From assembly GCA_944384985.1 (NCBI GenBank), contig CALWVM010000003.1, positions 1 through 64,000 on the forward strand: DNA of 64,000 nucleotides. The letters run 5' to 3'. The position numbers and the translations under genes are program-made. Positions 1 to 64,000 of the stretch are shown piece by piece. This stretch comes from an uncultured Clostridia bacterium. GTDB taxonomy: Bacteria; Bacillota; Clostridia; Oscillospirales; Acutalibacteraceae. The notes under the pieces were generated by a model, which ran no database searches, was not told the DNA's origin, and worked only from the letters and a program-made list of their open reading frames with translations. How positions within the stretch are numbered: the stretch's first letter is position 1; each line of letters starts with the position of its first letter.

Positions 1-87
1 CTCTTAATTGGCGTTCCCCGAAACAAGTCCTTTTTTCTTTCCACAATTCTGTAACACATCATTGACAAACCTACATTGTTTTGCGAA

Positions 88-128
88 CATAAAGCGGCAG
101 TCGGTGTTGCGCCGGCTGCCGCTTTATG
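88..128 (-). terminator. Bidirectional terminator hairpin after the his operon
   Basis: A near-perfect inverted repeat (arms 88-104 and 112-128, loop of 7) lies ten bases beyond the stop of the M20 peptidase, the last gene of the his transcript. A short T run follows on the plus side and a weaker one on the minus side, so it may serve both strands. The bases before it (1-87) show no gene. Confidence 0.7.
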
Positions 129-138
129 TTTTCTGTCT

Positions 139-1605
139 TTATTCCGCGGACATCATGCGGATATAGCGTTTGAAGAACTTGAGCGCATCGCCCATACACG
201 CGATCGGGATGCGTTCATCCGTACCGTGGGTGGTCAAAAGCAGCTTTGTATCCATCACAAACGGTGCGAAACGGTAGATACAGTCGCAGACCTCTTCGTA
301 ATGGTAGGCGTCCGTGCCGCCCATCACGAGATACGGTGCGACGATCATGCTCGAATCCGTGCGTGTGCAAAGCGACTCGAGGATCTTAAACGAGCGGCTG
401 TCGGTGGGCGAGACCTTGGAGGCTTCCTTGCCTTTGAGATACTCGATCTCGATCCCCTTATTGCGCACGCTTTGACGAATATGCTGCTCAACGTCTTTGA
501 GCGTTGTGCCGGGCATCATGCGGAAGTTGACCGTTACCGATGCTTTCTGCGGCAGAACGTTCGCCGCGGGGCTGCCGCTCGCCATGGTGACGGCGGTAGT
601 TGTGTGGATCAGCGACGCAGCGGGCGGGATTTTTTTCATCACATAGGTAATCAAGGGCTTTAACAGCCACAGGTTGCAGGTGACGATGCGCGCCGGGTAA
701 CTGCAATTTTTGCCGATCTTGCGAAACAGGTCATAGACAAAATCGGGCATGGTCGCGCGGAACTGGTGGCTTTCGATGTCGCGCACCACATCAGCGAGCA
801 TGCCGACGGCGGTGTGCGCGGGCGGCTGTGAGGAATGCCCGCCCTTCGCGCTGACGGAAACGCGGTAGTCAGCATAGCCTTTTTCGGCGATGCCCACGCC
901 CGCAAGCCGGTTGTTGAGAATCGAGCCGACCTTCAGATCCAGAATCGCACCGCCTTCATCAATGACGCTGTCGAGATGCACACCGCGCGCTTTGAGCGCA
1001 TCAGCGATCGCGCCCGCGCCTGAAGTTTTCGCCGCGACGATCTCTTCATCATGCCCGAAGCACAAGTATACGGTGCGCTCCGGCTGAAAACCTTCGGCAA
1101 GCAGCGTTTCCACGCTTTCGAGCACAGCGATCAGGTGGTTCTTCATGTCGAGCGCGCCGCGCCCCCAGATAAACTCGCCGTCGTCCACGCCGTCAAAGGC
1201 GGGATGCGTCCAGTCCTGTTCCGTGCCCTCAGCAACGGGCACGACGTCCTGATGCCCCAACAGCGCGATGGGCTCGAGGTCGGGATTCGTGCCCTCCCAC
1301 GTATACAGCAAGCTTGCCAGTGAAATTTCCTCTCGCTTTAGGTGCTTATGCACCAGCGGGAAACGCTCTTCAAAAAGCTTGTGCAGCTTTTCAAACTCGC
1401 TCCAGTCCACCTTGTCGGGATCAACGTTAGAGATGGTTTTGATGCGGATGGCATCGCTTAAATCCTTCCGGTATTTGTCCACATCTACCGCTTCGTCCGG
1501 CAGCGGCTCGCTCACCGGCTTTTCAGGTGTCCAGAATGCCGCGCGCACCAGTGTAATAAGCAAAAACGCGCCGATAATTCCTAAAATCGTCCACAGGACC
1601 CACAT
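139..1605 (-). CDS. Membrane-anchored M20 family metallopeptidase
   Basis: 488 residues. An N-terminal hydrophobic segment (about residues 2-23) without a clear cleavage site suggests a membrane anchor. The M20 di-zinc signature is complete: GHQD with His118 and Asp120, the GRGALDMK segment with bridging Asp153, the EE pair at 187-188, a dimerisation insert beginning near AKGGHSSQP, and a late THGTDERIP segment with the last His. Length and anchor resemble PM20D1-like members. It follows hisE by 29 bases with a good Shine-Dalgarno (GAGGGAG), so it is probably co-transcribed with the histidine genes. M20 includes dipeptidases, aminoacylases and carboxypeptidases; I cannot tell which substrate it cleaves. 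A role in releasing histidine or scavenging peptides is only suggested by the neighbourhood. Confidence 0.85.
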   Translation of the reverse strand: MWVLWTILGIIGAFLLITLVRAAFWTPEKPVSEPLPDEAVDVDKYRKDLSDAIRIKTISNVDPDKVDWSEFEKLHKLFEERFPLVHKHLKREEISLASLLYTWEGTNPDLEPIALLGHQDVVPVAEGTEQDWTHPAFDGVDDGEFIWGRGALDMKNHLIAVLESVETLLAEGFQPERTVYLCFGHDEEIVAAKTSGAGAIADALKARGVHLDSVIDEGGAILDLKVGSILNNRLAGVGIAEKGYADYRVSVSAKGGHSSQPPAHTAVGMLADVVRDIESHQFRATMPDFVYDLFRKIGKNCSYPARIVTCNLWLLKPLITYVMKKIPPAASLIHTTTAVTMASGSPAANVLPQKASVTVNFRMMPGTTLKDVEQHIRQSVRNKGIEIEYLKGKEASKVSPTDSRSFKILESLCTRTDSSMIVAPYLVMGGTDAYHYEEVCDCIYRFAPFVMDTKLLLTTHGTDERIPIACMGDALKFFKRYIRMMSAE

Positions 1606-1634
1606 AGTGCTCCCTCTTTTCTGCTCTACGCTTA

Positions 1635-1961
1635 TTATGTATTCTTATCGACTTGATGGAAGGTTTTGAGGTTGCCCTCCTTTTGGTGGCGGCGGGCAAG
1701 CTCCGCTTTCACATCGTCCGGCGTGATGCCCTCATTCGCCATCATCACAACCAGGTGGAACAGCAGGTCGGAGATTTCCCCGACGGTATCCGCCTTGACG
1801 CCGTTTTTGGCGGCGATAATGGTTTCGGCGGACTCCTCGCCGACCTTCTTTAGGATTTTGTCAAGCCCCTGCTCGAACAGGTAGCAGGTATAAGAGCCTT
1901 CTTTTTTTTCGGCACGCCGCGCCTCGGCGATGGCGTACAGTTCATCCAGAACGTCGTTCAT
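1635..1961 (-). CDS. hisE: Phosphoribosyl-ATP pyrophosphatase
   Basis: 108 residues, the normal size of a free-standing HisE. It hydrolyses phosphoribosyl-ATP to phosphoribosyl-AMP, the second step of histidine synthesis, in the cytoplasm. The [13 protein letters not shown] helix with its acidic metal-binding residues is clear, as is the [11 protein letters not shown] helix typical of this all-alpha MazG-like fold. The start overlaps the stop of hisI by 4 bases, which argues for translational coupling. In many bacteria HisI and HisE are fused; here they are separate but adjacent. Confidence 0.95.
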
Positions 1962-2287
1962 TGCGCATTCTCCTCCCAGATCGTATTGAAAAAACAGCTT
2001 TTCGACCCTGTGTGGCAGGCGGGACCCGTCTGCACGACGGTGACAAGCAGGGTATCGTCATCACAGTCCCCGACCACGCGAACCACGCGCTGTTTATGCC
2101 CCGAGGTCTCGCCTTTGTTCCAAAGTTTCTGCCGCGAACGGCTGAAAAACCAGGTATAGCCCGTCTCCAGCGTCTTTTGCAGGGATTCGCGGTTCATATA
2201 GGCGAGCATCAGCACTTCGCCCGTGCCCTGCTCCTGCACGATGGCGGGGATCAAGTCACCCTTTTTAAAAAATTTTTCCAAATCCAT
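1958..2287 (-). CDS. hisI: Phosphoribosyl-AMP cyclohydrolase
   Basis: 109 residues. It opens the adenine ring of phosphoribosyl-AMP, the third step of histidine synthesis. The family landmarks are visible: [10 protein letters not shown], the [14 protein letters not shown] segment, the acidic GDCDDD metal site and the zinc-binding Cys of GPACHTG and SCFF. It is a monofunctional HisI; the HisE activity is the next gene, overlapping by 4 bases. It sits 12 bases after hisA. Confidence 0.95.
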
Positions 2288-2299
2288 TGGTTTGCCCCC

Positions 2300-3013
2300 C
2301 TACTGCGCTTCGCGGATGGCTTCTGCAAGTGACAGCGTACCTTTATAGATCGAACGCCCGCAGATCGCGCCGTAAAGCCCGGCACATTTCAGCGCGCGGA
2401 TGTCCGCGATATCCCGGATGCCGCCGCTGGCTACAATGTTGCAGGAGACGGCAGCATTGAGCTGTTGCAGCGCGTCGAGCGCAGGGCCGGAAAGCATACC
2501 GTCGCGGTCGATGTCCGTGAAAATAATCGTGCGCACGCCGGCCGCTTCCATGGCTTTCGCAAGTTCCAGATAGTGGACGGTGCCCGTTTCCACCCAGCCT
2601 TCGGTGGCGACAAAGCCGTTTCGAGCGTCGATGCCGACGGCGATTTTGTCGCCGTATGCCGCACACGCCTCACGCACAAGCGGCGGATCTTTCACCGCCG
2701 CGGAACCGAGCACGACGCGCGCGATCCCGCGCGAGAGGTAATACTCTATATCCGCCATGGTGCGGATGCCGCCGCCGACCTCGATGTTGAGCCCCGTGGC
2801 CTCTTCAACCTCTAAAAAGACATGCGCGTTTTTGCGCTCGCCCGCGCATGCGCCGTCAAGGTCGACCATGTGGATCCATTGTGCCCCCGCCGCTTGAAAA
2901 GCTCTGCCTGCGGCGAGGTAGCTTTCCGCGACCTGCTCGGCGGAATCCATGTCGCCGCGGCACAGCCGCACGCAGGTCTCGTTTTTGATGTCGATTGCAG
3001 GAAAAATAATCAT
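2300..3013 (-). CDS. hisA: ProFAR isomerase (HisA)
   Basis: 237 residues, normal length. A (beta/alpha)8-barrel enzyme that isomerises the aminoaldose ProFAR to the aminoketose PRFAR. The barrel motifs FPAIDIKN (catalytic Asp), VDLDGA, EVGGGIR, FTDIDRDG (second catalytic Asp) and VASGGI are all present. It lies 17 bases after hisB and 12 before hisI. In most operons hisH precedes and hisF follows hisA; neither is here, so the product PRFAR must be used by a synthase encoded elsewhere. Confidence 0.95.
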   Translation of the reverse strand: MIIFPAIDIKNETCVRLCRGDMDSAEQVAESYLAAGRAFQAAGAQWIHMVDLDGACAGERKNAHVFLEVEEATGLNIEVGGGIRTMADIEYYLSRGIARVVLGSAAVKDPPLVREACAAYGDKIAVGIDARNGFVATEGWVETGTVHYLELAKAMEAAGVRTIIFTDIDRDGMLSGPALDALQQLNAAVSCNIVASGGIRDIADIRALKCAGLYGAICGRSIYKGTLSLAEAIREAQ

Positions 3014-3030
3014 TGGCTTCTCCGTCTTGT

Positions 3031-3609
3031 TTAATCGAGCGTCCCTTTTGTGGACAGCGTGCCGCCCGCTGTTTCAGAACAGGCGATCTGCATGGCGTGC
3101 CCGAACGCCTTGAACAGCGCTTCCAAAATGTGGTGGGAATTGTCGCCGTAGGGCGCGCGCAAATGCAGCGTCACGCCCGCTTTCGTGGCAAACGCACGGA
3201 AGAATTCCCGCGCCATGCAGGTGTCAAATTCGCCGACGCGCGCTTCGGGGAATTCCGCGTCAAACACAAGAAACGGCCGCCCGCTGACGTCCACCGCACA
3301 AAAACCGAGAGCTTCGTCCATCGGCACAAAAAAGCTGCCGTAGCGCGCAATGCCACCCTTGTCGCCGAGCGCTTCACAAAACGCCTGCCCAAGCACGATG
3401 CCCGTATCCTCAACGGTGTGGTGACAGTCCACCTGCAAATCGCCTTTGCAGGAAAGCTGCAGACCAAAGCCGCCGTGCACGGCGAATGCCGTAAGCATAT
3501 GGTCAAAAAAACCGATGCCTGTCTGCACCTTGACCGCGCCGCCGTCCAAAGACAGCGAAACGGAAATGTCGGTTTCCTTTGTGGTCCGCTTGCAGCTTGC
3601 CGTTCTCAT
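3031..3609 (-). CDS. hisB: Imidazoleglycerol-phosphate dehydratase
   Basis: 192 residues, the monofunctional dehydratase without the fused phosphatase of enteric HisB. It dehydrates imidazoleglycerol phosphate to imidazoleacetol phosphate. Manganese-binding His clusters are visible at FFDHML, DCHHTVEDTG and DNSHHILEALFKAFG. Its ATG overlaps the hisC stop by 4 bases (ATGA). Because the phosphatase is not fused, histidinol-phosphate phosphatase must come from a gene outside this window. Confidence 0.95.
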   Translation of the reverse strand: MRTASCKRTTKETDISVSLSLDGGAVKVQTGIGFFDHMLTAFAVHGGFGLQLSCKGDLQVDCHHTVEDTGIVLGQAFCEALGDKGGIARYGSFFVPMDEALGFCAVDVSGRPFLVFDAEFPEARVGEFDTCMAREFFRAFATKAGVTLHLRAPYGDNSHHILEALFKAFGHAMQIACSETAGGTLSTKGTLD

Positions 3610-4670
3610 GCATTCGCTCCTTTCAGATATTCGCCCACCTCGCGCAGCACCGCTTCGTTTTCATAGTTCCTGCCCGCGCTGATGCGAAGGCAGCCGCCGG
3701 TCAGGCGCACGATAATGCCCTTTTCTTTAAGATATTCAAAAATCTCCGCCGCTTTCGGCGTTTGGATATACACAAAATTGGCGTCCGGTTTGAAAATCCG
3801 CAACTGCGCGCCGGGGTGCGCTTCCTGCAACTGCAAAAAGCCTTCATACAGTTCGTCGCGCGACTCGAGAATCCGCTGCACCGCCGCGTTCAGATATCCG
3901 GGGTTTGAAAGCACCACCGTACCGATCGCCTGCGTGAGCGTGTTGACGTTATACGGGGATTTGACCGCCTGCAAAACGTCGATCAGCTTTTCCGTACCCA
4001 CGGCAAAGCCCAGACGGATGGCCGCCATGCCCAGCGCTTTGGAACAGGTTTTTAAGATCAGGAGGTTATCGTATCCCGCAAATTCGGAGAGCAGGCTCTG
4101 GTCGGAAAAATCCATATACGCTTCGTCGAGCACCACGAGCGCCTGCACGGACGAGACGATCTTGCGCACCGCCTCGCGTGCGAGCACAAGGGACGTCGGG
4201 TTGCAGGGGTTCGAGAACACGAGCATGCGTGCATGTTCGCGGTTGCACGTTTCGATCACGCGGTCCACATCCACCGTGCAGTCCGCATTTTTTTCAACGG
4301 TGACGACGCGGCATTCGACCAGCGAGGCATAAAACGCATACATCGAAAAATCGGGGGACAGCGTGACCACCGTGTCGCCTTTTTGCAAAAAGGCATTCAT
4401 CACAACGGAAATCACCTCATCCGAGCCGTTGCCCGCCATCACGCACGAGCGCGGCACGCCATACAGATCGGCAAACGCCTTACGCACATCATTCGCAAAC
4501 GGGTCCGGATAACGGTTAAAATGGATGTGCCGCAGTTCCTCATCGATCTGCTCGCGCAGCTCCTGCGACGGCGTTACAAAAGATTCGTTCGCGTCGAGGC
4601 GGATCTGGTATTTGCCTGTGATAGGGTCATACGGTTTCAGGTTCCGAACTTTTTCATTGAGCTCAAACAT
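3606..4670 (-). CDS. hisC: Histidinol-phosphate aminotransferase
   Basis: 354 residues, fold-type I PLP enzyme converting imidazoleacetol phosphate plus glutamate to histidinol phosphate. Visible motifs are ANESFVTPS near the N-terminus, the GNGSDEVI phosphate-binding segment, NPCNPT, the LDEAYMDF Asp/Tyr pair, and KTCSKALG containing the Schiff-base lysine. It overlaps hisB by 4 bases and follows hisD after a 49-base spacer that carries a degenerate copy of the hisD 3' end. Confidence 0.95.
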   Translation of the reverse strand: MFELNEKVRNLKPYDPITGKYQIRLDANESFVTPSQELREQIDEELRHIHFNRYPDPFANDVRKAFADLYGVPRSCVMAGNGSDEVISVVMNAFLQKGDTVVTLSPDFSMYAFYASLVECRVVTVEKNADCTVDVDRVIETCNREHARMLVFSNPCNPTSLVLAREAVRKIVSSVQALVVLDEAYMDFSDQSLLSEFAGYDNLLILKTCSKALGMAAIRLGFAVGTEKLIDVLQAVKSPYNVNTLTQAIGTVVLSNPGYLNAAVQRILESRDELYEGFLQLQEAHPGAQLRIFKPDANFVYIQTPKAAEIFEYLKEKGIIVRLTGGCLRISAGRNYENEAVLREVGEYLKGANA

Positions 4671-4687
4671 ACAGATAAAAACTTCCT

Positions 4688-4737
4688 TAGTTAAAAATTG
4701 ACTTTAAAGCGCCGTATAGTTAAAATCTGACTTTAAT
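4688..4737. repeat. 29-bp-period tandem duplication of the hisD 3' end
   Basis: The 21 bases 4717-4737, which include the last codons and stop of hisD, recur at 4688-4708 with 18 of 21 positions identical. The second copy lies in the hisD-hisC spacer and has no evident function. Confidence 0.6.
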
Positions 4738-6003
4738 GGCGTTGGCATGCGCCGTCAGGCCCTCGGTCTCAGCAAGCTTGACAATGTCGTCCTTCGCCTT
4801 ACGAAGCGCGTCCTCCGTATAGTAGATGAAGCTGGACTTTTTGATAAAGCTGTCCACTGAAAGCGGCGAGAAGAACCGCGCCGTGCCGCCCGTGGGCAGC
4901 ACATGGTTCGGTCCCGCATAATAGTCGCCGAGCGGCTCGGGCGCATACTGCCCCAGAAACACGCTGCCGGCATTGTCGATCCTGCCGATGTATTCCAAGG
5001 GCTCCCGTACCGCCATTTCGAGGTGCTCAGGTGCAAGCGTATTGGCAAAATCCACCGCCTGTGCAATGTCATCGCAGATGATGACCGCGCCGAAATCCCG
5101 CAAGGAAGCTTCAATGATGTCGCGGCGGGAAAGCGTTTGCACCTGGCGCTCCAGCTCTTCAACGGTGCGCGCGGCAATGCGCTCGCTGTCGGTTAAGAGC
5201 ACGGCGGACGCCATTTTGTCATGCTCCGCCTGGCTCATCAGGTCGGCGGCGAGGAATTTCGGGTTTGCGGAATCATCGGCAACGATCAAAATCTCGGAAG
5301 GTCCGGCGATCATGTCAATATCCACCGTACCGAACAACAGCTTTTTCGCGGTAGCGACATAGATGTTGCCGGGGCCGACGATCTTATCCACCTGCGGGAC
5401 AGTCTGCGTGCCGTAGGCGAGTGCGGCGACCGCCTGCGCGCCGCCCATGAGGAACACGCGGTCCACACCCGCGATCTTCGCCGCGGCGAGGATGTCGGGG
5501 TTGGGCGTACCGTCTTTTCGCGGCGGGGTGACCATGATGATCTCTTCCACGCCCGCGATCTTCGCCGGGATCGCGTTCATCAGCACACTGGACGGATACG
5601 CCGCCGTGCCGCCGGGGACATACAGCCCCACGCGCCGCAGCGCACGCACGCGCTGCCCCAAAATCACGCCGTCGGGTTTGGGTTCCAGCCAGCTCTGCTG
5701 CTTTTGGCGGCGGTGAAAATCACGGATGTTGTCCGCCGCCTTGTAAAGTGCATAGATAAACTCGCTGTCGCAAGTCTGCACCGCTTCCTCGAGCGCCGAA
5801 GCGGGAATTTCCGCCTCCTCGGGGACGCTGCCGTCAAATTTCATCGTGTATTCGCGCACAGAGGTGTCGCCAAAGCGCCGCACATTGTCGAGAATTTCCG
5901 TGACCGACGCGGTGACTGCGCGGTCGATCTCGCCGCTGCGCGCTTTGAGCTCCTCGATCAGCCGTTTTTCGGACACACCGTCCGCGTGAACCATCTGGAT
6001 CAT
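4720..6003 (-). CDS. hisD: Histidinol dehydrogenase
   Basis: 427 residues, full length. It performs the two-step NAD-dependent oxidation of histidinol to histidine. The sequence shows the YVPGGTAAYPSSVLMN segment, VGPGNIYVA, the IAGPSEILIVAD signature, SQAEHD (zinc-site region) and APEHLE with a catalytic Glu/His pair, ending in the GPNHVLPTGG and FSPLSVDSF segments. Its ATG overlaps the hisG stop by 4 bases. Confidence 0.96.
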   Translation of the reverse strand: MIQMVHADGVSEKRLIEELKARSGEIDRAVTASVTEILDNVRRFGDTSVREYTMKFDGSVPEEAEIPASALEEAVQTCDSEFIYALYKAADNIRDFHRRQKQQSWLEPKPDGVILGQRVRALRRVGLYVPGGTAAYPSSVLMNAIPAKIAGVEEIIMVTPPRKDGTPNPDILAAAKIAGVDRVFLMGGAQAVAALAYGTQTVPQVDKIVGPGNIYVATAKKLLFGTVDIDMIAGPSEILIVADDSANPKFLAADLMSQAEHDKMASAVLLTDSERIAARTVEELERQVQTLSRRDIIEASLRDFGAVIICDDIAQAVDFANTLAPEHLEMAVREPLEYIGRIDNAGSVFLGQYAPEPLGDYYAGPNHVLPTGGTARFFSPLSVDSFIKKSSFIYYTEDALRKAKDDIVKLAETEGLTAHANAIKVRF

Positions 6004-6635
6004 ACTTTCGCCTCCTGCGATGCTTTTCCAATCATTTCTACAAATTCGTCAATTTCGTCGCGCCGCAGCTTCATGCTGGCTGTATTGACGATGACGCGTG
6101 CCGAGATCGGCATGATCTTTTCATAGACCTCCAGCCCGTTTTCCCGCAGGGTCGTACCGGTCTCCACGATATCGACGATCGCGTCGGACAATTCCAAAAG
6201 CGGCGCGAGTTCTACCGAGCCTTCGATCTTGATAATGTTGACATCCATACCCTTGCTTTGGAAAAATGCGCGGGTGACGTTTGGGTATTTTGTGGCGATG
6301 CGCTTGACATTGTAGCCGCCGTAAAACGGCACGCCCTTTTTGCCGGCAAGGCAGAAGTCACATTTGCCAAGCCCCAGGTCGCAAACCTCGTAAAAGCTTT
6401 TGCCGTATTCGACGATGGTGTCGCGGCCCACAACGCCGATGTCGCACACGCCGTGCTCGACATACGTTACCACATCCGCCGCCTTGGCAAGCACCGCTTC
6501 ATAGTCCCCGACGGGGAGAATCAGGCGTCTGCCCTTGTTGTGCAGTTCTGTGCAGTCAAGCCCCATGCGCTCAAACAGCTCTACGGTCTGCTTTTCGAGC
6601 CTGCCTTTGGTAAGCGCAATACGCAGCTTTCTCAT
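6000..6635 (-). CDS. hisG: ATP phosphoribosyltransferase, short-form catalytic subunit
   Basis: 211 residues from the ATG at 6635 (MRKLRIALTKGR), which gives an ATGA overlap with hisZ; a longer in-frame extension to 6692 would lie inside hisZ and is not needed. It joins ATP and PRPP, the committed step of histidine synthesis. It is the short HisG form without the C-terminal allosteric domain, which in the known families works only as a hetero-octamer with HisZ, here the preceding gene. The PRPP-loop segment DIVETGTTLRENGL is clear. Confidence 0.95.
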   Translation of the reverse strand: MRKLRIALTKGRLEKQTVELFERMGLDCTELHNKGRRLILPVGDYEAVLAKAADVVTYVEHGVCDIGVVGRDTIVEYGKSFYEVCDLGLGKCDFCLAGKKGVPFYGGYNVKRIATKYPNVTRAFFQSKGMDVNIIKIEGSVELAPLLELSDAIVDIVETGTTLRENGLEVYEKIMPISARVIVNTASMKLRRDEIDEFVEMIGKASQEAKV

Positions 6636-7837
6636 ACGCGCACCTCCCGCACACCGTTTGCATCCACGATATACACCGTGGGAATGCCGCACTGCCGCGC
6701 ATATTGGGCGGCTTCTTGGGCACTTTGCGCCACGCTGTTTTCACAGGTTTTGCCCTCTGCAAGCAATTTCGCCTGCAAGTCCAGCGCGTCGGTCTCAAAG
6801 CCTTCTTCGCCGAACACGAGGAATTGCGGCGCGGGCGGGCTTTCCGTTTCACCGCGCTGCAGTTTGGCGCGCGCGAGCGCATCGGTCTGGACGCCGAAGC
6901 CTACGGCGGGAAGGTCCTCGCCGAATTCCGCGATCAGGCGGTCATACCGGCCGCCCGTGAGCACGGTCTCGCCGCTGCCCGAAATATAGCCGCGGAACAT
7001 CAGCCCCGTATAGTAATTCGTGCGGTGCACAAGGCTTAAATCGATCGTGATATGCTCGGAGAGTCCGGCTTTTTCCAACCGCTCATAGACCGCGGCAAGG
7101 TAAGCGAGCGCCTCGTGCGTCTCGCCGTCCTGCATTTGCAGCGCCTGCGCCGCCTTGTCGAGCACACGCGCGTCGCCGAACATCCGCGGCAGCTCGCGCA
7201 CCGCACGGGTAGCAGGCGTATCGCCGAGTGCGTCAAGCACTGTATCGAGCGCGACGAAATTTTTGCTTTCGACGCAAGCATAGATTTCCGACACCGTTTC
7301 ACCGGATGCACCGAGCGCCTCGCACAGCGACTGGAAATAGCCCGCGTGGCCGATCTCCAGCTTATAATCGGGTGCACCGCACTGCTCCATGACGCGCATA
7401 GCCAGCGTGAGCGCCTCGAGATCGGCGCGCAGCCCCCCGGCGCCGAGCAGTTCGATGCCGCTTTGTGTTGTTTCGTCACTATATCCGGCAAGCTTTGGCC
7501 GCCGTGCAAACACGTTTTGGTTATAATAGAGCCGCAAGGGCAGCCGCGCACCGCGAAGCCGCGTGGCGGCGACGCGGGCAATGGGCAGCGTGGAATCCGG
7601 ACGCAGCACCAAAAGCCGCCCGTACGCGTCGGTCATGGTGTAAAGCGATTCGGGCAGCGTGCCCGCGCTTTCGCGGTTGAACACATCGAAAAATTCGACG
7701 GTCGGCGTGATGATCTTGCGGTAGCCGCGCGATTTGAACAGGTCGGCAAGCTGCCGTTCCACCGTGCGCAGCGCGTCGCTTTCCTCAAACAAAAAGTCGC
7801 GCGTGCCCTCGGGGGTGAGCTTCGCATAGGTTTTCAT
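6632..7837 (-). CDS. hisZ: ATP phosphoribosyltransferase regulatory subunit
   Basis: 401 residues, a paralogue of histidyl-tRNA synthetase that has lost aminoacylation and serves as the regulatory partner of short HisG. Class-II synthetase-like motifs are visible: TPEGTRDFLFEE at the start, FKSRGYRKIITPTVEF (motif 1), the RLLVLRPDSTLPIAR segment (motif 2 region) and a C-terminal GGRYDRLIAEFG with AVGFGV (motif 3 region). Position as first gene behind a strong promoter and coupling to hisG favour HisZ over a true HisRS, as does the missing anticodon-binding domain. Confidence 0.93.
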   Translation of the reverse strand: MKTYAKLTPEGTRDFLFEESDALRTVERQLADLFKSRGYRKIITPTVEFFDVFNRESAGTLPESLYTMTDAYGRLLVLRPDSTLPIARVAATRLRGARLPLRLYYNQNVFARRPKLAGYSDETTQSGIELLGAGGLRADLEALTLAMRVMEQCGAPDYKLEIGHAGYFQSLCEALGASGETVSEIYACVESKNFVALDTVLDALGDTPATRAVRELPRMFGDARVLDKAAQALQMQDGETHEALAYLAAVYERLEKAGLSEHITIDLSLVHRTNYYTGLMFRGYISGSGETVLTGGRYDRLIAEFGEDLPAVGFGVQTDALARAKLQRGETESPPAPQFLVFGEEGFETDALDLQAKLLAEGKTCENSVAQSAQEAAQYARQCGIPTVYIVDANGVREVRV

Positions 7838-7878
7838 ATCGGTATCCTTTCCGAATCGGGAATCTTCTTACGCATAAT

Positions 7879-7894
7879 GGCGGACTTCTCCGCC
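7879..7894 (-). other. Small hairpin in the his operon 5' leader
   Basis: GGCGGA and TCCGCC form a 6-bp stem with a 4-base loop about 40 bases before hisZ. No T run follows and no T-box signature is present in this roughly 70-base leader, so I see no obvious attenuator. Confidence 0.4.
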
Positions 7895-7916
7895 CTCGTC
7901 GCTTTAGCGTGCTACT

Positions 7917-7945
7917 ATGATAGCATGATAAAGCAAGCCTGTCAA
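7917..7945 (-). promoter_or_regulatory. Sigma-A promoter of the his operon
   Basis: TTGACA (7945-7940), a 17-base spacer and TATCAT (7922-7917) read towards hisZ, giving a start near 7910. No clear terminator separates it from polC upstream, so some read-through from the polC cluster is possible. Confidence 0.85.
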
Positions 7946-8022
7946 TCCCGCATTTTGCACGGCTTCACGCGCGGGGCGCGTTACAATATTGTGCAGCCTG
8001 CGCGGCATACGGCAAATCGCAA

Positions 8023-11000
8023 TTAAAACAAAGAGATCTGCGCGGTTTTCGGCATATTGCCGAACGCGCCGCATTTGTCGAGCATTTCAATGACGCTCTT
8101 GCCCGCCTTTGCACGCCGTGCGAAATCATCCACCGAAATGAACGGGCCCTCGCCATCGCTGCGCGCCGTTTCGAGCGGATATGCCGCGCTGTCGCCGATG
8201 CCCGAAAGCGCCGAGAACGGCAGGCGGATCTTGCCATCCTCAATGGTGTAAGCGGTCGCTTTGGATTTGTAAACGTCCACGCCGAGAAGCTCGACCCCGC
8301 GCGCCATCATCTCATTGACGACCTGCATGGCGGTGTACTGCTCCTTTTCCTTGGCGGTTGCGGACTTGTCCTTGATCTTGGCTTTGAGCGCCTGCAGCCG
8401 CCGGCGCACAGCCTCATGCCCCTGCACGACGACCTCGGCGTCGAGATCTCCGCCGCGCACGGTCAAAAACGCCGTGTAATACTCGAGCGGGCGGTAGATT
8501 TTATACCATCCGAGCCGCAGCGCCGCGATGACATAGGCGGCGGCGTGGGCTTTCGGGAACATGTACTTGATCTTGCGGCAGGAATCCATATACCAATCCG
8601 GCACATTGTGCTCGCGCATGGCTTCTTCCGCGCCCTCAGGGAAGCCGACTTTCGCGACGATACCCTTACGGGTCTTTTCCATGATGTTGAACGCCATGCT
8701 CGGTTCAAGCCCTTTGTGCAGCAGGTACGTCATAATGCTGTCACGCGTACCGATGACCTCGGAAATCGTGCAGACATTATTGTGGATCAGCTCCTGCGCG
8801 TTGCCCGTCCAAACGTCCGTGCCGTGGGAAAGACCCGAAATTTGCAGCAAATCGGCAAAGGTTTTGGGCTGCGCCTCGAGAAGCATCTGGCACACGAAAG
8901 ACGTGCCCATTTCGGGGATGGACAGCGTCCCCGTCGGCCAATCGATATCGTCTTCTGTTACGCCCAGTGGTTCGGGGCTCGTGCAAAGACGGACAATCTG
9001 CGGGTCGCAAACATCCACATCCATAACGTTGATGCCCGTTAGATCCTCCAGATGCTTATAAAGCGTGGGCACATCGTGCCCGAGGATGTCAAGCTTTAAG
9101 ATTGTGTCGTGCAGGGAGTGGAAGTCAAAGTGCGTGGTTTCCATGTCGCTGCCCACGTCGTCGGCGGGGTATTGCACGGGCGTGAAATCCCAGACGTCAA
9201 AATTGCTCGGCACAACGACCATGCCGCCCGGGTGCTGCCCCGTGGTGCGTTTGACGCCCGTACAGCCGTCCACCAGGCGCTGTTCCTCGGCGCGGTTGAC
9301 GTGCAAGCCGCGTTCCTCAAGATAATTCTTTACAAAGCCGTAAGCGGTCTTATCCGCGACAGTGGCGATGGTGCCCGCCTTAAAGACATTTGCAGAGCCG
9401 AACAGCTTTTCCGTGTAGCGGTGCGCTTTTCCCTGGTATTCGCCGGAGAAGTTCAGGTCGATATCAGGCGCTTTGTCGCCGTGGAAGCCCAAGAACGTTT
9501 CAAACGGGATCTCATGCCCGTCACGCACCATGTCCGTACCGCAGTGCGGGCAGTTCTTTTTCGGCATATCAAAGCCCGAACCGTATTCGTTGTGCGTATA
9601 GAATTCGGAATAGCGGCATTTTGGGCAGCGGTAATGCGGGGCTAAGGGGTTGACCTCGGAAATCCCCGCCATGGTTGCGACGAACGACGAGCCGACCGAC
9701 CCACGCGAGCCGACATGGTAGCCGTGTTCTTCGGAATCCCACACCAGTTTTTGCGCGATGATATACAGCACCGCGAAGCCGTTTTCAATGATTGAGTCGA
9801 GCTCGCGGTTCAGGCGCGTTTCCACAATTTCGGGGATCTTGCCCTCAAATTCGTACCATTCTTTCGCCTTGTTCCAGCAGATCTCCCGCAGTTGCTCTTC
9901 CGACCCCGGAATGGACGGCTGATAGGTGCCGTCGGGGAACGGGCGCATGACCTCGACCATGTCGGCGATGCGGTTCGGGTTTTCGATGACCACTTCGCGG
10001 GCGGTCTCTTCGCCGAGATACTGGAATTCGGCGAGCATTTCCTCCGTGGTACGGAAGAACAGCGGCGCCTGGTGGTCGGCATCGGAAAAGCCCTGCGCCG
10101 CCATTAAAATCTCGCGGTATTTCGCGTCCTCCGGGTCGATAAAGTGCACGTCGCAGGTCGCGACCACAGGCTTGCCGAGACGGTCGGCGATGGCGATGAT
10201 CTTGCGGTTGACGTTTTCAATATCCGCTTCGCAGGTGATTTTATCAAACTCCCGGTTGCGCTCGGGATTTTTCGCGTTCGGGTCAGAGTGGGCGGCGATC
10301 ATGAAGCGGTTGTTGCCCGTGGGCTGGATCTCCAGATAGTCGTAAAAATTCGCGATCTCCAAGATCTCCTCTTCGGGTCGCTCCTCGAGCACGGCGCGGT
10401 ACAGTTCGCCCGCCTCGCACGCCGAGCCGAGGATTAAGCCCTCGCGGTGCTTGATGAGTTCCGATTTGAGCGTGCGCGGCCGCTTGTAGAAATATTTGGT
10501 GTTGGAAAGCGAAATGAGCTTATACAGATTTTTAAGCCCGGTCAGGTTCTTCGCCAAAATGATCTGGTGGTACGAGCGCAGCTCCTTGAAATCTTTGCCC
10601 GGCTCTTTTAAGTCGTCCACAAAATAGGATTCCACGCCGTAGATGATCTTGATCTTGCCCTTCGCGGCGTTCATCGCATCGGGGAACGCCTGCACGCAGC
10701 CGTGGTCAGTGATGGCGACGGCCTTGTGCCCCCAGCGGATAGCGCGCTCCACCAGCGTTTTTGCGGGCGTCATGCCGTCCATTTGGGACATGTTGGTATG
10801 CAGATGCAGCTCCACGCGCTTTTCGGGGGCGTTGTCCTCTTTCTCAATTTTTTCGGTCATGCTCACGGCGCGCGGGTCGATGATGTAATCGCGCTTGAAA
10901 GAATCGAACTTCACGTTGCCGTGCAGCAGAATATGTACGCCGTTTTTGAGCTTTTCGAGCAAAGCCTCACTCTGTTCAATTTTCACGATCATCGAAATGG

Positions 11001-11859
11001 GGAACGAATAGCTGCCGTCGGTGATATAAAAATTGATGATTTTATGCCTGCCCTTTTTGCTGGTACGCTCCTCGAAGCTGAACACACGCCCCCAAACCGT
11101 CACGGGAATCTCATCCTGCTCGGTTTCAGGCAGCTCGATGTCGGCAATGCGGATCGGTTCGCTGCGGATGATGTTGCCGAAAATGGGACGGACGCTTTCG
11201 AGATAATAGGGGATGCCCTCTTTTACGATATGTTCGCGCGGGGGCTCGTTTTCCGATGCTTTTTCCGACTTTTGCACCTTTGCGCCCTTGCCGTATTTCT
11301 GCTCGTTTGCCGCCGCAGCGCGGGCGGCGCGGTCGCGCGCGTCGATGCTCTTTTGCGCGTCTTGCAGGGACTGCGCCACATCCACCTGCGCTTCCCGAAG
11401 CTGCACGGACGGCTCTGCATCAAAGCGTTCGCGCAAAACACCACGCAGCGTTTCGGCAAAACCGCCGCGTTCGAGGATCTCTTTACCGCCGTGGTGCAGC
11501 GTCACGCAGATCTCGTCGAGCGAAATATCCCATTCGGCGTCATCTAAAAAACCGTTGGCAACGGCGACGCGTTTTTTGAGATACGCAGTCAGTTCCGGGG
11601 CATAAGCATCATCCAGCTGCGCGCGGTCAAATCGCGGTAAAAATTCCACCTGCACCGTATCGCCGAGCGACGCGGCGACACGCTGTGTGACGGCATCGAG
11701 CATGCGGGAAGACACCGGATGCGCAAAGCGCACCGTCACCGCAAGGTGACGGTGTTCGCCATCGTGTTCGATTTTCAAAACTTCCGCAGCCGTCAGCGCC
11801 GTTTCAAACGGTTCGAGCGACGCCCGGCAGTCGGGAAACAGGTCGTAAAATCGGGTCAT
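8023..11859 (-). CDS. polC: DNA polymerase III alpha subunit, PolC type, apparently without the exonuclease domain
   Basis: 1278 residues; the main replicative polymerase of low-GC Gram-positives (B. subtilis PolC has 1437). Domains in order: N-terminal region, OB fold about 235-335, PHP domain opening with RVELHLHTN (348-355) and AITDHG (382-387), then polymerase palm, zinc-binding CPKC/CPHC (745-748, 770-773), and the catalytic PDIDLNFSGEYQ (Asp799, Asp801). In canonical PolC a DnaQ-like exonuclease with a DVETTG motif is inserted in the PHP domain. Here IIYGVESYFVDD (405-416) runs within about 15 residues into SYHQIILAKN (429-438), and no DxE exonuclease motif is seen anywhere. The frame is intact, so this is a clean domain loss rather than damage. 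It is last in the pyrH-polC cluster, 24 bases after ispG, with an AAGGA ribosome site. Confidence 0.95.
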   Translation of the reverse strand: MTRFYDLFPDCRASLEPFETALTAAEVLKIEHDGEHRHLAVTVRFAHPVSSRMLDAVTQRVAASLGDTVQVEFLPRFDRAQLDDAYAPELTAYLKKRVAVANGFLDDAEWDISLDEICVTLHHGGKEILERGGFAETLRGVLRERFDAEPSVQLREAQVDVAQSLQDAQKSIDARDRAARAAAANEQKYGKGAKVQKSEKASENEPPREHIVKEGIPYYLESVRPIFGNIIRSEPIRIADIELPETEQDEIPVTVWGRVFSFEERTSKKGRHKIINFYITDGSYSFPISMIVKIEQSEALLEKLKNGVHILLHGNVKFDSFKRDYIIDPRAVSMTEKIEKEDNAPEKRVELHLHTNMSQMDGMTPAKTLVERAIRWGHKAVAITDHGCVQAFPDAMNAAKGKIKIIYGVESYFVDDLKEPGKDFKELRSYHQIILAKNLTGLKNLYKLISLSNTKYFYKRPRTLKSELIKHREGLILGSACEAGELYRAVLEERPEEEILEIANFYDYLEIQPTGNNRFMIAAHSDPNAKNPERNREFDKITCEADIENVNRKIIAIADRLGKPVVATCDVHFIDPEDAKYREILMAAQGFSDADHQAPLFFRTTEEMLAEFQYLGEETAREVVIENPNRIADMVEVMRPFPDGTYQPSIPGSEEQLREICWNKAKEWYEFEGKIPEIVETRLNRELDSIIENGFAVLYIIAQKLVWDSEEHGYHVGSRGSVGSSFVATMAGISEVNPLAPHYRCPKCRYSEFYTHNEYGSGFDMPKKNCPHCGTDMVRDGHEIPFETFLGFHGDKAPDIDLNFSGEYQGKAHRYTEKLFGSANVFKAGTIATVADKTAYGFVKNYLEERGLHVNRAEEQRLVDGCTGVKRTTGQHPGGMVVVPSNFDVWDFTPVQYPADDVGSDMETTHFDFHSLHDTILKLDILGHDVPTLYKHLEDLTGINVMDVDVCDPQIVRLCTSPEPLGVTEDDIDWPTGTLSIPEMGTSFVCQMLLEAQPKTFADLLQISGLSHGTDVWTGNAQELIHNNVCTISEVIGTRDSIMTYLLHKGLEPSMAFNIMEKTRKGIVAKVGFPEGAEEAMREHNVPDWYMDSCRKIKYMFPKAHAAAYVIAALRLGWYKIYRPLEYYTAFLTVRGGDLDAEVVVQGHEAVRRRLQALKAKIKDKSATAKEKEQYTAMQVVNEMMARGVELLGVDVYKSKATAYTIEDGKIRLPFSALSGIGDSAAYPLETARSDGEGPFISVDDFARRAKAGKSVIEMLDKCGAFGNMPKTAQISLF

Positions 11860-11883
11860 GCTTATGTTCCTTATCGATATGCC

Positions 11884-12936
11884 TTATAATTTTTCAATTT
11901 CCTGTAATAATGTATCAACGATTTCCGATTCGGGGACTTTTCGCAAAATTTCGCCGTGCCGGAAAATCAGGCCGCAGCCGTCGCCGCCCGCCACGCCGAT
12001 GTCCGCTTCGCGCGCTTCGCCGGGTCCGTTGACCGCACACCCCATCACCGCGACGGTAATGGGCTTTTTGCAGCCGCGCAGCGCTTCCTCCACCCGGTTT
12101 GCAAGCGAAATCAGGTCGATTTTCGTACGCCCGCAGGTCGGGCACGAGACGATTTGCGGGCAGTCGGTTTTCAAGCCCACCGCTTTGAGAATGTCAAAGC
12201 CCGCCGCGACTTCGCGCACGGGATCGGCGGTCATGGACACGCGGATGGTGTCGCCGATGCCATCTAAGAGCAGCGCGCCGATGCCAGCCGCGGATTTCAC
12301 GAGCGCCATATGCTCCGTGCCTGCTTCCGTCACGCCGAGGTGCAGCGGGTAGTCACACAATTCGGCAATGCGCCGGTAGGCTTCGACCATGCGCCGGACG
12401 TTGGAGGATTTGATGGAGATGACGATGTCGTCAAAATCAAAGCGTTCCAAAAGCGCGGCGTGTTGGAGGGCGCTTTCACAAAGCGCCTCGGGCGTGGGCG
12501 AGCCGTATTTCGCAAGCAGATCTTTTTCGAGCGAACCGGAGTTGACGCCGATGCGGATCGGGATCCCCTTTTGCCGGCAGGCGTCCGCCACCGCCTTGAC
12601 GCGGTCGGACGAGCCGATGTTGCCGGGGTTGATGCGGATCTTATCCGCCCCCGCCGCCACACTTTCGAGCGCGCATTTGTAGTCAAAGTGGATGTCGGCG
12701 ACCACGGGGATGGAGACCGCCTCTTTGACCGCCGCAAGCGTGCGTGCCGCTTCCAAATTCGGCACGGTCAGACGCACCATTTCACAGCCCGCCGCCTCCA
12801 GTTCCTTTGCCTGGCGCACATTGCCCGCCGCATCTTCCGCGGGGACATTGAGCATGGACTGCACGCTGACGTGTGCACCGCCGCCGATTTGCAAATTCCC
12901 GGCTTTGACCGCCTTGGATTTTCTTCGTTCTGCCAT
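11884..12936 (-). CDS. ispG: 4-hydroxy-3-methylbut-2-enyl diphosphate synthase
   Basis: 350 residues from the ATG at 12936, which has AGGGTG upstream and starts 10 bases after the rseP stop; an upstream in-frame start at 12963 would overlap rseP. It is the [4Fe-4S] enzyme of the MEP isoprenoid pathway that makes HMBPP. Cluster-binding Cys are visible in CPTCGR and MGCAVNGPGEA, and the N-terminal TIM-barrel has SVQSMLNVPAED and ADIHFDYK. It lies with dxr and uppS, so the cluster supplies both the isoprenoid units and the lipid carrier. Confidence 0.95.
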   Translation of the reverse strand: MAERRKSKAVKAGNLQIGGGAHVSVQSMLNVPAEDAAGNVRQAKELEAAGCEMVRLTVPNLEAARTLAAVKEAVSIPVVADIHFDYKCALESVAAGADKIRINPGNIGSSDRVKAVADACRQKGIPIRIGVNSGSLEKDLLAKYGSPTPEALCESALQHAALLERFDFDDIVISIKSSNVRRMVEAYRRIAELCDYPLHLGVTEAGTEHMALVKSAAGIGALLLDGIGDTIRVSMTADPVREVAAGFDILKAVGLKTDCPQIVSCPTCGRTKIDLISLANRVEEALRGCKKPITVAVMGCAVNGPGEAREADIGVAGGDGCGLIFRHGEILRKVPESEIVDTLLQEIEKL

Positions 12937-12946
12937 ATCCTTCACC

Positions 12947-14038
12947 CTATCCGCCGCGCGCAATGCGCAAAATGTCGTTTAAGGACACAACCGCCACCAA
13001 AATCAAAAGCAGCACCATGCCCGCCGCGTGCACATAGCCTTCGTATTTCGGGTTGACCGGCTTACGGCGGATGCCCTCGATCACTAAGAAGAGCAGCCGG
13101 CCGCCGTCGAGCGCGGGCAGGGGCAAAAGATTTGCCACGCCGATGTTGATGGTGATGAACGCGAGGATCATCAAAAGGTTGCCGATATTTCCGGAGGATG
13201 CCGCCGTCGCGGTCACGTCGGAAATGATGTCCATGGTGCCGATGGGACCCGCCAGCTGTGAAAGCCCGTAGCGCCCCGTCACCAGATCAAACAGGCTCAG
13301 CCACACCATGCGCACAATGGAGGCAGACTGCGTAAACGCGTTTTTGGTGACGTTCCAGAAGTTCGGTTCTTCGCCGATTATCGTGAAATCATAGTGGACG
13401 AGCGTGACACCCTCCACCTCTTCGGTGGCAAAATGCACGTCGGGAAGCGAGACTTTTTCGCCGTCGCGTTCGACGACGAAATCGAACACCCCGTCATCGC
13501 TGCGCGAAAGCAGGAAGGTCAGATCCTGTTCGGACCAGACGTGGTGCCCATCGATCTCTAAAATACGGTCACCCTTTTGCAGGCCGTACTGCGCGCTGAC
13601 GGAATTTTCTGTCATAGAATGGATGACGTTGGTCCCGATGAGCTCACCGCTTGTGGAAAGCATCAAAATCATCAGCAAAATCCCCAGCAGCAGGTTCATG
13701 ATCGCGCCCGTCGCGACAATAATGATCCTTTGCCAAACGGGCTTTTTGCCAAAGGCGCGGTCATCCTCGCTGTCGGCGTCCTCGCCCTCCATCGAAACAT
13801 AGCCGCCAATGGGCAAAAGCCTCACCGCATACTGCGTGTCGCCGCGTTTGCGCTTGAAGAGCGCAGGCCCCATGCCGAGCGAAAACTCATTGACCTTGAC
13901 TTTGAAGAGCTTTGCGCAAAGGAAGTGCCCGAACTCGTGCAGCATGATCATCAGCCCGAAAAACAGCAGTGCGACTGCAATCGTCCACACCTTGTTCCAG
14001 ACGGATGACACTGTAATTTCCAAAAGTAGTGCTCTCAT
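12947..14038 (-). CDS. rseP: Site-2 intramembrane zinc metalloprotease
   Basis: 363 residues (RseP/RasP/YluC family, M50B). The zinc motif HEFGH (34-38) lies in the first transmembrane helix; one PDZ domain occupies the middle (about 130-200); the second catalytic motif, NLLPLPALDGGR, lies in a late helix. It cleaves membrane-spanning substrates such as anti-sigma factors and signal-peptide remnants. Its ATG overlaps the dxr stop by 4 bases. Confidence 0.95.
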   Translation of the reverse strand: MRALLLEITVSSVWNKVWTIAVALLFFGLMIMLHEFGHFLCAKLFKVKVNEFSLGMGPALFKRKRGDTQYAVRLLPIGGYVSMEGEDADSEDDRAFGKKPVWQRIIIVATGAIMNLLLGILLMILMLSTSGELIGTNVIHSMTENSVSAQYGLQKGDRILEIDGHHVWSEQDLTFLLSRSDDGVFDFVVERDGEKVSLPDVHFATEEVEGVTLVHYDFTIIGEEPNFWNVTKNAFTQSASIVRMVWLSLFDLVTGRYGLSQLAGPIGTMDIISDVTATAASSGNIGNLLMILAFITINIGVANLLPLPALDGGRLLFLVIEGIRRKPVNPKYEGYVHAAGMVLLLILVAVVSLNDILRIARGG

Positions 14039-15180
14039 GTGTCCCCTCGCACCGCTTCGCGCGCGAAACGGTCGATTTCTAAAATATCTTCGTACGTGTA
14101 GTCCTCTTTCTGCGGCGCGGTCTCAAGCACCCGCTCCACACGCTCGGCGATCTCGAGGAAGCCGATCTCGCCTTTTCGGAACATGGCGTTCGCCTGTTCA
14201 TTGGCGGAATTGACCGCCGCAGGAAGAAGCCCACCTTTATGTATGGCGCGCCGGCACAGATTTATGCATCGGAACGTCTCATAATCCGGCTCATAAAACG
14301 TCATCTTGCCTAACGCCGCAAAATCCAGCTCCCCAACAGGCGAAGCGTAACGCTCCGGATAGGTCAGCGCATATTGAATCGGGATACGCATATCGGGAAG
14401 CCCCATCTGCCCGATGACGGAGTTGTCATCGTATACGACGGCAGAATGTAAAATGCTTTCGCGGTGGACGACGATCTGCACCGCATCGGGCGATACGCCG
14501 AACAGCCAGACCGCTTCTATGAGCTCCAGCCCCTTGTTCATCATCGTAGCGGAATCAACCGTGATCTTCGCGCCCATCGACCAGTTCGGGTGGTGCAGGG
14601 CATCCTTAACGGTCACATTCTTTAGCTCGTCGGCGGTCTTGCCGAAAAACGGCCCGCCGGAAGCGGTGAGAATGATCTTTTTGAGCGCACGGTTCGCCGG
14701 CGCCCCCTGAAGGGCCTGGAAGATCGCGGAGTGCTCGGAGTCCACGGGCAAAATCGGCACGCCGTTCTGCTTGGATAAGTCCATGACCAATTTTCCGCCC
14801 GCGACCAGCGTTTCCTTGTTGGCGAGCGCGAGGCGCTTTTTGGCACGGATCGCCGCAAGCGTAGGCGCAAGGCCCGCCATGCCGACGATTGAATTGAGAA
14901 CCGTATCTGCCGCGCTTTGCGCCGCGCAGAATTCCACGCCCTTTTGCCCGGAAAGCACCCGGGTAGCCGTGTCGGCGACGCGCGTTTTTAAGTCCGCCGC
15001 AGCCGCTTCGTCCGCCATGGCGGCAAACCGGGGGCGGAATTCGCGGATCTGCGCTTCCATCGTTTTTACATCCGAATAAGCAGTCAAAGCCTCGACGGCA
15101 TACCCGCGCAGGCGGGCAACGTCAAGACTTTGCGTGCCGATAGAGCCGGTCGAGCCCAATATACATAACGACCTTGTCAT
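14035..15180 (-). CDS. dxr: 1-deoxy-D-xylulose 5-phosphate reductoisomerase
   Basis: 381 residues, full length. It makes 2-C-methyl-erythritol 4-phosphate, the committed MEP-pathway step, using NADPH. Motifs: GSTGSIG at the N-terminus, LALANKETLVAGG, PVDSEHSAIFQ with the metal-site acidic residues, ASGGPF in the flexible loop and SMGAKITVDSATMMNKGLE. The start overlaps the cdsA stop by one base (TGATG). Confidence 0.96.
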   Translation of the reverse strand: MTRSLCILGSTGSIGTQSLDVARLRGYAVEALTAYSDVKTMEAQIREFRPRFAAMADEAAAADLKTRVADTATRVLSGQKGVEFCAAQSAADTVLNSIVGMAGLAPTLAAIRAKKRLALANKETLVAGGKLVMDLSKQNGVPILPVDSEHSAIFQALQGAPANRALKKIILTASGGPFFGKTADELKNVTVKDALHHPNWSMGAKITVDSATMMNKGLELIEAVWLFGVSPDAVQIVVHRESILHSAVVYDDNSVIGQMGLPDMRIPIQYALTYPERYASPVGELDFAALGKMTFYEPDYETFRCINLCRRAIHKGGLLPAAVNSANEQANAMFRKGEIGFLEIAERVERVLETAPQKEDYTYEDILEIDRFAREAVRGDT

Positions 15181-16040
15181 CAGAATACCGTCCTTGTCAG
15201 CAGAATCAGGGCATAGAGCGCCGTCGAAACAAACAGGACGCTGTCACAGCGATCCATTACGCCGCCGTGCCCCGGAAAAAGCTTGCCGAAATCCTTCACG
15301 CCGAAATTGCGTTTGACCACCGACGCGGTCAGGTCACCGCACATGCCGATGATCGACAGCACGGTGGAAAGGATCACGATCTCCAAATAACCGATGCTAT
15401 GTACGGTGAAGAAATAAGTATCGAACACCGCAAACAGGATCACACTGCTTAAAATCCCGCCAATCACACCGCCCACGGCGCCCTCCACGGTCTTTTTGGG
15501 GCTGATCTTCGTCAGCTTGTGCTTCCCTAAGAACTTGCCCGTGAAATAGGCGAATGTGTCGGTGATCAGCGCGCAGAACAGCGCGAACAGGATGAAAAAC
15601 AGGCCGTGGTAGCCGTCGAACTCCTCGGGGAAGCGTTTGTCGATCGCGGAAAGCATCGCCAGCGTCGAGAACGCCCACGGGACAAAGAGGCTAGCGACCA
15701 AAACCGCCGCGACGTCCTCAAATTTGGTGTGTTCGTAATTAACGAGCATCAAAATGAACAAAAGCAGCGTATACAGCGCGACCACAGCCGTAACCGGCGG
15801 GTTAAAACCCGCTTCTGCGAGGACATCCGCATAGGTGTAATACAGCGGCACGACCGCCGAAAACACAAGGCTGACCACTTCGATCGCCTTATTTTTGATC
15901 TGCACGCACTTTTCGATCTCATAGGTCGCGATGCACGCGAGTATGGCGAGTACAATGGGCATAGCGGGCGTATCCCGGAAGATGATGACCGTGATCGCAA
16001 GTGCTGCGGCGATCACGCCGACAATAATACGTTTAAGCAT
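15180..16040 (-). CDS. cdsA: Phosphatidate cytidylyltransferase
   Basis: 286 residues with roughly seven to eight hydrophobic helices. It makes CDP-diacylglycerol for phospholipid synthesis at the membrane. The CDS signature near the C-terminus is present as the GHGGVMDRCDS segment, preceded by KTVEGAVGG. It follows uppS by 45 bases in the conserved cluster order. Confidence 0.93.
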   Translation of the reverse strand: MLKRIIVGVIAAALAITVIIFRDTPAMPIVLAILACIATYEIEKCVQIKNKAIEVVSLVFSAVVPLYYTYADVLAEAGFNPPVTAVVALYTLLLFILMLVNYEHTKFEDVAAVLVASLFVPWAFSTLAMLSAIDKRFPEEFDGYHGLFFILFALFCALITDTFAYFTGKFLGKHKLTKISPKKTVEGAVGGVIGGILSSVILFAVFDTYFFTVHSIGYLEIVILSTVLSIIGMCGDLTASVVKRNFGVKDFGKLFPGHGGVMDRCDSVLFVSTALYALILLTRTVF

Positions 16041-16085
16041 AGGATTATGCCTCCATAGGTTTCTCTTTCTCCGCCCGGATGGAAT

Positions 16086-16820
16086 TTACACCCCGCCGAA
16101 GCGCCGGTTGCGGTGCTCGTAAGCCCGCAGCGCCTCCACAAAATCTTCTTCGGTGAAGTCGGGCCAGAGCACGTCGGAAAACCACAATTCCGCATACGCC
16201 GACTGCCACAGCAAAAAGTTGGACAGGCGGTACTCGCCGCTCGGCCGGATGATGAGGTCGGGGTCGGGCATTGAAGCGGTATAGAGGTGGTCGGAAATCA
16301 TCTGTTCGGTGATGTCCTTCGCCCTGAGCTTCCCCTTTTCAACCTCGTGCGCAAGCGCCTGTACGCCGTGCAAAATTTCCTGGCGCCCGCCGTAATTGAT
16401 GGCGATATTCAGAATGACATGGTGCTTTTTGCGCGTGATGCGCTCGCTGTACCCCATCATGCGCTGGATGTCTTTCGGAATACCGTGGCGGTCGCCGAGG
16501 AAATGGACCTTGATGCCTTTTTCCTCGTTTTCCGCCTTGCGTTCATCAAGCTCGCGCAGGTAGTCCCGGAACAGATCCATGATCGCCGCGACCTCTTCGG
16601 GCGGGCGGGACCAGTTCTCGGTCGAAAACGCATAGAACGTCAGATACTGGATGCCGAGGTCGCCGGCAAATTCGCCGATTTTTCGAAAGGTCTTTGCCCC
16701 CTCGACATGCCCTTTGTAGCGCGGCAGACCGCGTTTTTTTGCCCATCTGCCGTTACCGTCCATAATAATGCCGACGTGGCGCGGCAGGACGGAAAACGTC
16801 GGCAGGTTTGCCTTATCCAT
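16086..16820 (-). CDS. uppS: Undecaprenyl diphosphate synthase
   Basis: 244 residues from the ATG at 16820, preceded by GGGAG at good spacing; a TTG 33 bases upstream is in frame but has no better ribosome site. It builds the C55 carrier lipid for cell-wall synthesis. Motifs: IIMDGNGRWAKKRG with the catalytic Asp, FYAFSTENW, and the C-terminal DPDLIIRPSGEYRLSNF with SDVLWPDF. Confidence 0.95.
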   Translation of the reverse strand: MDKANLPTFSVLPRHVGIIMDGNGRWAKKRGLPRYKGHVEGAKTFRKIGEFAGDLGIQYLTFYAFSTENWSRPPEEVAAIMDLFRDYLRELDERKAENEEKGIKVHFLGDRHGIPKDIQRMMGYSERITRKKHHVILNIAINYGGRQEILHGVQALAHEVEKGKLRAKDITEQMISDHLYTASMPDPDLIIRPSGEYRLSNFLLWQSAYAELWFSDVLWPDFTEEDFVEALRAYEHRNRRFGGV

Positions 16821-16873
16821 ACTTTTGCTCCCAAAACCGCTTGATGCCAACAAAGCTGGCGCTTTGGCCGCTG

Positions 16874-17428
16874 TCAGATGGCCATGATGTCTTTTTCTTT
16901 TTCGTCCACCATTTCATCAATGCGTTTGATGAATTTGTCCGTGATCTTCTGCATTTTCTCTTCGCCGTCATGCAGGTCGTCCTCGGTGATCTCGCTGTCT
17001 TTCTTCTGCTTTTTAAGCTTCTCCATGCAGTCGCGGCGAATGGAGCGCACCGCAACCTTGGCTTCCTCGCCGAGCTTGCTCACGTCTTTTGCGAGCACCT
17101 TTCTCTTTTCTTCCGTAAGCGGCGGGAAAATCAGGCGGATGACCTTGCCGTCGTCCTGGGGGTTGACGCCGAGATCCGACGCCTGGATCGCCTTTTCAAT
17201 GGTGGAAATCGTGCTCACGTCCCACGGCTGGATCACAAGGATCCGCCCTTCGGAAACGGACACCGCCGCCATCTGCTGGATGGGCGTGGGTACGCCGTAA
17301 TAATCCACCGAGATGCGGTCGAGCAGCGACGTGGTCGCCCGCCCCGCGCGCATGGTCGCGAACTCGTTGTGCAGAGCGGTCAGGCTCTTTTCCATTTTTT
17401 CGTGTGCGTAATCAAAGATCTCCTGCAT
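16874..17428 (-). CDS. frr: Ribosome recycling factor
   Basis: 184 residues, standard length. It splits post-termination ribosomes together with EF-G. The family signatures MRAGRATTSLLDRISVDYYG and PLTEEKRK, and the long helical C-terminal region, are clear. It lies 22 bases after pyrH, as in most Firmicutes. Confidence 0.97.
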   Translation of the reverse strand: MQEIFDYAHEKMEKSLTALHNEFATMRAGRATTSLLDRISVDYYGVPTPIQQMAAVSVSEGRILVIQPWDVSTISTIEKAIQASDLGVNPQDDGKVIRLIFPPLTEEKRKVLAKDVSKLGEEAKVAVRSIRRDCMEKLKKQKKDSEITEDDLHDGEEKMQKITDKFIKRIDEMVDEKEKDIMAI

Positions 17429-17450
17429 AATGACGCCTCCTGTGTATAGG

Positions 17451-18155
17451 TTATTTCACGATCGTGCCGATGTTTTCACCCTTGGCGGCACGAACGATGT
17501 TCTGCGGGTCGGAAAGGTTGAAGACGAGGATCGGGATGTCGTTATCGCGGCACAGGGACGCCGCTGTCGCATCCATCACGGCAAGCCCGCGGCTCAAGAC
17601 CTCGGTATGGCTGATGACATCGTATTTTTTCGCGTCGGGATAGCGGTTGGGGTCCTTGTCATAGACGCCGTCCACATTCGTCGCCTTAAAGATGATGTCG
17701 GCGTCGATCTCCGCCGCACGCAGGGCCGCTGCCGTATCCGTGGAGAAGAACGGGTTGCCCGTGCCGCAGCCGAAGATGACCACGCGCCCTTTTTCGAGAT
17801 GGCGGATCGCGCGGTTGCGGATATACGGTTCCGCGACCTGCCGCATCTCGATGGCGGTCTGCACGCGGACCTCCAGACCGTACTGTTCGAGCGCGTCGGC
17901 AAGTGCGAGCGCGTTCATGGCTGTGGCAAGCATACCGATGTGGTCCGCACGGGTGCGGTCCATGTCGCCCGAGCTTCTGCCGCGCCAGAAGTTGCCGCCG
18001 CCGACAACAAGCCCGATCTGCACGCCGAGCTTGGCGCATTCGTTGACCCAGCGGCAGATCTCCTGCATGGTGTCAAAGTCAATCCCGTGTTTTTCTTTGC
18101 CCGCGAGCACTTCGCCCGAGAGCTTGAGTAAAATGCGTTTATAAATCGCTTCCAT
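17451..18155 (-). CDS. pyrH: UMP kinase
   Basis: 234 residues, amino-acid-kinase fold, phosphorylates UMP to [22 protein letters not shown] and the [11 protein letters not shown] segment are diagnostic. It is the first gene of the cluster; the usual upstream rpsB-tsf pair is absent and a divergent kinase gene lies there instead. Confidence 0.96.
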
Positions 18156-18187
18156 ATCGGGGCCTCCGTTCCGACTTTATCGTATTT

Positions 18188-18216
18188 ATTTTAGCTTATA
18201 AAGGCGGTCCTGTAAA
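18188..18216 (-). promoter_or_regulatory. Promoter of the pyrH-polC cluster
   Basis: TTTACA (18216-18211), 17-base spacer, TAAAAT (18193-18188), about 30 bases before pyrH. It is divergent from the promoter at 18256-18284. Confidence 0.75.
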
Positions 18217-18255
18217 GAGATTTTTTTGCCAAAACGTGCCTTTCCCGACGGCTTA

Positions 18256-18284
18256 TTGACGAAAAGCGAAAAACAGTTTATAAT
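18256..18284 (+). promoter_or_regulatory. Promoter of the phosphotransferase gene
   Basis: TTGACG (18256-18261), 17-base spacer, TATAAT (18279-18284). Confidence 0.8.
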
Positions 18285-18352
18285 GTAGAGCAAATGTTCC
18301 CGTTGCCGCCTGCGGTATGCGACGGGGGAAAACAGCCGAAAGGGTGTACGTA

Positions 18353-19471
18353 TTGGAACAGAAGCTTTTAGACCCGCTGTTTATACAGCAAAGCTTTGCG
18401 CTGCCGGGGGAATGCGGCACAGTCCAAGCGCTCAACAACGGGCATATCAACACGACGTATCATCTGTGCTTTAACGAAGCGGACGGTACGCGGGAAGAAT
18501 ATGTCGTTCAAAAGATCAACACAAACGTTTTTAAAGATCCGGACGCGCTCATGCAGAACATCGTCGGCGTGACGACGCACTTGCAGAAAAAGATTGCGGC
18601 GCGCGGTGGAGATGTCCGGCGCGAAACGCTCAATTTCCTGCCGGCGGCCGGCGGCAAATACTATGTCCGCGACGACGCTGGCGACTGCTGGCGCTGCTAC
18701 CGCCATGTCGGCGGCGTTTACACCTGCAATACCATAGACAGTGAAACCGTTTTCTACAACGCAGGCGAAGCGTTCGGCGCCTTTCAGAACGAGCTTGCCG
18801 ATTACCCGGGCGAAACGCTTGCAGAAACGATCCCGAACTTCCACAACACGGTGTCCCGTTTTGCGGACTTTGAACGCGCTGTGGAAGAGGACGTCGCCGG
18901 ACGAGCCGCTTCGGCAAAAGAAGAGATCGCTTTTTACCGGGCGCGCGAAAAAGATGCGCATGTGCTGCTCGATCTGCTCGGCAAGGGCGAACTGCCCGTG
19001 CGCGTGACGCACAATGACACCAAGCTCAACAACATTCTGTTTGACGAAAAAACGAACAAGGGCATCTGCATCATCGACCTCGACACAGTCATGCCGGGGC
19101 TTGCGCTCTATGACTTCGGCGACAGCATCCGTTTCGGTGCAAACACCGCAAGTGAAGACGAAAAGGACGTTTCCAAAGTCTCGTTGAGCCTGCCGCTTTA
19201 CGAGGCGTATACGCGCGGGTATCTTGGCGCGGCGGGTGCGAGCCTGACGGCGTGTGAGATTGAATACCTGCCGTTTTCCGCAAAGCTGATGACCTATGAA
19301 TGCGGCATGCGCTTTTTGACCGACTATTTGAACGGCGATACCTATTTCAAGATCGCCTACCCGGAGCACAACCTGGTGCGCTGCCGCACGCAGCTTGCGC
19401 TCGTCCGGGATATGGAACAAAAAGCGGACGAGATGGCCGCCATCACGAAGCAGGCGGCCGGCACACGCTGA
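18353..19471 (+). CDS. APH-fold phosphotransferase, N-acetylhexosamine 1-kinase-like
   Basis: 372 residues from a TTG at 18353 with AAAGGG eight bases before it; an ATG at 18317 is in frame but has no ribosome site. The fold is the aminoglycoside/choline phosphotransferase kinase type. NNGHINTTY replaces the glycine loop, THNDTKLNNILFD is the catalytic loop and DLDTVMPGLALYDFGDS carries the Mg-binding Asp. This combination is characteristic of NahK-like anomeric kinases that phosphorylate GlcNAc/GalNAc released from mucin or milk glycans, which I infer by resemblance; the true sugar is unknown. It is monocistronic, with its own promoter and a strong terminator. Confidence 0.75.
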   Translation: MEQKLLDPLFIQQSFALPGECGTVQALNNGHINTTYHLCFNEADGTREEYVVQKINTNVFKDPDALMQNIVGVTTHLQKKIAARGGDVRRETLNFLPAAGGKYYVRDDAGDCWRCYRHVGGVYTCNTIDSETVFYNAGEAFGAFQNELADYPGETLAETIPNFHNTVSRFADFERAVEEDVAGRAASAKEEIAFYRAREKDAHVLLDLLGKGELPVRVTHNDTKLNNILFDEKTNKGICIIDLDTVMPGLALYDFGDSIRFGANTASEDEKDVSKVSLSLPLYEAYTRGYLGAAGASLTACEIEYLPFSAKLMTYECGMRFLTDYLNGDTYFKIAYPEHNLVRCRTQLALVRDMEQKADEMAAITKQAAGTR

Positions 19472-19501
19472 TCGCGGCAACAGGGACCCATTCGCACCCC
19501 G

Positions 19502-19530
19502 GAGGCAGAGTGAAACGCTTTGCCTCTTTT
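19502..19530 (+). terminator. Rho-independent terminator
   Basis: An 11-bp stem (19502-19512 with 19516-19526, two G-U pairs), AAA loop, then TTTT, 31 bases after the kinase stop and before feoA. Confidence 0.85.
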
Positions 19531-19603
19531 CTATATAACATCCGTATTGCTGTGCGCTGAAGTGCAGCGACGGCAGAAAGCCACTTAGACTGGAGGAATC
19601 CGA

Positions 19604-19840
19604 ATGCTTCTGAAAGACGCAAAAATCGGAGAGACCTGCACCGTGGAACAGATCCACCTGCCTTTCCAGATGGAGCGCAGGCTCGAGGCGCTGGGCATGA
19701 CGCGCGGCACGCCGATCTCGATCGTGAACCGGAAGGGAAAGGGCATTTTGATCATCAAGCTGCGGGGCACACGCTTTGCTTTGGGGCTGCAGATCACCAA
19801 AAATATCGAAGTGCGGGAGGGCGGTCCGAATGCAAAATGA
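19604..19840 (+). CDS. feoA: Ferrous iron transport protein A
   Basis: 78 residues, SH3-like cytoplasmic protein that assists FeoB. The pattern QMERRLEALGMTRGTPISIV followed by GTRFALGLQITKNIEV is typical. A GGAGGA ribosome site precedes the ATG. It overlaps feoB by 11 bases, indicating translational coupling. I see no convincing promoter in the 70 bases after the upstream terminator, and no Fur box. Confidence 0.93.
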   Translation: MLLKDAKIGETCTVEQIHLPFQMERRLEALGMTRGTPISIVNRKGKGILIIKLRGTRFALGLQITKNIEVREGGPNAK

Positions 19841-21872
19841 AATGACGATCGGGTTCATCGGGAACCCCAACTGCGGCAAGACAACCCTGTTTAACGCTTA
19901 CACGGGCGCAAACCTGAAGGTCGCCAACTGGCCGGGCGTTACGGTGGAAAAGGTGGAAGGCGCGATCAAGGATCACGACATGACCATCCATCTGGTAGAC
20001 CTGCCCGGCACTTACAGCCTGACTTCCTACACCATGGAGGAGACCGTCTCGCGCCGCTTCATTTTAAGCGACGAAGTGGATGTAATCATCAACGTTGTGG
20101 ATGCCTCCGCGCTCGAGCGCAGCCTGTATTTGACCTTACAGCTTTTGGAACTGGGCAAGCCCGTGGTGCTTGCACTCAACATGATGGATATTGTGGAAAA
20201 GCGCGGCATGGAGATCGACATGCACCGCCTGCCGGAGATGCTGGGCGTTCCCGTCGTCCCGGTTTCCGCCCGCAAGCGCCGTGGGCTTGACACCCTGCTG
20301 CACGCCGCCATCCATCACAAAGGCCACGCAGCGCCGGACCGCCTTATCCATGAACACAAAACGACCTCCAAACACCGGCACAACCATCACGCAGAATTCG
20401 CGATGGTGTATTCCGATGAAATCGAGGATAAGATCGACTGGATCATCCCGGCGCTGAAAGAGCACTACCCGAATCTGACGAATTACCGCTGGCACGCCAT
20501 CAAGCTTTTAGAGGGCGACAAAGAAATCACGGAAAAATACCCCGTGGACCTGCCCGACGTGCTCGACCGCAGTTATGAATCCGACATCATCAACCAGAAA
20601 TACGATTTCATCGACGAGATCATGGACGAGGTCATGCTGCACAAGCAGCGGCAGGACAAGCTGACCGACTCCGTAGACAAAGTGCTCACAAGCAAGGTCT
20701 GGGGCATCCCCGTTTTTCTGGTCGTTATGGCGGTCATCTTTTTCCTGACCTTCACCGTGGGCGACTGGATCAAGGGCTATTTTGAACTCGCGATCGACTG
20801 GGTATCGCGCATGGCGGAATCCGGGCTTATCGCCGTGAACGCCGGCGACCTGCTGACCTCCCTTGTGGTGGACGGCATCATCGGCGGTGTGGGAACGATC
20901 ATCACTTTTTTACCCAACATTCTTATTTTGTTCCTGTGTCTGGCGCTCTTGGAGGACAGCGGCTACATGGCACGCGTGGCGTATGTCATGGAAGGGATCA
21001 TGAGCAAGCTGGGGCTTTCGGGCAAGGCGTTCATCCCGATGCTTTTGGGCTTCGGCTGCACCGTGCCCGCCATTATGGCGTCGCGTGCGCTCGAAAGCAA
21101 GCGCGACCGCTACAAGGTCATGCTCGTTACGCCGTTTATGAGCTGTAACGCGCGGTTGACGATCTATATCCTGTTTTCTGAAATGTTCTTCGGCGACAAC
21201 GCCATGCTCGTCGCCTATTCCATGTATTTGATCGGGATCGTCGTCGCCATTCTGGTTTCGGCGGTCATCCACCTGATCGACCGCAAAAAGAGCGTCAACT
21301 ACCTGCTCATTGAGCTGCCGGAATACAAAGCGCCGGATGCGCGGACCGTCGGCATCTACGTTTGGGAAAAGGTCAAAGATTATCTGGAAAAAGCGGGCAC
21401 GACGATCTTTATCGCCACGCTGATTATCTGGGCGCTGCTCAACTTGGGCCCGCAGGGCTTTGTGACCGATGCGTCGAACAGCTTCGGCGCTGTGATCGGC
21501 AAATGGCTCGTCCCGTTCTTTGCCCCCATCGGCCTTGGGTTCTGGCAGATCGCCGTGGCGCTGATCGCCGGCATTTCCGCGAAGGAAGTCGTCGTTTCAA
21601 GCTGCGCGGTGCTGTTTGGTATCGTCAATGCAAGCGCCCCGGCCGGCATGGTGGATTTTGCGGCGGCGCTCGAGGGCATCGGCTTCGGGCCGCTCAACGC
21701 GTTCTGCCTGATGGTTTTCTGCCTGTTGTATATTCCCTGTGCCGCGGCGCTTGCAACCATCCGCAAGGAGTCCGGCAGCTGGGCATGGATGGGCTTTACC
21801 GCGCTCTTCCAGCTGGTGGTTGCATGGGTCGTCACCTTCGCTGTGTATCGGATCGGGCTGCTGGTCGTCTGA
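19830..21872 (+). CDS. feoB: Ferrous iron transporter B
   Basis: 680 residues from the ATG at 19830, preceded by GGGAGG; longer in-frame starts lie inside feoA. N-terminal G-protein domain: GNPNCGKTT (G1), DLPGTYSL (G3), NMMD (G4) and SARK (G5). A His-rich stretch (roughly residues 170-190) sits in the cytoplasmic spacer. The membrane part holds two gate-like repeats, including LLGFGCTVPAIMASR and GISAKEVVVSS. It imports Fe2+ across the cytoplasmic membrane, the main iron route for anaerobes. Confidence 0.96.
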   Translation: MQNEMTIGFIGNPNCGKTTLFNAYTGANLKVANWPGVTVEKVEGAIKDHDMTIHLVDLPGTYSLTSYTMEETVSRRFILSDEVDVIINVVDASALERSLYLTLQLLELGKPVVLALNMMDIVEKRGMEIDMHRLPEMLGVPVVPVSARKRRGLDTLLHAAIHHKGHAAPDRLIHEHKTTSKHRHNHHAEFAMVYSDEIEDKIDWIIPALKEHYPNLTNYRWHAIKLLEGDKEITEKYPVDLPDVLDRSYESDIINQKYDFIDEIMDEVMLHKQRQDKLTDSVDKVLTSKVWGIPVFLVVMAVIFFLTFTVGDWIKGYFELAIDWVSRMAESGLIAVNAGDLLTSLVVDGIIGGVGTIITFLPNILILFLCLALLEDSGYMARVAYVMEGIMSKLGLSGKAFIPMLLGFGCTVPAIMASRALESKRDRYKVMLVTPFMSCNARLTIYILFSEMFFGDNAMLVAYSMYLIGIVVAILVSAVIHLIDRKKSVNYLLIELPEYKAPDARTVGIYVWEKVKDYLEKAGTTIFIATLIIWALLNLGPQGFVTDASNSFGAVIGKWLVPFFAPIGLGFWQIAVALIAGISAKEVVVSSCAVLFGIVNASAPAGMVDFAAALEGIGFGPLNAFCLMVFCLLYIPCAAALATIRKESGSWAWMGFTALFQLVVAWVVTFAVYRIGLLVV

Positions 21873-21902
21873 TACTGACCCCCTGAAAGGAGCGATTTTT
21901 CT

Positions 21903-22079
21903 GTGATCGTTTGGTTCTTAGTCGCTGTTTTGCTGCTCTACACCCTGTGGGCGGCACGGCGCGTCTATTTGCGCAAGAAGCGCGGCGGCAGCCACTGCAG
22001 CAGCTGCCCGTACAGCGGAAACGGGCTTTGCAGTGAAAATGGCAAGACCGCCTGCCGCAAAAATGCCGACTCGCATTAA
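21903..22079 (+). CDS. FeoB-associated Cys-rich membrane mini-protein
   Basis: 58 residues from a GTG at 21903 with AAGGAG nine bases upstream. It has one N-terminal transmembrane helix (about residues 2-16), a basic stop-transfer stretch (RRVYLRKKR) and a Cys-rich tail with CSSC, a Cys in GLCS and a Cys in TACRK. This architecture and the position 30 bases after feoB match the FeoB-associated Cys-rich family, whose exact role in Fe2+ transport is unsettled. Confidence 0.85.
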   Translation: MIVWFLVAVLLLYTLWAARRVYLRKKRGGSHCSSCPYSGNGLCSENGKTACRKNADSH

Positions 22080-22092
22080 AAACGTATAAACC

Positions 22093-22124
22093 AAAAGCAC
22101 ACTGCCATGGAGCAGTGCGCTTTT
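22093..22124. terminator. Bidirectional terminator after the feo operon
   Basis: AAAAGC at the left and GCTTTT at the right close a 13-bp stem with one mismatch and a 6-base loop, giving T runs on both strands. Confidence 0.8.
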
Positions 22125-22145
22125 CAGACTGTCAATAAAGACTTT

Positions 22146-22345
22146 TCCTCCCTCTGACGAGGAAGGTGGCACGCGCTTCGCGCGTGACTTAAGGGAGAGA
22201 AGCCTTGAAACATCAAGGCTTTTGACTACCCCTCAGTCTCGCTTCGCTCGACAGCCGCTGACGGCGGCCGTCCCCTTTGTCGCTTCGCGACATTTCCCCG
22301 CACCACGGGGATCACCCCTGACAAGGGGAGCAAAAGGCATTTTTT
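22146..22345. repeat. Multi-hairpin intergenic repeat element
   Basis: About 200 bases without a coding frame, made of consecutive short palindromes: CCTCCCTC/GAGGAAGG, CACGCG/CGCGTG, GCCTTGA/TCAAGGC, GTCGC/GCGAC and CCCCT/AGGGG. The wording resembles intergenic repeats that I recall as common in Ruminococcaceae-type genomes. No transposase or flanking duplication was recognised. It sits directly before a foreign-looking gene. Confidence 0.6.
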
Positions 22346-22355
22346 GAACACGCTC

Positions 22356-22393
22356 AACCCAAAGAACGATGATGTTGTTCTTTGGGTTATTTT
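22356..22393 (+). terminator. Strong hairpin with T-rich tail
   Basis: A perfect 12-bp stem (AACCCAAAGAAC pairing with GTTCTTTGGGTT, 22356-22367 and 22377-22388) followed by ATTTT. It closes the repeat-bearing interval and overlaps the putative -35 of the HD gene. Confidence 0.65.
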
Positions 22394-22403
22394 ATGCTAT
22401 TAT
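22375..22403 (+). promoter_or_regulatory. Candidate promoter of the HD-domain gene
   Basis: TTGTTC (22375-22380), 17-base spacer, TATTAT (22398-22403) with an upstream TG one base away (extended -10). The -35 lies in the arm of the hairpin, so this is tentative. Confidence 0.4.
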
Positions 22404-22448
22404 TCGATTAACAGAGTCATCGAAATTTGCAAAGGAGAAAAACATTAG

Positions 22449-23031
22449 ATGTATCCAAATAGAGAAGAAGCGATAAATTTATTAAAAGAAGCAGAAAAAT
22501 TAAATCCAGGGCCATGGGGAGATCATAGCAGGACGGTTGCACATTGTGCTGAAAGAATTGCAGCTTTATCCAGTATGAATCCAGACAAAGCATACGTACT
22601 TGGATTATTACATGACATTGGCAGGCGGTTTGGGAAGAGACATTTAGGGCATGTTTCCGATGGATATACTTATATGATGTCTTTGGGATATGATGATGTG
22701 GCAAAAATATGTCTTACGCATTCTTTCAATGAACAAAAGATAGAAGGATATAGGTGATTTTGATACCACAGAGAAGGAAACTACGCTTATAAGAACTAAA
22801 TTACGGGAAGTGCAATTTGATGAGTATGATAAATTGATACAGCTTTGTGATGCAATATCCGGTGCAGAAGGTGTAATGAATATTGTGGATAGAATGAATG
22901 ATGTCAGGATGCGCTATGGCGCTTATGATTCGGACAAATGGAATACAAATTTAGCATTAAAAGATTATTTTGAGCAAAAAATGGGCAAAGACTTATATGA
23001 GGCAGTGGAAAAAGACAGCTTTAAACCATAA
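22449..23031 (+). pseudogene. HD-domain phosphohydrolase-like gene, frameshifted
   Basis: The first part (22449-22757) reads an HD-domain N-terminus: GDHSRTVAHCAERIA, then GLLHDIGRR. A TGA interrupts it at 22755. The second part (to 23031) continues in another frame with GDFDTTEKET, then FDEYDKLIQLCDAISGAEG and ends in YEAVEKD. Reading TATATA instead of TATA at about 22748-22752 would restore one frame, so a 2-base loss is the simplest explanation. The gene is visibly A+T-rich beside G+C-rich neighbours, as expected for a transferred gene. Its intact relatives are small HD hydrolases of unknown substrate. A sequencing error could give the same picture. Confidence 0.75.
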
Positions 23032-23113
23032 ATAATGGACAATTTTCGATTTATTGCGTCAACCGTAAACATAATATTGTAGCGAGCATCGGATTTTGAT
23101 ATACAAATCCCTA

Positions 23114-23148
23114 TAAAAAAAACCACGAACAAAAAATGTTCGTGGTTT
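23114..23148 (-). terminator. htpG terminator
   Basis: An 11-bp perfect stem (23120-23130 with 23138-23148), 7-base loop, and on the minus strand a following run of T (23119-23115). It lies about 45 bases after the htpG stop. Confidence 0.85.
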
Positions 23149-23190
23149 ACTTCGTTGTGGGACATCGTGCGCTTTTTCTTTTTCTCTTTT

Positions 23191-25080
23191 TTACTGCATC
23201 AGCTTGCAGACCGCTTCGGAGAAGGCGACGGGGTCATCCACAGAAAGCCCTTCCAGCAAGCACGCCTGGTCATACAGCAGCTTAGCGTATTCCCCGAGCT
23301 TTTCCGTGTCGCCCGCTTCAAACGCCGCACAAAGCGCTGTATACACGGGATGGTCGCCGTTGAGTTCGAGCACGCGCTCGGCTTTCGGCGCCTTTTCGGC
23401 ATTCGGCATGGCGGCAAGCACCTTTTCCATTTCAATGGACATCGGGCCCTTGCTGGACAGGCACACCGGATGCGTTTTCAGGCGGGACGAGAGCTTCACT
23501 TCACTGACTTTGCCGTCGAGCGCCTTTTGCATGGCTTCGAACATGGGTTTGCCGGACTCGGCTTTTTCCTCGTGTTCTTTTTTCTCTTCTTCGCTTTCAA
23601 GCCCCAGGTCGTTGCCGGAGATCGAACGGAATTCCTTTTCGCCGTACGCGTGCAGGATCTGCATCAGGAATTCATCCACATCGTCGGTCAAAAAGAGGAT
23701 GTCATACCCGTGGTCGCGGACCATTTCCGCCTGCGGCAGCATATTCAGCTTTTCCACGCTCTCGCCCGCAGCGTAGTAGATGTACTTCTGGCTGTCGGGC
23801 ATCGCGTCACAATACTCTTTCAACGTGCACAGCTTGCCGTCGGACGCGCGCGTAAACAAAAGCAGATCTTCGAGCAGGTCGCGCTGGCCGCCGATGGTGC
23901 TGTACAGAGCATATTTGAGCTGCAGGCCGAACGCTTTCCAGAACAGTTCATACTTTTCACGGTCTTTTTCAAGCATGTCCTTGAGCTCTTTTTTGATCTT
24001 CTTTTCAAGGGCGTGTGCAATTACTTTGAGCTGGCGGTCCTGCTGAAGCGTCTCACGCGAAATATTCAGGGACAGATCCTCGGAATCGACCACACCCTTG
24101 ACAAAGCTGAAGCAGTCGGGCAGAAGGTCTGCGCACTTGTCCATAATCTTGACGCCGCTCGAATACAGCGCCAGACCCTTTTCGTAATTCTTGGAATAAT
24201 AGTTATAATCCGCCTTTTCGGGGATGAACAGCAGCGCCTGGTAGCTGGTAGTGCCTTCCGCCTTCTGATGGATCACGCGCAAAGGCTTGTCGTAGGCATG
24301 GAACCGCTCGTGGTAGAATTTTTCGTATTCTTCTTCGGTGATCTCGTTTTTCGGTTTTTTCCAAAGCGGGACCATACTGTTGACCGTTTCGTTTTCGGTG
24401 TAAGTCTCGTATTCGTCCTCGCTGCCCTCTTTTTTGCGGGTATGCTCCATATCCATTTTGATAGGGAAGCGGATATAATCTGAATATTTCTTGATAAGCT
24501 CGGAAATGCGGTAGGCATCTAAAAATTCGTCATAGTTTGCTTCGTCCGTGTTTGCCTTGATGTGCAGGATCACGTCCGTGCCGACGCCGTCTTTTTGAGC
24601 CTCGGTAATGGTGTAGCCGTCCGCGCCCGAAGACTGCCAGCGGTATGCCTTGTCCGCGCCGAATGCGCGAGAAACGACCTCCACGCGGTCGGCAACCATG
24701 AACGCCGAATAGAATCCGACGCCAAACTGCCCGATGATGTCCACATCGCTGCCGTCTGTTTCGTTTTCGGCGGAGAACTGCCGTGAACCGCTCTTGGCGA
24801 TCGTGCCGAGGTTTTTATCCAGTTCTTCTTCGGTCATGCCGATGCCGTTATCGGAAACGGTCAACAGGCGGTTTTCCTTGTCAATTTTCACATCGATTTT
24901 AAAATCATCATGCGAAAGCTGCACGCTGTCGTCGGTCAGGGAACGGAAATACAGCTTGTCGATTGCGTCGCTTGCGTTGGAAATAAGTTCACGCAGGAAA
25001 ATTTCACGGTTCGTATAAATGGAATTGATCATCAAATCCAGCATTCGCTTGGATTCGGTTTTAAACTGTTTTTTTGCCAT
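23191..25080 (-). CDS. htpG: HtpG, bacterial Hsp90 chaperone
   Basis: 629 residues, normal length. The GHKL ATPase domain is at the N-terminus: [26 protein letters not shown] and [11 protein letters not shown]. The middle domain has the catalytic-loop region [15 protein letters not shown], and the C-terminal part is a dimerisation domain. It is monocistronic between its own promoter and terminator. The perfect CIRCE over the transcription start implies repression by HrcA, unlike B. subtilis, where htpG is not in the HrcA regulon. Confidence 0.96.
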
Positions 25081-25101
25081 ATTGCAAGCCTCCGAAACGT
25101 T

Positions 25102-25128
25102 TTAGCACTCATAAGCTTTGAGTGCTAA
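25102..25128 (-). promoter_or_regulatory. CIRCE operator (HrcA binding site)
   Basis: TTAGCACTC, 9 bases, GAGTGCTAA: a perfect match to the consensus. It starts at the predicted transcription start of htpG and ends about 20 bases before its ATG. Confidence 0.95.
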
Positions 25129-25133
25129 AATAT

Positions 25134-25162
25134 ACTATATACCTCTTTTTCCCATTTTGCAA
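25134..25162 (-). promoter_or_regulatory. htpG promoter
   Basis: TTGCAA (25162-25157), 17-base spacer, TATAGT (25139-25134), directly upstream of CIRCE. Confidence 0.85.
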
Positions 25163-25245
25163 GGCGTGCGCGATAAAAAGTTTTGAATTTTTTGTGAATT
25201 TTGATTGGGCGGTTCATTGGACGGTTTTCCGCTTCCCTGTTTGCA

Positions 25246-25274
25246 TAAAAAATCGGCGGGAGCAAGCTCCCGCC
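25246..25274 (-). terminator. Terminator of the GH28-like gene
   Basis: A perfect 9-bp stem (25255-25263 with 25266-25274), 2-base loop, then G and six T on the minus strand. Confidence 0.85.
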
Positions 25275-25309
25275 CTGCTGTATCATTTTCGAAACGAATT
25301 TTCCTGCGC

Positions 25310-26845
25310 TCAGACCCGCACAAAATTTTCAACCGCTTTGAGCAGCACCTCTTCACGGCGTGTGCCCTCGCGAGGGGTGACCACGAAGTTTTCAAGCGTC
25401 AGATTTTCCGCATAGCGCGCAAACAGCCCGTAAGCGTTCAAATTACGCATGCGGTTGCACTCGGGGTAGGTATCCGCATAGGCAGGGACGAACGGGCGGT
25501 AATCGTAGTAGTCCTCGCCGGGCGCGTATTCCAGCGTAAAGTTGCGCAGCGTCACGTTCTGCACGGTAAGCTTCTTCGTGCCCGTCACGATCACGGGGAT
25601 TTCTACGCCCGTCGCGCGGATGTTTTCCACCGTCACACCGTCTATCGCGCCGGCGTTGTCCTTGTTGCCGTCACGGTTGCGGTTGTTGAGGCTGATGAAC
25701 AGCGGGCAGGTCTCGCCGTCCATTTCAATATTGCGGGCCGTCACGTTTTGCACTTTCGCGCCGTCGGCAGATTCGATCGAAATCCCCGAAACGCCGCCGG
25801 GATAGATGTCATTGAGGAAAAACGCGCAGTCCTCCACGAGCACATCTGCAATGTCACAGCTCGTCTCTGTGCCGATCTTAAAAGCGTTTGTGCAGGAGGT
25901 TACGCGGCAGTCGCGCACGGTGATGTCCTGCATTTCGCCGCCCGTGCCGAGTCCCGCACTGTTTTTGAGCACAATGCCGTCGTCCCCTGTTGAAACGAAG
26001 CAATGCTCGATCACCACATTCGAAGAACCTGCCACGTCGATACCGTCGGTATTGGCGACATGGCGGTTGTTGTCGATGACAAAGTCGCAAATCTGTACGC
26101 CGGTACAGCCGTTGAGCTCCAGCGTCCACGCGGCGGAATTTTCCAGCATGAAATTTTCAATGCGCACACCCGTACAGCCGACCAGGCGCACCAAGCCGCC
26201 GTATTTGCTCTCATGTGCGAAGCGCACGCGATGGCGGTACGCCTGCCGCATCTCCCACACGCCGAGCGTTTCAGGGAACGGCTCGGTCTGCGGTGCTTGA
26301 TCGGGCGCAAGCGAATAGTAGTTCCCCTCGCCGCAAAGCTTGCCGCCGCCTGTGAGCACAATATCCTGTGCGTTTTCGGCAAGCAGCAGGCAGCCTTTAT
26401 CCATATCCTCGCGGTCACGGGAAGCAACCAGTGCGGAATTCCGCGCAACAAACAGCGTCACGTTGCTTTTGAGCGTCAGGCTGCCGGTCCGAAAGCTGCC
26501 CCCGCGCACAAGCACCGTCCCGCCGCCGTGGGACGATACCTCATCGATCGCCGTTTGTATTGCGTCGCGGTTGTTGAGTTCCGTACGGTTTGGCACGGCG
26601 CCGCAGTCGCGGATATCCACCGTGTATGCGCCCGCCGGGGCTTCGGCATCGGAAAGATAGTCATCATACGGGATCTTCGCATAAAAATCCCCCTCATACA
26701 CTTCTGAAAACACATCCCCTGAGGTCACTTTGAAATCTTTTGTATACACACCGAAATACCAGCCGGCAATACCGCCCACCGCAAGCAGGGCGCACAAAAG
26801 CGCTGCCAAAAGCCGTTTTCCCGCTTTGCCAAACACGCGTTTCAT
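25310..26845 (-). CDS. Membrane-anchored GH28-like pectin-type glycoside hydrolase
   Basis: 511 residues. A basic start plus hydrophobic helix (about 10-33) without lipobox makes it an exported, probably anchored protein. The rest is a right-handed beta-helix. The AVPNRTELNNRDAIQTAID segment is the usual GH28/pectate-lyase-fold opening. Two GH28 catalytic motifs are present: NTDGID (265-270) and GDD (287-289). The third GH28 landmark, GHG, appears replaced by TNA at 319-321, just before FKIGTETS, where relatives have a GHG-x-IGSE-like stretch. It may act on rhamno- or galacturonan-type polymers, but the altered motif makes the substrate uncertain. It is monocistronic. Confidence 0.75.
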   Translation of the reverse strand: MKRVFGKAGKRLLAALLCALLAVGGIAGWYFGVYTKDFKVTSGDVFSEVYEGDFYAKIPYDDYLSDAEAPAGAYTVDIRDCGAVPNRTELNNRDAIQTAIDEVSSHGGGTVLVRGGSFRTGSLTLKSNVTLFVARNSALVASRDREDMDKGCLLLAENAQDIVLTGGGKLCGEGNYYSLAPDQAPQTEPFPETLGVWEMRQAYRHRVRFAHESKYGGLVRLVGCTGVRIENFMLENSAAWTLELNGCTGVQICDFVIDNNRHVANTDGIDVAGSSNVVIEHCFVSTGDDGIVLKNSAGLGTGGEMQDITVRDCRVTSCTNAFKIGTETSCDIADVLVEDCAFFLNDIYPGGVSGISIESADGAKVQNVTARNIEMDGETCPLFISLNNRNRDGNKDNAGAIDGVTVENIRATGVEIPVIVTGTKKLTVQNVTLRNFTLEYAPGEDYYDYRPFVPAYADTYPECNRMRNLNAYGLFARYAENLTLENFVVTPREGTRREEVLLKAVENFVRV

Positions 26846-26875
26846 TCTGCCGCTCCCCTTCTTCGTATTTTCTCT

Positions 26876-26904
26876 ACCATAGCATAAATTCCCGGCGGCG
26901 TAAA
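26876..26904 (-). promoter_or_regulatory. Promoter of the GH28-like gene
   Basis: TTTACG (26904-26899), 17-base spacer ending in TGC, TATGGT (26881-26876): an extended -10 type. Confidence 0.6.
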
Positions 26905-26953
26905 GCCTTGTTTGACGGTTTTGTAAACATTTTTCACGAGGGCAGGATTTTAT

Positions 26954-26982
26954 TTGAAATACAGTGCGGTTCGTGATAAGAT
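26954..26982 (+). promoter_or_regulatory. Promoter of the zinc-ribbon/TPR protein operon
   Basis: TTGAAA (26954-26959), 17-base spacer, TAAGAT (26977-26982), 32 bases before the TTG start. Confidence 0.65.
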
Positions 26983-27014
26983 ATAAAGGACATTTGTTGC
27001 AAGGAGGTATTGCC

Positions 27015-28541
27015 TTGGACGACCAAAAAGAAAAACGCGGCGGCGCGCCGGAACCGAACGCGGCACAAAAAGCAGAGCCGAATGCCGCGGGAAAACCGGA
27101 AGAAAGCCGTGAACAGTCCCTGCACGACGAGTTGGAGGACTTGGCGCGGGTCTTTCAGGAGGAACTGGATCGCGCAAAAGCGGAAGCTGCGGCGGATGCC
27201 GAACGCGAGGAGGACGCGCCGGGCATCCTGATCCAGGGGCTTGACGATCTGCCGGACGCGGCAGCACAGGCGAAAGAGGCGGCCGAAGAACAGCCGGAAA
27301 AGGAAAAGGCGCTTTGCGAATGCTGCGGCGAACGGCCGCGCGGCACGCAGAAAGATCCGGATTCCCCCTACTGTTCGGTCTGCGACGAGGGGCTGCGGCA
27401 CTATCCGTTCGACTTCCTGAACGTGCTGCTGGCGCTGGTCCTGCTGGTATTCGTATTTTACGGCGGTTACCAGTTTGCCCGCCACACCGAAGTGTTTGTC
27501 AAGGCGGTGGAAGCGGACACGCTCGCTTCAGACAAAGAACTGTATTCCGCATGGAACGCTTATATCGAGGCTCAGGACGCCATGTCCGCCGACCGCATCC
27601 ACGGGGAACTGGTGTATAAGCGCGCTATACGCGTCATGTACCGGCTCGGGTACATGGCCAACGCGGCCGAAGCCGGGGAGAACATCAACGCCTGGGAGCT
27701 GAATCTGCCGCATTTCCGCTCGACCAAGACACAGCTGGACCGCGCGGCGCAGTTCCTTGCTACGGGGGACGCCGCAATGGAGATCCTGTCGCCGTACAGT
27801 TCCACGCTCGCGCAGGACATTCCCTACGACGACGTGCTCGCCGAGCTCGAGGCGCTCAAGACCGCCTCTCCCGAAGAGACGACAGCTGAAGACGGGAGCA
27901 CGTCGGACAGCGATGCCTATACGCCGCAATACACCGGCTACAACACCGCGATGGTCGCGTTTTATCAGTATTATCTCGCGCTGATCTCCAACCAGAGCCT
28001 GGAAACACAGCTCGGGTTTGTGGAGGAGATCCAGTCGCTTGAGCCGGAGGAGACCTGGATCTATGCCACGCTGCTCGGCGAGTTATACGCCAAGACGGGG
28101 CGCGACATTGAGCCGATCTGCGCGAAGATGCTCGAAGTCAATGCTGAGGACGACACACCCGCGCTGCTGCGTGTGATCGCACTGCGCACGGCAGGCGATT
28201 ATGACGAAGCCGTCGCACAAAGCGAAGCGGCGATCGCCGACGGCAATGCAAACGCATCGGAACTGTATCGCCAGATCGGACTTTGCTTCCTGTTGCAGGG
28301 CGACTATGAAAAGGCGTATGAAGAGATCAACGAGGGCTTCCAGACGACCAACCCGTCGATCCAACTCATCAACACCCTGGCGCTGGCTGCCTCCGCCGCA
28401 GGCGAAGAAGAGGCCTATGCAGACCTGGAAGATCTGTTGACGAGCAACGGCTACGCCGTTTCCGGCGATGTATTGGCGTACCGCGCCGGGACGTGCACGC
28501 TGGAAAGCATCTTCACGGAAGGGGATTTGGACGTCACATGA
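27015..28541 (+). CDS. Zinc-ribbon, single-pass membrane protein with TPR-like C-terminal domain
   Basis: 508 residues from a TTG at 27015, seven bases after AAGGAGG; an ATG at 26964 is in frame but has no ribosome site and overlaps the -10. The N-terminal 100 residues are acidic and low-complexity. Then comes a zinc-ribbon-like pair (CECC about 101-104, CSVC about 120-123) and one hydrophobic helix (about 134-153). The C-terminal 330 residues are helical with TPR-like periodicity, for example LGELYAKTG and YRQIGLCFLLQGDYEKAYEEI. I do not recognise the family. The topology suggests an outward helical-repeat scaffold. Its stop overlaps the next gene's ATG (ATGA), so the two probably act together. 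Confidence 0.7.
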   Translation: MDDQKEKRGGAPEPNAAQKAEPNAAGKPEESREQSLHDELEDLARVFQEELDRAKAEAAADAEREEDAPGILIQGLDDLPDAAAQAKEAAEEQPEKEKALCECCGERPRGTQKDPDSPYCSVCDEGLRHYPFDFLNVLLALVLLVFVFYGGYQFARHTEVFVKAVEADTLASDKELYSAWNAYIEAQDAMSADRIHGELVYKRAIRVMYRLGYMANAAEAGENINAWELNLPHFRSTKTQLDRAAQFLATGDAAMEILSPYSSTLAQDIPYDDVLAELEALKTASPEETTAEDGSTSDSDAYTPQYTGYNTAMVAFYQYYLALISNQSLETQLGFVEEIQSLEPEETWIYATLLGELYAKTGRDIEPICAKMLEVNAEDDTPALLRVIALRTAGDYDEAVAQSEAAIADGNANASELYRQIGLCFLLQGDYEKAYEEINEGFQTTNPSIQLINTLALAASAAGEEEAYADLEDLLTSNGYAVSGDVLAYRAGTCTLESIFTEGDLDVT

Positions 28542-29116
28542 AAATCGTTTATCTGATCGTTCGGTATTTGACCTTGCCCGGCACATTTTTGCAGGCGTTT
28601 TTCGAGCATCTGACCTGCCGGGTCTATGAAGTGCTCATCGAGGAAGGGCGCTATCTGCGCCCCAACGAGATGTGCGGGCACGTGGAGCACGAGCTGGTGC
28701 GCAAGCGCTCGACCTCATTCGGGATCTGCTTTTTCCCTTTCCTGTTTAACCTGCTTATCGGGTTGATGCTCACGGCCGTCGGCGCGGTCAACGTGCTGTA
28801 TCTCGGGGAATTCTTCACCTCGGGCGGCTCGGTGCATATTCTCAACTTCCTGTTCCTGTGGGTCGGCGTTTCCGCGCTGACAAACCTGTTCCCGCAGACG
28901 GAGGACGCGCTCACCTTAAAAGAGCTGATTTATGCCAAAGGGAAATCCAACCTGTTTGTCAAGATCATTGCCGCACCCATCTTCGCCGTGCTGTATGCCG
29001 GTTCGTATTTGCAGAAATGGGGCGTGACGCTGCTGACGTCGGCGGCATTCGCCTATGCCCTGCCTTATATCTTGGGCACGTTCCTGCCGCAGCTTTACGA
29101 ACTGGTGCAGATGTAA
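28538..29116 (+). CDS. Polytopic membrane protein of unknown function
   Basis: 192 residues from the ATG at 28538, coupled to the preceding gene by a 4-base overlap. Three to four hydrophobic helices are visible (about residues 60-85, 95-120, 140-180). The N-terminal half has conserved-looking polar residues around CGHVEHELVRKRSTS, but no HExxH or other catalytic motif. I do not recognise it. The coupling and the terminator after it define a two-gene operon with the TPR-like protein. Confidence 0.65.
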   Translation: MKIVYLIVRYLTLPGTFLQAFFEHLTCRVYEVLIEEGRYLRPNEMCGHVEHELVRKRSTSFGICFFPFLFNLLIGLMLTAVGAVNVLYLGEFFTSGGSVHILNFLFLWVGVSALTNLFPQTEDALTLKELIYAKGKSNLFVKIIAAPIFAVLYAGSYLQKWGVTLLTSAAFAYALPYILGTFLPQLYELVQM

Positions 29117-29140
29117 GCAAGCAAAAGCCATAAAACAGAA

Positions 29141-29178
29141 ATCCGCCCTCCCCGTTTTGGGGAGAGCGGATATTTTTT
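29141..29178 (+). terminator. Terminator of the TPR-protein operon
   Basis: ATCCGC at the left and GCGGAT at the right close a 13-bp stem with one mismatch around a GTTTT loop, followed by ATTTTTT. Confidence 0.85.
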
Positions 29179-29190
29179 AGCGATTGCCGT

Positions 29191-30894
29191 TTACCGGCCG
29201 AGATACGGCAAGGGATTCACGCGGTTGCCGTTGACGCGCACTTCAAAGTGCAAGTGCGGTCCCGTCACGTTACCGGTCGCACCAATGTTGCCGATCGCCT
29301 GCCCCGCCGCGACATGATCGCCGACGGACACCTTCAAAGAGCCGCGCTGCATATGCGCATACAGGGTAGACAACCCGTTGCCGTGGTTGATAATGACATG
29401 ATAGCCATAGCTGGAATGGTAGCCTGCCGTGGTCACCGTGCCGCTGCCCGCTGCCACAACCAGCAGCCCTGAGCTGCCGCCGCCGGATTTGGTGATGTCA
29501 ATGGCGCGGTGATAGCCGGAGCTTCTTGAGCCGTAGCCCGACGAAATATTATATGCGCCGACCGCGGGCCAAATCAAGCTGCCGCCGTAGCTGGTCGTGG
29601 AGTACGAACCGGAATAGCCATAAGCTTTTTTCGTACCGACCTGGATGACTTCGTTGACCGGCTCTTTTGTGGTCACGCGCGAAACTTCTTTGGCGGAAGT
29701 CCGAACACCGTCCACATAGGTAACAAGCTCGGTGACCTCCTGCTCGCCGTTGACGCCCTTCGTCTTGGTGCGCTTGGTGCCGGAATACAGGCTGGAGGTC
29801 TCCTCCCGAATCGTCTCATACGGGATGGATTCGGTGCGCGTTTCGGTCTTGGTCACCTGCACCTGAATGTAGTTGACCTCACGTGTGATCAGGACCTCCT
29901 GCCCGATGTGGATCTCCTCGGTAAGGCCGGGGTTCTGTGCGTACAGCGTTGCCGTTGTAAGGCCGAATTTCTGCGCGATGCCGGACACCGTGTCGCCTTC
30001 CACGACCGTATAATACTGCGCGGCGCTCTTTTTGGAGTTGAGGCGCTGCGAAAGGCGCTGCGCATCCCAAATGGTCTCCTCGCTGTCGGGGTACAGGCCC
30101 TGTACATAGGAGATATCTTCAACAAAGCTGACCACTGCGTCCGCGTCGTCTACATCATAATTATCCAGAATCGTGTCAAACACCGTGGTCGCGTCAGTCT
30201 CATTTTTCACCGCGCACAGGAATTCCCCGTCAATATAAATGCCGCAGGCGTTGGTCACCTGGCGGTTGCTGTGCTCAATGATGGCGTCGCAAAGCACGGT
30301 CTCGTCGCGCAGCTCCGTCAGGCGGACCGGTTTGATCGCGAAACTGACGTTTTCCGCCTGTGTGTCACCCGTGTCGACCGCCGCGGCGGTTGCAAGCCGT
30401 TCTTCCGCCTGCTCTCTGGCGGTGTGGTAGACCGCTTCGGATTCGACATAGCCGATCACCGCGTCATTATACTTGACCTCCAACGCCAAAGTCCTGCCGC
30501 TGAAAGCGCTGACCGTCAGGCAAAGCACCACAAAAGCGGCGCACGGCAGCACCACATTGACGGCGAATCGGAACACCGCGCCGTGCAGGCGGAACGCTTT
30601 GCGCATATACGCTTTAAGCATGGCGGGCGCTGCTTTGCGGTCGTTTTTCAGCACGTCCCAAATGCGCGCATGCACGCGCCGCATATCGCCCGCAAGGTCG
30701 CGGATCTCGCGCACAAGCCGCTTGGCGGCGCGCATGAACAGCCCGCCCACCGTAACCAGCAGGGCGGTCAGGACGGTGTGCAGCGCCTGAAACGGCTTTT
30801 TGAGCAGCCGGAACAGCCAGCGCCAAAAATTGCGGAGCAGGTATCCGCTTTTCAAGCCCAAATAATAAATGTTTCTGTAAAAACGGTCAAACAT
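29191..30894 (-). CDS. LysM-G5-M23 cell-wall metallopeptidase
   Basis: 567 residues from the ATG at 30894 (GAGG seven bases upstream); a longer in-frame reading to 31065 has no ribosome site and crosses the promoter. Order: basic cytoplasmic N-terminus (1-110), transmembrane helix (111-132), an extracellular linker region, LysM (294-336, VVEGDTVSGIAQKFG), G5 domain (about 343-422) and M23 peptidase (455-562). The M23 zinc ligands are in YHRAID (His462, Asp466) and HLHFE (His549). It should bind and cut peptidoglycan cross-bridges outside the membrane. The 110-residue basic region before the helix is unusually long for this type. Confidence 0.9.
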   Translation of the reverse strand: MFDRFYRNIYYLGLKSGYLLRNFWRWLFRLLKKPFQALHTVLTALLVTVGGLFMRAAKRLVREIRDLAGDMRRVHARIWDVLKNDRKAAPAMLKAYMRKAFRLHGAVFRFAVNVVLPCAAFVVLCLTVSAFSGRTLALEVKYNDAVIGYVESEAVYHTAREQAEERLATAAAVDTGDTQAENVSFAIKPVRLTELRDETVLCDAIIEHSNRQVTNACGIYIDGEFLCAVKNETDATTVFDTILDNYDVDDADAVVSFVEDISYVQGLYPDSEETIWDAQRLSQRLNSKKSAAQYYTVVEGDTVSGIAQKFGLTTATLYAQNPGLTEEIHIGQEVLITREVNYIQVQVTKTETRTESIPYETIREETSSLYSGTKRTKTKGVNGEQEVTELVTYVDGVRTSAKEVSRVTTKEPVNEVIQVGTKKAYGYSGSYSTTSYGGSLIWPAVGAYNISSGYGSRSSGYHRAIDITKSGGGSSGLLVVAAGSGTVTTAGYHSSYGYHVIINHGNGLSTLYAHMQRGSLKVSVGDHVAAGQAIGNIGATGNVTGPHLHFEVRVNGNRVNPLPYLGR

Positions 30895-30973
30895 GTTTTT
30901 CCTCACAAACGCCGCGCGCCGCACGGCTTTGGCGGCGAAGCTTTTCACAGGTTCAAAAGCATATATTAAAGAA

Positions 30974-31002
30974 AGTATAGCATATTTTGCCGAAATTTTC
31001 AA
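30974..31002 (-). promoter_or_regulatory. Promoter of the M23 peptidase gene
   Basis: TTGAAA (31002-30997), 17-base spacer ending TGC, TATACT (30979-30974). Confidence 0.75.
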
Positions 31003-31086
31003 GGCTGCCTCTTTTTCGCACAAAGCAGTCGGGGCGGCAGCGGAATGCTGTCGCCCCGGGTCCAATGGGAAAGGCGGATAAAAGCC

Positions 31087-31848
31087 TTAGATATACAATT
31101 CGTTGTTTTTCCGGACTGAACAAGCCTTTTTGATTGCCAAAGCCGCAACTGCAACCATGGCGCTGTTCACCTTGCGTGCGGACTGTGGACACTGCTTCAC
31201 ACAGCGCATACAGGAAATGCACTTTTTGCTGTCGGTCTCCCTCGGATTTTCCTTGGGGATCGCCTGCGCCGGGCAGTTTGCCGCGCAAAGCCCGCAGGAA
31301 ATGCACTTGTCATCCGCTTTCGGAATCAAAGCTGTCCCGCCCGCTTTTTTATAGGGCCGGTTGCCCGGGATCTGCGGCTCGGAAAGCTCGGACGAGCAGG
31401 CCTTTTCCAGAATTTTTTGGGCAAAGCCCTGCAATTCCTGTTTATCCTGCGCATCCGGTCGACCGGTCGCATACTGGTGCATGATGGAATGTTCCGCTAT
31501 GGCGGCAACGCCGGCGATCACCCGAAACCCGCACTGTTTTGCAGCATCGGACAGCTCCAGAAGCGTATCCTCATACGCCCGGTTGCCGTATACGCAAACC
31601 GCCGCGCACAGCGCCCCATTCCCCTGCAGTTTCGCAAGCCTCTGCGCAGCCAGCGCCGGCACGCGGCCGCCGAAAGAAGGGACGGAAAGAAGCACAAGGT
31701 CCTCTTTTTCCAAACGGACTGCAGCAAAATCCGCCTTTGCGTCGGACAGGTCCACTTTCTCGACGGGCTGCCCCCACGCATCGGTGATCGTGTCGGCAAC
31801 ACGTTGTGTGCCGCCGGTCGGGCTGAAAACGATTTGAATCACACGCAT
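31087..31848 (-). CDS. EFR1-type flavodoxin-ferredoxin fusion
   Basis: 253 residues. The N-terminal flavodoxin-like domain starts with IVFSPTGGTQRVAD, the FMN phosphate loop, and continues through SVPSFGGRVP. The C-terminal ferredoxin part has two [4Fe-4S] motifs, CISCGLCAANCP and CISCMRCVKQCP. This matches the EFR1 family of anaerobe redox proteins, which carry electrons between unknown partners. It is transcribed divergently from an Rrf2 regulator with two dyads between them, so it is likely the regulator's main target. It is a single gene; the region 31033-31059 downstream holds a hairpin without a T run. Confidence 0.85.
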   Translation of the reverse strand: MRVIQIVFSPTGGTQRVADTITDAWGQPVEKVDLSDAKADFAAVRLEKEDLVLLSVPSFGGRVPALAAQRLAKLQGNGALCAAVCVYGNRAYEDTLLELSDAAKQCGFRVIAGVAAIAEHSIMHQYATGRPDAQDKQELQGFAQKILEKACSSELSEPQIPGNRPYKKAGGTALIPKADDKCISCGLCAANCPAQAIPKENPRETDSKKCISCMRCVKQCPQSARKVNSAMVAVAALAIKKACSVRKNNELYI

Positions 31849-31860
31849 ACGGGTTCCTCA

Positions 31861-31879
31861 TGTAATATTTAAATTTACA
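31861..31879. promoter_or_regulatory. Dyad operator 1, TGTAA-N9-TTACA
   Basis: Inverted repeat with arms TGTAA and TTACA. It covers the predicted transcription start of the EFR1 gene (its -10 is at 31888-31883). The same arms and spacing recur at 31901. The likely ligand is the adjacent Rrf2 protein (inference). Confidence 0.6.
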
Positions 31880-31882
31880 GCA

Positions 31883-31911
31883 ATTATAATCCGAACGAGG
31901 TGTAATGTCAA
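31883..31911 (-). promoter_or_regulatory. Consensus promoter of the EFR1 gene
   Basis: TTGACA (31911-31906), 17-base spacer, TATAAT (31888-31883): a perfect sigma-A consensus, which normally needs repression. Confidence 0.9.
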
Positions 31912-31919
31912 TGTTTACA
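31901..31919. promoter_or_regulatory. Dyad operator 2, TGTAA-N9-TTACA
   Basis: Second copy of the dyad, exactly 40 bases after the first. It overlaps the -35 boxes of both divergent promoters. The two copies share TGTAAT and TTTACAG at the same spacing. Confidence 0.6.
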
Positions 31920-31942
31920 GGAGAGAAAATTTGCAATATAAT
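31914..31942 (+). promoter_or_regulatory. Promoter of the Rrf2 gene
   Basis: TTTACA (31914-31919), 17-base spacer, TATAAT (31937-31942). Confidence 0.85.
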
Positions 31943-31978
31943 AGAGAAAACGGTGACAAAAAATGAGGGATCCTATTT

Positions 31979-32428
31979 ATGCATATCAGTACAAAATGCT
32001 CGGTGGCAATCCACTGCCTGGTTTTTATCCATGAATATGGGGAAAAGACCAAAGTCACCAGCGAATTGTTATCCCGTTCCACGGGCGTGAACGCGGTCAC
32101 CATCCGGAACCTTTTGAGCGCATTGAAAAAAGACGGCATACTGTCGATACGCTCCGGGACAGGCGGCGCTACCCTGCTCTGCCCGCCCGGTGAAATCACA
32201 CTGTACCGCATATGCAAAGCCATTGAGCCGGATTTTCTTTCCAAGCTGATCGGCGTGCATCCACAGCCATCGCCCTTATGCCCGGTTGGCAGAAATATCC
32301 ATCATGTACTGGAATGCTCCTATCAAAAGGTCCGAAACGACCTATGCAGCAGCCTGAAGCGCATTACGCTGGAAGATCTGCTTACGGATTATCATGGTTT
32401 GCCGGAAAAGAATATGGAATCCGTTTGA
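31979..32428 (+). CDS. Rrf2-family transcriptional regulator
   Basis: 149 residues. The winged helix-turn-helix fills the first 65 residues (LSRSTGVNAVTIRNLLSALKKDGI as recognition region, then the GTGG wing). The effector half has a single conserved-looking Cys in PLCPVGRNI and another in LECS, not the three-Cys iron-sulfur spacing of IscR or NsrR. It is closer to YwnA-like members whose ligand is unknown; a thiol switch is possible. Divergent placement and the two dyads suggest autoregulation plus control of the EFR1 redox protein. Confidence 0.88.
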   Translation: MHISTKCSVAIHCLVFIHEYGEKTKVTSELLSRSTGVNAVTIRNLLSALKKDGILSIRSGTGGATLLCPPGEITLYRICKAIEPDFLSKLIGVHPQPSPLCPVGRNIHHVLECSYQKVRNDLCSSLKRITLEDLLTDYHGLPEKNMESV

Positions 32429-32475
32429 AAGCACCTATGCGCGGGCTTGTGCCCGCAGATCCTTGAACGGACAGC

Positions 32476-32508
32476 AAAAAGCGGCGGCGCCTTTTCGGGC
32501 GCCGCCGC
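32476..32508 (-). terminator. Terminator of the efp operon
   Basis: A perfect 11-bp G+C stem (32481-32491 with 32498-32508), then five T on the minus strand. Confidence 0.85.
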
Positions 32509-32523
32509 AGTTGCTTTCCGGAA

Positions 32524-32943
32524 TTATTCGTCCTTGTCGTCTTCTTCGGCGGCGCAGCCTTCGCAGCCGCACGCGTCGTCCAAGTCGAACTCCAGCTTTT
32601 CGCCGCACGCAGGGCAGGCGGCAAAACCGTTGTCGATGTCCGCTTCATCAAAATAGACGGTCTCGCCGCACGCGGGGCATTCCACTTCGTAAACGCCCTC
32701 GTCGTCGCAGTCGCACTCGTCATCTTCGTACACATACTGCTCCAGGTCGTCGAGATCTTCGTCCACGGCGTCCACCTGCTCGCTGACGAGCGCCAGCTCG
32801 TCTTCGAGGTCGGAAACGGTCATGGCGAGGTCGTCGATGACGTCCAGCATCGCCTTGAACAGTTTGGTCTCATCCTTCTTCTCTTCGAGGTCAAGCCCCT
32901 CGAACAGCCCGCGCAGATAGGCGGCCTTTTCCGTAACAGTCAT
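32524..32943 (-). CDS. Acidic zinc-ribbon protein, CD1247 N-terminal-domain type
   Basis: 139 residues. The N-terminal 60 residues are predicted helical and coiled-coil-like (LRGLFEGLDLEEKKDETKL, then DDLAMTVSDLEDELALVSEQV). A very acidic linker follows, then a zinc ribbon (ECPACG and ACPACG) and a Cys cluster near the C-terminus (CGCEGC). The N-terminal pattern matches a Clostridia-specific family named after C. difficile CD1247; function unknown. It lies 26 bases after efp and ends at a strong terminator, so it is co-transcribed with EF-P. Confidence 0.75.
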   Translation of the reverse strand: MTVTEKAAYLRGLFEGLDLEEKKDETKLFKAMLDVIDDLAMTVSDLEDELALVSEQVDAVDEDLDDLEQYVYEDDECDCDDEGVYEVECPACGETVYFDEADIDNGFAACPACGEKLEFDLDDACGCEGCAAEEDDKDE

Positions 32944-32969
32944 GGTAATACCTCCTGTAAAGTTTTTAC

Positions 32970-33527
32970 TTACGCTCTGGACATGTATTCGCCGCTTCTT
33001 GTATCGACGTTGATCATTTCGCCCTCGTTGATGAACAGCGGCACCTTGATCTCCGCCCCGGTTTCGAGCGTGGCGGGCTTGGTCGCGTTGGTTGCGGTGT
33101 CGCCCTTAAAGCCGGGTTCGGTTTTGGTGACCTGCAGTGTGACAAAGGTCGGCGGTTCGACGCCGAACACCTTGCCCTTGTAGGACAGCACCTTACAGAC
33201 CATGTTCTCTTTAACGAACTTGAAATTGTCAGACAGGTCACTTGCGTTGATGGGCACGAGCTCATACGTCTCGGGATCCATGAAATAATACAGGTCGCCG
33301 TCGTTGTAAGAATATTCCATATCCTTACGCTCAATGAATGCGGTGGGGAACTTTTCGGTGGGGTTGAAGGTTTTTTCCACCACGCTGCCCGCGATCACGT
33401 TTTTGATCTTGGTACGCACGAACGCCGCACCTTTGCCGGGCTTGACATGCTGGAACTCAATGATCTGATAGACGTTGCCGTCCATTTCGAACGTCACGCC
33501 GTTGCGAAAATCGCCTGCTGTAATCAT
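32970..33527 (-). CDS. efp: Elongation factor P
   Basis: 185 residues from the ATG at 33527, nine bases after GGAGG; upstream in-frame starts would leave no spacing. It relieves ribosome stalling at proline runs. The KOW-like N-terminal domain has [12 protein letters not shown], where the Lys in PGKG is the residue modified in other species; two OB domains follow, with TVEPPTFV-type and GEYMSRA segments. It has its own promoter and shares a transcript with the CD1247-type gene. Confidence 0.95.
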
Positions 33528-33592
33528 AAAATACATCCTCCGTTTTACGCCCCGCCGCACTGCGGCGCAGGTTTGTTTCTCATTCGTCTAAT

Positions 33593-33621
33593 ATTGTATA
33601 TGATTGCGCGCCGTTTTTCAA
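33593..33621 (-). promoter_or_regulatory. efp promoter
   Basis: TTGAAA (33621-33616), 17-base spacer, TACAAT (33598-33593). Confidence 0.7.
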
Positions 33622-33629
33622 GGCTTTTT

Positions 33630-34700
33630 TTACAGAACCAGAAGTGCTTTCGGGCAGTCCGTCAAATCCCGGCAGCCCTCCGGCGTGATGAACGCCATGT
33701 CCTCGATGCGCACGCCGAATTCCCCGGGCAGATAGATGCCCGGCTCCACGGTCACCACATTGCCCGCCACGAGCGCGTCTTTGGCGCGCGGCGCAAGGTT
33801 CGGGCGTTCGTGGATCTCAATGCCCACGCCGTGCCCGGTGGAGTGGCCGAAATATGCCCCGTAGCCCGCGCGCTCGATCACGTCGCGCGCCGCCGCGTCC
33901 GCCTCAAAGCAGGGCAGCCCTGCAATAAGCTTCGGCAGCACCGCCAGATGTGCTTCGAGCACAATTTCATAAATTTCCTTTTGTTTTTCGGAAACCGTTC
34001 CGACCGCGACCGTGCGGGTCATATCGGAATGGTAGCCGTCCACCACAGCGCCGTAGTCCATGGTTACGAAATCGCCGGTTTCGATTTTTTTATCACCCGG
34101 CACGCCGTGGGGCTTCGAGGAATTTGCGCCGCTGACGGCGATGGTCTCGAACGAAAGCGCCTCTGCGCCGTGCGAAAGCATAAAGAAATCCAGTTCCAGC
34201 GCCACTTCGCGCTCGGTCCTGCCGGGTTCGATAAACTTGCAAATATGCGCAAACGCCTGCTCGGCGATGCGTTGCGCGCGTTCGATGCGTTCGATCTCTT
34301 CCGGTGTTTTGACCGCCCGCAGCGCCGTAATCATCATGTCGAGCGTGTTGTCCGCCAAAAGTTCCATGGGGCGCAGCAGATCTGCATACCGCGAAAACGC
34401 CGAAAGGCTCATGCGTGACGCTTCCACACCGATGCGCGTAACACCCATGTCGGCAAAAATCGCCGCAAGCTGGGTGCGGTCCGTGCTTTGCAGCACGACC
34501 TCGCAATCGGTCACCGCACTTTGCGCCGCTTCAAAATACCGGCTGTCGATCACAAACACAGCGCGGTCGCCGCTCACGAGCAGATACCCGTCGCTTGACG
34601 GGAAACCCGTAAAATACCGCCGGTTTTCCGGCGAGACAAGCAGCGCGCCGTCCATGCCGCTGCTCTGGCGCAGCAGCGATTGCAGTTGTTCAATCTTCAT
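33630..34700 (-). CDS. M24 Xaa-Pro aminopeptidase
   Basis: 356 residues from the ATG at 34700, overlapping the yqeG stop by 11 bases; a start at 34727 is possible but overlaps more. The N-terminal creatinase-like domain precedes a pita-bread catalytic domain. Metal ligands are visible in TMDYGAVVDGYHSDMTR (two Asp), GHSTGHGVG (His), VEPGIY (Glu) and RIEDMAF (Glu). It removes N-terminal residues before proline, which fits its position beside EF-P, a factor for making proline-rich proteins. Confidence 0.9.
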   Translation of the reverse strand: MKIEQLQSLLRQSSGMDGALLVSPENRRYFTGFPSSDGYLLVSGDRAVFVIDSRYFEAAQSAVTDCEVVLQSTDRTQLAAIFADMGVTRIGVEASRMSLSAFSRYADLLRPMELLADNTLDMMITALRAVKTPEEIERIERAQRIAEQAFAHICKFIEPGRTEREVALELDFFMLSHGAEALSFETIAVSGANSSKPHGVPGDKKIETGDFVTMDYGAVVDGYHSDMTRTVAVGTVSEKQKEIYEIVLEAHLAVLPKLIAGLPCFEADAAARDVIERAGYGAYFGHSTGHGVGIEIHERPNLAPRAKDALVAGNVVTVEPGIYLPGEFGVRIEDMAFITPEGCRDLTDCPKALLVL

Positions 34701-35220
34701 AAACACCATACCCATGCAGTTTTTCAAAGGCTTCCAAAATTGGTTTCTCGCGTTTTTCTTTCCATTTGTAGTACAGCGGGTACAAGCTTTTCATCGGGAT
34801 GGGGTCAATGCGCACGGCGATCGCCCCGCAGCGGTTGGCCGCCTTGACGTCCGAAAACAGTTGGTCGCCGAGCATGGCAAGCTCGGGAAGCTCCACCCCA
34901 AGCCGCTTTGCCGCACGGCGCAGCCCGCGTGTGCCCGGTTTCATGGAAAGTGAGACATACGGCAGCGAAAAGCGCTTGGCAATGGGGCGCACGCGCAGAA
35001 TCGTGCCGTTTGAGATCAGGATGATCGGAAAGCCGGCTTCCTGTATCGTTTGGATCCACGCTTGCGCGCCCTCGATGAACTTCATGGTCCCGTCCGGCGC
35101 GAGCGTATTGTCGATGTCCAGCCCGACCGCCTTGGCACCCATTTTGCGCAGGTCCTCCGGCGTTACGTCCAGCACGCTTTTAAAGCGGTATTTCGGCATC
35201 AGAAGGGAAGTCTTATCCAT
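34690..35220 (-). CDS. YqeG-family HAD phosphatase
   Basis: 176 residues, HAD-IIIA phosphatase. The nucleophile motif is LDIDNTL, motif II is ISNG, the Lys is in SMKPGTRGLRRAAK and motif IV is MLGDQLFSDVKAAN. Related proteins include mitochondrial PGP phosphatase, so a lipid-phosphate substrate is possible but not shown. The start has GGAG upstream and lies just after the rpsU terminator, so expression probably depends on read-through or a promoter I did not find. Confidence 0.85.
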   Translation of the reverse strand: MDKTSLLMPKYRFKSVLDVTPEDLRKMGAKAVGLDIDNTLAPDGTMKFIEGAQAWIQTIQEAGFPIILISNGTILRVRPIAKRFSLPYVSLSMKPGTRGLRRAAKRLGVELPELAMLGDQLFSDVKAANRCGAIAVRIDPIPMKSLYPLYYKWKEKREKPILEAFEKLHGYGVYED

Positions 35221-35238
35221 TTCGTTCTCCGTCGTCTG

Positions 35239-35266
35239 AAAAAGAAAAGCGGGCTTGAAAGCCCGC
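35239..35266 (-). terminator. rpsU terminator
   Basis: GCGGGCT and AGCCCGC arms (35249-35255, 35260-35266), then TTTTCTTTTT on the minus strand; only 18 bases before the yqeG start. Confidence 0.85.
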
Positions 35267-35284
35267 CTTACTTTTTCGGTCTAC

Positions 35285-35461
35285 TTACTTATACTTTCTC
35301 TTTCGAGCGGCTTCCGATTTCTTTTTTCTCTTAACGGAAGGCTTTTCATAGTGCTCTCTTTTCCGCACTTCTTGAATAACGCCGTCACGAGAGGTTTGCC
35401 GTTTGAAGCGGCGAAGCGCACTATCCAGGGATTCGTTTTCCTTGACCTTGACCTGGCTCAT
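35285..35461 (-). CDS. rpsU: Ribosomal protein bS21
   Basis: 58 residues from the ATG at 35461, preceded by GGGAGGG; the open frame continues upstream without ribosome site. bS21 is a small basic 30S protein near the mRNA exit. [17 protein letters not shown] and the Lys/Arg-rich tail ([15 protein letters not shown]) identify it. It has a consensus promoter and a strong terminator of its own. Confidence 0.95.
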
Positions 35462-35498
35462 CTGATTCCCTCCCTTAACTTTATCAAAATGCCTTGTA

Positions 35499-35527
35499 AT
35501 TATACAACAAGCCATTTCCCGTGTCAA
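35499..35527 (-). promoter_or_regulatory. Consensus promoter of rpsU
   Basis: TTGACA (35527-35522), 17-base spacer, TATAAT (35504-35499). Confidence 0.9.
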
Positions 35528-35652
35528 GCCATATTCCGCAGAAAGCCGCCGGGTTATGTGAAAAATCCCACAAAAGGCGGTGCAAATTCGCACTTCCGAA
35601 AGCGTTATCTGCAAAAATTTACAAATCGTTCACAAGTTCCCTATAAGGCCGC

Positions 35653-36234
35653 TCAGCGCAGCTTGTCCAGCGGCAGCTCGTATGCCGGCAGGAAGTCGGC
35701 AAGGAAAATCTCCGCTTCAGGGCACGCAAGTCCTTGAAGCAGCTTTTTCGTCGATTTTTCCGCTTCGCGGAACTCTGTGTTGCCCGCCTTGCGTTCTTCA
35801 ATGCATTTGATGTATGCCGAAAGCTTATCCGCCGCTTTCACAAGCGCCCACAGCGGGGCGTCATCTTCTTCCGCGACGAGCAGCGGGTCGTATTCCGCGC
35901 GCAGATCCTCCGGCAGCATGGCAAGCAGCCGCGCGCCCGCGCTCTTTTCCACCTCGGCAAACGCCGAGCGCATATCGCCGCTGAAATATTTGACCGGCGT
36001 GGGCATATCGCCCGTGATGCTTTCGGGAGCGTCGTGATAAAGTCCCAACAGCGCGGCACGCGAGGCGTCATAGTTTTTCCCAAGCCGCCGGTTGCCGATG
36101 ACCGCCAGCGCATGCGCGAGCACGGCGACTTCGTAGGAATGCTGGCTCAGCGTCTCATAAGTCGTGTTGCGCATGAGCGCCCAGCGGTTGATGTATTTGA
36201 TGCGGGAAAGGTAAGCAAAAAAACTGTTCTTCAT
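35653..36234 (-). CDS. YfbR-like HD-domain 5'-deoxynucleotidase
   Basis: 193 residues from the ATG at 36234; longer in-frame starts would run into the upstream terminator. The HD metal site is seen in LSQHSYEVAVLAHAL (His), LYHDAPE (His-Asp) and a later KAADKLSAYIKC (Asp). The order and the SRIKYINRWALMRNT opening match YfbR, which dephosphorylates dNMPs. It is followed by rpsU after 191 bases. Confidence 0.85.
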   Translation of the reverse strand: MKNSFFAYLSRIKYINRWALMRNTTYETLSQHSYEVAVLAHALAVIGNRRLGKNYDASRAALLGLYHDAPESITGDMPTPVKYFSGDMRSAFAEVEKSAGARLLAMLPEDLRAEYDPLLVAEEDDAPLWALVKAADKLSAYIKCIEERKAGNTEFREAEKSTKKLLQGLACPEAEIFLADFLPAYELPLDKLR

Positions 36235-36299
36235 GGTTTCCAAAGTATGCCGTGCCACATTTGCGGCCGGTTTCTCCTTGCTGTTTTTCTTAAAGCGCG

Positions 36300-36329
36300 T
36301 CAAGAAAAGCCCGCCGAAAGCGGGCTTTT
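36300..36329 (-). terminator. Terminator of the DUF4474 lipoprotein gene
   Basis: A perfect 10-bp stem (36305-36314 with 36320-36329), 5-base loop, and T-rich exit on the minus strand. Confidence 0.85.
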
Positions 36330-36337
36330 CAGATCGT

Positions 36338-37258
36338 TTAATAGTTCAGTGCGCCAGCGTGATACCAGAGGATATAGAAATCAAAACCGCTGCGGCGGTA
36401 AGTGTCGTATTGCGTGGTTGCGTTGCCCTCTTTGAAGCCCGCCGCCTTGAGGCCGCTTTCCATCGCGCTCGCCATAGAGCCGTTGAAGGTGCGGATGCGA
36501 GCGGACATCACCATTTCGGCAGGCGTGACCGTACCCACCTTAAAACCGGTCAGCCACCAGTGCTGCTGCCAACTGCGGGTAAAATAGGCGTTCCCGCTGC
36601 GGTAGTCGGCGGGGGTGAGATACATCGTGTAGGACATATACATCATGTGGTCGTCATCCACGCAGTAGTAGAGCTCGTCGGTCTGGCCGGGCGCCTTGTT
36701 GTAAATGCCGATCTCTGCGCCGCCGAACACGCCGTACTGCCCTTTCCAGAGCTGGATGCGCCAATCTAAGCCACCGGTAGTGAAGTCAATGCGGGTGGTC
36801 TGGAAGCGCATGTTGCCCAAGGGCGCCAGTGCGTCATAGTGCTGTATGTAGTTTGCCGAACGCTGCCAGCTGTCGATCTCAGTATAGAAGATGCCCTGAT
36901 CGGGGTCATAATTGTAACCGAACGCGTTGATGAGGTTCGCGACCAAAGACAGCGACGCACCGCTGCTTGATGCGATGTCCCCCACATTCATCCCGCCGGA
37001 ACTGTTGTTTCCGCCGCCGCTGTTGCTGTTCCCGCTGCTTGCGCTGCGCGTGGTAGAAGGCGCCGTGGTCGCGGGGGCGGTCGTCGTGGTCGTGCCGGCT
37101 GTTGCAGATGCCGCACGTGTCGTTGCGGGCGCTGCGATCGCATTTGTGCCGCGGGTGATCTCCGCTTCGTCAGCGTTGTCCCCGCAGGATGCGAAAGTGC
37201 ACACGACCAATGCCAATGCGAGTATCGCTGCAAAGATCCGTTTTCCGTTCAAGCGCAT
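36338..37258 (-). CDS. DUF4474-domain lipoprotein
   Basis: 306 residues from the ATG at 37258 (AAAGG upstream). Signal peptide with lipobox FASC, so Cys25 is the likely lipidated residue. A Thr/Ala/Ser/Gly-rich linker (about 45-95) resembles a surface stalk. The folded part begins at NAFGYNYDPDQGIFYTEID and contains SWQRSANYIQHYD, LWKGQYG and GAEIGIYNK, which match DUF4474, a domain found in Clostridia and of unknown function. Own promoter and terminator. Confidence 0.8.
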   Translation of the reverse strand: MRLNGKRIFAAILALALVVCTFASCGDNADEAEITRGTNAIAAPATTRAASATAGTTTTTAPATTAPSTTRSASSGNSNSGGGNNSSGGMNVGDIASSSGASLSLVANLINAFGYNYDPDQGIFYTEIDSWQRSANYIQHYDALAPLGNMRFQTTRIDFTTGGLDWRIQLWKGQYGVFGGAEIGIYNKAPGQTDELYYCVDDDHMMYMSYTMYLTPADYRSGNAYFTRSWQQHWWLTGFKVGTVTPAEMVMSARIRTFNGSMASAMESGLKAAGFKEGNATTQYDTYRRSGFDFYILWYHAGALNY

Positions 37259-37348
37259 AAAACCAACCTTTCCTCTCTCATTCCCGCGCGGGAGACTGCC
37301 CGCGTTCCTTTGTAGCTTATGCACAATACTTTTTGGCGTTACAGCGCC

Positions 37349-37377
37349 ATTATCGCACAAATCAGCACTTCTGTCAA
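37349..37377 (-). promoter_or_regulatory. Promoter of the DUF4474 lipoprotein gene
   Basis: TTGACA (37377-37372), 17-base spacer, GATAAT (37354-37349). Confidence 0.75.
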
Positions 37378-37383
37378 TATTTA

Positions 37384-37412
37384 TTGCTTTTTTCCATGAT
37401 TTGTGCTACGCT
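37384..37412 (+). promoter_or_regulatory. Candidate promoter of sahH
   Basis: TTGCTT (37384-37389), 17-base spacer ending TGC, TACGCT (37407-37412). I could not recognise an SAH riboswitch in the 60-base leader. Confidence 0.45.
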
Positions 37413-37474
37413 GAAAATAATTTTTAAGGCGAAGGGGATTCAATTCCCTTGCCGGAGTAAGGGAGCGTATAAAA

Positions 37475-38719
37475 TTGAGCGAGATTCGGGACCTCGGGCT
37501 GTATCCGTCGGGTGAGCAGAAAATCCGGTGGGTCATGGGGTATATGCCGCTTTTGTCGGGCCTTGCGCGGGATTTTGCCGAAAGCAAGCCCTTTTCGGGA
37601 CTGCGTGTGGCGCTTTCCGTCCATTTGGAGGCAAAAACCGCCTACCTTTGCCGTGTGCTGCAAATCGGCGGCGCGGAGATGTTTGTGACGGGCAGCAATC
37701 CGCTTTCGACACAGGATGACATTGCTGCGGCTCTTGTGCACGGCGGCATGGAGGTCTTTGCCGTACACGGTGCGGACGAGCCGACCTATCACCGGCACTT
37801 GGAACAAGTCATTTTGCATCGTCCGAACCTCATTATTGACGACGGCGGCGATCTTGTAAACCTGCTGCACAACGAACATCCGGAACTGCTCGGCAACGTC
37901 ATCGGCGGCTGTGAGGAGACGACCACAGGCATTTTGCGTCTTGCCGCCATGGCAAAAGCTAAACAGCTGCGTTTCCCGATGATGGCGGTCAACAACGCGA
38001 AGTGCAAATACCTGTTTGACAACCGCTACGGCACGGGGCAGTCGGTGTTTGACGGCATCAACCGCACGACCAACCTGATTGTCGCGGGCAAAACCGTTGT
38101 GGTCGCGGGCTACGGCTGGTGCGGCAAAGGCGTTTCCATGCGGGCGAAAGGCCTCGGCGCAAAGGTCGTGGTCACCGAGGTGGACTCGGTCAAGGCGATG
38201 GAGGCGGTCATGGATGGGTTTACCGTGATGCCCATGGAAGAGGCCGCCGCAATCGGCGATCTGTTCATCACGGTGACGGGCTGCCGCGATGTCATTACGG
38301 AAGTTGCCATGCAGCGCATGAAAGACGGCGCACTGCTTTGCAACGCGGGCCATTTTAATGTTGAGATCAACGTCGGCGATCTGGAACGTCTCGCCGTGGA
38401 AACCTACGAAAGCCGTAAAAACATCACGGGTTACCGCATGGCGGACGGGCGTGTGCTGCACCTGCTCGCCGAGGGGCGGCTCGTAAATCTCGCCGCAGGT
38501 GACGGGCACCCGGCGGAGATCATGGATATGAGCTTTGCCATTCAGGCACTGTCTGCGCAGTACCTCGCGCAGAACGCCGGGAAGCTTTCGGCGGACGTCC
38601 ACGCCGTGCCCGAGGAAATCGACCGGGAAGTGGCGCGCCGCAAGCTCACGGCATGGGGCGTTTCGGTGGATACACTCACCCCCGAACAGGAAGCGTACCT
38701 GCACAGTTGGAACGTGTGA
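37475..38719 (+). CDS. ahcY: Adenosylhomocysteinase
   Basis: 414 residues from a TTG at 37475, with GGGAG nine bases upstream. It hydrolyses S-adenosylhomocysteine to adenosine and homocysteine. Motifs: LSVHLEAKTAYL, FVTGSNPLSTQDD, IDDGGDL, GCEETTTGI, AVNNAKCKYLFDNRYGTG (catalytic Lys/Asp/Asn region) and VVAGYGWCGKGV, the NAD-binding loop. NAD is tightly bound in this family. It is a single gene ending at a long hairpin shared with the convergent ACT-protein gene. Confidence 0.95.
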   Translation: MSEIRDLGLYPSGEQKIRWVMGYMPLLSGLARDFAESKPFSGLRVALSVHLEAKTAYLCRVLQIGGAEMFVTGSNPLSTQDDIAAALVHGGMEVFAVHGADEPTYHRHLEQVILHRPNLIIDDGGDLVNLLHNEHPELLGNVIGGCEETTTGILRLAAMAKAKQLRFPMMAVNNAKCKYLFDNRYGTGQSVFDGINRTTNLIVAGKTVVVAGYGWCGKGVSMRAKGLGAKVVVTEVDSVKAMEAVMDGFTVMPMEEAAAIGDLFITVTGCRDVITEVAMQRMKDGALLCNAGHFNVEINVGDLERLAVETYESRKNITGYRMADGRVLHLLAEGRLVNLAAGDGHPAEIMDMSFAIQALSAQYLAQNAGKLSADVHAVPEEIDREVARRKLTAWGVSVDTLTPEQEAYLHSWNV

Positions 38720-38741
38720 GAGACACCCCCGCAATATAAGC

Positions 38742-38781
38742 AGCAACAGCCAAGCGGCCATGTAGCCGCTTGGCTGTTGCT
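38742..38781. terminator. 17-bp perfect inverted repeat between convergent genes
   Basis: Arms 38742-38758 and 38765-38781 pair perfectly around a 6-base loop. It lies between the convergent sahH and ACT genes. T runs are poor on both sides, so it may end transcription by strength of the stem alone. Confidence 0.65.
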
Positions 38782-38799
38782 ATCTATAAAAGGAGCAGG

Positions 38800-39165
38800 T
38801 TAAAGCACGGCATATCCCGCTTTGGACAACACATCCAACGCCTTTTGGAAGTTTTCCGTTTTTGTAAAAATGTAATCCGTATCATAGGTGGAAACGGCGA
38901 AAATCCCAATGCCGTTTTCCGCAAGATGCGCGGATATGGCAGACAAAATCCCAACAAGGGAAAAGTCCAATGTTCCCCGCACACGGAATGCGTGCCAGCC
39001 GTCCTCGCGCGCGGTCGTATTTTTCGGCACATCTGCCGTGTGGCAGACCAAAGAGTGCTCGGCATCCGTGCGTGCGGCAAAGCAGAAAGCCTTTTCAAAA
39101 TCCACTTCGGAAAAATCCTGCACTTTGCATACGGAAAAATCACCTTGCAGGGTTTCGATTTCCAT
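38800..39165 (-). CDS. ACT-domain protein
   Basis: 121 residues. Two ACT-like halves are visible, the second starting near LDFSLVGILSAISAHLAENGIGIFAVSTYDTDYIF, which carries the typical ligand-interface pattern. No catalytic domain is attached. Free-standing ACT proteins of this size are thought to sense amino acids; the ligand is unknown here. It may share a transcript with nothing else; a ppdK terminator lies upstream. Confidence 0.8.
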   Translation of the reverse strand: MEIETLQGDFSVCKVQDFSEVDFEKAFCFAARTDAEHSLVCHTADVPKNTTAREDGWHAFRVRGTLDFSLVGILSAISAHLAENGIGIFAVSTYDTDYIFTKTENFQKALDVLSKAGYAVL

Positions 39166-39194
39166 ATATCTCTCCTCTTTTCACACAATACGCA

Positions 39195-39230
39195 GAAAAA
39201 CAGGCGTACCACTTTTGCGGTACGCCTGTT
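39195..39230 (-). terminator. ppdK terminator
   Basis: A perfect 12-bp stem (39199-39210 with 39219-39230) and a T run on the minus strand (39200-39196). Confidence 0.85.
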
Positions 39231-39248
39231 GCAATTTGTCTACTGCAT

Positions 39249-41876
39249 TCAGCTGTTCTTGATTGCAGCCTGTGCCGCCGCAAGGCGCGCGATCGGCACG
39301 CGGAACGGGGAGCAGGAAACGTAGTCAAGCCCGATCTCTTGGCAGAATTCCACAGAGGACGGATCGCCGCCGTGCTCGCCGCAGATGCCGCAATGCAGGT
39401 TCGGGCGGGTCGCCTTACCCTTTTCGACAGCCATCTTCATGAGCATACCGACGCCCTTCTGGTCGAGCTTCGCGAACGGGTCGTTCTCATAGATCTTATT
39501 ATCATAGTAAGCATCCAGGAACTTGCCCGCGTCATCACGGGAGAAACCGAAGGTCATCTGCGTCAGGTCGTTCGTACCGAAGCAGAAGAATTCCGCTTCC
39601 GTCGCGATCTCGTCGGCGGTGAGCGCCGCGCGCGGGATCTCGATCATGGTGCCGACTTCATATTTGAGGTCCACACCGGCGTCTGCGATTTCTTTGTCCG
39701 CCGTCTCAACAACGATGTTCTTAACGAACTTCAGCTCTTTGACTTCGCCGACGAGCGGGATCATGATCTCAGGCGCAACGTTCCAATCCGGATGTTTCTT
39801 CTTGACATTGATCGCCGCACGGATGACCGCAGAGGTCTGCATTTTGGCGATTTCCGGATAGGTGACCGCCAGACGGCAGCCGCGGTGGCCCATCATCGGG
39901 TTGAATTCGTGAAGGCCTGCAATGATCGCTTTGATGGCTTCCACGGATTTGCCCTGCGCCTTGGCAAGCGCTTCGATGTCCGCTTCCTCGGTGGGAACGA
40001 ACTCGTGCAGCGGCGGGTCAAGGAAGCGGATGGTTACGGGGTTGCCCTCCAGCGCTTCATACAGCTTTTCGAAGTCGCCCTGCTGATACGGCAGGATCTT
40101 CTCAAGCGCCTTTTCTCTTTCTTCCGCCGTGTCGGCGCAGATCATCTCGCGGAACGCCGCGATTCTGTCTGCTTCAAAGAACATGTGCTCCGTACGGCAA
40201 AGACCGATGCCTTCTGCGCCGAGCTCACGCGCTTTCTTCGCGTCCGCCGGGGTGTCGGCGTTCGTGCGGACCTGCATCGTGCGGAACTCATCTGCCCACT
40301 GCATGATCCGGCCGAATTCGCCCGCGATCTCTGCATCGACGGCCGGGATGATGCCGTCGTAGATGTTACCGGTGGAGCCGTCGATCGAAATATAGTCGCC
40401 CTCATGGTAGGTCTTGCCCGCCAGGGTGAACTGTTTGTTTTCTTCGTCCATGACGATGTCGCCGCAGCCGGAGACGCAGCAGGTGCCCATGCCGCGCGCC
40501 ACGACCGCCGCGTGGGAGGTCATGCCGCCGCGAACGGTCAGGATGCCCTGCGAAGCCTTCATGCCGGTGATGTCCTCGGGAGAAGTCTCGAGACGCACAA
40601 GCACGACCTTTTCACCGCGCTTATTCCACTCTTCCGCATCCTCCGCGCTGAAGACGATCTTGCCGCACGCAGCGCCGGGGGAAGCGCCGAGGCCCTTGCC
40701 TGCGGGCGTTGCCGCCTTGAGCGCTTTCGCGTCGAACTGCGGGTGCAGAAGGGAGTCGAGGTTTCTCGGGTCGATCATGGCGACGGCCTGCTTTTTGTCG
40801 ATCATGCCCTCGTCCACGAGGTCGCAGGCAATCTTGAGCGCCGCTTTCGCGGTACGCTTGCCGTTACGGGTCTGCAGCATGTAGAGTTTGCCCTCTTCGA
40901 CAGTGAACTCCATATCCTGCATGTCGCGATAGTGGTCTTCGAGGATCTTGCAGACTTCGGTGAACTGCTTGAACGCCTCGGGGAATTTCTGTTCCATCTC
41001 ACGGATAGGCATCGGGGTGCGAACGCCGGCCACGACGTCTTCGCCCTGCGCATTGGTCAAGAATTCGCCGAACAGGCCTTTTTCACCGGTCGCCGGGTCA
41101 CGCGTGAACGCGACGCCCGTGCCGCAGTCGTCGCCCATGTTGCCGAACGCCATCATCTGGACGTTAACGGCGGTACCCCACGAATAAGGGATATCGTTGT
41201 CGCGGCGGTAAACGTTTGCGCGGGGGTTATCCCAGGAACGGAAGACCGCTTCGATAGCGCCCATGAGCTGGACCTTCGGGTCGGTCGGGAAGTCTTCGCC
41301 GATCTTGGATTTGTATTCCGCCTTGAACTGTTCCGCCAGCTCTTTGAGGTCGTCAGCGGTCAGCTCGACGTCCTGCGTGACGCCGCGTTTTTCCTTCATC
41401 TCGTCGATGAGCTGCTCAAAATACTTCTTGCCGACTTCCATAACAACGTCGGAATACATCTGGATAAATCTTCTATAGCAGTCCCAAGCCCAACGGGGGT
41501 TGCCGGACTTCGCCGCCATGACCTCGACGACGTCTTCGTTCAAGCCAAGGTTCAGGATGGTGTCCATCATGCCGGGCATGGAAGCGCGCGCGCCGGAACG
41601 AACCGACACAAGCAGCGGGTTTTCCTTATCGCCGAACTTTTTGCCGGTGATCTCTTCCATCTTGGCGATGTACTCCATGATCTGTGCCTTGATCTCATCG
41701 TTGATCTTTCTGCCGTCCTCATAGTACTGCGTGCAGGCTTCGGTGGTGATGGTGAAGCCCTGCGGGACGGGCAGACCCAGCCCGGTCATTTCAGCAAGGT
41801 TTGCGCCTTTGCCGCCGAGCAGGTTGCGCATGTCCTTGTTCCCCTCCGAGAACAGGTACACATACTTTTTACTCAT
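39249..41876 (-). CDS. ppdK: Pyruvate, phosphate dikinase
   Basis: 875 residues from the ATG at 41876, eight bases after GGAGG. It interconverts pyruvate, ATP and Pi with PEP, AMP and PPi, a common glycolytic or gluconeogenic enzyme in anaerobes. The N-terminal ATP-grasp domain starts KGANLAEMTGLGLPVPQGF. The swivelling domain has the phospho-His in GGMTSHAAVVARGMG. The C-terminal PEP/pyruvate barrel has ECGTND-like CFGTNDLTQM and the catalytic Cys region NLHCGICGEHGGD. Gene is monocistronic. Confidence 0.97.
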   Translation of the reverse strand: MSKKYVYLFSEGNKDMRNLLGGKGANLAEMTGLGLPVPQGFTITTEACTQYYEDGRKINDEIKAQIMEYIAKMEEITGKKFGDKENPLLVSVRSGARASMPGMMDTILNLGLNEDVVEVMAAKSGNPRWAWDCYRRFIQMYSDVVMEVGKKYFEQLIDEMKEKRGVTQDVELTADDLKELAEQFKAEYKSKIGEDFPTDPKVQLMGAIEAVFRSWDNPRANVYRRDNDIPYSWGTAVNVQMMAFGNMGDDCGTGVAFTRDPATGEKGLFGEFLTNAQGEDVVAGVRTPMPIREMEQKFPEAFKQFTEVCKILEDHYRDMQDMEFTVEEGKLYMLQTRNGKRTAKAALKIACDLVDEGMIDKKQAVAMIDPRNLDSLLHPQFDAKALKAATPAGKGLGASPGAACGKIVFSAEDAEEWNKRGEKVVLVRLETSPEDITGMKASQGILTVRGGMTSHAAVVARGMGTCCVSGCGDIVMDEENKQFTLAGKTYHEGDYISIDGSTGNIYDGIIPAVDAEIAGEFGRIMQWADEFRTMQVRTNADTPADAKKARELGAEGIGLCRTEHMFFEADRIAAFREMICADTAEEREKALEKILPYQQGDFEKLYEALEGNPVTIRFLDPPLHEFVPTEEADIEALAKAQGKSVEAIKAIIAGLHEFNPMMGHRGCRLAVTYPEIAKMQTSAVIRAAINVKKKHPDWNVAPEIMIPLVGEVKELKFVKNIVVETADKEIADAGVDLKYEVGTMIEIPRAALTADEIATEAEFFCFGTNDLTQMTFGFSRDDAGKFLDAYYDNKIYENDPFAKLDQKGVGMLMKMAVEKGKATRPNLHCGICGEHGGDPSSVEFCQEIGLDYVSCSPFRVPIARLAAAQAAIKNS

Positions 41877-41965
41877 GCAAATACCTCCATTTATTGATAC
41901 GCTTGGGAAGTTATGGTTGTCCGAACGCAGCACAGGCCGCGTCCGGGCACAGAGAACCAACAGTT

Positions 41966-41971
41966 ATTTTA
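41966..41971 (-). promoter_or_regulatory. Candidate -10 of the ppdK promoter
   Basis: TAAAAT preceded by TGG (extended -10); no good -35 was found. It lies 90 bases before the start codon. Confidence 0.35.
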
Positions 41972-42077
41972 CCATAATCTTTTCAGAATTTCCATAGTTT
42001 TCTTGATTTTTCCGTACATTTTATAGTTTTGCGGCAATAGGGGCGTCTTTTTTTCGGTTTTTATGGATTTTGCACAA

Positions 42078-42112
42078 CCGCCCCGCAGCAGCGGGAAGCT
42101 GCCGCGGGGCGG
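42078..42112 (-). terminator. Hairpin after the small lipoprotein gene
   Basis: CCGCCCCGC and GCGGGGCGG arms with a further 5-bp inner stem. The exit on the minus strand is only weakly T-rich, so terminator function is likely but not certain. Confidence 0.55.
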
Positions 42113-42123
42113 ATACCGTCATT

Positions 42124-42714
42124 TTATGCGTCAAGCTGCGCCTGGAACTGCGGCAGCAGCATCTTTTTGGTCGTTGTGAACACCAGGTAGCCCGAAGCGG
42201 CGTTGTAGCCGTCGTTGCCGGTAAGCCCGCCGGTGCGTTTGATCTCTGTGCAGTCCTCGGAAACGCCGTATACATATTTCAGCGTGTCGGCGTTGCGCAG
42301 ACGTTTGCCGGACGCATCGGTTTTGCCGTCAAACTGCCAGACCTGGTTGCTGTCGCTTGCGGGCTCGGTATAGACTGCCGCAAGAAGCGACGTGTCCAAG
42401 CCATATTTTTCGGCCACTGCCCGGATAAATTTGTTGTTCGGATCGTCCGTAAACATCGTTGTATAGTCCTCTTCGGGTAAAGTCAGCCCATACGGAAGGG
42501 TTGTTTCTGCCTGGGTCGTCTGCGCGGCGGCTTGCGTTTGCCCGCCGCCGGAAGGCGCTTGGGTGTCCGCCGGTGCAGTCTGTGCGGCAACGGTCGTTTG
42601 CACGGCGGGAGCAGTCGTGGTTTTCTCCCCGGAAGCCGCACGATTCCCGCAGGCGCAAAGCAGCAGGAGCACAGCGCAGAGCGCGACAACCCGGCAATAT
42701 TTCATAGCAGGCAT
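42124..42714 (-). CDS. Small lipoprotein with Thr/Ala/Gln-rich linker
   Basis: 197 residues from the ATG at 42714, six bases after AAAGGAGG. Lipobox LCAC with Cys22. Residues about 30-75 are a low-complexity Thr/Ala/Gln stalk, like that of the DUF4474 lipoprotein 5 kb away. The C-terminal domain (DDPNNKFIRAVAEKYGLDTSLLAAVY, then VWQFDG) is not one I recognise. It should be anchored on the outer face of the membrane. The terminator at 42743-42773 lies just upstream, so it depends on read-through or an unseen promoter. Confidence 0.7.
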   Translation of the reverse strand: MPAMKYCRVVALCAVLLLLCACGNRAASGEKTTTAPAVQTTVAAQTAPADTQAPSGGGQTQAAAQTTQAETTLPYGLTLPEEDYTTMFTDDPNNKFIRAVAEKYGLDTSLLAAVYTEPASDSNQVWQFDGKTDASGKRLRNADTLKYVYGVSEDCTEIKRTGGLTGNDGYNAASGYLVFTTTKKMLLPQFQAQLDA

Positions 42715-42742
42715 CCTGCGCCTCCTTTCCGGTTGTGTAACG

Positions 42743-42773
42743 AAAAATCGGCGGCGCAAAAAACGCCGCCGAT
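42743..42773 (-). terminator. Strong terminator directly after the mini-peptide gene
   Basis: A perfect 10-bp G+C stem (42747-42756 with 42764-42773), T-rich loop and a T run, 15 bases beyond the stop of the peptide gene. Confidence 0.9.
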
Positions 42774-42787
42774 CCCGCTGCGCAAGC

Positions 42788-42931
42788 TTACGCGAACAGC
42801 CCGACGATTTTGCCGATGATGTCCGAGAAGAAAGCCGTGATCTGATCCACCGGAAGGCCGGCACCCTCCAGAAGGGCCATCAGCTGCGCGAGCGCTTCGT
42901 TGATCGAAGTCAGAATCGCGTTGAAATCCAT
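42788..42931 (-). CDS. 47-residue amphipathic peptide of unknown function
   Basis: Start chosen at the ATG at 42931, nine bases after AAAGGAG; an in-frame ATG at 42940 touches the ribosome site. The product begins MDFNAILTSINEALAQL and ends DIIGKIVGLFA. It has no signal peptide and no Cys, is mildly acidic, and its two segments (residues 1-22 and 27-47) have hydrophobic residues at helical spacing, so it may lie on a membrane or form a helical hairpin. The gene has a near-consensus extended -10 promoter and an immediate strong terminator, which argues for a real and well-expressed monocistronic gene. I do not recognise the family. Confidence 0.65.
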   Translation of the reverse strand: MDFNAILTSINEALAQLMALLEGAGLPVDQITAFFSDIIGKIVGLFA

Positions 42932-42969
42932 GGTTTGCATCTCCTTTCCTTTCCCAAATTTACATCCCA

Positions 42970-42998
42970 ATTATAGCAAGCCTTTTTGCAGTTGGCAA
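42970..42998 (-). promoter_or_regulatory. Strong promoter of the mini-peptide gene
   Basis: TTGCCA (42998-42993), 17-base spacer ending TGC, TATAAT (42975-42970): extended -10 with consensus hexamer. The rest of the interval up to 43227 is A+T-rich and shows no gene. Confidence 0.85.
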
Positions 42999-43227
42999 GA
43001 CAAAACAGTGAAAATGTTAAACAAAAAGTCACTCTCGGTTTTGTGAATTTTCCCATATTTGTTTGGACTTTTCAATTGCTTTCGAAAGCTATGCATCATT
43101 TTACCATGGTTTTGCCTATAAACGCATCCCGTCCGCTTGTTCCTTTCCTTTTAGCTAAATAACATTTATTCTGTTTTTGTGAGAGCTTTGTTCGTGCAGA
43201 TGTGTGTAGGTCCGTGCGTGGTTTTTA

Positions 43228-43256
43228 TTGAATTTCCGCAAAAAGCATGCTACTAT
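43228..43256 (+). promoter_or_regulatory. Promoter of the RNA methyltransferase gene
   Basis: TTGAAT (43228-43233), 17-base spacer ending TGC, TACTAT (43251-43256). Confidence 0.7.
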
Positions 43257-43323
43257 TCTTAACAGGAGCCCGGCGCGGCGATGGCACACACGGCGCGGCA
43301 AAGGGCAAAAGCGAGGTGTCTGT

Positions 43324-44487
43324 ATGCCGGAAGAAACGATGCGCTGCCCGTACGCGAAAAAATGCGGCGGCTGCCAGCTGCAAAATCTAAGCTATCCACA
43401 GCAGCTGCAATACAAGCAGGTCAAGTGCATCCGCCTGCTTGGATCATTCTGCCATGTGGACGAGATCATCGGCATGGAAACACCTTACCATTACCGCAAC
43501 AAAGTACAGGCGGCGTTCGCGCGCACGCGCGGCGGGAAGATCATCTCCGGTGTATACCAGGCGGCGAGCCGCCGTGTGGTGGCGGTGGAAAGCTGCCTGA
43601 TCGAGGACGAAAAGGCGGACGAGATCATCGGCACGGTGCGCGCGCTTTTGGGGCAGTTCCGCCTTTCGCCATACGACCCCGACACCAAGCGCGGCTTTTT
43701 GCGGCATGTGCTCGTCAAACGCGGCTTTAAAAGCGGGCAAATCATGGTCGTACTCGTCACAGGCACACCCATTTTCCCAAAGAAGCAGGCATTTTTACGC
43801 GCGCTTCTTCAAAAGCACCCTGAGATCACAACCATCTTACAAAACGTCAATGGCGCGCACACGGGGATGGTGCTCGGCGAGCGAGAAAGCGTGCTGTACG
43901 GACCGGGAAAAATTGAAGAACAGCTCGGCGACTGCACGTTTCAAATCAGCGCCAAGGCGTTTTACCAAATCAACCCCGTGCAAACGGAGGTATTGTATCA
44001 AAAGGCGTTGGAGTTCGCTGCACTCAACGGCACGCAGACGGTCATCGACGCTTATTGCGGGACGGGCACCATCGGCATTTTTGCTGCCCCGCACGCAAAG
44101 CAGGTCGTCGGCGTGGAGTTGAACGGCGACGCGGTCGCAGACGCGCGCCGAAACGCCAAGCGAAACGGCGTCGACAACATTCGTTTTGTCAAAGCGGATG
44201 CGGGCGCATTTTTAGCAGATATGGCGCAGGCAGGCGAACGCGCGGACGTGGTGTTCCTTGATCCGCCGCGCGCGGGCAGCAGCCTGCCCTTCCTTCGGTC
44301 GCTCGTGCGCCTTGCGCCCGCGCGGGTGGTCTATATCTCCTGCAACCCCGAGACCCAGCGGCGTGACCTGCTATTCCTTTGCAAAAACGGCTTTCGCGTC
44401 AAAAAAATCCAGCCCGTCGATATGTTTCCGCATACGAACCATGTGGAGACGGTCGTGCTGCTTCAGTGGGTGCGGGATACAACCTGA
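43324..44487 (+). CDS. rlmD: 23S rRNA (uracil-C5)-methyltransferase, RumA/RlmD family
   Basis: 387 residues from the ATG at 43324, six bases after GAGGTG; an upstream in-frame start at 43228 lies in the promoter. It methylates uridines in 23S rRNA with SAM. The [4Fe-4S] ligands are CPYAKKCGGC and a later Cys in VESCLIE. The SAM site is DAYCGTGTIGIF, the DPPRAGS loop follows, and the catalytic Cys is in YISCNPETQRRDL. The TRAM domain usual in this family seems absent or reduced, as the iron-sulfur motif starts at residue 7. Which uridine is modified cannot be read from sequence. Confidence 0.88.
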   Translation: MPEETMRCPYAKKCGGCQLQNLSYPQQLQYKQVKCIRLLGSFCHVDEIIGMETPYHYRNKVQAAFARTRGGKIISGVYQAASRRVVAVESCLIEDEKADEIIGTVRALLGQFRLSPYDPDTKRGFLRHVLVKRGFKSGQIMVVLVTGTPIFPKKQAFLRALLQKHPEITTILQNVNGAHTGMVLGERESVLYGPGKIEEQLGDCTFQISAKAFYQINPVQTEVLYQKALEFAALNGTQTVIDAYCGTGTIGIFAAPHAKQVVGVELNGDAVADARRNAKRNGVDNIRFVKADAGAFLADMAQAGERADVVFLDPPRAGSSLPFLRSLVRLAPARVVYISCNPETQRRDLLFLCKNGFRVKKIQPVDMFPHTNHVETVVLLQWVRDTT

Positions 44488-44531
44488 CGGCTTTGTCAAG
44501 AGAGCTAAGCGCAACAAAGAGGGGAAACAAA

Positions 44532-45674
44532 ATGGAAAACCGAACAAAACAGAAAAAACGTGCCGGACAGTTCTTTGTCTTTCTATTATACATCCTGCTC
44601 GGACTCATTTGCGGCTGTGTGTTTTATCCGCTGCTCGAACAGTCTTTAGCGGAAGGCTCGTTATTGAAAACAATTTTACTTCCGTTCCTGTTTTTGGCCA
44701 TCTTTTTTGCTGCGGTTGCACTCCAGATCCTCCTGCACGAGACAGGGCACCTGGTGTTCGGGCTTCTGTCGGGTTATAAATTCTGCTCCTTCCGAATTTT
44801 CAGTCTGCTTTGGATAAAAGAAAAAGGGAAGCTGCGCTTAAAACGGCTATCTCTCGCAGGAACCGGCGGGCAATGTCTGATGGCGCCGCCGGAACCGGTC
44901 AACGGCAGATTTCCCGTCATACTTTATAATTTCGGCGGCGTGCTGATGAATGTCCTTACAGGCACTGTTTTTCTGCTCTTGTTTCTGGTCTTTCAGCGCC
45001 TGCCGCTTTTGTCCGCATTCCTGCTTCTTCTTGCCGTAACCGGTTTTTTCTTTGCCGTTATAAACGGCGTACCCATGCGGCTGAACGCTGTAAACAACGA
45101 CGGATATAACGCCTTTTCGCTTCGAAAAACACCGGAAGCCATGCGCGCGTTTTGGATACAGACGAAAGTCAACGAGCTGCTCCTCCAGGGCATTCGTCTC
45201 AAGGATATGCCCGATGCGTTTTTCGTCCTGCCCGAAAACACATCGTTGGGAAACAGCATGGTTGCTGCTCTTGGCGTCCTTACATGCAGCCGTTTCATGG
45301 ACGCAAAACAGTTTAGAGAAGCCGATGCACTGATGGAGCGGCTGCTGGTGGTAGGCAGCGGCATCGCCGGGGTACACCGCGGCGCACTGGGCTGCGATCG
45401 GCTCTATCTTTCCATCATCGGGAAAAGCCGCTGCACACAGCCTGCGCTTCTTTTGACCAAAGAACTAAAGGATTTCATGAAGGCTATGAAACATGATCCT
45501 TCCGTACTGCGCACGAATTATGTTTATGCACTGTATATCGAAAAAGACAGTGTCAAAGCAGCTGCTTTCCGCACGCAGTTTGAAAAGTGCGCAAAAACCT
45601 ACCCCGCCCCTGTAGAAATACAGACCGAACGCGAACTGATGGAGTTTCCGGCAAAAGTGTGGAAAACGCAGTAA
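44532..45674 (+). CDS. M50-type membrane metalloprotease-like protein
   Basis: 380 residues from the ATG at 44532 (GAGGGG upstream). The N-terminal half has about six hydrophobic helices, with HETGH (69-73) in the second. The second half of the site may be NGVPMRLNAVNNDGYNAF, where NDGYNA takes the place of the LDG motif. The C-terminal 170 residues are soluble and helical. It is a site-2-protease-like protein found in some Clostridia next to peptide or ABC-exporter genes. Here it is followed by an MFS remnant and an ABC exporter pair. Confidence 0.75.
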   Translation: MENRTKQKKRAGQFFVFLLYILLGLICGCVFYPLLEQSLAEGSLLKTILLPFLFLAIFFAAVALQILLHETGHLVFGLLSGYKFCSFRIFSLLWIKEKGKLRLKRLSLAGTGGQCLMAPPEPVNGRFPVILYNFGGVLMNVLTGTVFLLLFLVFQRLPLLSAFLLLLAVTGFFFAVINGVPMRLNAVNNDGYNAFSLRKTPEAMRAFWIQTKVNELLLQGIRLKDMPDAFFVLPENTSLGNSMVAALGVLTCSRFMDAKQFREADALMERLLVVGSGIAGVHRGALGCDRLYLSIIGKSRCTQPALLLTKELKDFMKAMKHDPSVLRTNYVYALYIEKDSVKAAAFRTQFEKCAKTYPAPVEIQTERELMEFPAKVWKTQ

Positions 45675-45765
45675 GCGAACATTCCAGTTTTGGAGATAAA
45701 CCCTCCCCTTTCAAAATAAGCTGCAGCGTTCCATAAAGGGAGACAAACGGAAAGGAGGCTGCTGT

Positions 45766-46037
45766 TTGACGATTTTCCTCTTGACTCTGATCTGCATCTT
45801 TTATATCGGTTTGGGGCCGCCGGATTCGCTTCTGGGCGCGGCATGGCCGGCGATGTACGGGGAGCTCGGCGTGCCGGTCTCCTCGGCCGTCCTCCCTTCC
45901 GCCATTCTTTCGGGCAGGACGGTGCTGCTGCGGGTATTCAGCGCCAAATCACAGCAGCATCCCTGACAAAGAATTATGAAAGTCCAAATTTTGCGGACAT
46001 TGCCGGGTGCTTCACCGTCTTTCTGTTCAGTACATAG
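45766..46037 (+). pseudogene. N-terminal remnant of an MFS transporter
   Basis: From a TTG at 45766 behind AAAGGAGG the frame encodes an MFS opening: LLTLICIFYIGLGPPDSLLGAAWPAMYGELG. It stops at 45966 after about 66 residues. A shifted frame continues with ITAASLTKNYESPN to 46037, matching the expected next part of such a protein. The remaining 300 or more residues are missing. So this is a decayed, truncated gene whose ribosome site is still excellent; it may still yield a short peptide. Confidence 0.7.
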
Positions 46038-46087
46038 ATTTTGGGTGCGGCACTCTGCGCGTGCCCCTGCTGTAAGAGGACTTCGCT

Positions 46088-47893
46088 ATGAAATTCCCTG
46101 AGCTTCGACAACTCAAAGATAACACCGTCTATATGCTGCGCAACTGGTACCGCTGGCACCGGCGCAGTTTTTTGTACCTTGCGGCGCGCATTCCGGCACT
46201 CGTCGCCGTGCCCATGCTCATGGCGTATGCACCGAAGGTCATTATGGACTGCGTAACCGCGCACGTCCCCGTTTCTATGCTTGTGCTGCGCGTGGCGCTT
46301 TTGAGCGCGGGCATTGCGGCGGCAAGCTGGATTGCGCCGTTCATGCAGCAAAAGCTCATCGGCAGCTCGCAGATTTTGCGGATGCGCTATGCGGTGCTTT
46401 CTTTCCGCAAGACCATGACAGCGGATTTTGTAGACGTGGAAAGCCTTGCGGGGCGCGAGCGCTTAGAGCGCAGCCAGTCCTTTGTGAACGGCAGTTACAG
46501 CGGTGCGCAGGATTTCTGCGAAGTCGTCTGCATGCTCGCGCAGAGCATATTCGGCATCATTTCCTCCGTCGCGCTGCTCTCGGCGCTCCCCGCTTTGATG
46601 CTGGTGCTCATTGTCGCCGCGTGCGTGTGCGAGTTCCTTTTGTACCGTCTCGAATACCGCGCCGACCGCAAAACCCGCGACGAGCGCAACCGGCTTTCGG
46701 TTAAATTTTCCTACTTTTACCGTACGAGCCATGAATTCTCGGCCGGCAAGGACATCCGTCTTTACGGCCTCGGCGACTGGTTCATCAAAATCACTGCCGA
46801 CGTTCTGCGTGCGTACACACGCATTATCGGGCGGTATTTGGGCGTTTCATTTTCTGTTTCCGCGGCGCGGGCGCTGGTGTCCGCTGTGCGCGACGGCGTG
46901 GCGTATTTCTTTTTGATCTCCGCCGTACTCGGCGGCTCGATTTCCGTTTCGGACTTCATCTTCCTGTTCGGCATCGTTACGGGCTTTTCCGGCTATGTCA
47001 CGATGCTGACCACACAATATAACCAACTCATCCGCTGTTCCTTAGAATGCTCGAAATTCCGCGAATACGTCGAAAGCCCCGAGCGCGGGCAGGTGTCGCT
47101 GCCCGCCCTGCCGGAGGCGGACGGCTATTCGGTGGAATTTTGCGATGTGCATTTCCGCTATCGGGACGCCGAAGAAGAGACCATCCGCGGCATGTCCTTC
47201 TCGGTCAAGGCGGGGGAGAACATCGCCATCGTCGGCGAAAACGGTGCGGGCAAAACGACCGCGATCAAACTGCTTTGCGCGCTGTATGCGCCCACTGCCG
47301 GCGAAGTGCGCATCAACGGGCAGCCGCTTTCGGCATTTTCACAGAAAAGCAGCTTTGACCTGTATTCCGTTGTGTTTCAGGACTATCGCTTTTTGCCTGT
47401 GAGCATCGCGGAAAACGTCGCGCTGTGCCCGGCAGATCAGATTGACCGCGAGCGGCTTTGGGGCTGCCTTGCGAAAGCCGGCATCCGGGAAAAGGTCGAG
47501 AGCCTGCCCGAGCGCGAAAACAGCATGATGGACAAAAGCGTATACAAAACGGCGGTGGACTTTTCGGGTGGGGAAAAACAGAAACTCCTGCTCGCGCGCG
47601 CCTTATATAAAGACGCGCCCATCCTCATTTTGGACGAGCCGACTGCTGCGCTCGACCCCATCGCGGAAAACGAACTCTACTTGCAGTACAGCGCGCTGTC
47701 CGCGCACAAGACCTCCTTTTTCATTTCCCACCGTCTTTCTTCCACGCGGTTCTGCGACAAGATCCTGTTCCTTTCGGACGGCAAGATCGCGGAATTCGGC
47801 ACGCACGAGGAACTCATGCAAAAACGCGGCAAATACTACCGCATGTATGAGCTGCAAAGCTACTACTACCGGGAGGAGGCGGATGCGATATGA
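46088..47893 (+). CDS. ABC exporter half-transporter 1
   Basis: 601 residues: an N-terminal transmembrane domain (about 1-320) with six helices, then an ATPase domain. Walker A is GENGAGKTT, the signature FSGGEKQ, Walker B LILDEPTAALD and the H-loop ISHRLSS; all look catalytically competent. It is coupled to the next gene by a 4-base overlap, so the two most likely form a heterodimer. The substrate is unknown; lipid, peptide or drug are all possible. Confidence 0.9.
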   Translation: MKFPELRQLKDNTVYMLRNWYRWHRRSFLYLAARIPALVAVPMLMAYAPKVIMDCVTAHVPVSMLVLRVALLSAGIAAASWIAPFMQQKLIGSSQILRMRYAVLSFRKTMTADFVDVESLAGRERLERSQSFVNGSYSGAQDFCEVVCMLAQSIFGIISSVALLSALPALMLVLIVAACVCEFLLYRLEYRADRKTRDERNRLSVKFSYFYRTSHEFSAGKDIRLYGLGDWFIKITADVLRAYTRIIGRYLGVSFSVSAARALVSAVRDGVAYFFLISAVLGGSISVSDFIFLFGIVTGFSGYVTMLTTQYNQLIRCSLECSKFREYVESPERGQVSLPALPEADGYSVEFCDVHFRYRDAEEETIRGMSFSVKAGENIAIVGENGAGKTTAIKLLCALYAPTAGEVRINGQPLSAFSQKSSFDLYSVVFQDYRFLPVSIAENVALCPADQIDRERLWGCLAKAGIREKVESLPERENSMMDKSVYKTAVDFSGGEKQKLLLARALYKDAPILILDEPTAALDPIAENELYLQYSALSAHKTSFFISHRLSSTRFCDKILFLSDGKIAEFGTHEELMQKRGKYYRMYELQSYYYREEADAI

Positions 47894-49722
47894 CCCGATA
47901 CATACGCGCTTATCTGCGGGCGTTCGGGCAGACGGCGCGCTTTGAGCCGCTGCTTATCCCCGTCGCCGTCCTGCTAGCGGTGTGCGCGGGCGTGAAGCCT
48001 TTTGTCAATATCTATTTCTCGGCGCGCATCGTCGCCGAGCTTTCCGGCGCGCAGGCTGTGCGCACGCTCGTCACACTTGTGGCGGTGTGTTTGGGGCTCA
48101 ACTTCGTGCTGCAGCTCTTAAATGACTTTTTGACGCCGACGTTTTACATGCTGCGCAGCCGCCTGTATGAAAAAGAGCGCATGACCGTGGAGCACAAGCT
48201 GTTTCAGCTGGATTTTGCGAAGCTCGAGGACAGCTCGTTCCAGGAGCTTGTGCACCTGCACACGGAATCCATGGATAAAATCTTCTCCGCGTTCGTGCAG
48301 CTTTGCTGGATGCTCAAGGATTTCCTGACCGGGGTTGTGACGCTGGTCTGCGCCGTCGCGCTGATCTTTCCGCTTTTGAAAATCGGCGTGACGAAAACGG
48401 GCGAGGGCTTTTTGCACTCCCCGTGGTTCTTAGCCGTTTTGGGGGCGGGGATCGCCGTGGCGGTGGTCATCATCCTGCATTTAAGCAGTAAAACCAGCCG
48501 CATCTGGTTCCAATCCAACGAACGCTACGGCAGGCTCAACCGCCTGTTCCGCCGCTACCGTGACCTGCTGGCAGATTACAATTCCGGCAAAGAGGTGCGT
48601 CTTTACAACGAACGTCCGCTGATCGAAAAAGAGGCGACCGAGCAGCTTTTAACCAAAGGCGAGACCATTTTGCACGAGACCTCGCGGCAGTCCGCCGCGG
48701 CGAGCGCGTATATCGCCATCGTCGGGGCGCTCGTGGGCTTCGGCGTTTACACCTTTATCGGTGTGAAGGGCACGCTTGGGCTTTTTGACATTGAAGCGCT
48801 GGTGCGCTACATCGGCGCGTTCATGCAGATGATTACGGGCATCACGTCCATTGCGACCACGCTCGGACGGCATGCGGAGATTTTGCCGAACCTCGAATAC
48901 TTTTTCCGCATTGCGGACACAAAAACCGACATGACCTATGGCGACAAAGAAGTAGACCTGCAAGCGGTCGAAATCGAATTTTGCAACGTCTGGTTCAAAT
49001 ACCCTTCCGCAGAAGATTACACGCTGCGGGATATTTCCCTGAAGATCAACAAGGGCGAGCGGCTGGCGGTGGTCGGGCGCAACGGCTCGGGCAAGACGAC
49101 GTTCATCAAGCTCCTGTGTAGGCTTTACGACCCCGACCGCGGCGCAATCTACGTCAACGGCGTAGACCTGCGCGAACTCTCAAGGGAGTGCTGCACTAAG
49201 CTGTTTTCGGTCGTATTCCAGGACTTTAAGCTGTTCGCGCTGACCGTGTCGGAAAACCTGACCTGCGGGGAAAAGCCCGACCGCGAACGGCTGCGCCAAA
49301 GCCTTGCCCAAGCGGACGTGCTCGGGCGCGTACAGCGGATGCAAAGCCGTGAGGACACGCCGCTTTACAAAGACTTGGACAAAGACGGCGTGGAAGTTTC
49401 AGGCGGCGAAGCGCAGAAGCTTGCGCTCGCCCGCGCGCTTTACAAGGACGCACCCATCGTGGTGCTCGACGAGCCGACCGCCGCGCTCGACCCCGTGGCG
49501 GAGCACAAAATCTACCAGCAGTTCAATGCCTTTGTAGAAGGAAAAACGGCGATCTACATTTCACACCGTCTTTCCTCCTGCCGGTTCTGCGACACCATCG
49601 CGGTGTTCCGCAGGGGCGCGCTCGTGCAGTGCGGCACACACGAGCAGCTTGTGCATACCGAAGGCGAATACAAACGCCTTTGGGACGCGCAGGCGGGATA
49701 CTATTTAGATAGCAAAGACTAA
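47890..49722 (+). CDS. ABC exporter half-transporter 2
   Basis: 610 residues with the same architecture as its partner. Walker A GRNGSGKTT, signature VSGGEAQ, Walker B VVLDEPTAALD and H-loop ISHRLSS are intact. ATGA overlap with the upstream half-transporter suggests co-translation. A strong terminator about 100 bases after the stop closes the operon. Confidence 0.9.
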   Translation: MTRYIRAYLRAFGQTARFEPLLIPVAVLLAVCAGVKPFVNIYFSARIVAELSGAQAVRTLVTLVAVCLGLNFVLQLLNDFLTPTFYMLRSRLYEKERMTVEHKLFQLDFAKLEDSSFQELVHLHTESMDKIFSAFVQLCWMLKDFLTGVVTLVCAVALIFPLLKIGVTKTGEGFLHSPWFLAVLGAGIAVAVVIILHLSSKTSRIWFQSNERYGRLNRLFRRYRDLLADYNSGKEVRLYNERPLIEKEATEQLLTKGETILHETSRQSAAASAYIAIVGALVGFGVYTFIGVKGTLGLFDIEALVRYIGAFMQMITGITSIATTLGRHAEILPNLEYFFRIADTKTDMTYGDKEVDLQAVEIEFCNVWFKYPSAEDYTLRDISLKINKGERLAVVGRNGSGKTTFIKLLCRLYDPDRGAIYVNGVDLRELSRECCTKLFSVVFQDFKLFALTVSENLTCGEKPDRERLRQSLAQADVLGRVQRMQSREDTPLYKDLDKDGVEVSGGEAQKLALARALYKDAPIVVLDEPTAALDPVAEHKIYQQFNAFVEGKTAIYISHRLSSCRFCDTIAVFRRGALVQCGTHEQLVHTEGEYKRLWDAQAGYYLDSKD

Positions 49723-49819
49723 GCCGATGCGTAGCAGCAGGTGCGGAAGCTTGCCGCTACGCGACGAGACTGCCCGCACAGCAAGTGAAAACTTCTCCGT
49801 TCTTTTTACCATCCGGCGC

Positions 49820-49854
49820 AGCCGGAAGTCTTCGGACTTCCGGCTGCTGTTTTT
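49820..49854 (+). terminator. Terminator of the ABC exporter operon
   Basis: A perfect 11-bp stem (49820-49830 with 49835-49845), TTCG loop, then GCTGTTTTT. Confidence 0.85.
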
Positions 49855-49937
49855 ATTTCCGGCGTGTTCTTTGCGCATACAGCCGCACAGCGCTTCATAC
49901 GATGATAGCGACTTCCCGTTTCGAAAGGAGGGTGCGT

Positions 49938-50930
49938 ATGCGGGGGACGGATGTTTTGCGGCTGCTCGGGGGGCTTGCGCTGTTTTTGTACGGAATGCAG
50001 ATGATGAGCGCGGGGCTCGAAGAAGCGGCGGGCGCGCGGCTGCAAAAGCTGCTCGCCAAACTGACCGGGCGTCCGCTTGCAGGGGTGCTCGTCGGCGCGG
50101 GCGTCACCGCCGTTATCCAATCCTCCTCCGCTACGACGGTCATGGTCGTCGGCTTTGTGAACGCGGGCATGATGACGCTGCGGCAGGCGGTCGGCGTCAT
50201 TATGGGCGCAAACATCGGCACGACCGTCACCGGGCAGCTCATTGCGCTCGACATCGGGCAGATCGCGCCGGTTTTTGCCATTTGCGGCGTATTGCCGGCG
50301 GTCTTCTCGAAACGCCGCACGCTCCGGCTTTGCGGGCAGGTGACGGCGGGGCTTGGTTTTTTGTTCATCGGCATGTCGATGATGAGCAGCGCGCTCGCGC
50401 CGCTTGCGCAGTCGCCGCGGTTTATCCGCCTGCTTACCTCGTTTCAAAGCCCCATCCTCGGCATCCTCGCAGGCACTGTGTTCACGGCGGTCATTCAATC
50501 CTCGTCCGCCTCGGTCGGCATTTTGCAGGCGCTCGCCGCCAACGGGCTCATTGGGGCGGACGCCGCCGTGTATGTGCTGTTCGGGCAGAACATCGGCACC
50601 TGCATCACGGCGGCGCTCGCCGCCGTTGGGACGTCGCAAAATGCGAAGCGTGCAGCGGCGGTACACATTCTGTTCAACGTGTTCGGCACGGCGATTTTTA
50701 CGCCCTTATGTATGGTCATCCCGCTGCGGGCATTCGTCGAGTCCCTCGCGCCCGGCGACCCCGCCGCGCAGATCGCTCATATGCACACGCTGTTTAATGT
50801 GGCAAGCACGCTGCTGCTGTTCCCGTTCGGCGGCGCACTCGCCCGCCTTGCCGAACGGATTTTGCCGGAGGAGAAGCGCAGTTGCACGCATTTTCATTTT
50901 TGTAGACCGTATATGCGAAAAAGCCGCTAA
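49938..50930 (+). CDS. Na/Pi cotransporter family protein, short form
   Basis: 330 residues from the ATG at 49938 (GGAGGG upstream). Both inverted-repeat substrate motifs are present: VIQSSSATT and VIQSSSASV, with GANIGTT and GQNIGTC. The C-terminal PhoU-like cytoplasmic domain of the usual 550-residue bacterial protein is absent. It imports phosphate, or a related anion, with Na+. The start context is good and the frame intact, so this is a natural short form rather than a truncation by mutation. Confidence 0.85.
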   Translation: MRGTDVLRLLGGLALFLYGMQMMSAGLEEAAGARLQKLLAKLTGRPLAGVLVGAGVTAVIQSSSATTVMVVGFVNAGMMTLRQAVGVIMGANIGTTVTGQLIALDIGQIAPVFAICGVLPAVFSKRRTLRLCGQVTAGLGFLFIGMSMMSSALAPLAQSPRFIRLLTSFQSPILGILAGTVFTAVIQSSSASVGILQALAANGLIGADAAVYVLFGQNIGTCITAALAAVGTSQNAKRAAAVHILFNVFGTAIFTPLCMVIPLRAFVESLAPGDPAAQIAHMHTLFNVASTLLLFPFGGALARLAERILPEEKRSCTHFHFCRPYMRKSR

Positions 50931-51043
50931 ATAAGCCTATTGAATTTCTGTGCTTTTATTGAAAGGGAAAACGTATTAGTATGGGCGGCAAGGGCTGGTG
51001 GAGCAGAGGACGGGTTTCAACAGAAATTTAATCCTTAAACGAA

Positions 51044-51069
51044 GAGCCCCCGCCACATGGCGGGGGCTC
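51044..51069 (-). terminator. secA terminator
   Basis: A perfect 11-bp G+C stem (51044-51054 with 51059-51069) around ACAT, with TCTTCGTTT on the minus strand. The interval 50931-51043 otherwise shows no gene. Confidence 0.75.
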
Positions 51070-51094
51070 GCTTTGTGCGGATTCGATTTTTGGC

Positions 51095-53821
51095 TTAGTC
51101 GTCCTTGCCGCAGCAGTGCTTATACTTTTTGCCGCTGCCGCAGGGGCAAGGGTCGTTTCTGCCGGGCTTTTTCGCCTTGCGCACGGGCTGGCGTTTTTCG
51201 CTGCCGTCCGTGCCGCCGGACGTACCCGTGATCTTAGCCTGCTGTTCGCGCTTGACCTCCTGGTCCGTGCGCAGCTGCACGGTCAGGATACCCACGACAG
51301 TGCCCTCCTGGATGGCGGCAGTCATTTCGTCAAACATATCGAAACTCTCGCGGCGGAATGCAACGACCGGGTCCTGCTGGCCGTAGGAACGCAGATAGAT
51401 GCCGCGCTTGAGCTCTTCCATCGCGTCGATGTGATCCATCCAGCGCAGGTCTACGTTCCGCAGCAGGATCGCGCGCTCCAGCTCGCCCATAACAGCGTCG
51501 CCGTATTTTTCCGTCTGCGCTTTGTACCGCTTGTTCGCAAGGTCTTTAAGCAGGTCGGCGCACGCGTCCTGCGAATCGATCTTTTCAACGTCCGTGTCGC
51601 CCAAAAGCCAGCCGAGCTTTGCCTGCATGCCGCGCAGGTTCCAGTCACTCTTCGGAAGCGCCGCCGGGCAGTAAAACTCCGCCTGCGCCGTGCAGAAATC
51701 GTCGATCATCTTCTGGATGGTCGCGTGCAGGTCCACGCCGTCGAGCACCTGGTTGCGCTGGCCGTAGATGACCTCGCGCTGCTTGTTCATTACGTCGTCG
51801 AAATTCAGGACGTTGCGCCGCGCGGCGAAGTTGTTGGATTCGACCTTTTTCTGCGCGCCCTCGATGAGGTTTGTCAGCATCTTGCTTTCAATGGGCATAT
51901 CGCCGACGGATTTGAACGAATCCAGCACCGCATAGAAGCGGTCACCCGCGAACAGGCGCAGCAGCTCGTCTTCGGCGGAAAGGTAGAACCGGCTGCGGCC
52001 GGGGTCGCCCTGACGGCCGGAACGCCCGCGCAGCTGGTTGTCGATACGCCGCGACTCATGGCGTTCGGTGCCGATGATGTAAAGCCCGCCCGCTTCGCGC
52101 ACGGCGTCGGCTTCTTCGCCGATCTGGGCTTTGTATTTGTCTTCAAGTTCGCGGTACGTCTTGCGCGCGTCGAGGATCTCTTCGTCATTCGTTTCGGCAA
52201 AGCCGGTCGCTTCGGCGATAAGCTCTTCGGCAAAGCCCTTTTTGCGCATTTCCGCTCTCGCCATGAACTCGGGGTTGCCGCCGAGGATGATGTCCGTACC
52301 GCGCCCGGCCATGTTCGTGGCGATGGTCACGGCGCCGTATTTGCCCGCCTGGGCGATGATTTCGGCTTCCTTTTCGTGGTACTTCGCATTGAGCACCTCG
52401 TGCTTGATGCCGCGTTTGCGCAGCGCTTTCGAGAGTGCCTCGCTCTTTTCGATGCTGATTGTGCCGACCAGCACAGGCTGCCCTTTTTCATGGCAGGCAA
52501 GGATCTGCTCGATGATTGCGTTGAATTTCGCCTGCTCGGTCTTATAAAGCAGGTCGGGTTCATCCACGCGGATCATCGGCTTGTTGGTCGGGATCGCGAC
52601 GACGTCGAGCGAATAGATCTCCTGGAACTCGGCGCTTTCGGTCATGGCTGTACCGGTCATGCCGGATAGCTTATTGTACAGGCGGAAATAGTTCTGGAAG
52701 GTGATGGTCGCAAGCGTTTTGGTCTCGCGCTCGACCTTGACACCCTCTTTTGCCTCGATCGCCTGGTGCAGGCCCTCGCTGTAACGGCGGCCAAGCATGA
52801 TGCGCCCCGTGAATTCATCGACGATGAGCACCTGGCCGTCCTTGACGACATAGTCCACGTCGCGCTTCATCACGCCGATGGCGCGGATCGCCTGCTCGAT
52901 GTGGTGCAGCAGCGTGCTGTTTTCCGCATCCATCAGGTTTTCCACGTTGAAGTATTTTTCGGCTTTGGCGATACCGTTCTTCGTCAGCGTCGCACTGCGC
53001 GCCTTTTCATCGACGATATAATCGCCGTCCGCGTCCACCACATCCTCGGCGTTGACCTTGGTGTCCAGCTCCTTGACCGTGACCATTTTCAGGGATTTCG
53101 CGAAGCTGTCCGCGATTTTGTAAAGGTCGGTGGACTTGTCGCCCTGCCCGGAAATAATCAGCGGCGTGCGCGCCTCATCGATCAAAATGGAGTCCACTTC
53201 GTCCACGATGGCGAAACTGTGGCCGCGCTGGACGCGCTGATTGGCGTAAAGCACCATGTTGTCGCGCAGGTAGTCGAAGCCCATTTCGTTGTTCGTGCCG
53301 TAGGTGATGTCGGCGGCGTATGCCGCTTTGCGCTCTTCATTGGTGCACTCATGGACAATGAGCCCCACCGAAAGCCCCAAAAAGCGGTACAGCTTGCCCA
53401 TCCACTCCGAGTCGCGGCGGGCAAGGTAATCGTTGACTGTGACGATGTGCACGCCGTTGCCCGAAAGCGCATTTAAGTAAGCGGGCAGCGTCGCCACGAG
53501 CGTTTTGCCTTCGCCGGTCTTCATCTCGGCGATGCGCCCCTGGTGCAGCACGATACCGCCGATGATCTGCACGGGAAAGTGCTTCATATTGAGCACGCGC
53601 GCCGCCGCTTCGCGGCAGGCGGCAAACGCCTCGGGCAGAAGGTCGTCGAGCGTCTCGCCGTTTTGCAGGCGCTCGCGAAACTGCGGGGTCTTGGCCTTGA
53701 GCTCTTCATCGGTCAAAGCGGCGTACTCGTCTTCGAGCGCGAGCACCTGTTTTTGCAGCGGTAGGATCCGCTTGATCTCACGCGAAGAATAGTCGCCGAA
53801 TATTTTTTTCAAGAATGACAT
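51095..53821 (-). CDS. secA: Preprotein translocase ATPase SecA
   Basis: 908 residues from the ATG at 53821. The N-terminal motor shows MKTGEGKTL (Walker A), [20 protein letters not shown] (DEAD-type Walker B) and, in the second motor half, [11 protein letters not shown] and GRSGRQGD. The C-terminus carries the SEC-C zinc motif [14 protein letters not shown], which binds SecB or ribosomes. It drives export through SecYEG. The gene is monocistronic; a candidate extended -10 promoter (TACAAT at 53899-53894) lies about 75 bases before the start. Confidence 0.97.
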
Positions 53822-54002
53822 AGAGATTCGTCCTTTCCGGCGGTTTCGGGGCAAAACAGCCTGCTTTTCCCGAAACAGCCATATACATATAACATTGTAC
53901 CACAATGCAAAGAAAAAATCACCTGTTTTTTTCCAATTTGCGGCAGGCTTGTGCGCAACTGCTTTTTCTACGGATTTTTACCGCGCTGCACGCGAGTTTT
54001 CG

Positions 54003-54031
54003 TTGACTTTGCATGAAATTTTTGCTATACT
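54003..54031 (+). promoter_or_regulatory. Promoter of the SCP2/aminotransferase/transketolase operon
   Basis: TTGACT (54003-54008), 17-base spacer ending TGC, TATACT (54026-54031), the extended -10 type. An inverted repeat TTTGCA/TGCAAA (54008-54013, 54031-54036) flanks the spacer. Confidence 0.8.
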
Positions 54032-54037
54032 GCAAAT

Positions 54038-54057
54038 ATAGTTTTCGCACAAACTAT
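54038..54057 (+). promoter_or_regulatory. Perfect dyad at the operon's transcription start
   Basis: ATAGTTT, 6 bases, AAACTAT. It begins at the predicted +1 and is where a repressor would block initiation. No regulator gene lies beside it. A further imperfect hairpin (about 54060-54103) fills the rest of the 80-base leader. Confidence 0.55.
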
Positions 54058-54119
54058 TTATTTCGGTTGGCTGCTGTAAAATCCGCTTTCGGCAGCCGAA
54101 ACGCAAAGGAGGAATTCCA

Positions 54120-54881
54120 TTGACCGATTCAAGAACAATGGCGTATGTCAACCTGTATGCGGTTCTCGGTACGCTCGAAAACCTGTGCGCGCTGGACACC
54201 AAAGCAAAAGAGATCCTTTACGAGCTTAAAAAGCCAGTCTCCATCTGCTTTGACGTCAAAGGCGGCCCCACGGCGACGATCAAATTCACCTGCAAGGGCT
54301 GCCGCATGGAGGACGGCAAGCAGCCGCACGACATTTTGATCCCGTTTTCCTCCTGCGAAAAATTCAATGGGATGATCGACGGCACCGTCACCCCCATCCC
54401 CGTCAAGGGCTTTACGAAAATCGGCTTTCTGCTGAAGACCTTCGTGGCACTCACCGACCGCCTGACCGAGCTTCTCCGCCCGAGCGAAGAGAACCTCAAA
54501 GACCCTGCGTTCTTTGAACTTTCCACGGTGCTGACCTTCTATACCATCGCCGTGGCGCTTGCGCAGATCGGCAACCAGGACGCAGTCGGGCGCGCCAGCG
54601 CTTCCTATATGCTCGACGGCGACATTGCGTTCCTCATCAAAGACGGTCCCGCCGCTACGCTGCGTGTGAAGGACCACCGCCTCCTTGCCATCAAGAAAGC
54701 GCCGGAAAAGCCGCGCGCGATCATGCAGTTCGATTCGCTGCAGCTTGCGAACGACCTGTTCAACGGCAAAGTCAACGCGATGGAATGCATCGGTCTTGGC
54801 ACGGTGGAGATCCGCGGGATGCTTTCCATGGTGGACAACATGAACCGCATCCTTGACCGGGTTGCATTGTACTTAGCGTAA
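54120..54881 (+). CDS. Tandem SCP2-like protein A
   Basis: 253 residues from a TTG at 54120, seven bases after AAAGGAGG. By eye it is two copies of one fold. Residues about 39-120 (CFDVKGGPTATIKF, then FNGMIDGT and LTDRLTELL) align with about 166-252 (AFLIKDGPAATLRV, then FNGKVNAMEC and NRILDRVALYL). The pattern matches the SCP2 sterol-carrier fold, which binds fatty-acyl or other hydrophobic ligands in a groove. No signal peptide, so cytoplasmic. First gene of the operon; the last gene encodes another tandem-SCP2-like protein. Confidence 0.7.
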   Translation: MTDSRTMAYVNLYAVLGTLENLCALDTKAKEILYELKKPVSICFDVKGGPTATIKFTCKGCRMEDGKQPHDILIPFSSCEKFNGMIDGTVTPIPVKGFTKIGFLLKTFVALTDRLTELLRPSEENLKDPAFFELSTVLTFYTIAVALAQIGNQDAVGRASASYMLDGDIAFLIKDGPAATLRVKDHRLLAIKKAPEKPRAIMQFDSLQLANDLFNGKVNAMECIGLGTVEIRGMLSMVDNMNRILDRVALYLA

Positions 54882-54895
54882 GGAGGGACCTTCTC

Positions 54896-56164
54896 ATGAG
54901 CAAATTTCCGGAATACAAACACGACAAAAGCCATGAATATTTTAACCGCGCCATCAAGGTGATCCCCTCGGGCATTTACGGGCATCTCGGTCCCGGCGAG
55001 GGGCTTTGGGTGCCGGTCTCGAAATGGCCGTTTTTCTCGGAAAAGGCGCAGGGCACCTATTTCTGGGATGTGGACGGCAACAAATACATTGACTTCATGT
55101 GCGCCTACGGCCCGAACGTGCTCGGCTACAACGACCCCGACGTGGACGCGGCGGCACTCAAGCAGCTTAAACTCGGCAACTGCACCACCTCGCCGTCGAA
55201 GGTCATGGTGGAATGCGCCGAAAATCTGGTAGATACCATCGCTTCGGCGGACTGGGCGTTCTTTGCGAAGAACGGTTCGGACACCACCACCCTCGCGGTT
55301 ATGGCGGCGCGCGCGCATACGCACAAGAAAAAAATGTTCTTCTTGAAGGGCTATTACCACGGCGACTTCCAGTGGGCACAGAAGGTGGACTATCCCGGTA
55401 TTCTGCCCGAGGATGTCGCGAACAACGTGGTCGTCCCGTGGTTCAATCTTCAGGCGCTCGAAGACGCCTATAACGCCTGCGACGGCGACGTGGCGGGTCT
55501 CATCGCGCAGCCTTACGACCACGGCAATTTCAAAGACAACGAAGTTGCTTCCAAAGAATATTGGCAGGCGGTGCGCAAATTCTGCGACGAAAAGGGCATG
55601 GTGCTCATTTTCGACGACGTGCGCACGGGCTTCCGTCTCGATTTGCAGGGCTCTGACCACTACTACGGCATCAAAGCCGACCTCATCTGCTTCTGCAAGG
55701 CGCTTGCCAACGGCTACAATATGTCGGCGCTTTGCGGCGGCGAGCATATGAAGAGCACCGTTTCGGGCATCACCTATACGGGTTCGTACTGGATGAGCGC
55801 TGTCCCGTTTGCCGCGAGCATCGCGTGCATCAACAAGATGAAAAAGCTCAACACCCCCAAGATGTTCCGCGAAATGGGCACGAAGCTCACGGACGGCTTC
55901 AAGGCCGCGGCGGCGGAACACGGGTTTGACCTTGTGGTTTCGGGTGAGCCGGCGCTCTTTTATCTGCGCATCGCCAACGATGACAGCCTGATGCTCCATC
56001 AGGAGTGGGTCGCTGAGTGCGTCAGCCGCGGGCTGTTTTTGGCGTCGCACCACAACCACTTCATGAACGCCGCCGTCACCGACGACGACATCAAAAAGGC
56101 GATCGAGATCGCGGAAGATGCGTTCGGCGTCGTTGAAAAGCGGCATCCGGAACTCAAGGGCTGA
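54896..56164 (+). CDS. Class-III PLP aminotransferase, glutamate-semialdehyde aminomutase-like
   Basis: 422 residues; AAGGAGGG eight bases before the ATG. N-terminal VIPSGIYGHLGPGEG and YFWDVDGNKYIDFMCAYGP are typical of the GSA-aminomutase branch. The PLP-site segment reads LIFDDVRTGFR, where most relatives have DEV; the Schiff-base Lys is in CKALANGYNMSALCGG. It should move an amino group to or within an aldehyde or keto compound. It is not HemL by context, since no tetrapyrrole gene is nearby. Its position between an SCP2-like gene and a split transketolase suggests it works on a sugar-derived carbonyl, which is inference. Confidence 0.85.
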   Translation: MSKFPEYKHDKSHEYFNRAIKVIPSGIYGHLGPGEGLWVPVSKWPFFSEKAQGTYFWDVDGNKYIDFMCAYGPNVLGYNDPDVDAAALKQLKLGNCTTSPSKVMVECAENLVDTIASADWAFFAKNGSDTTTLAVMAARAHTHKKKMFFLKGYYHGDFQWAQKVDYPGILPEDVANNVVVPWFNLQALEDAYNACDGDVAGLIAQPYDHGNFKDNEVASKEYWQAVRKFCDEKGMVLIFDDVRTGFRLDLQGSDHYYGIKADLICFCKALANGYNMSALCGGEHMKSTVSGITYTGSYWMSAVPFAASIACINKMKKLNTPKMFREMGTKLTDGFKAAAAEHGFDLVVSGEPALFYLRIANDDSLMLHQEWVAECVSRGLFLASHHNHFMNAAVTDDDIKKAIEIAEDAFGVVEKRHPELKG

Positions 56165-56220
56165 AAAACAGGCTTGTTTAGCGGCACGCGCCGCAGCAAT
56201 ATAAACCAGGGAGGAAAAAT

Positions 56221-57099
56221 ATGCAAAGAGCACCTTTGACCAAGGACGAGTGGCTGGCGCTGGAGAAAAAGGCGAACGAGCTGCGCCACCTCTGCTTACA
56301 GACCACGGTTTGGGCTGGCAGCGGCCATATCGGCGGCGGCATGAGCGTCATGGACATTTTGACCGTTATGTATCACCGCTATCTCAACATCAAGCTGGAC
56401 GACCCAAAATGGGAAGACCGCGACCGCTTTATTCTCAGCAAGGGCCACGCGGGCATTGCGTATGCCCCCGTTTTGTGCGACCTCGGGTGGAACGATCCCG
56501 AGCAGCTCAAGACCTTCAACCTGACGAACTCCAAAATGGGCATCCACCTCGATTCCAATAAAGTCGTCGGCGTGGACGCTTCCACGGGGTCTCTCGGCCA
56601 CGGCATCCCGATCGCTGCCGGTACGGCAATCGCCGCGCGGGTCCTTGGCAAGGATTATACAACCTATGTCGTCACGGGCGACGGCGAACTGGACGAAGGC
56701 TCTAACTGGGAGGGCCTGATGACCATCCACCACTACAACCTCACCAACTGCATCACCATTGTGGACCGCAACCATTACATGATCGACGGCGACACCGAAG
56801 ACGTGATGAAGCTCGAGCCCCTGCCCGACAAATTCACTGCGTTCGGGTTCAACACGATCGTCTGCGACGGTAACAACATCGTGGACCTCTGCCGCGCCAT
56901 CGACGCCGCGCACGCCTGCACCGAAAAGCCGAGCGTGATCGTGGCGCAGACCGTAAAAGGCGTCGGCATCAAGCTGACGGCGGGCAACTACAAGTGGCAT
57001 TACGGCGCGATCGACGAGGATATGGCGAAGGTCGCCGCAAAGGATTTGGATGAATACAGCGCCGAGCGTATTGAACGCTGCGGAAAGGAGTTTGCGTAA
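56221..57099 (+). CDS. Transketolase N-terminal subunit (ThDP-binding half)
   Basis: 292 residues, the PP domain of a split transketolase. The thiamine diphosphate motif is GDGELDEGSNWEG (153-165) with Asn in the right place, and the conserved His are in SGHIGGG (His36) and SKGHAGIAY (His76). It pairs with the next gene, whose ATG overlaps its stop by one base (TAATG). Such split pairs often serve specialised pathways rather than the core pentose phosphate cycle. Confidence 0.92.
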   Translation: MQRAPLTKDEWLALEKKANELRHLCLQTTVWAGSGHIGGGMSVMDILTVMYHRYLNIKLDDPKWEDRDRFILSKGHAGIAYAPVLCDLGWNDPEQLKTFNLTNSKMGIHLDSNKVVGVDASTGSLGHGIPIAAGTAIAARVLGKDYTTYVVTGDGELDEGSNWEGLMTIHHYNLTNCITIVDRNHYMIDGDTEDVMKLEPLPDKFTAFGFNTIVCDGNNIVDLCRAIDAAHACTEKPSVIVAQTVKGVGIKLTAGNYKWHYGAIDEDMAKVAAKDLDEYSAERIERCGKEFA

Positions 57100-58109
57100 T
57101 GGCTGGAGGATTTGTTTACAACGTCATCGAAACCCCCGAGCTTTCCACCTCGGAGATCTACGGAAAAACGCTGGCGGAGCTCGCCAAAGAACATAAAGAG
57201 ATCGTCGCGGTCACAGCGGACCTTGCCACCTCGACAAAATTGCAGGACTTCACAAATGCCTGCCCCGACCGCGTGTTCAACGTCGGCATTGCCGAACAGA
57301 ACATGCTGGGCGTTGCGGCCGGTATGGCGCGCGCGGGGCTTGTGCCCTTCGCTTCGACGTTCTCCGTGTTCGCTTCGCTGCGTGCGGCGGACCAGCTGCA
57401 CACCGACATCTGCTATCAGAACGTCAACGCCAAGATCATCGCCACGCACTCGGGCACTTCGTTCGGTCAGGCGGGTTCCACACACCACGCCATCGTCGAT
57501 TTGGCTGTGACGCGTGCCATGCCGAACCTGACAGTCATCTGCCCGGCGGACGGCTACGAGACTGCAAACGCGGTCAAGGCGGCATATGAAAACTACGGCC
57601 CTTACTACATCCGCATCAACCGCGGCTTCGACCGTGTGCTGTATGACAATGAGGATTACGGGTTTGAAGTCGGCAAAGCGGTGGAAGTCCACCCCGGCAC
57701 CGACATCACCGTCATCGCCTGCGGTTCGTGTGTGTTCCAGGCGCGCGAGGCGGCGAAATTCCTCGATAATGCCGACGGCTTAAAGGTCCGCGTACTCAAC
57801 ATGCACACCATCAAGCCCATTGACAAGGAAGCCATTCTCAAAGCCGTGCAGGAGACCCGCCGCATCATCACCGTGGAGGATCACAGCGTGCTCGGCGGGC
57901 TTGGCTCCGCAGTCGCAGAGGTCGTCGTGGAATCCGGCAAAGGCTGCGCATTCAAAAAGCTCGGCCATCCCGACAAATTCGCCCCCATCGGGCTGCATGA
58001 GGACATCATGTCCATCGTCGGCATCGACGCCAACGGCATCATCGAAGCCGTGCGTGAAGTCATGCACAAAGACTTCGAGCTCGACGACGACTGGGAAGAC
58101 GAGGTCTGA
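57099..58109 (+). CDS. Transketolase C-terminal subunit (pyrimidine-binding half)
   Basis: 336 residues: Pyr domain plus C-terminal domain. The catalytic Glu lies in NVGIAEQNMLGVAAG, with THHAIVDLAVTRAMPN and VTVEDHSVLGGLG further on. Together with the preceding subunit it makes a full two-chain transketolase that moves two-carbon ketol units between sugars or aldehydes. The stop is followed 35 bases later by the second SCP2-like gene. Confidence 0.92.
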   Translation: MAGGFVYNVIETPELSTSEIYGKTLAELAKEHKEIVAVTADLATSTKLQDFTNACPDRVFNVGIAEQNMLGVAAGMARAGLVPFASTFSVFASLRAADQLHTDICYQNVNAKIIATHSGTSFGQAGSTHHAIVDLAVTRAMPNLTVICPADGYETANAVKAAYENYGPYYIRINRGFDRVLYDNEDYGFEVGKAVEVHPGTDITVIACGSCVFQAREAAKFLDNADGLKVRVLNMHTIKPIDKEAILKAVQETRRIITVEDHSVLGGLGSAVAEVVVESGKGCAFKKLGHPDKFAPIGLHEDIMSIVGIDANGIIEAVREVMHKDFELDDDWEDEV

Positions 58110-58144
58110 TTTTCCCTTGCAGTACCGAAAGGAGCGTGAAAGTT

Positions 58145-58951
58145 TTGCATACAAAAGAAGAACTGTATTCCAATAAGATCTTTTTCAATGCCGCGCTGCC
58201 GCTGGTCAAAGTCATTGCCCACGACGTGCCGTCTTTGAAAAAGCAGTTTGCAAAGGTCCACGCCGTCATTCAGGTCAGCGCCCTTGACCCGGACGCGGAA
58301 GGCGGCAAGGTCGGGATGCACTTTGTCGTCAACGGCGACGAATGGCTTGTGCACCTCAACAAAGTGGACCCCCGCCCCCATGTGGAGCTGGAATTCAAGA
58401 GCATTGAGGCGATGAATGCTTTCTTTAAGGGCAAAATCGGCCCTGCCACACTGCCGAAAATGCGCGGTGTAGTCAAGCACTTCGGCGCGTTCAAGGCGTT
58501 CTTGATGACGCTTCTGAAAATGGCTTCGCTGCTCGGCGCGACGGAAGCCCCGAAGGATGAAGCGACCAAGGAGCTTATGGTCAAGTGCTTCTTCTATCTG
58601 CTGTCCTCCGGCATCAGCCAGTTGAACAAAATGGGGCACGAGGATATCCACGACTGGACCTCCAAGAGCCCGGACCGCGTCTATGCGTGGGCGGTCAACG
58701 GGTATCCGCAGATTTCGGCATATCTGCGCATCAAGGCAGGCAAATCGAGAGCGGGCCGCGGCGAGTACAAACGCGCCATGCCGTTCTTTACGCTGCGCTT
58801 TGACAGTCTCGACAGTGCACTGGGTATTTTACTCGGCACCGATGACATGCTGGAAGCCGTAAAACAGGGCCGCCTGATTATGGACGGCGCGCCCGAATTC
58901 GGCGGACAGCTGGGCACCTATATGCTCGAAGTTGCCGCGCTGGCAAAATAA
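58145..58951 (+). CDS. Tandem SCP2-like protein B
   Basis: 268 residues from a TTG at 58145, nine bases after GGAG; a GTG at 58136 is in frame but only one base from the ribosome site. Like protein A it reads as two SCP2-like halves. Residues about 55-130 (GMHFVVNGDEWLVHL, then FFKGKIGPATL and GVVKHFGAF) and about 180-268 (VYAWAVNGYPQISAYLRIK, then DDMLEAVKQGRLIMDG) show the beta-sheet, helix and GRLIMDG-type end of SCP2. Cytoplasmic. It ends the operon; a hairpin follows 14 bases later. Confidence 0.68.
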   Translation: MHTKEELYSNKIFFNAALPLVKVIAHDVPSLKKQFAKVHAVIQVSALDPDAEGGKVGMHFVVNGDEWLVHLNKVDPRPHVELEFKSIEAMNAFFKGKIGPATLPKMRGVVKHFGAFKAFLMTLLKMASLLGATEAPKDEATKELMVKCFFYLLSSGISQLNKMGHEDIHDWTSKSPDRVYAWAVNGYPQISAYLRIKAGKSRAGRGEYKRAMPFFTLRFDSLDSALGILLGTDDMLEAVKQGRLIMDGAPEFGGQLGTYMLEVAALAK

Positions 58952-58964
58952 ACACAAAACAAAA

Positions 58965-58992
58965 GGGCGCACTGTTTTCCGACAGTGCGCCC
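58965..58992. terminator. Hairpin terminator after the SCP2-like operon
   Basis: A perfect 11-bp stem (58965-58975 with 58982-58992). The T run is on the minus side; on the plus side only the stem strength supports termination. Confidence 0.6.
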
Positions 58993-59043
58993 GTATCCTC
59001 GAAGGATCCGGCACAGTAAAGTTTTCGCCCGCCCATTACAAAA

Positions 59044-59202
59044 GGCGGCGGGGTCGAGGGGCAGCGCCCCCGTCGCGTCCCGCAGGACGCGAAATCTTTT
59101 CTATTCTAAAAACGCAGGAGGGGCGCAAAATGTCCCGGTGGGACGTTTTGCGGTGGGGAACCCTCGTCGGGGCTTCCCCCGATGTGCCGTTGCACGGCGC
59201 AT
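59044..59202. repeat. Second multi-hairpin intergenic repeat
   Basis: Five consecutive palindromes: GGGGC/GCCCC, GCGTCC/GGACGC, CGCAAAA...TTTTGCG (13 bp with one G-T), TCGGGG/CCCCGA and GCCGT/ACGGC. It has no convincing gene; short frames through it lack composition like that of the neighbours. It differs in sequence from the element at 22146-22345. The rest of 58993-59311 shows no other feature. Confidence 0.55.
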
Positions 59203-59311
59203 TTATAGGGTTACTTTTTGTGTGTTCCTATGGAACCACTTCTTCGACAAACAAAGGGAGCACTGAATACGCCAGCGCGCCCTTTTTCTTTAGGCGGGAA
59301 AGGAGCCGAAC

Positions 59312-60421
59312 ATGAAGCGAAAAGGCGTTGGCAAAAAGATCGGGAAAGTGATCGCCATTGTGCTCGCGTGCGCGATCGTTGTGGGCGTAGCGGGCTATTT
59401 CATCGGCGGTGTCAACACCCCGCGCGCCGCAACGGGCTATCGCGCGTTTTTGGCAAACGCAACGGAATATATCGAGCGCGGCGTGCGCGGAGCTGTAAAA
59501 AGCGATAATGATTACACGGGTTACATGGAACTTGCCGCAATCCCGGAAGTGGAAAACGGCTATGTACCGCAGGGCTATTGCTATTGCGAAACACTGAACA
59601 GCCATGTGATTTCGTATTATCACGACGATGAAGCGTCCGTTTTGAGCTTTGTGGACGCTGCCACGGGAGAGCGCACCAAAACGCTGCATTTGCAAAACGC
59701 CGACGGCACGGACTTCACCGGCCACGCGGGCGGGCTTGCCGACAGCGGCGAATACCTGTATCTGTGTTCCGGGAACAGCGTCTACCGTTTTTCGATTGCG
59801 GAAACGGATGCGCTCGCGGACGGCGGCACGCTCGTGCTTGATAGCTTCGTGGACACGGACGTGCGCTGCTCGTATATCCATTGCGACGGGAAATACCTGT
59901 ACGCCGGGGAGTTTTACACCTATTATCCTGACGACCGCTACGGCACAGACAAAACGCACCACATGCAGATGACGATGACCGAGATCCACTTCTCGCGCGT
60001 GAACGCCTATGCGCTTGAACCGCTGAACGCCGCTTTCAATGCCGGGAACGGGTCCGTGCCCATCCCCGCGTTCGCCTGCACCACGCCGAACCTTGTGCAG
60101 GGCATGGCGCGATTGCCCGACGGCGGCTTTGCTTTAAGCACCTCCTATGGGCGCAATACGGACTCGCACCTGCTTTTGTACACAGACGTCACGAAGCGCG
60201 AACCCGCCTATTATCTGACGGTGCCGGGCGGAGACGTGCCCGTTTATGCCTTGACAAACGACGCACAGACCGCATCCCTGCGCCTGCCCCCGCTTTTGGA
60301 GGGTGTGGACATAAAGGACGGCGCGGTGACGGGTATTTTCGAATCCGGCGCGCAAAAATACAGCGACGGCAAGTTCCCGCTCAATCAAATCTGCGCATTC
60401 GCAGAAAATACAGCCGCCTAA
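59312..60421 (+). CDS. Secreted or membrane-anchored beta-propeller-like protein
   Basis: 369 residues; AAAGGAG seven bases before the ATG. Basic start and one hydrophobic helix (about 11-32) make it exported, probably anchored. The rest is beta-rich with repeated strands such as VISYYHDDEASVLSFVDAATGERTKTL and GEYLYLCSGNSVYRF, which suggests a propeller of about six blades by periodicity. No catalytic motif is evident. I do not recognise the family. It is a single gene closed by a strong terminator. Confidence 0.65.
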   Translation: MKRKGVGKKIGKVIAIVLACAIVVGVAGYFIGGVNTPRAATGYRAFLANATEYIERGVRGAVKSDNDYTGYMELAAIPEVENGYVPQGYCYCETLNSHVISYYHDDEASVLSFVDAATGERTKTLHLQNADGTDFTGHAGGLADSGEYLYLCSGNSVYRFSIAETDALADGGTLVLDSFVDTDVRCSYIHCDGKYLYAGEFYTYYPDDRYGTDKTHHMQMTMTEIHFSRVNAYALEPLNAAFNAGNGSVPIPAFACTTPNLVQGMARLPDGGFALSTSYGRNTDSHLLLYTDVTKREPAYYLTVPGGDVPVYALTNDAQTASLRLPPLLEGVDIKDGAVTGIFESGAQKYSDGKFPLNQICAFAENTAA

Positions 60422-60450
60422 GCCAAAATACAAATCGTTGCATACCCAAA

Positions 60451-60490
60451 GCGGGGACGCTTCTTGATGAAGCGTCCCCGCAGTTTTTAT
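60451..60490. terminator. Bidirectional terminator between convergent genes
   Basis: A perfect 13-bp stem (60451-60463 with 60469-60481), TTGAT loop, then AGTTTTTATTT on the plus strand. It also lies 17 bases after the leuB stop on the minus strand. Confidence 0.85.
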
Positions 60491-60506
60491 TTGGCTTTTC
60501 CTTGTC

Positions 60507-61577
60507 TTACAGCAGCGACGCTACCGTATCGCCCATTTCGGACGTTGTGACCTTGCGGAAGCCTTCTTCGTAAATATCGGGCGTGCGCACCGATTCCAGC
60601 GCCGTATTCACTGCGTTTTCGATCGCCGCTGCCGCCTGCGGCTCGTCGAGAGAATACCGAAGCATCATTGCTGCGGAAAGGATCGTGGCAAGCGGGTTTG
60701 CCACCCCCTGCCCCGCGATGTCGGGCGCGGAGCCGTGGATCGGCTCGTAAAGCCCGAACTTGCCCTCCGCGAGAGACGCAGAAGCGAGCATCCCAATAGA
60801 GCCCGAAATCATGGACGCTTCATCCGACAAAATATCGCCGAACATATTGGACGTCACGATCACATCGAACTGCTTCGGGTTGCGCACAAGCTGCATGGCG
60901 CAGTTGTCCACATACATGTGGTTGAGCTCGACCTCCGGGTAGTCGGCGGACATTTCGATGACCGTTTTGCGCCACAGCCGCGAGGAATCGAGCACATTCG
61001 CCTTGTCCACGCTCGTCAGCTTTTTGTTGCGCTTCATCGCCATTTCAAAGGCAGTTTTTGCGATCCGGCGGATCTCCGGCACCGAATACTGCTCGGTGTC
61101 ATAGGCATACGTGACACCGTTTTCCTCGCCCGTGCCGCGTTTCCCGAAATAGATGCCGCCCGTAAGCTCCCGGACAATGAGGATATCCATGCTGTCGCCG
61201 ATGATCTCATCCTTGATCGGCGATGCGCTCTTGAGGGGCTTGAAGATCGTCGCAGGGCGCAGGTTCGCATACAGCCCCAGCGCGCTGCGGATCCCCAGAA
61301 GCCCCGCTTCAGGACGGTTGGAGCCGGGCTGGCTGTCCCATTTCGGGCCGCCGACCGCGCCCAAAAATACGCAGTCCGCCGCCTTGCATGCGTCTACTGT
61401 CTCCTGCGGCAGCGGCACGCCTGTTGCATCGATCGCCGCGCCGCCCATCAGCCGCTCATCATAGGTCATCTGAAAGCCGAATTTTTCGCCGGCGGCGTCC
61501 AAAACCTTCAGCGCCTCATTTACGATTTCGGGCCCGATGCCGTCGCCCTTTAACACCACGATTTTATGTTCTCTCAT
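60507..61577 (-). CDS. leuB: 3-isopropylmalate dehydrogenase
   Basis: 356 residues, NAD- and Mg-dependent decarboxylating dehydrogenase, third step of leucine synthesis. [46 protein letters not shown] and the NAD-site [13 protein letters not shown] are all present. It follows leuA by 36 bases. leuC and leuD, for the isomerase, are not between them as in many operons. Confidence 0.96.
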
Positions 61578-61613
61578 GTCTATTGCTCCTTTAAAATCCG
61601 TTTGCGCGGATGG

Positions 61614-63344
61614 TTATTTTTCCGCTTTATCTTCAAAAATCGGCGGCTGCGGTGCGCGCACGCAGTTTTTCTGGCAGCGGTTGATCGCGCACAGAAGGCC
61701 CTTCATCGACGCGTAGTTGATATTGTGGGAAATGCCGATGCCGAACACGTCCTTGCCCTCGGGATTTTGGATGTGGATATAGCTGACCGCCTTGGAGTCG
61801 CTGCCGCGGGAAATGGCATGCTCGCTGTAATCCACAAAGCGGTAATCCTGCAAGCCGACCTTGTTGAGCGCCTGGCAGAACGCTTCGATGGGGCCGGAAC
61901 CCGTACCCTCGATTTGCACGGGCGCGTCGCCGTTGTATTGCAGCGTACCGGAAAAGTGGACCTTGGTGAGCGTCTCGTGCTCCTCTTTTTCTTCGCTGAA
62001 TTTGTGGTTCAAGAGCTTATACGGCCCGCAGACGTTGCGGTATTCCTCAATAAAGAGGTCAAAAACCTCCTGCCCTTTCAGCTCGCGGCCGGTCTTTTCA
62101 CAGGCTTCCTGCACAACTGCGCTGAATTCCGGGTGCATCGCTTTGGGCATCTTGAACCCGAATTCATGCATCACATACGCCACGCCGCCCTTGCCGGACT
62201 GGCTGTTGATGCGGATGATCGGCTCATACTGCCGCCCGACGTCGGCGGGGTCGATGGGCAGGTACGGCACTTCCCAGCGGTCGGAATGCGTTTCCTCCAT
62301 ATACGCCTTGCCCTTGTTGATGGCGTCCTGGTGCGATCCGGAGAACGCCGTGAACACAAGCTCGCCCGCATATGGCTGGCGCGGGCCGACTTTCATTTTC
62401 GTGGTGCGCTCATAGACATCCTTAATATGGTTGATATCAGAGAAGTCCAGTTTGCAGTCTACATTCTGGGTATACATATTCAGCGCGAGCGTTACAAGGT
62501 CCACATTGCCCGTACGCTCGCCGTTGCCGAACAGCGTGCCCTCGATGCGGTCCGCGCCCGCAAGCAGCCCCAGTTCCGCCGCCGCAACCGCCGTGCCGCG
62601 GTCGTTGTGCGGGTGCAGGCTGATGATGGCGCTGTCGCGGCCTTTCAAATGGCGGCAGAAATATTCGATCTGGTCGGCATAGCCGTTGGGCGTGCTGCCC
62701 TCGACGGTGCTCGGCAGGTTGAGGATGACCTTGTTTTCGGGTGTTGCGCCGAGCTCGTCGAGCACGCGCTGGCAGATCTCAACGGCGTAATCCGGCTCCG
62801 TGCCTGAAAAGCTTTCGGGCGAATATTCATAGCGGATGCGGATATCGGAATGCTGCATCAATTCATCAGACAGCTTCTTGACGAGCCGCGCGCCGCTGAC
62901 GGCGATGTCCGTGATACCGTCCTTATCCTTGCGGAACACGACCTTGCGCTGCAAAGTCGAAGTAGAGTTATAGAAGTGGATGATGACGTTCTTCGCGCCC
63001 TCCACCGCCTCAAACGTCCGTTTGATAAGATGCTCGCGGCACTGCACAAGCACCTGGATGGTCACGTCGTCGGGGATATAGTGCCCCTCGATGAGTGTGC
63101 GCAGGATCTCATATTCCGTCTCGGAGGCGGACGGGAAGCCGACCTCAATCTCTTTAATGCCGATATCCACAAGCGTCTGGAACATCTCCAGTTTTTCTTC
63201 GAGGTTCATCGGGTCAATCAGCGCCTGGTTGCCGTCGCGCAGATCGACGGAACACCAGACCGGCGCTTTTTCGATGGTCTTTGTGGGCCATGTGCGGTCG
63301 GGAATGTCCACGGGCACAAACGGGAAATACTTGTTCGTTTTCAT
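61614..63344 (-). CDS. leuA: 2-isopropylmalate synthase, long form
   Basis: 576 residues from the ATG at 63344, nine bases after AAGGAG. It condenses acetyl-CoA and 2-ketoisovalerate, the committed step of leucine synthesis. The catalytic barrel has VWCSVDLRDGNQALIDPM (metal Asp), SLHPHNDRGTAVAA (HxH) and GNGERTGNVD. The C-terminal 130 residues are the LeuA dimer or leucine-binding regulatory domain. It is the first gene of the leuA-leuB operon under T-box control. Confidence 0.96.
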   Translation of the reverse strand: MKTNKYFPFVPVDIPDRTWPTKTIEKAPVWCSVDLRDGNQALIDPMNLEEKLEMFQTLVDIGIKEIEVGFPSASETEYEILRTLIEGHYIPDDVTIQVLVQCREHLIKRTFEAVEGAKNVIIHFYNSTSTLQRKVVFRKDKDGITDIAVSGARLVKKLSDELMQHSDIRIRYEYSPESFSGTEPDYAVEICQRVLDELGATPENKVILNLPSTVEGSTPNGYADQIEYFCRHLKGRDSAIISLHPHNDRGTAVAAAELGLLAGADRIEGTLFGNGERTGNVDLVTLALNMYTQNVDCKLDFSDINHIKDVYERTTKMKVGPRQPYAGELVFTAFSGSHQDAINKGKAYMEETHSDRWEVPYLPIDPADVGRQYEPIIRINSQSGKGGVAYVMHEFGFKMPKAMHPEFSAVVQEACEKTGRELKGQEVFDLFIEEYRNVCGPYKLLNHKFSEEKEEHETLTKVHFSGTLQYNGDAPVQIEGTGSGPIEAFCQALNKVGLQDYRFVDYSEHAISRGSDSKAVSYIHIQNPEGKDVFGIGISHNINYASMKGLLCAINRCQKNCVRAPQPPIFEDKAEK

Positions 63345-63374
63345 CTCATGCTTCTCCTTACTGTTTTTTGCAAT

Positions 63375-63655
63375 AAAAAATCGCCCGCATTCTGCCGTTC
63401 GGCAAAACAGGGGCGAGGAAAATTCCACGCGGTACCACCCTAATTCAGCGGCGAAAGCGCCGCCCTCTGACGACCTCCAACAAGGTCTGACCGGATAACG
63501 AGGTCAACCGTCCTAACCTATGCTTTCAGTCAGGCGACTCCGGAACGAGCTATGCGCAAACCTTCCGTACTGCCTCGCACCACACGGCAGCTCTCTGAAA
63601 CCTTCCGATTTGCCTTATTTCCTTCACAGTCTTTGACAGGCGATATTCTATTGGT
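63375..63655 (-). promoter_or_regulatory. Leucine T-box riboswitch with terminator
   Basis: The leader contains the T-box antiterminator AGGGTGGTACCGCG (63441-63428) with its TGGT bulge, which would pair with a tRNA 3' end carrying A at position 73. Upstream, the specifier region reads CTC (63549-63547), a leucine codon, before TTCCGGAGT. Downstream a terminator hairpin (arms TCGCCC and GGGCGA with an inner TGCCG/CGGCA) ends in six T (63380-63375). Uncharged tRNA-Leu should favour the antiterminator and switch on leuA-leuB. Confidence 0.92.
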
Positions 63656-63661
63656 TTTTTT

Positions 63662-63690
63662 ATTATATGCGAACACCGCACGTTTGTCAA
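63662..63690 (-). promoter_or_regulatory. Consensus promoter of the leu operon
   Basis: TTGACA (63690-63685), 17-base spacer, TATAAT (63667-63662), just before the T-box leader. Confidence 0.9.
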
Positions 63691-63726
63691 GTGGGAAAAA
63701 TGCAAAATGCCGGCCGCCGCTTCGGC

Positions 63727-64000
63727 TCATTCTTCCACAAGCTCCCAATTTTTGTAGGCGAAGTGCTCCCAAGATGCGGGCACGCCCTGCTCTTTTAACA
63801 CGTCAAGAAGCGCTTGCTCATACACGGTGCTGTTGCTGCCGCAGGCCACGCAAAGCGAGACCTGCTTTCCTAAGCCTACCGCCGAGGTATTGATGCCGCC
63901 GTACCCTGCGCCGAGGTAGATTTCAAACCGCTCGACCATGTCCTTCGCCGGGCCTTCGAGCGTGTGCGCACCGAGATTGGAAAGCGTTGTCGTGATGGAA
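63727..64000 (-). CDS. C-terminal part of a condensation/acetyltransferase-like protein (runs off the window)
   Basis: The reading frame enters from beyond the right edge; about 90 residues are visible up to the stop at 63727, starting SITTTLSNLGAHTLEG and continuing KDMVERFEIYLGAGYGGINTSAVG. The SNLG segment followed by a sheet and helix resembles the C-terminal half of BAHD/condensation-fold CoA acyltransferases such as alcohol acetyltransferases. The catalytic HHxxxD would lie outside the window. An internal Met at 63939 is not the start. The 36 bases after its stop hold only the leu promoter. Confidence 0.5.
   Translation of the reverse strand, partial: SITTTLSNLGAHTLEGPAKDMVERFEIYLGAGYGGINTSAVGLGKQVSLCVACGSNSTVYEQALLDVLKEQGVPASWEHFAYKNWELVEE

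What the first reader, a model, noticed from the sequence alone, without database searches (positions are those of the whole stretch)
54003..58951. Five-gene operon: two tandem-SCP2 proteins flanking a class-III aminotransferase and a split transketolase
Seen: one promoter, short or negative gaps (14, 56, -1 and 35 bases), and the order SCP2A - aminotransferase - TkN - TkC - SCP2B. Both end genes read as internally duplicated SCP2-like folds that resemble each other. Known: SCP2 folds bind acyl or other hydrophobic ligands, split transketolases often serve specialised carbon transfers, and GSA-like aminotransferases act on aldehydes. Inferred: a dedicated pathway that builds and aminates a short sugar-derived or lipid-attached carbonyl, with the SCP2 proteins holding a hydrophobic intermediate. 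I know of no described pathway with this combination.
Basis: partly seen in the sequence, partly recalled or inferred. Interest (0 to 1): 0.75.

Follow-up and report, generated by a model that had tools for sequence, protein, structure and literature searches.

The report
Possible sphingoid-base transketolase operon
A five-gene operon of an uncultured bacterium pairs two predicted fat-binding proteins with two enzymes that, judging by their relatives and an altered active site, may strip the nitrogen from sphingolipid-type fats and then cut or build their carbon chain, a route not found in the papers searched.

Summary
Five ORFs confirmed (54120-58951; gaps 14, 56, -1, 35): S1, aminotransferase (AT), TkN, TkC, S2; the end proteins are predicted tandem SCP2 folds. 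They form two modules. S1 lies beside AT in 74 of 76 loci. In 391 class genomes S1 and AT occur in the same 3, S2 and this TkC in the same 5. Of 47 S1-AT genomes tested, 45 lack S2; five genomes have TK-S2 plus an alcohol dehydrogenase. AT's nearest solved relative is FumI, which deaminates a sphingoid-base analogue. E. coli D469 is Ala in 34 of 34 S2-linked transketolases, Asp in 27 of 29 paralogues. Full-length ceramidase: 4 of 15 five-gene genomes, 0 of 11 others. Best reading (inferred): AT makes a 1,3-dihydroxy-2-ketone from a sphingoid base; transketolase passes its two-carbon unit to a sugar and frees a fatty aldehyde; S1 and S2 hold the lipids. Against: stereochemistry, S1-AT-only genomes, a D469-keeping split transketolase taking bulky aldehydes, no ceramidase or class-3 aldehyde dehydrogenase in the window genome.

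The parts
54003..54031 (+). sigma-70-like promoter, TTGACT-17-TATACT with TG before the -10
   Evidence: 10 of 12 matches; 5 sites found in the stretch, 3.0 +/- 2.0 expected
54120..54881 (+). S1: tandem SCP2-like protein, 253 aa, partner of the aminotransferase
   Evidence: adjacent to AT in 74 of 76 loci
54896..56164 (+). AT: class-III aminotransferase of the FumI type, 422 aa; PLP lysine (by homology) K268 in CKALANGY
56221..57099 (+). TkN: thiamine-diphosphate-binding half of a split transketolase; E. coli R91 equivalent is Asn100
57099..58109 (+). TkC: pyrimidine and C-terminal half of the split transketolase; E. coli D469 equivalent is Ala125, L466 is Phe122, R358 is Ser18
58145..58951 (+). 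S2: second tandem SCP2-like protein, 268 aa from TTG 58145 (or 271 aa from GTG 58136), partner of the transketolase
   Evidence: found in the same 5 of 391 class genomes as the TkC clade
58965..58992 (.). inverted repeat after S2, 11-bp stem and 6-base loop; terminator-like with a T run only on the - strand

Best explanation
The operon encodes a PLP- plus thiamine-dependent route for long-chain amino-diols of the sphingoid-base type. Step 1: AT, with its lipid substrate held by S1, moves the 2-amino group of a 2-amino-1,3-diol to a keto acid (pyruvate in FumI), giving a 1,3-dihydroxy-2-ketone. Step 2: this ketone has the CH2OH-CO-CHOH-R head of a ketose, so the split transketolase, whose alpha-hydroxyl contact is replaced by a small non-polar residue, takes its two-carbon ketol unit to an aldose phosphate and releases a fatty aldehyde; S2 holds the lipid partner. 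The aldehyde would then go to an alcohol or aldehyde dehydrogenase. Shown here: gene order, predicted folds, module linkage, FumI relationship, active-site substitutions. Inferred: substrate, direction, both reactions, the roles of S1 and S2.
For: AT: nearest solved relative 6hbs, aminopentol aminotransferase (FumI type), 2.2e-90, 306.8 bits against 155.7 for the best GSA aminomutase; 156 identical of 395 aligned residues. FumI of Sphingopyxis moves the 2-amino group of hydrolysed fumonisin B1 to pyruvate (PMC2933618, passages). Motifs shared with it (MCAYGPN, KNG.D, TGS.W.SA) are kept by 61-70 of 70 ATs per position. TK: S2-linked TkC have Ala at E. coli D469 and Phe at L466 in 34 of 34 loci (31, 3); R91 is Asn in 31 of 31 TkN checked; H26, H66, H100, E411, H461, H473 and R520 are kept in 31 of 31. 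Other TkC keep Asp in 27 of 29, other TkN Arg91 in 26 of 28. D469T is called a propanal-accepting mutation (PMC10787763, passages). Folds: SCP2, hits including alkylsulfatases solved with dodecanol and decane-sulfonate. Module pairing in 391 genomes. Class-3-type aldehyde dehydrogenase in the TK-S2 operons of G314 and G494. Full-length neutral/alkaline ceramidase in 4 of 15 five-gene genomes, 0 of 11 others examined, 0 of 14 controls.
Against: No biochemistry; the substrate is inferred from a 39% identical relative. 45 of 47 S1-AT genomes have no S2, and all but the same 2 have no TkC of this clade (next best 46% identity), so AT must have a use without this TK. The C3 hydroxyl of natural D-erythro sphingoid bases is opposite to that of xylulose 5-phosphate (recalled), so TK would need altered stereospecificity or an epimerase. 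The split transketolase of Carboxydothermus keeps Asp and still accepts phenylacetaldehyde and cyclohexanecarboxaldehyde (PMC7661550, passages), so loss of Asp is not required for such aldehydes. The window genome has no class-3 ALDH (best 27% identity) and no ceramidase; 0 of 7 members of its genus searched have one. Ceramidases lie on other contigs than the operon in all four genomes. 4 of 15 against 0 of 11 is weak, the sample was my choice, and it is confounded by kinship. The best NCBIfam match of the G314 ALDH is benzaldehyde dehydrogenase, below cut-off. R358 is kept as Arg in 6 of 34. Many of the 34 loci are near relatives.
Confidence: 0.5

Rival explanations
1. Same chemistry in reverse: the transketolase adds a two-carbon ketol from a sugar phosphate to a fatty aldehyde and AT aminates the ketone, making a sphingoid-like base without serine palmitoyltransferase.
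For: Both reactions are reversible in principle; the window genome has no class-3 ALDH and no ceramidase.
Against: Some relatives carry ceramidases and two TK-S2 operons carry an ALDH, which look catabolic; no lipid-assembly gene was recognised by eye beside the operon, but neighbours were not scanned one by one.
Confidence: 0.2
2. Two lipid-handling modules that share the kind of carrier but not a substrate: AT acts on one amine, TK on another ketol, and their joining is convenience.
For: S1-AT and TK-S2 occur apart; in G143, G311, G314, G350 and G494 an alcohol dehydrogenase, not AT, follows S2.
Against: The two modules are joined in 23 of 76 loci, in two gene orders and in both Clostridia and spirochaetes, and the ketone that AT would make from an amino-diol has the head group that TK needs (chemistry, inferred).
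Confidence: 0.2
3. Detoxification of fumonisin-like sphinganine analogues in feed, as for FumI.
For: A FumI-type enzyme is the nearest solved relative; many loci are gut or rumen MAGs by title.
Against: Hydrolysed fumonisin B1 has no C1 hydroxyl (name in PMC2933618), so its 2-ketone is no ketol donor for transketolase; the system also occurs in spirochaetes and an Alteromonadaceae genome.
Confidence: 0.05
4. Ordinary pentose-phosphate transketolase with a haem-type GSA aminomutase and unrelated neighbours.
For: Pfam and NCBIfam name transketolase and GSA-like families.
Against: The genome has a second split transketolase with the canonical Asp and Arg; the GSA-AM scores shown are far below cut-off; D469 to Ala in 34 of 34.
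Confidence: 0.05

Closest known systems
FumI-type aminopentol (hydrolysed fumonisin B1) aminotransferase, PDB 6hbs
   Same: Nearest solved relative of AT; shares motifs MCAYGPN, KNGSD, ANGY, TGS-W-SAVP-AA; class-III PLP enzyme
   Different: 39% identity (156 of 395); no SCP2 partner or transketolase is mentioned in the passages read
Split transketolase of Carboxydothermus hydrogenoformans (6yaj, 6yak)
   Same: Best solved relative of TkN and TkC; split into an N and a C chain
   Different: It keeps Asp at the E. coli D469 position and Arg at R358; the window enzyme has Ala and Ser
E. coli transketolase engineered at D469
   Same: Loss of the same Asp; D469T is called propanal-accepting (PMC10787763, passages)
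   Different: Here the change is natural, is Ala, and is found in 34 of 34 S2-linked loci
SCP2 proteins: UbiJ, AF1534, SCP2 domain of alkylsulfatases
   Same: Foldseek hits of S1 and S2, best E 3.9e-5 and 1.1e-4
   Different: The single-domain SCP2 hits align over about 110 residues; S1 and S2 are tandem; by sequence no SCP2 chain of the PDB was matched
Pseudomonas aeruginosa sphBCD sphingosine metabolism
   Same: Bacterial handling of sphingoid bases (PMC11893366)
   Different: Periplasmic oxidase and cytochrome c plus a predicted PLP aldolase; aminotransferase is not mentioned in its text, and no transketolase or SCP2 appears in the passages read

Membership tests
SCP2 fold (S1, S2) | SCP2 fold by predicted structure | tested here: met
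   Confident models; PDB hits are SCP2 proteins, TM-score by target length up to 0.72 for S1 and 0.62 for S2
SCP2 family PF02036 (S1, S2) | Score over the Pfam gathering cut-off of 21.3 bits | tested here: not met
   S1 18 bits, S2 no hit; remote S2 members 15 and 20.2 bits, a third no hit
SCP2 fold (S1, S2) | Binds a lipid | not testable with these tools
   -
FumI-type aminotransferase | Closer to FumI type than to other solved class-III aminotransferases | tested here: met
   306.8 against 155.7 bits for the next chain
FumI-type aminotransferase | Pyruvate-dependent deamination of a 2-amino-3-hydroxy long-chain substrate | not testable with these tools
   -
Glutamate-1-semialdehyde aminomutase | Score over NCBIfam HemL cut-offs | tested here: not met
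   188.2 of 527.3 bits (TIGR00713) and 202.7 of 398 (NF000818)
Glutamate-1-semialdehyde aminomutase | Arg32 that binds the substrate carboxylate (residue and role recalled) | tested here: not met
   GSAM VNSPVR aligns with IYGHLG in the window AT; Arg replaced by Gly
Transketolase | Active-site residues E. coli H26, H66, H100, E411, H461, H473 | tested here: met
   All kept in the 31 S2-linked loci (mapping)
Transketolase | H261 (E. coli) | tested here: inconclusive
   Alignment gap at this place
Transketolase | Asp at E. coli D469, contact of the alpha-hydroxyl (role recalled) | tested here: not met
   Ala in 34 of 34 S2-linked loci
Transketolase | Phosphate-binding R358 and R520 (roles recalled) | tested here: inconclusive
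   R520 kept in 34 of 34; R358 Ala 16, Ser 12, Arg 6
Sulfo-transketolase or apulose-4-phosphate transketolase (recalled) | Sequence kinship or linked sulfosugar or apiose genes | not tested
   No reference sequences were compared; neighbours were only read by eye

The most novel reading that the evidence does not exclude
A thiamine-dependent enzyme that cuts or builds a lipid chain: transketolase breaks the C2-C3 bond of a sphingoid-base-derived ketol, feeding two carbons of a membrane lipid into the pentose phosphate pathway and releasing a fatty aldehyde, with tandem SCP2 proteins as substrate carriers. The entry step is exchangeable: an aminotransferase (amine to ketone) in some lineages, an alcohol dehydrogenase (alcohol to ketone) in others.
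Probability: 0.4. Interest if true: 0.9.

Novelty: new variant of a known kind. Interest (0 to 1): 0.75.

Why it matters
If true, it is an oxygen-independent way for gut Clostridia and spirochaetes to take apart (or make) sphingoid bases without sphingosine-1-phosphate lyase or serine palmitoyltransferase, linking host, dietary and bacterial sphingolipids to central sugar metabolism. It would also be a natural transketolase for aliphatic aldehydes, an activity that enzyme engineers obtained by mutating the same residue, and would assign a role to tandem SCP2 proteins. Every step can be tested with purified proteins.

Tried and rejected
GSA aminomutase, guanitoxin GntE and PbfA labels: rejected because every score shown (25 of 68 families) is far below its cut-off and the FumI-type chain scores twice the best GSAM in the PDB search. 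RecR hits of the S1 profile in the PDB (E 0.0071): rejected, since the confident S1 model matches SCP2 folds. Plasmid and viral carriage: no match for S1 or a remote S2 in plasmids and none for S2 in viral contigs. One five-gene unit: rejected in favour of two modules. A ceramidase beside the operon: not found; the contigs with the seven full-length ceramidases (lengths) are others than those of the operon loci L058, L071, L074, L075 (lengths). An SCP2 reading of the ~190-aa protein near spirochaete ceramidases is by eye only; Pfam found nothing in the two scanned. In S1-AT-only loci no third gene shared by all lineages was seen; the greedy ORF picking there also kept antisense ORFs, so module counts rest on tblastn. 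Nine of my ten answered paper searches asked about this route; the listings showed no paper on it. Only open-licence PMC papers are held. A review on unusual sphingoid bases does not hold the words aminotransferase, transaminase or deaminat- (PMC11765627, word search).
Full report
What is there. Five ORFs run on the + strand from 54120 to 58951: S1 (253 aa), a class-III aminotransferase (AT, 422 aa), TkN (292 aa), TkC (336 aa) and S2 (268 aa from TTG 58145, the start with a well-spaced AGGAG). Gaps are 14, 56, -1 and 35. A sigma-70-like site lies at 54003-54031, but such sites are hardly more frequent than in shuffles of this stretch. Upstream a 936-aa ORF (SecA by its look, recalled, not scanned) is divergent; downstream a 369-aa ORF has no Pfam match.

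Folds. AlphaFold2 models from my own alignments are confident (S1 pLDDT 93.8; S2 89.7). Foldseek puts both among SCP2 proteins: UbiJ, human and insect SCP2, AF1534 and the SCP2 domain of alkylsulfatases, two of them solved with dodecanol and decane-sulfonate. Each model shows the SCP2 pattern of elements twice. By sequence the duplication is clear in S1 (E 1.5e-8) and not in S2 (E 0.67), and S1 and S2 match each other in register. Pfam alone would have missed them: S1 18 bits against a cut-off of 21.3, S2 nothing.

Two modules. One scan of genome contigs with S1 gave 76 loci: Clostridia, many from gut or rumen by title, plus two Treponema, four other spirochaetes and one Alteromonadaceae genome. 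AT lies next to S1 in 74 of 76 (one of these, L077, is a fused remnant; in L068 the gap is 176 bases); the other two contigs (L049, L067) end inside S1. TkC and S2 are at the locus in 23 of 76; in a 24th (L059) the contig starts inside S2. In 20 of the 23 the order is as in the window; in L050, L056 and L058 it is TkN-TkC-S2-S1-AT. In the window's genus 35 of 36 genomes have S1, against 0 of 23 from other families of the order, one genome each; a wider draw found it in one more genome of the order, G418. I gave 47 of the 76 loci to a genome search for S2: 2 of 47 have it (completeness of these genomes is not told). In just those two genomes, G060 and G096, a TkC of this clade (81% and 60% identical) sits beside S2; the next best of the 47 is 46% identical. 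An even draw of 391 class genomes gave S1 in 3 and AT (E <= 1e-75) in the same 3; S2 in 5 and this TkC (E <= 1e-95) in the same 5. Of the 391 only the window genome has both.

The other form of the TK-S2 module. In G143, G311, G314 and G350 and in G494 the order is TkN, TkC, S2, a zinc alcohol dehydrogenase of unknown substrate (best NCBIfam scores far below cut-off; the other four are 74-87% identical to that of G314) and a MerR-type regulator (39-64% identical to that of G314; cut by the contig end in G350). In G314 and G494 an aldehyde dehydrogenase follows (78% identical); in G143 and G311 none follows, and the G350 contig ends before that point. The G314 enzyme matches class-3 aldehyde dehydrogenases in the PDB, among them one named fatty aldehyde dehydrogenase (4qgk, 3.9e-122; best hit 6k0z, 2.4e-141), but its best NCBIfam model is benzaldehyde dehydrogenase, below cut-off, so a fatty substrate is not shown. 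G143, G311, G314 and G350 have neither S1 nor a FumI-like AT; G494 was not searched for them.

The aminotransferase. Its best solved relative is 6hbs (aminopentol aminotransferase), 306.8 bits, with 156 of 395 aligned residues identical; the best GSA aminomutase has 155.7 bits. FumI of Sphingopyxis sp. MTA144 transfers the 2-amino group of hydrolysed fumonisin B1 to pyruvate (PMC2933618, passages read); 6hbs is called FumIS in PMC9858248 (abstract and section 3.1 read), and I take it to be the same or a close enzyme without having checked. That paper reports three further transaminases 61.9-74.2% identical to FumIS and FumIB. Motifs shared with 6hbs are kept by 61-70 of the 70 ATs with long matches, and the lysine of CKALANGY by 70 of 70.

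The transketolase. TkN and TkC are closest to the split transketolase of Carboxydothermus. Mapping to E. coli TktA was computed. Over 31 distinct S2-linked loci (window; 23 genome-contig loci; G060, G096; G143, G311, G314, G350, G494), D469 is Ala in 31, L466 Phe in 31, R520 Arg in 31, and R358 Ala in 14, Ser in 11 and Arg in 6; R91 is Asn in all 31 TkN. Three more (G001, G033, G035) agree in D469, L466 and R520 and have Ser, Ala, Ala at R358, so 34 of 34. H26, H66, H100, E411, H461 and H473 are kept; H261 fell in an alignment gap. The comparison set is the best other TkC of 28 of the 47 S1-AT genomes (those for which loci were returned, cap 30) plus the window genome's second copy: Asp is kept in 27 of 29, and Arg91 in 26 of 28 TkN. 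In a tree of 60 rows the S2-linked TkC form one side of a branch, weakly supported (77/46); two long rows, L119 and L140, may be why. D469T is called a propanal-accepting mutation (PMC10787763, passages); mutations at R358, S385, D469 and R520 are reported to improve activity on aromatic aldehydes (PMC7661550, passages). The same paper reports that the Carboxydothermus enzyme, which keeps Asp, also takes phenylacetaldehyde and cyclohexanecarboxaldehyde, so the substitution is suggestive, not proof. That D469 contacts the alpha-hydroxyl is recalled.

Putting it together. A FumI-type aminotransferase acting on a sphingoid base with a C1 hydroxyl would give CH2OH-CO-CHOH-R, a ketose head on a fatty tail. 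That is what a transketolase takes as donor; the leaving aldehyde is aliphatic, which fits the Ala. Each enzyme travels with its own tandem SCP2 protein, which fits insoluble substrates. An aldehyde dehydrogenase beside TK-S2 fits the leaving aldehyde. A search for neutral/alkaline ceramidase (PF04734) in 26 genomes that I chose found full-length enzymes (300-405 bits) in G500, G501 and G502 (two copies each; the spirochaetes of L071, L074, L075) and one in G506 (L058): 4 of 15 five-gene genomes (G000, G001, G006, G018, G024, G033, G035, G499-G506; operons read), 0 of the 11 others (G060, G085, G087, G096, G103, G143, G311, G314, G418, G427, G494), 0 of 14 controls. Five more genomes (G143, G311, G427, G503, G504) have weak or partial matches, three of them over the cut-off.

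Against. The substrate is inferred at 39% identity. AT is used without this TK in most genomes tested that have it. The C3 stereochemistry of natural sphingoid bases is opposite to the canonical donor (recalled). A VOC/glyoxalase-family gene follows S2 in L071, L074 and L075 and could be an epimerase, but that is a guess. The window genome lacks a class-3 ALDH and a ceramidase, so its source of substrate and fate of aldehyde are open. The ceramidases are not linked to the operon contigs. Direction is not shown; synthesis is a live rival.

Verdict. Observation confirmed, interpretation partly supported and sharpened: two modules, a FumI-type aminotransferase with S1 and a transketolase with a naturally altered aldehyde site with S2. 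In the nine paper searches on this question I saw no description of either module.

Noticed in passing
L148, L149, L150, L151, L164 (G311, G143, G314, G350, G494): TK-S2 operon without AT: TkN-TkC-S2-zinc alcohol dehydrogenase-MerR, with an aldehyde dehydrogenase after it in L150 and L164.
   Followed up: partly
L164:9751-12665: A glycyl-radical enzyme and its activase lie about 260 bases after the aldehyde dehydrogenase; closest to the PFL2/glycerol dehydratase type but far below the cut-offs for the enzyme.
   Followed up: no
L150:1195-2571: A glutamate 2,3-aminomutase (661.8 bits, cut-off 650) lies about 470 bases upstream of the TK-S2-ADH operon.
   Followed up: no
L171:5804-7581; L174:14746-17636; L175:15058-17996: Within a few kb of spirochaete ceramidases a ~190-aa conserved protein without Pfam match (SCP2-like by eye) sits beside iron-containing alcohol dehydrogenases, in G502 and in G500/G501.
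   Followed up: partly
L071:14745-15266; L074:14744-15259; L075:14775-15293: A glyoxalase/VOC-family gene directly follows S2 in three spirochaetes (Pfam run on L071 and L075 only).
   Followed up: partly
L069:9148-9822; L075:8059-8733; L076 after AT: Regulators of one cluster (TetR by Pfam for L069) lie near S1-AT in two spirochaetes and the Alteromonadaceae genome; in L076 an SDR oxidoreductase follows.
   Followed up: no
L077:10001-10507: S1 and AT appear as a short fused remnant (S1 residues 1-127, AT residues 368-413): a deletion or an assembly fault.
   Followed up: no
window 58965-58992: An inverted repeat with an 11-bp stem and 6-base loop follows S2, with a T run only on the minus strand.
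   Followed up: no
window 59312-60421: 369-aa ORF downstream with no Pfam match at E 0.01.
   Followed up: no
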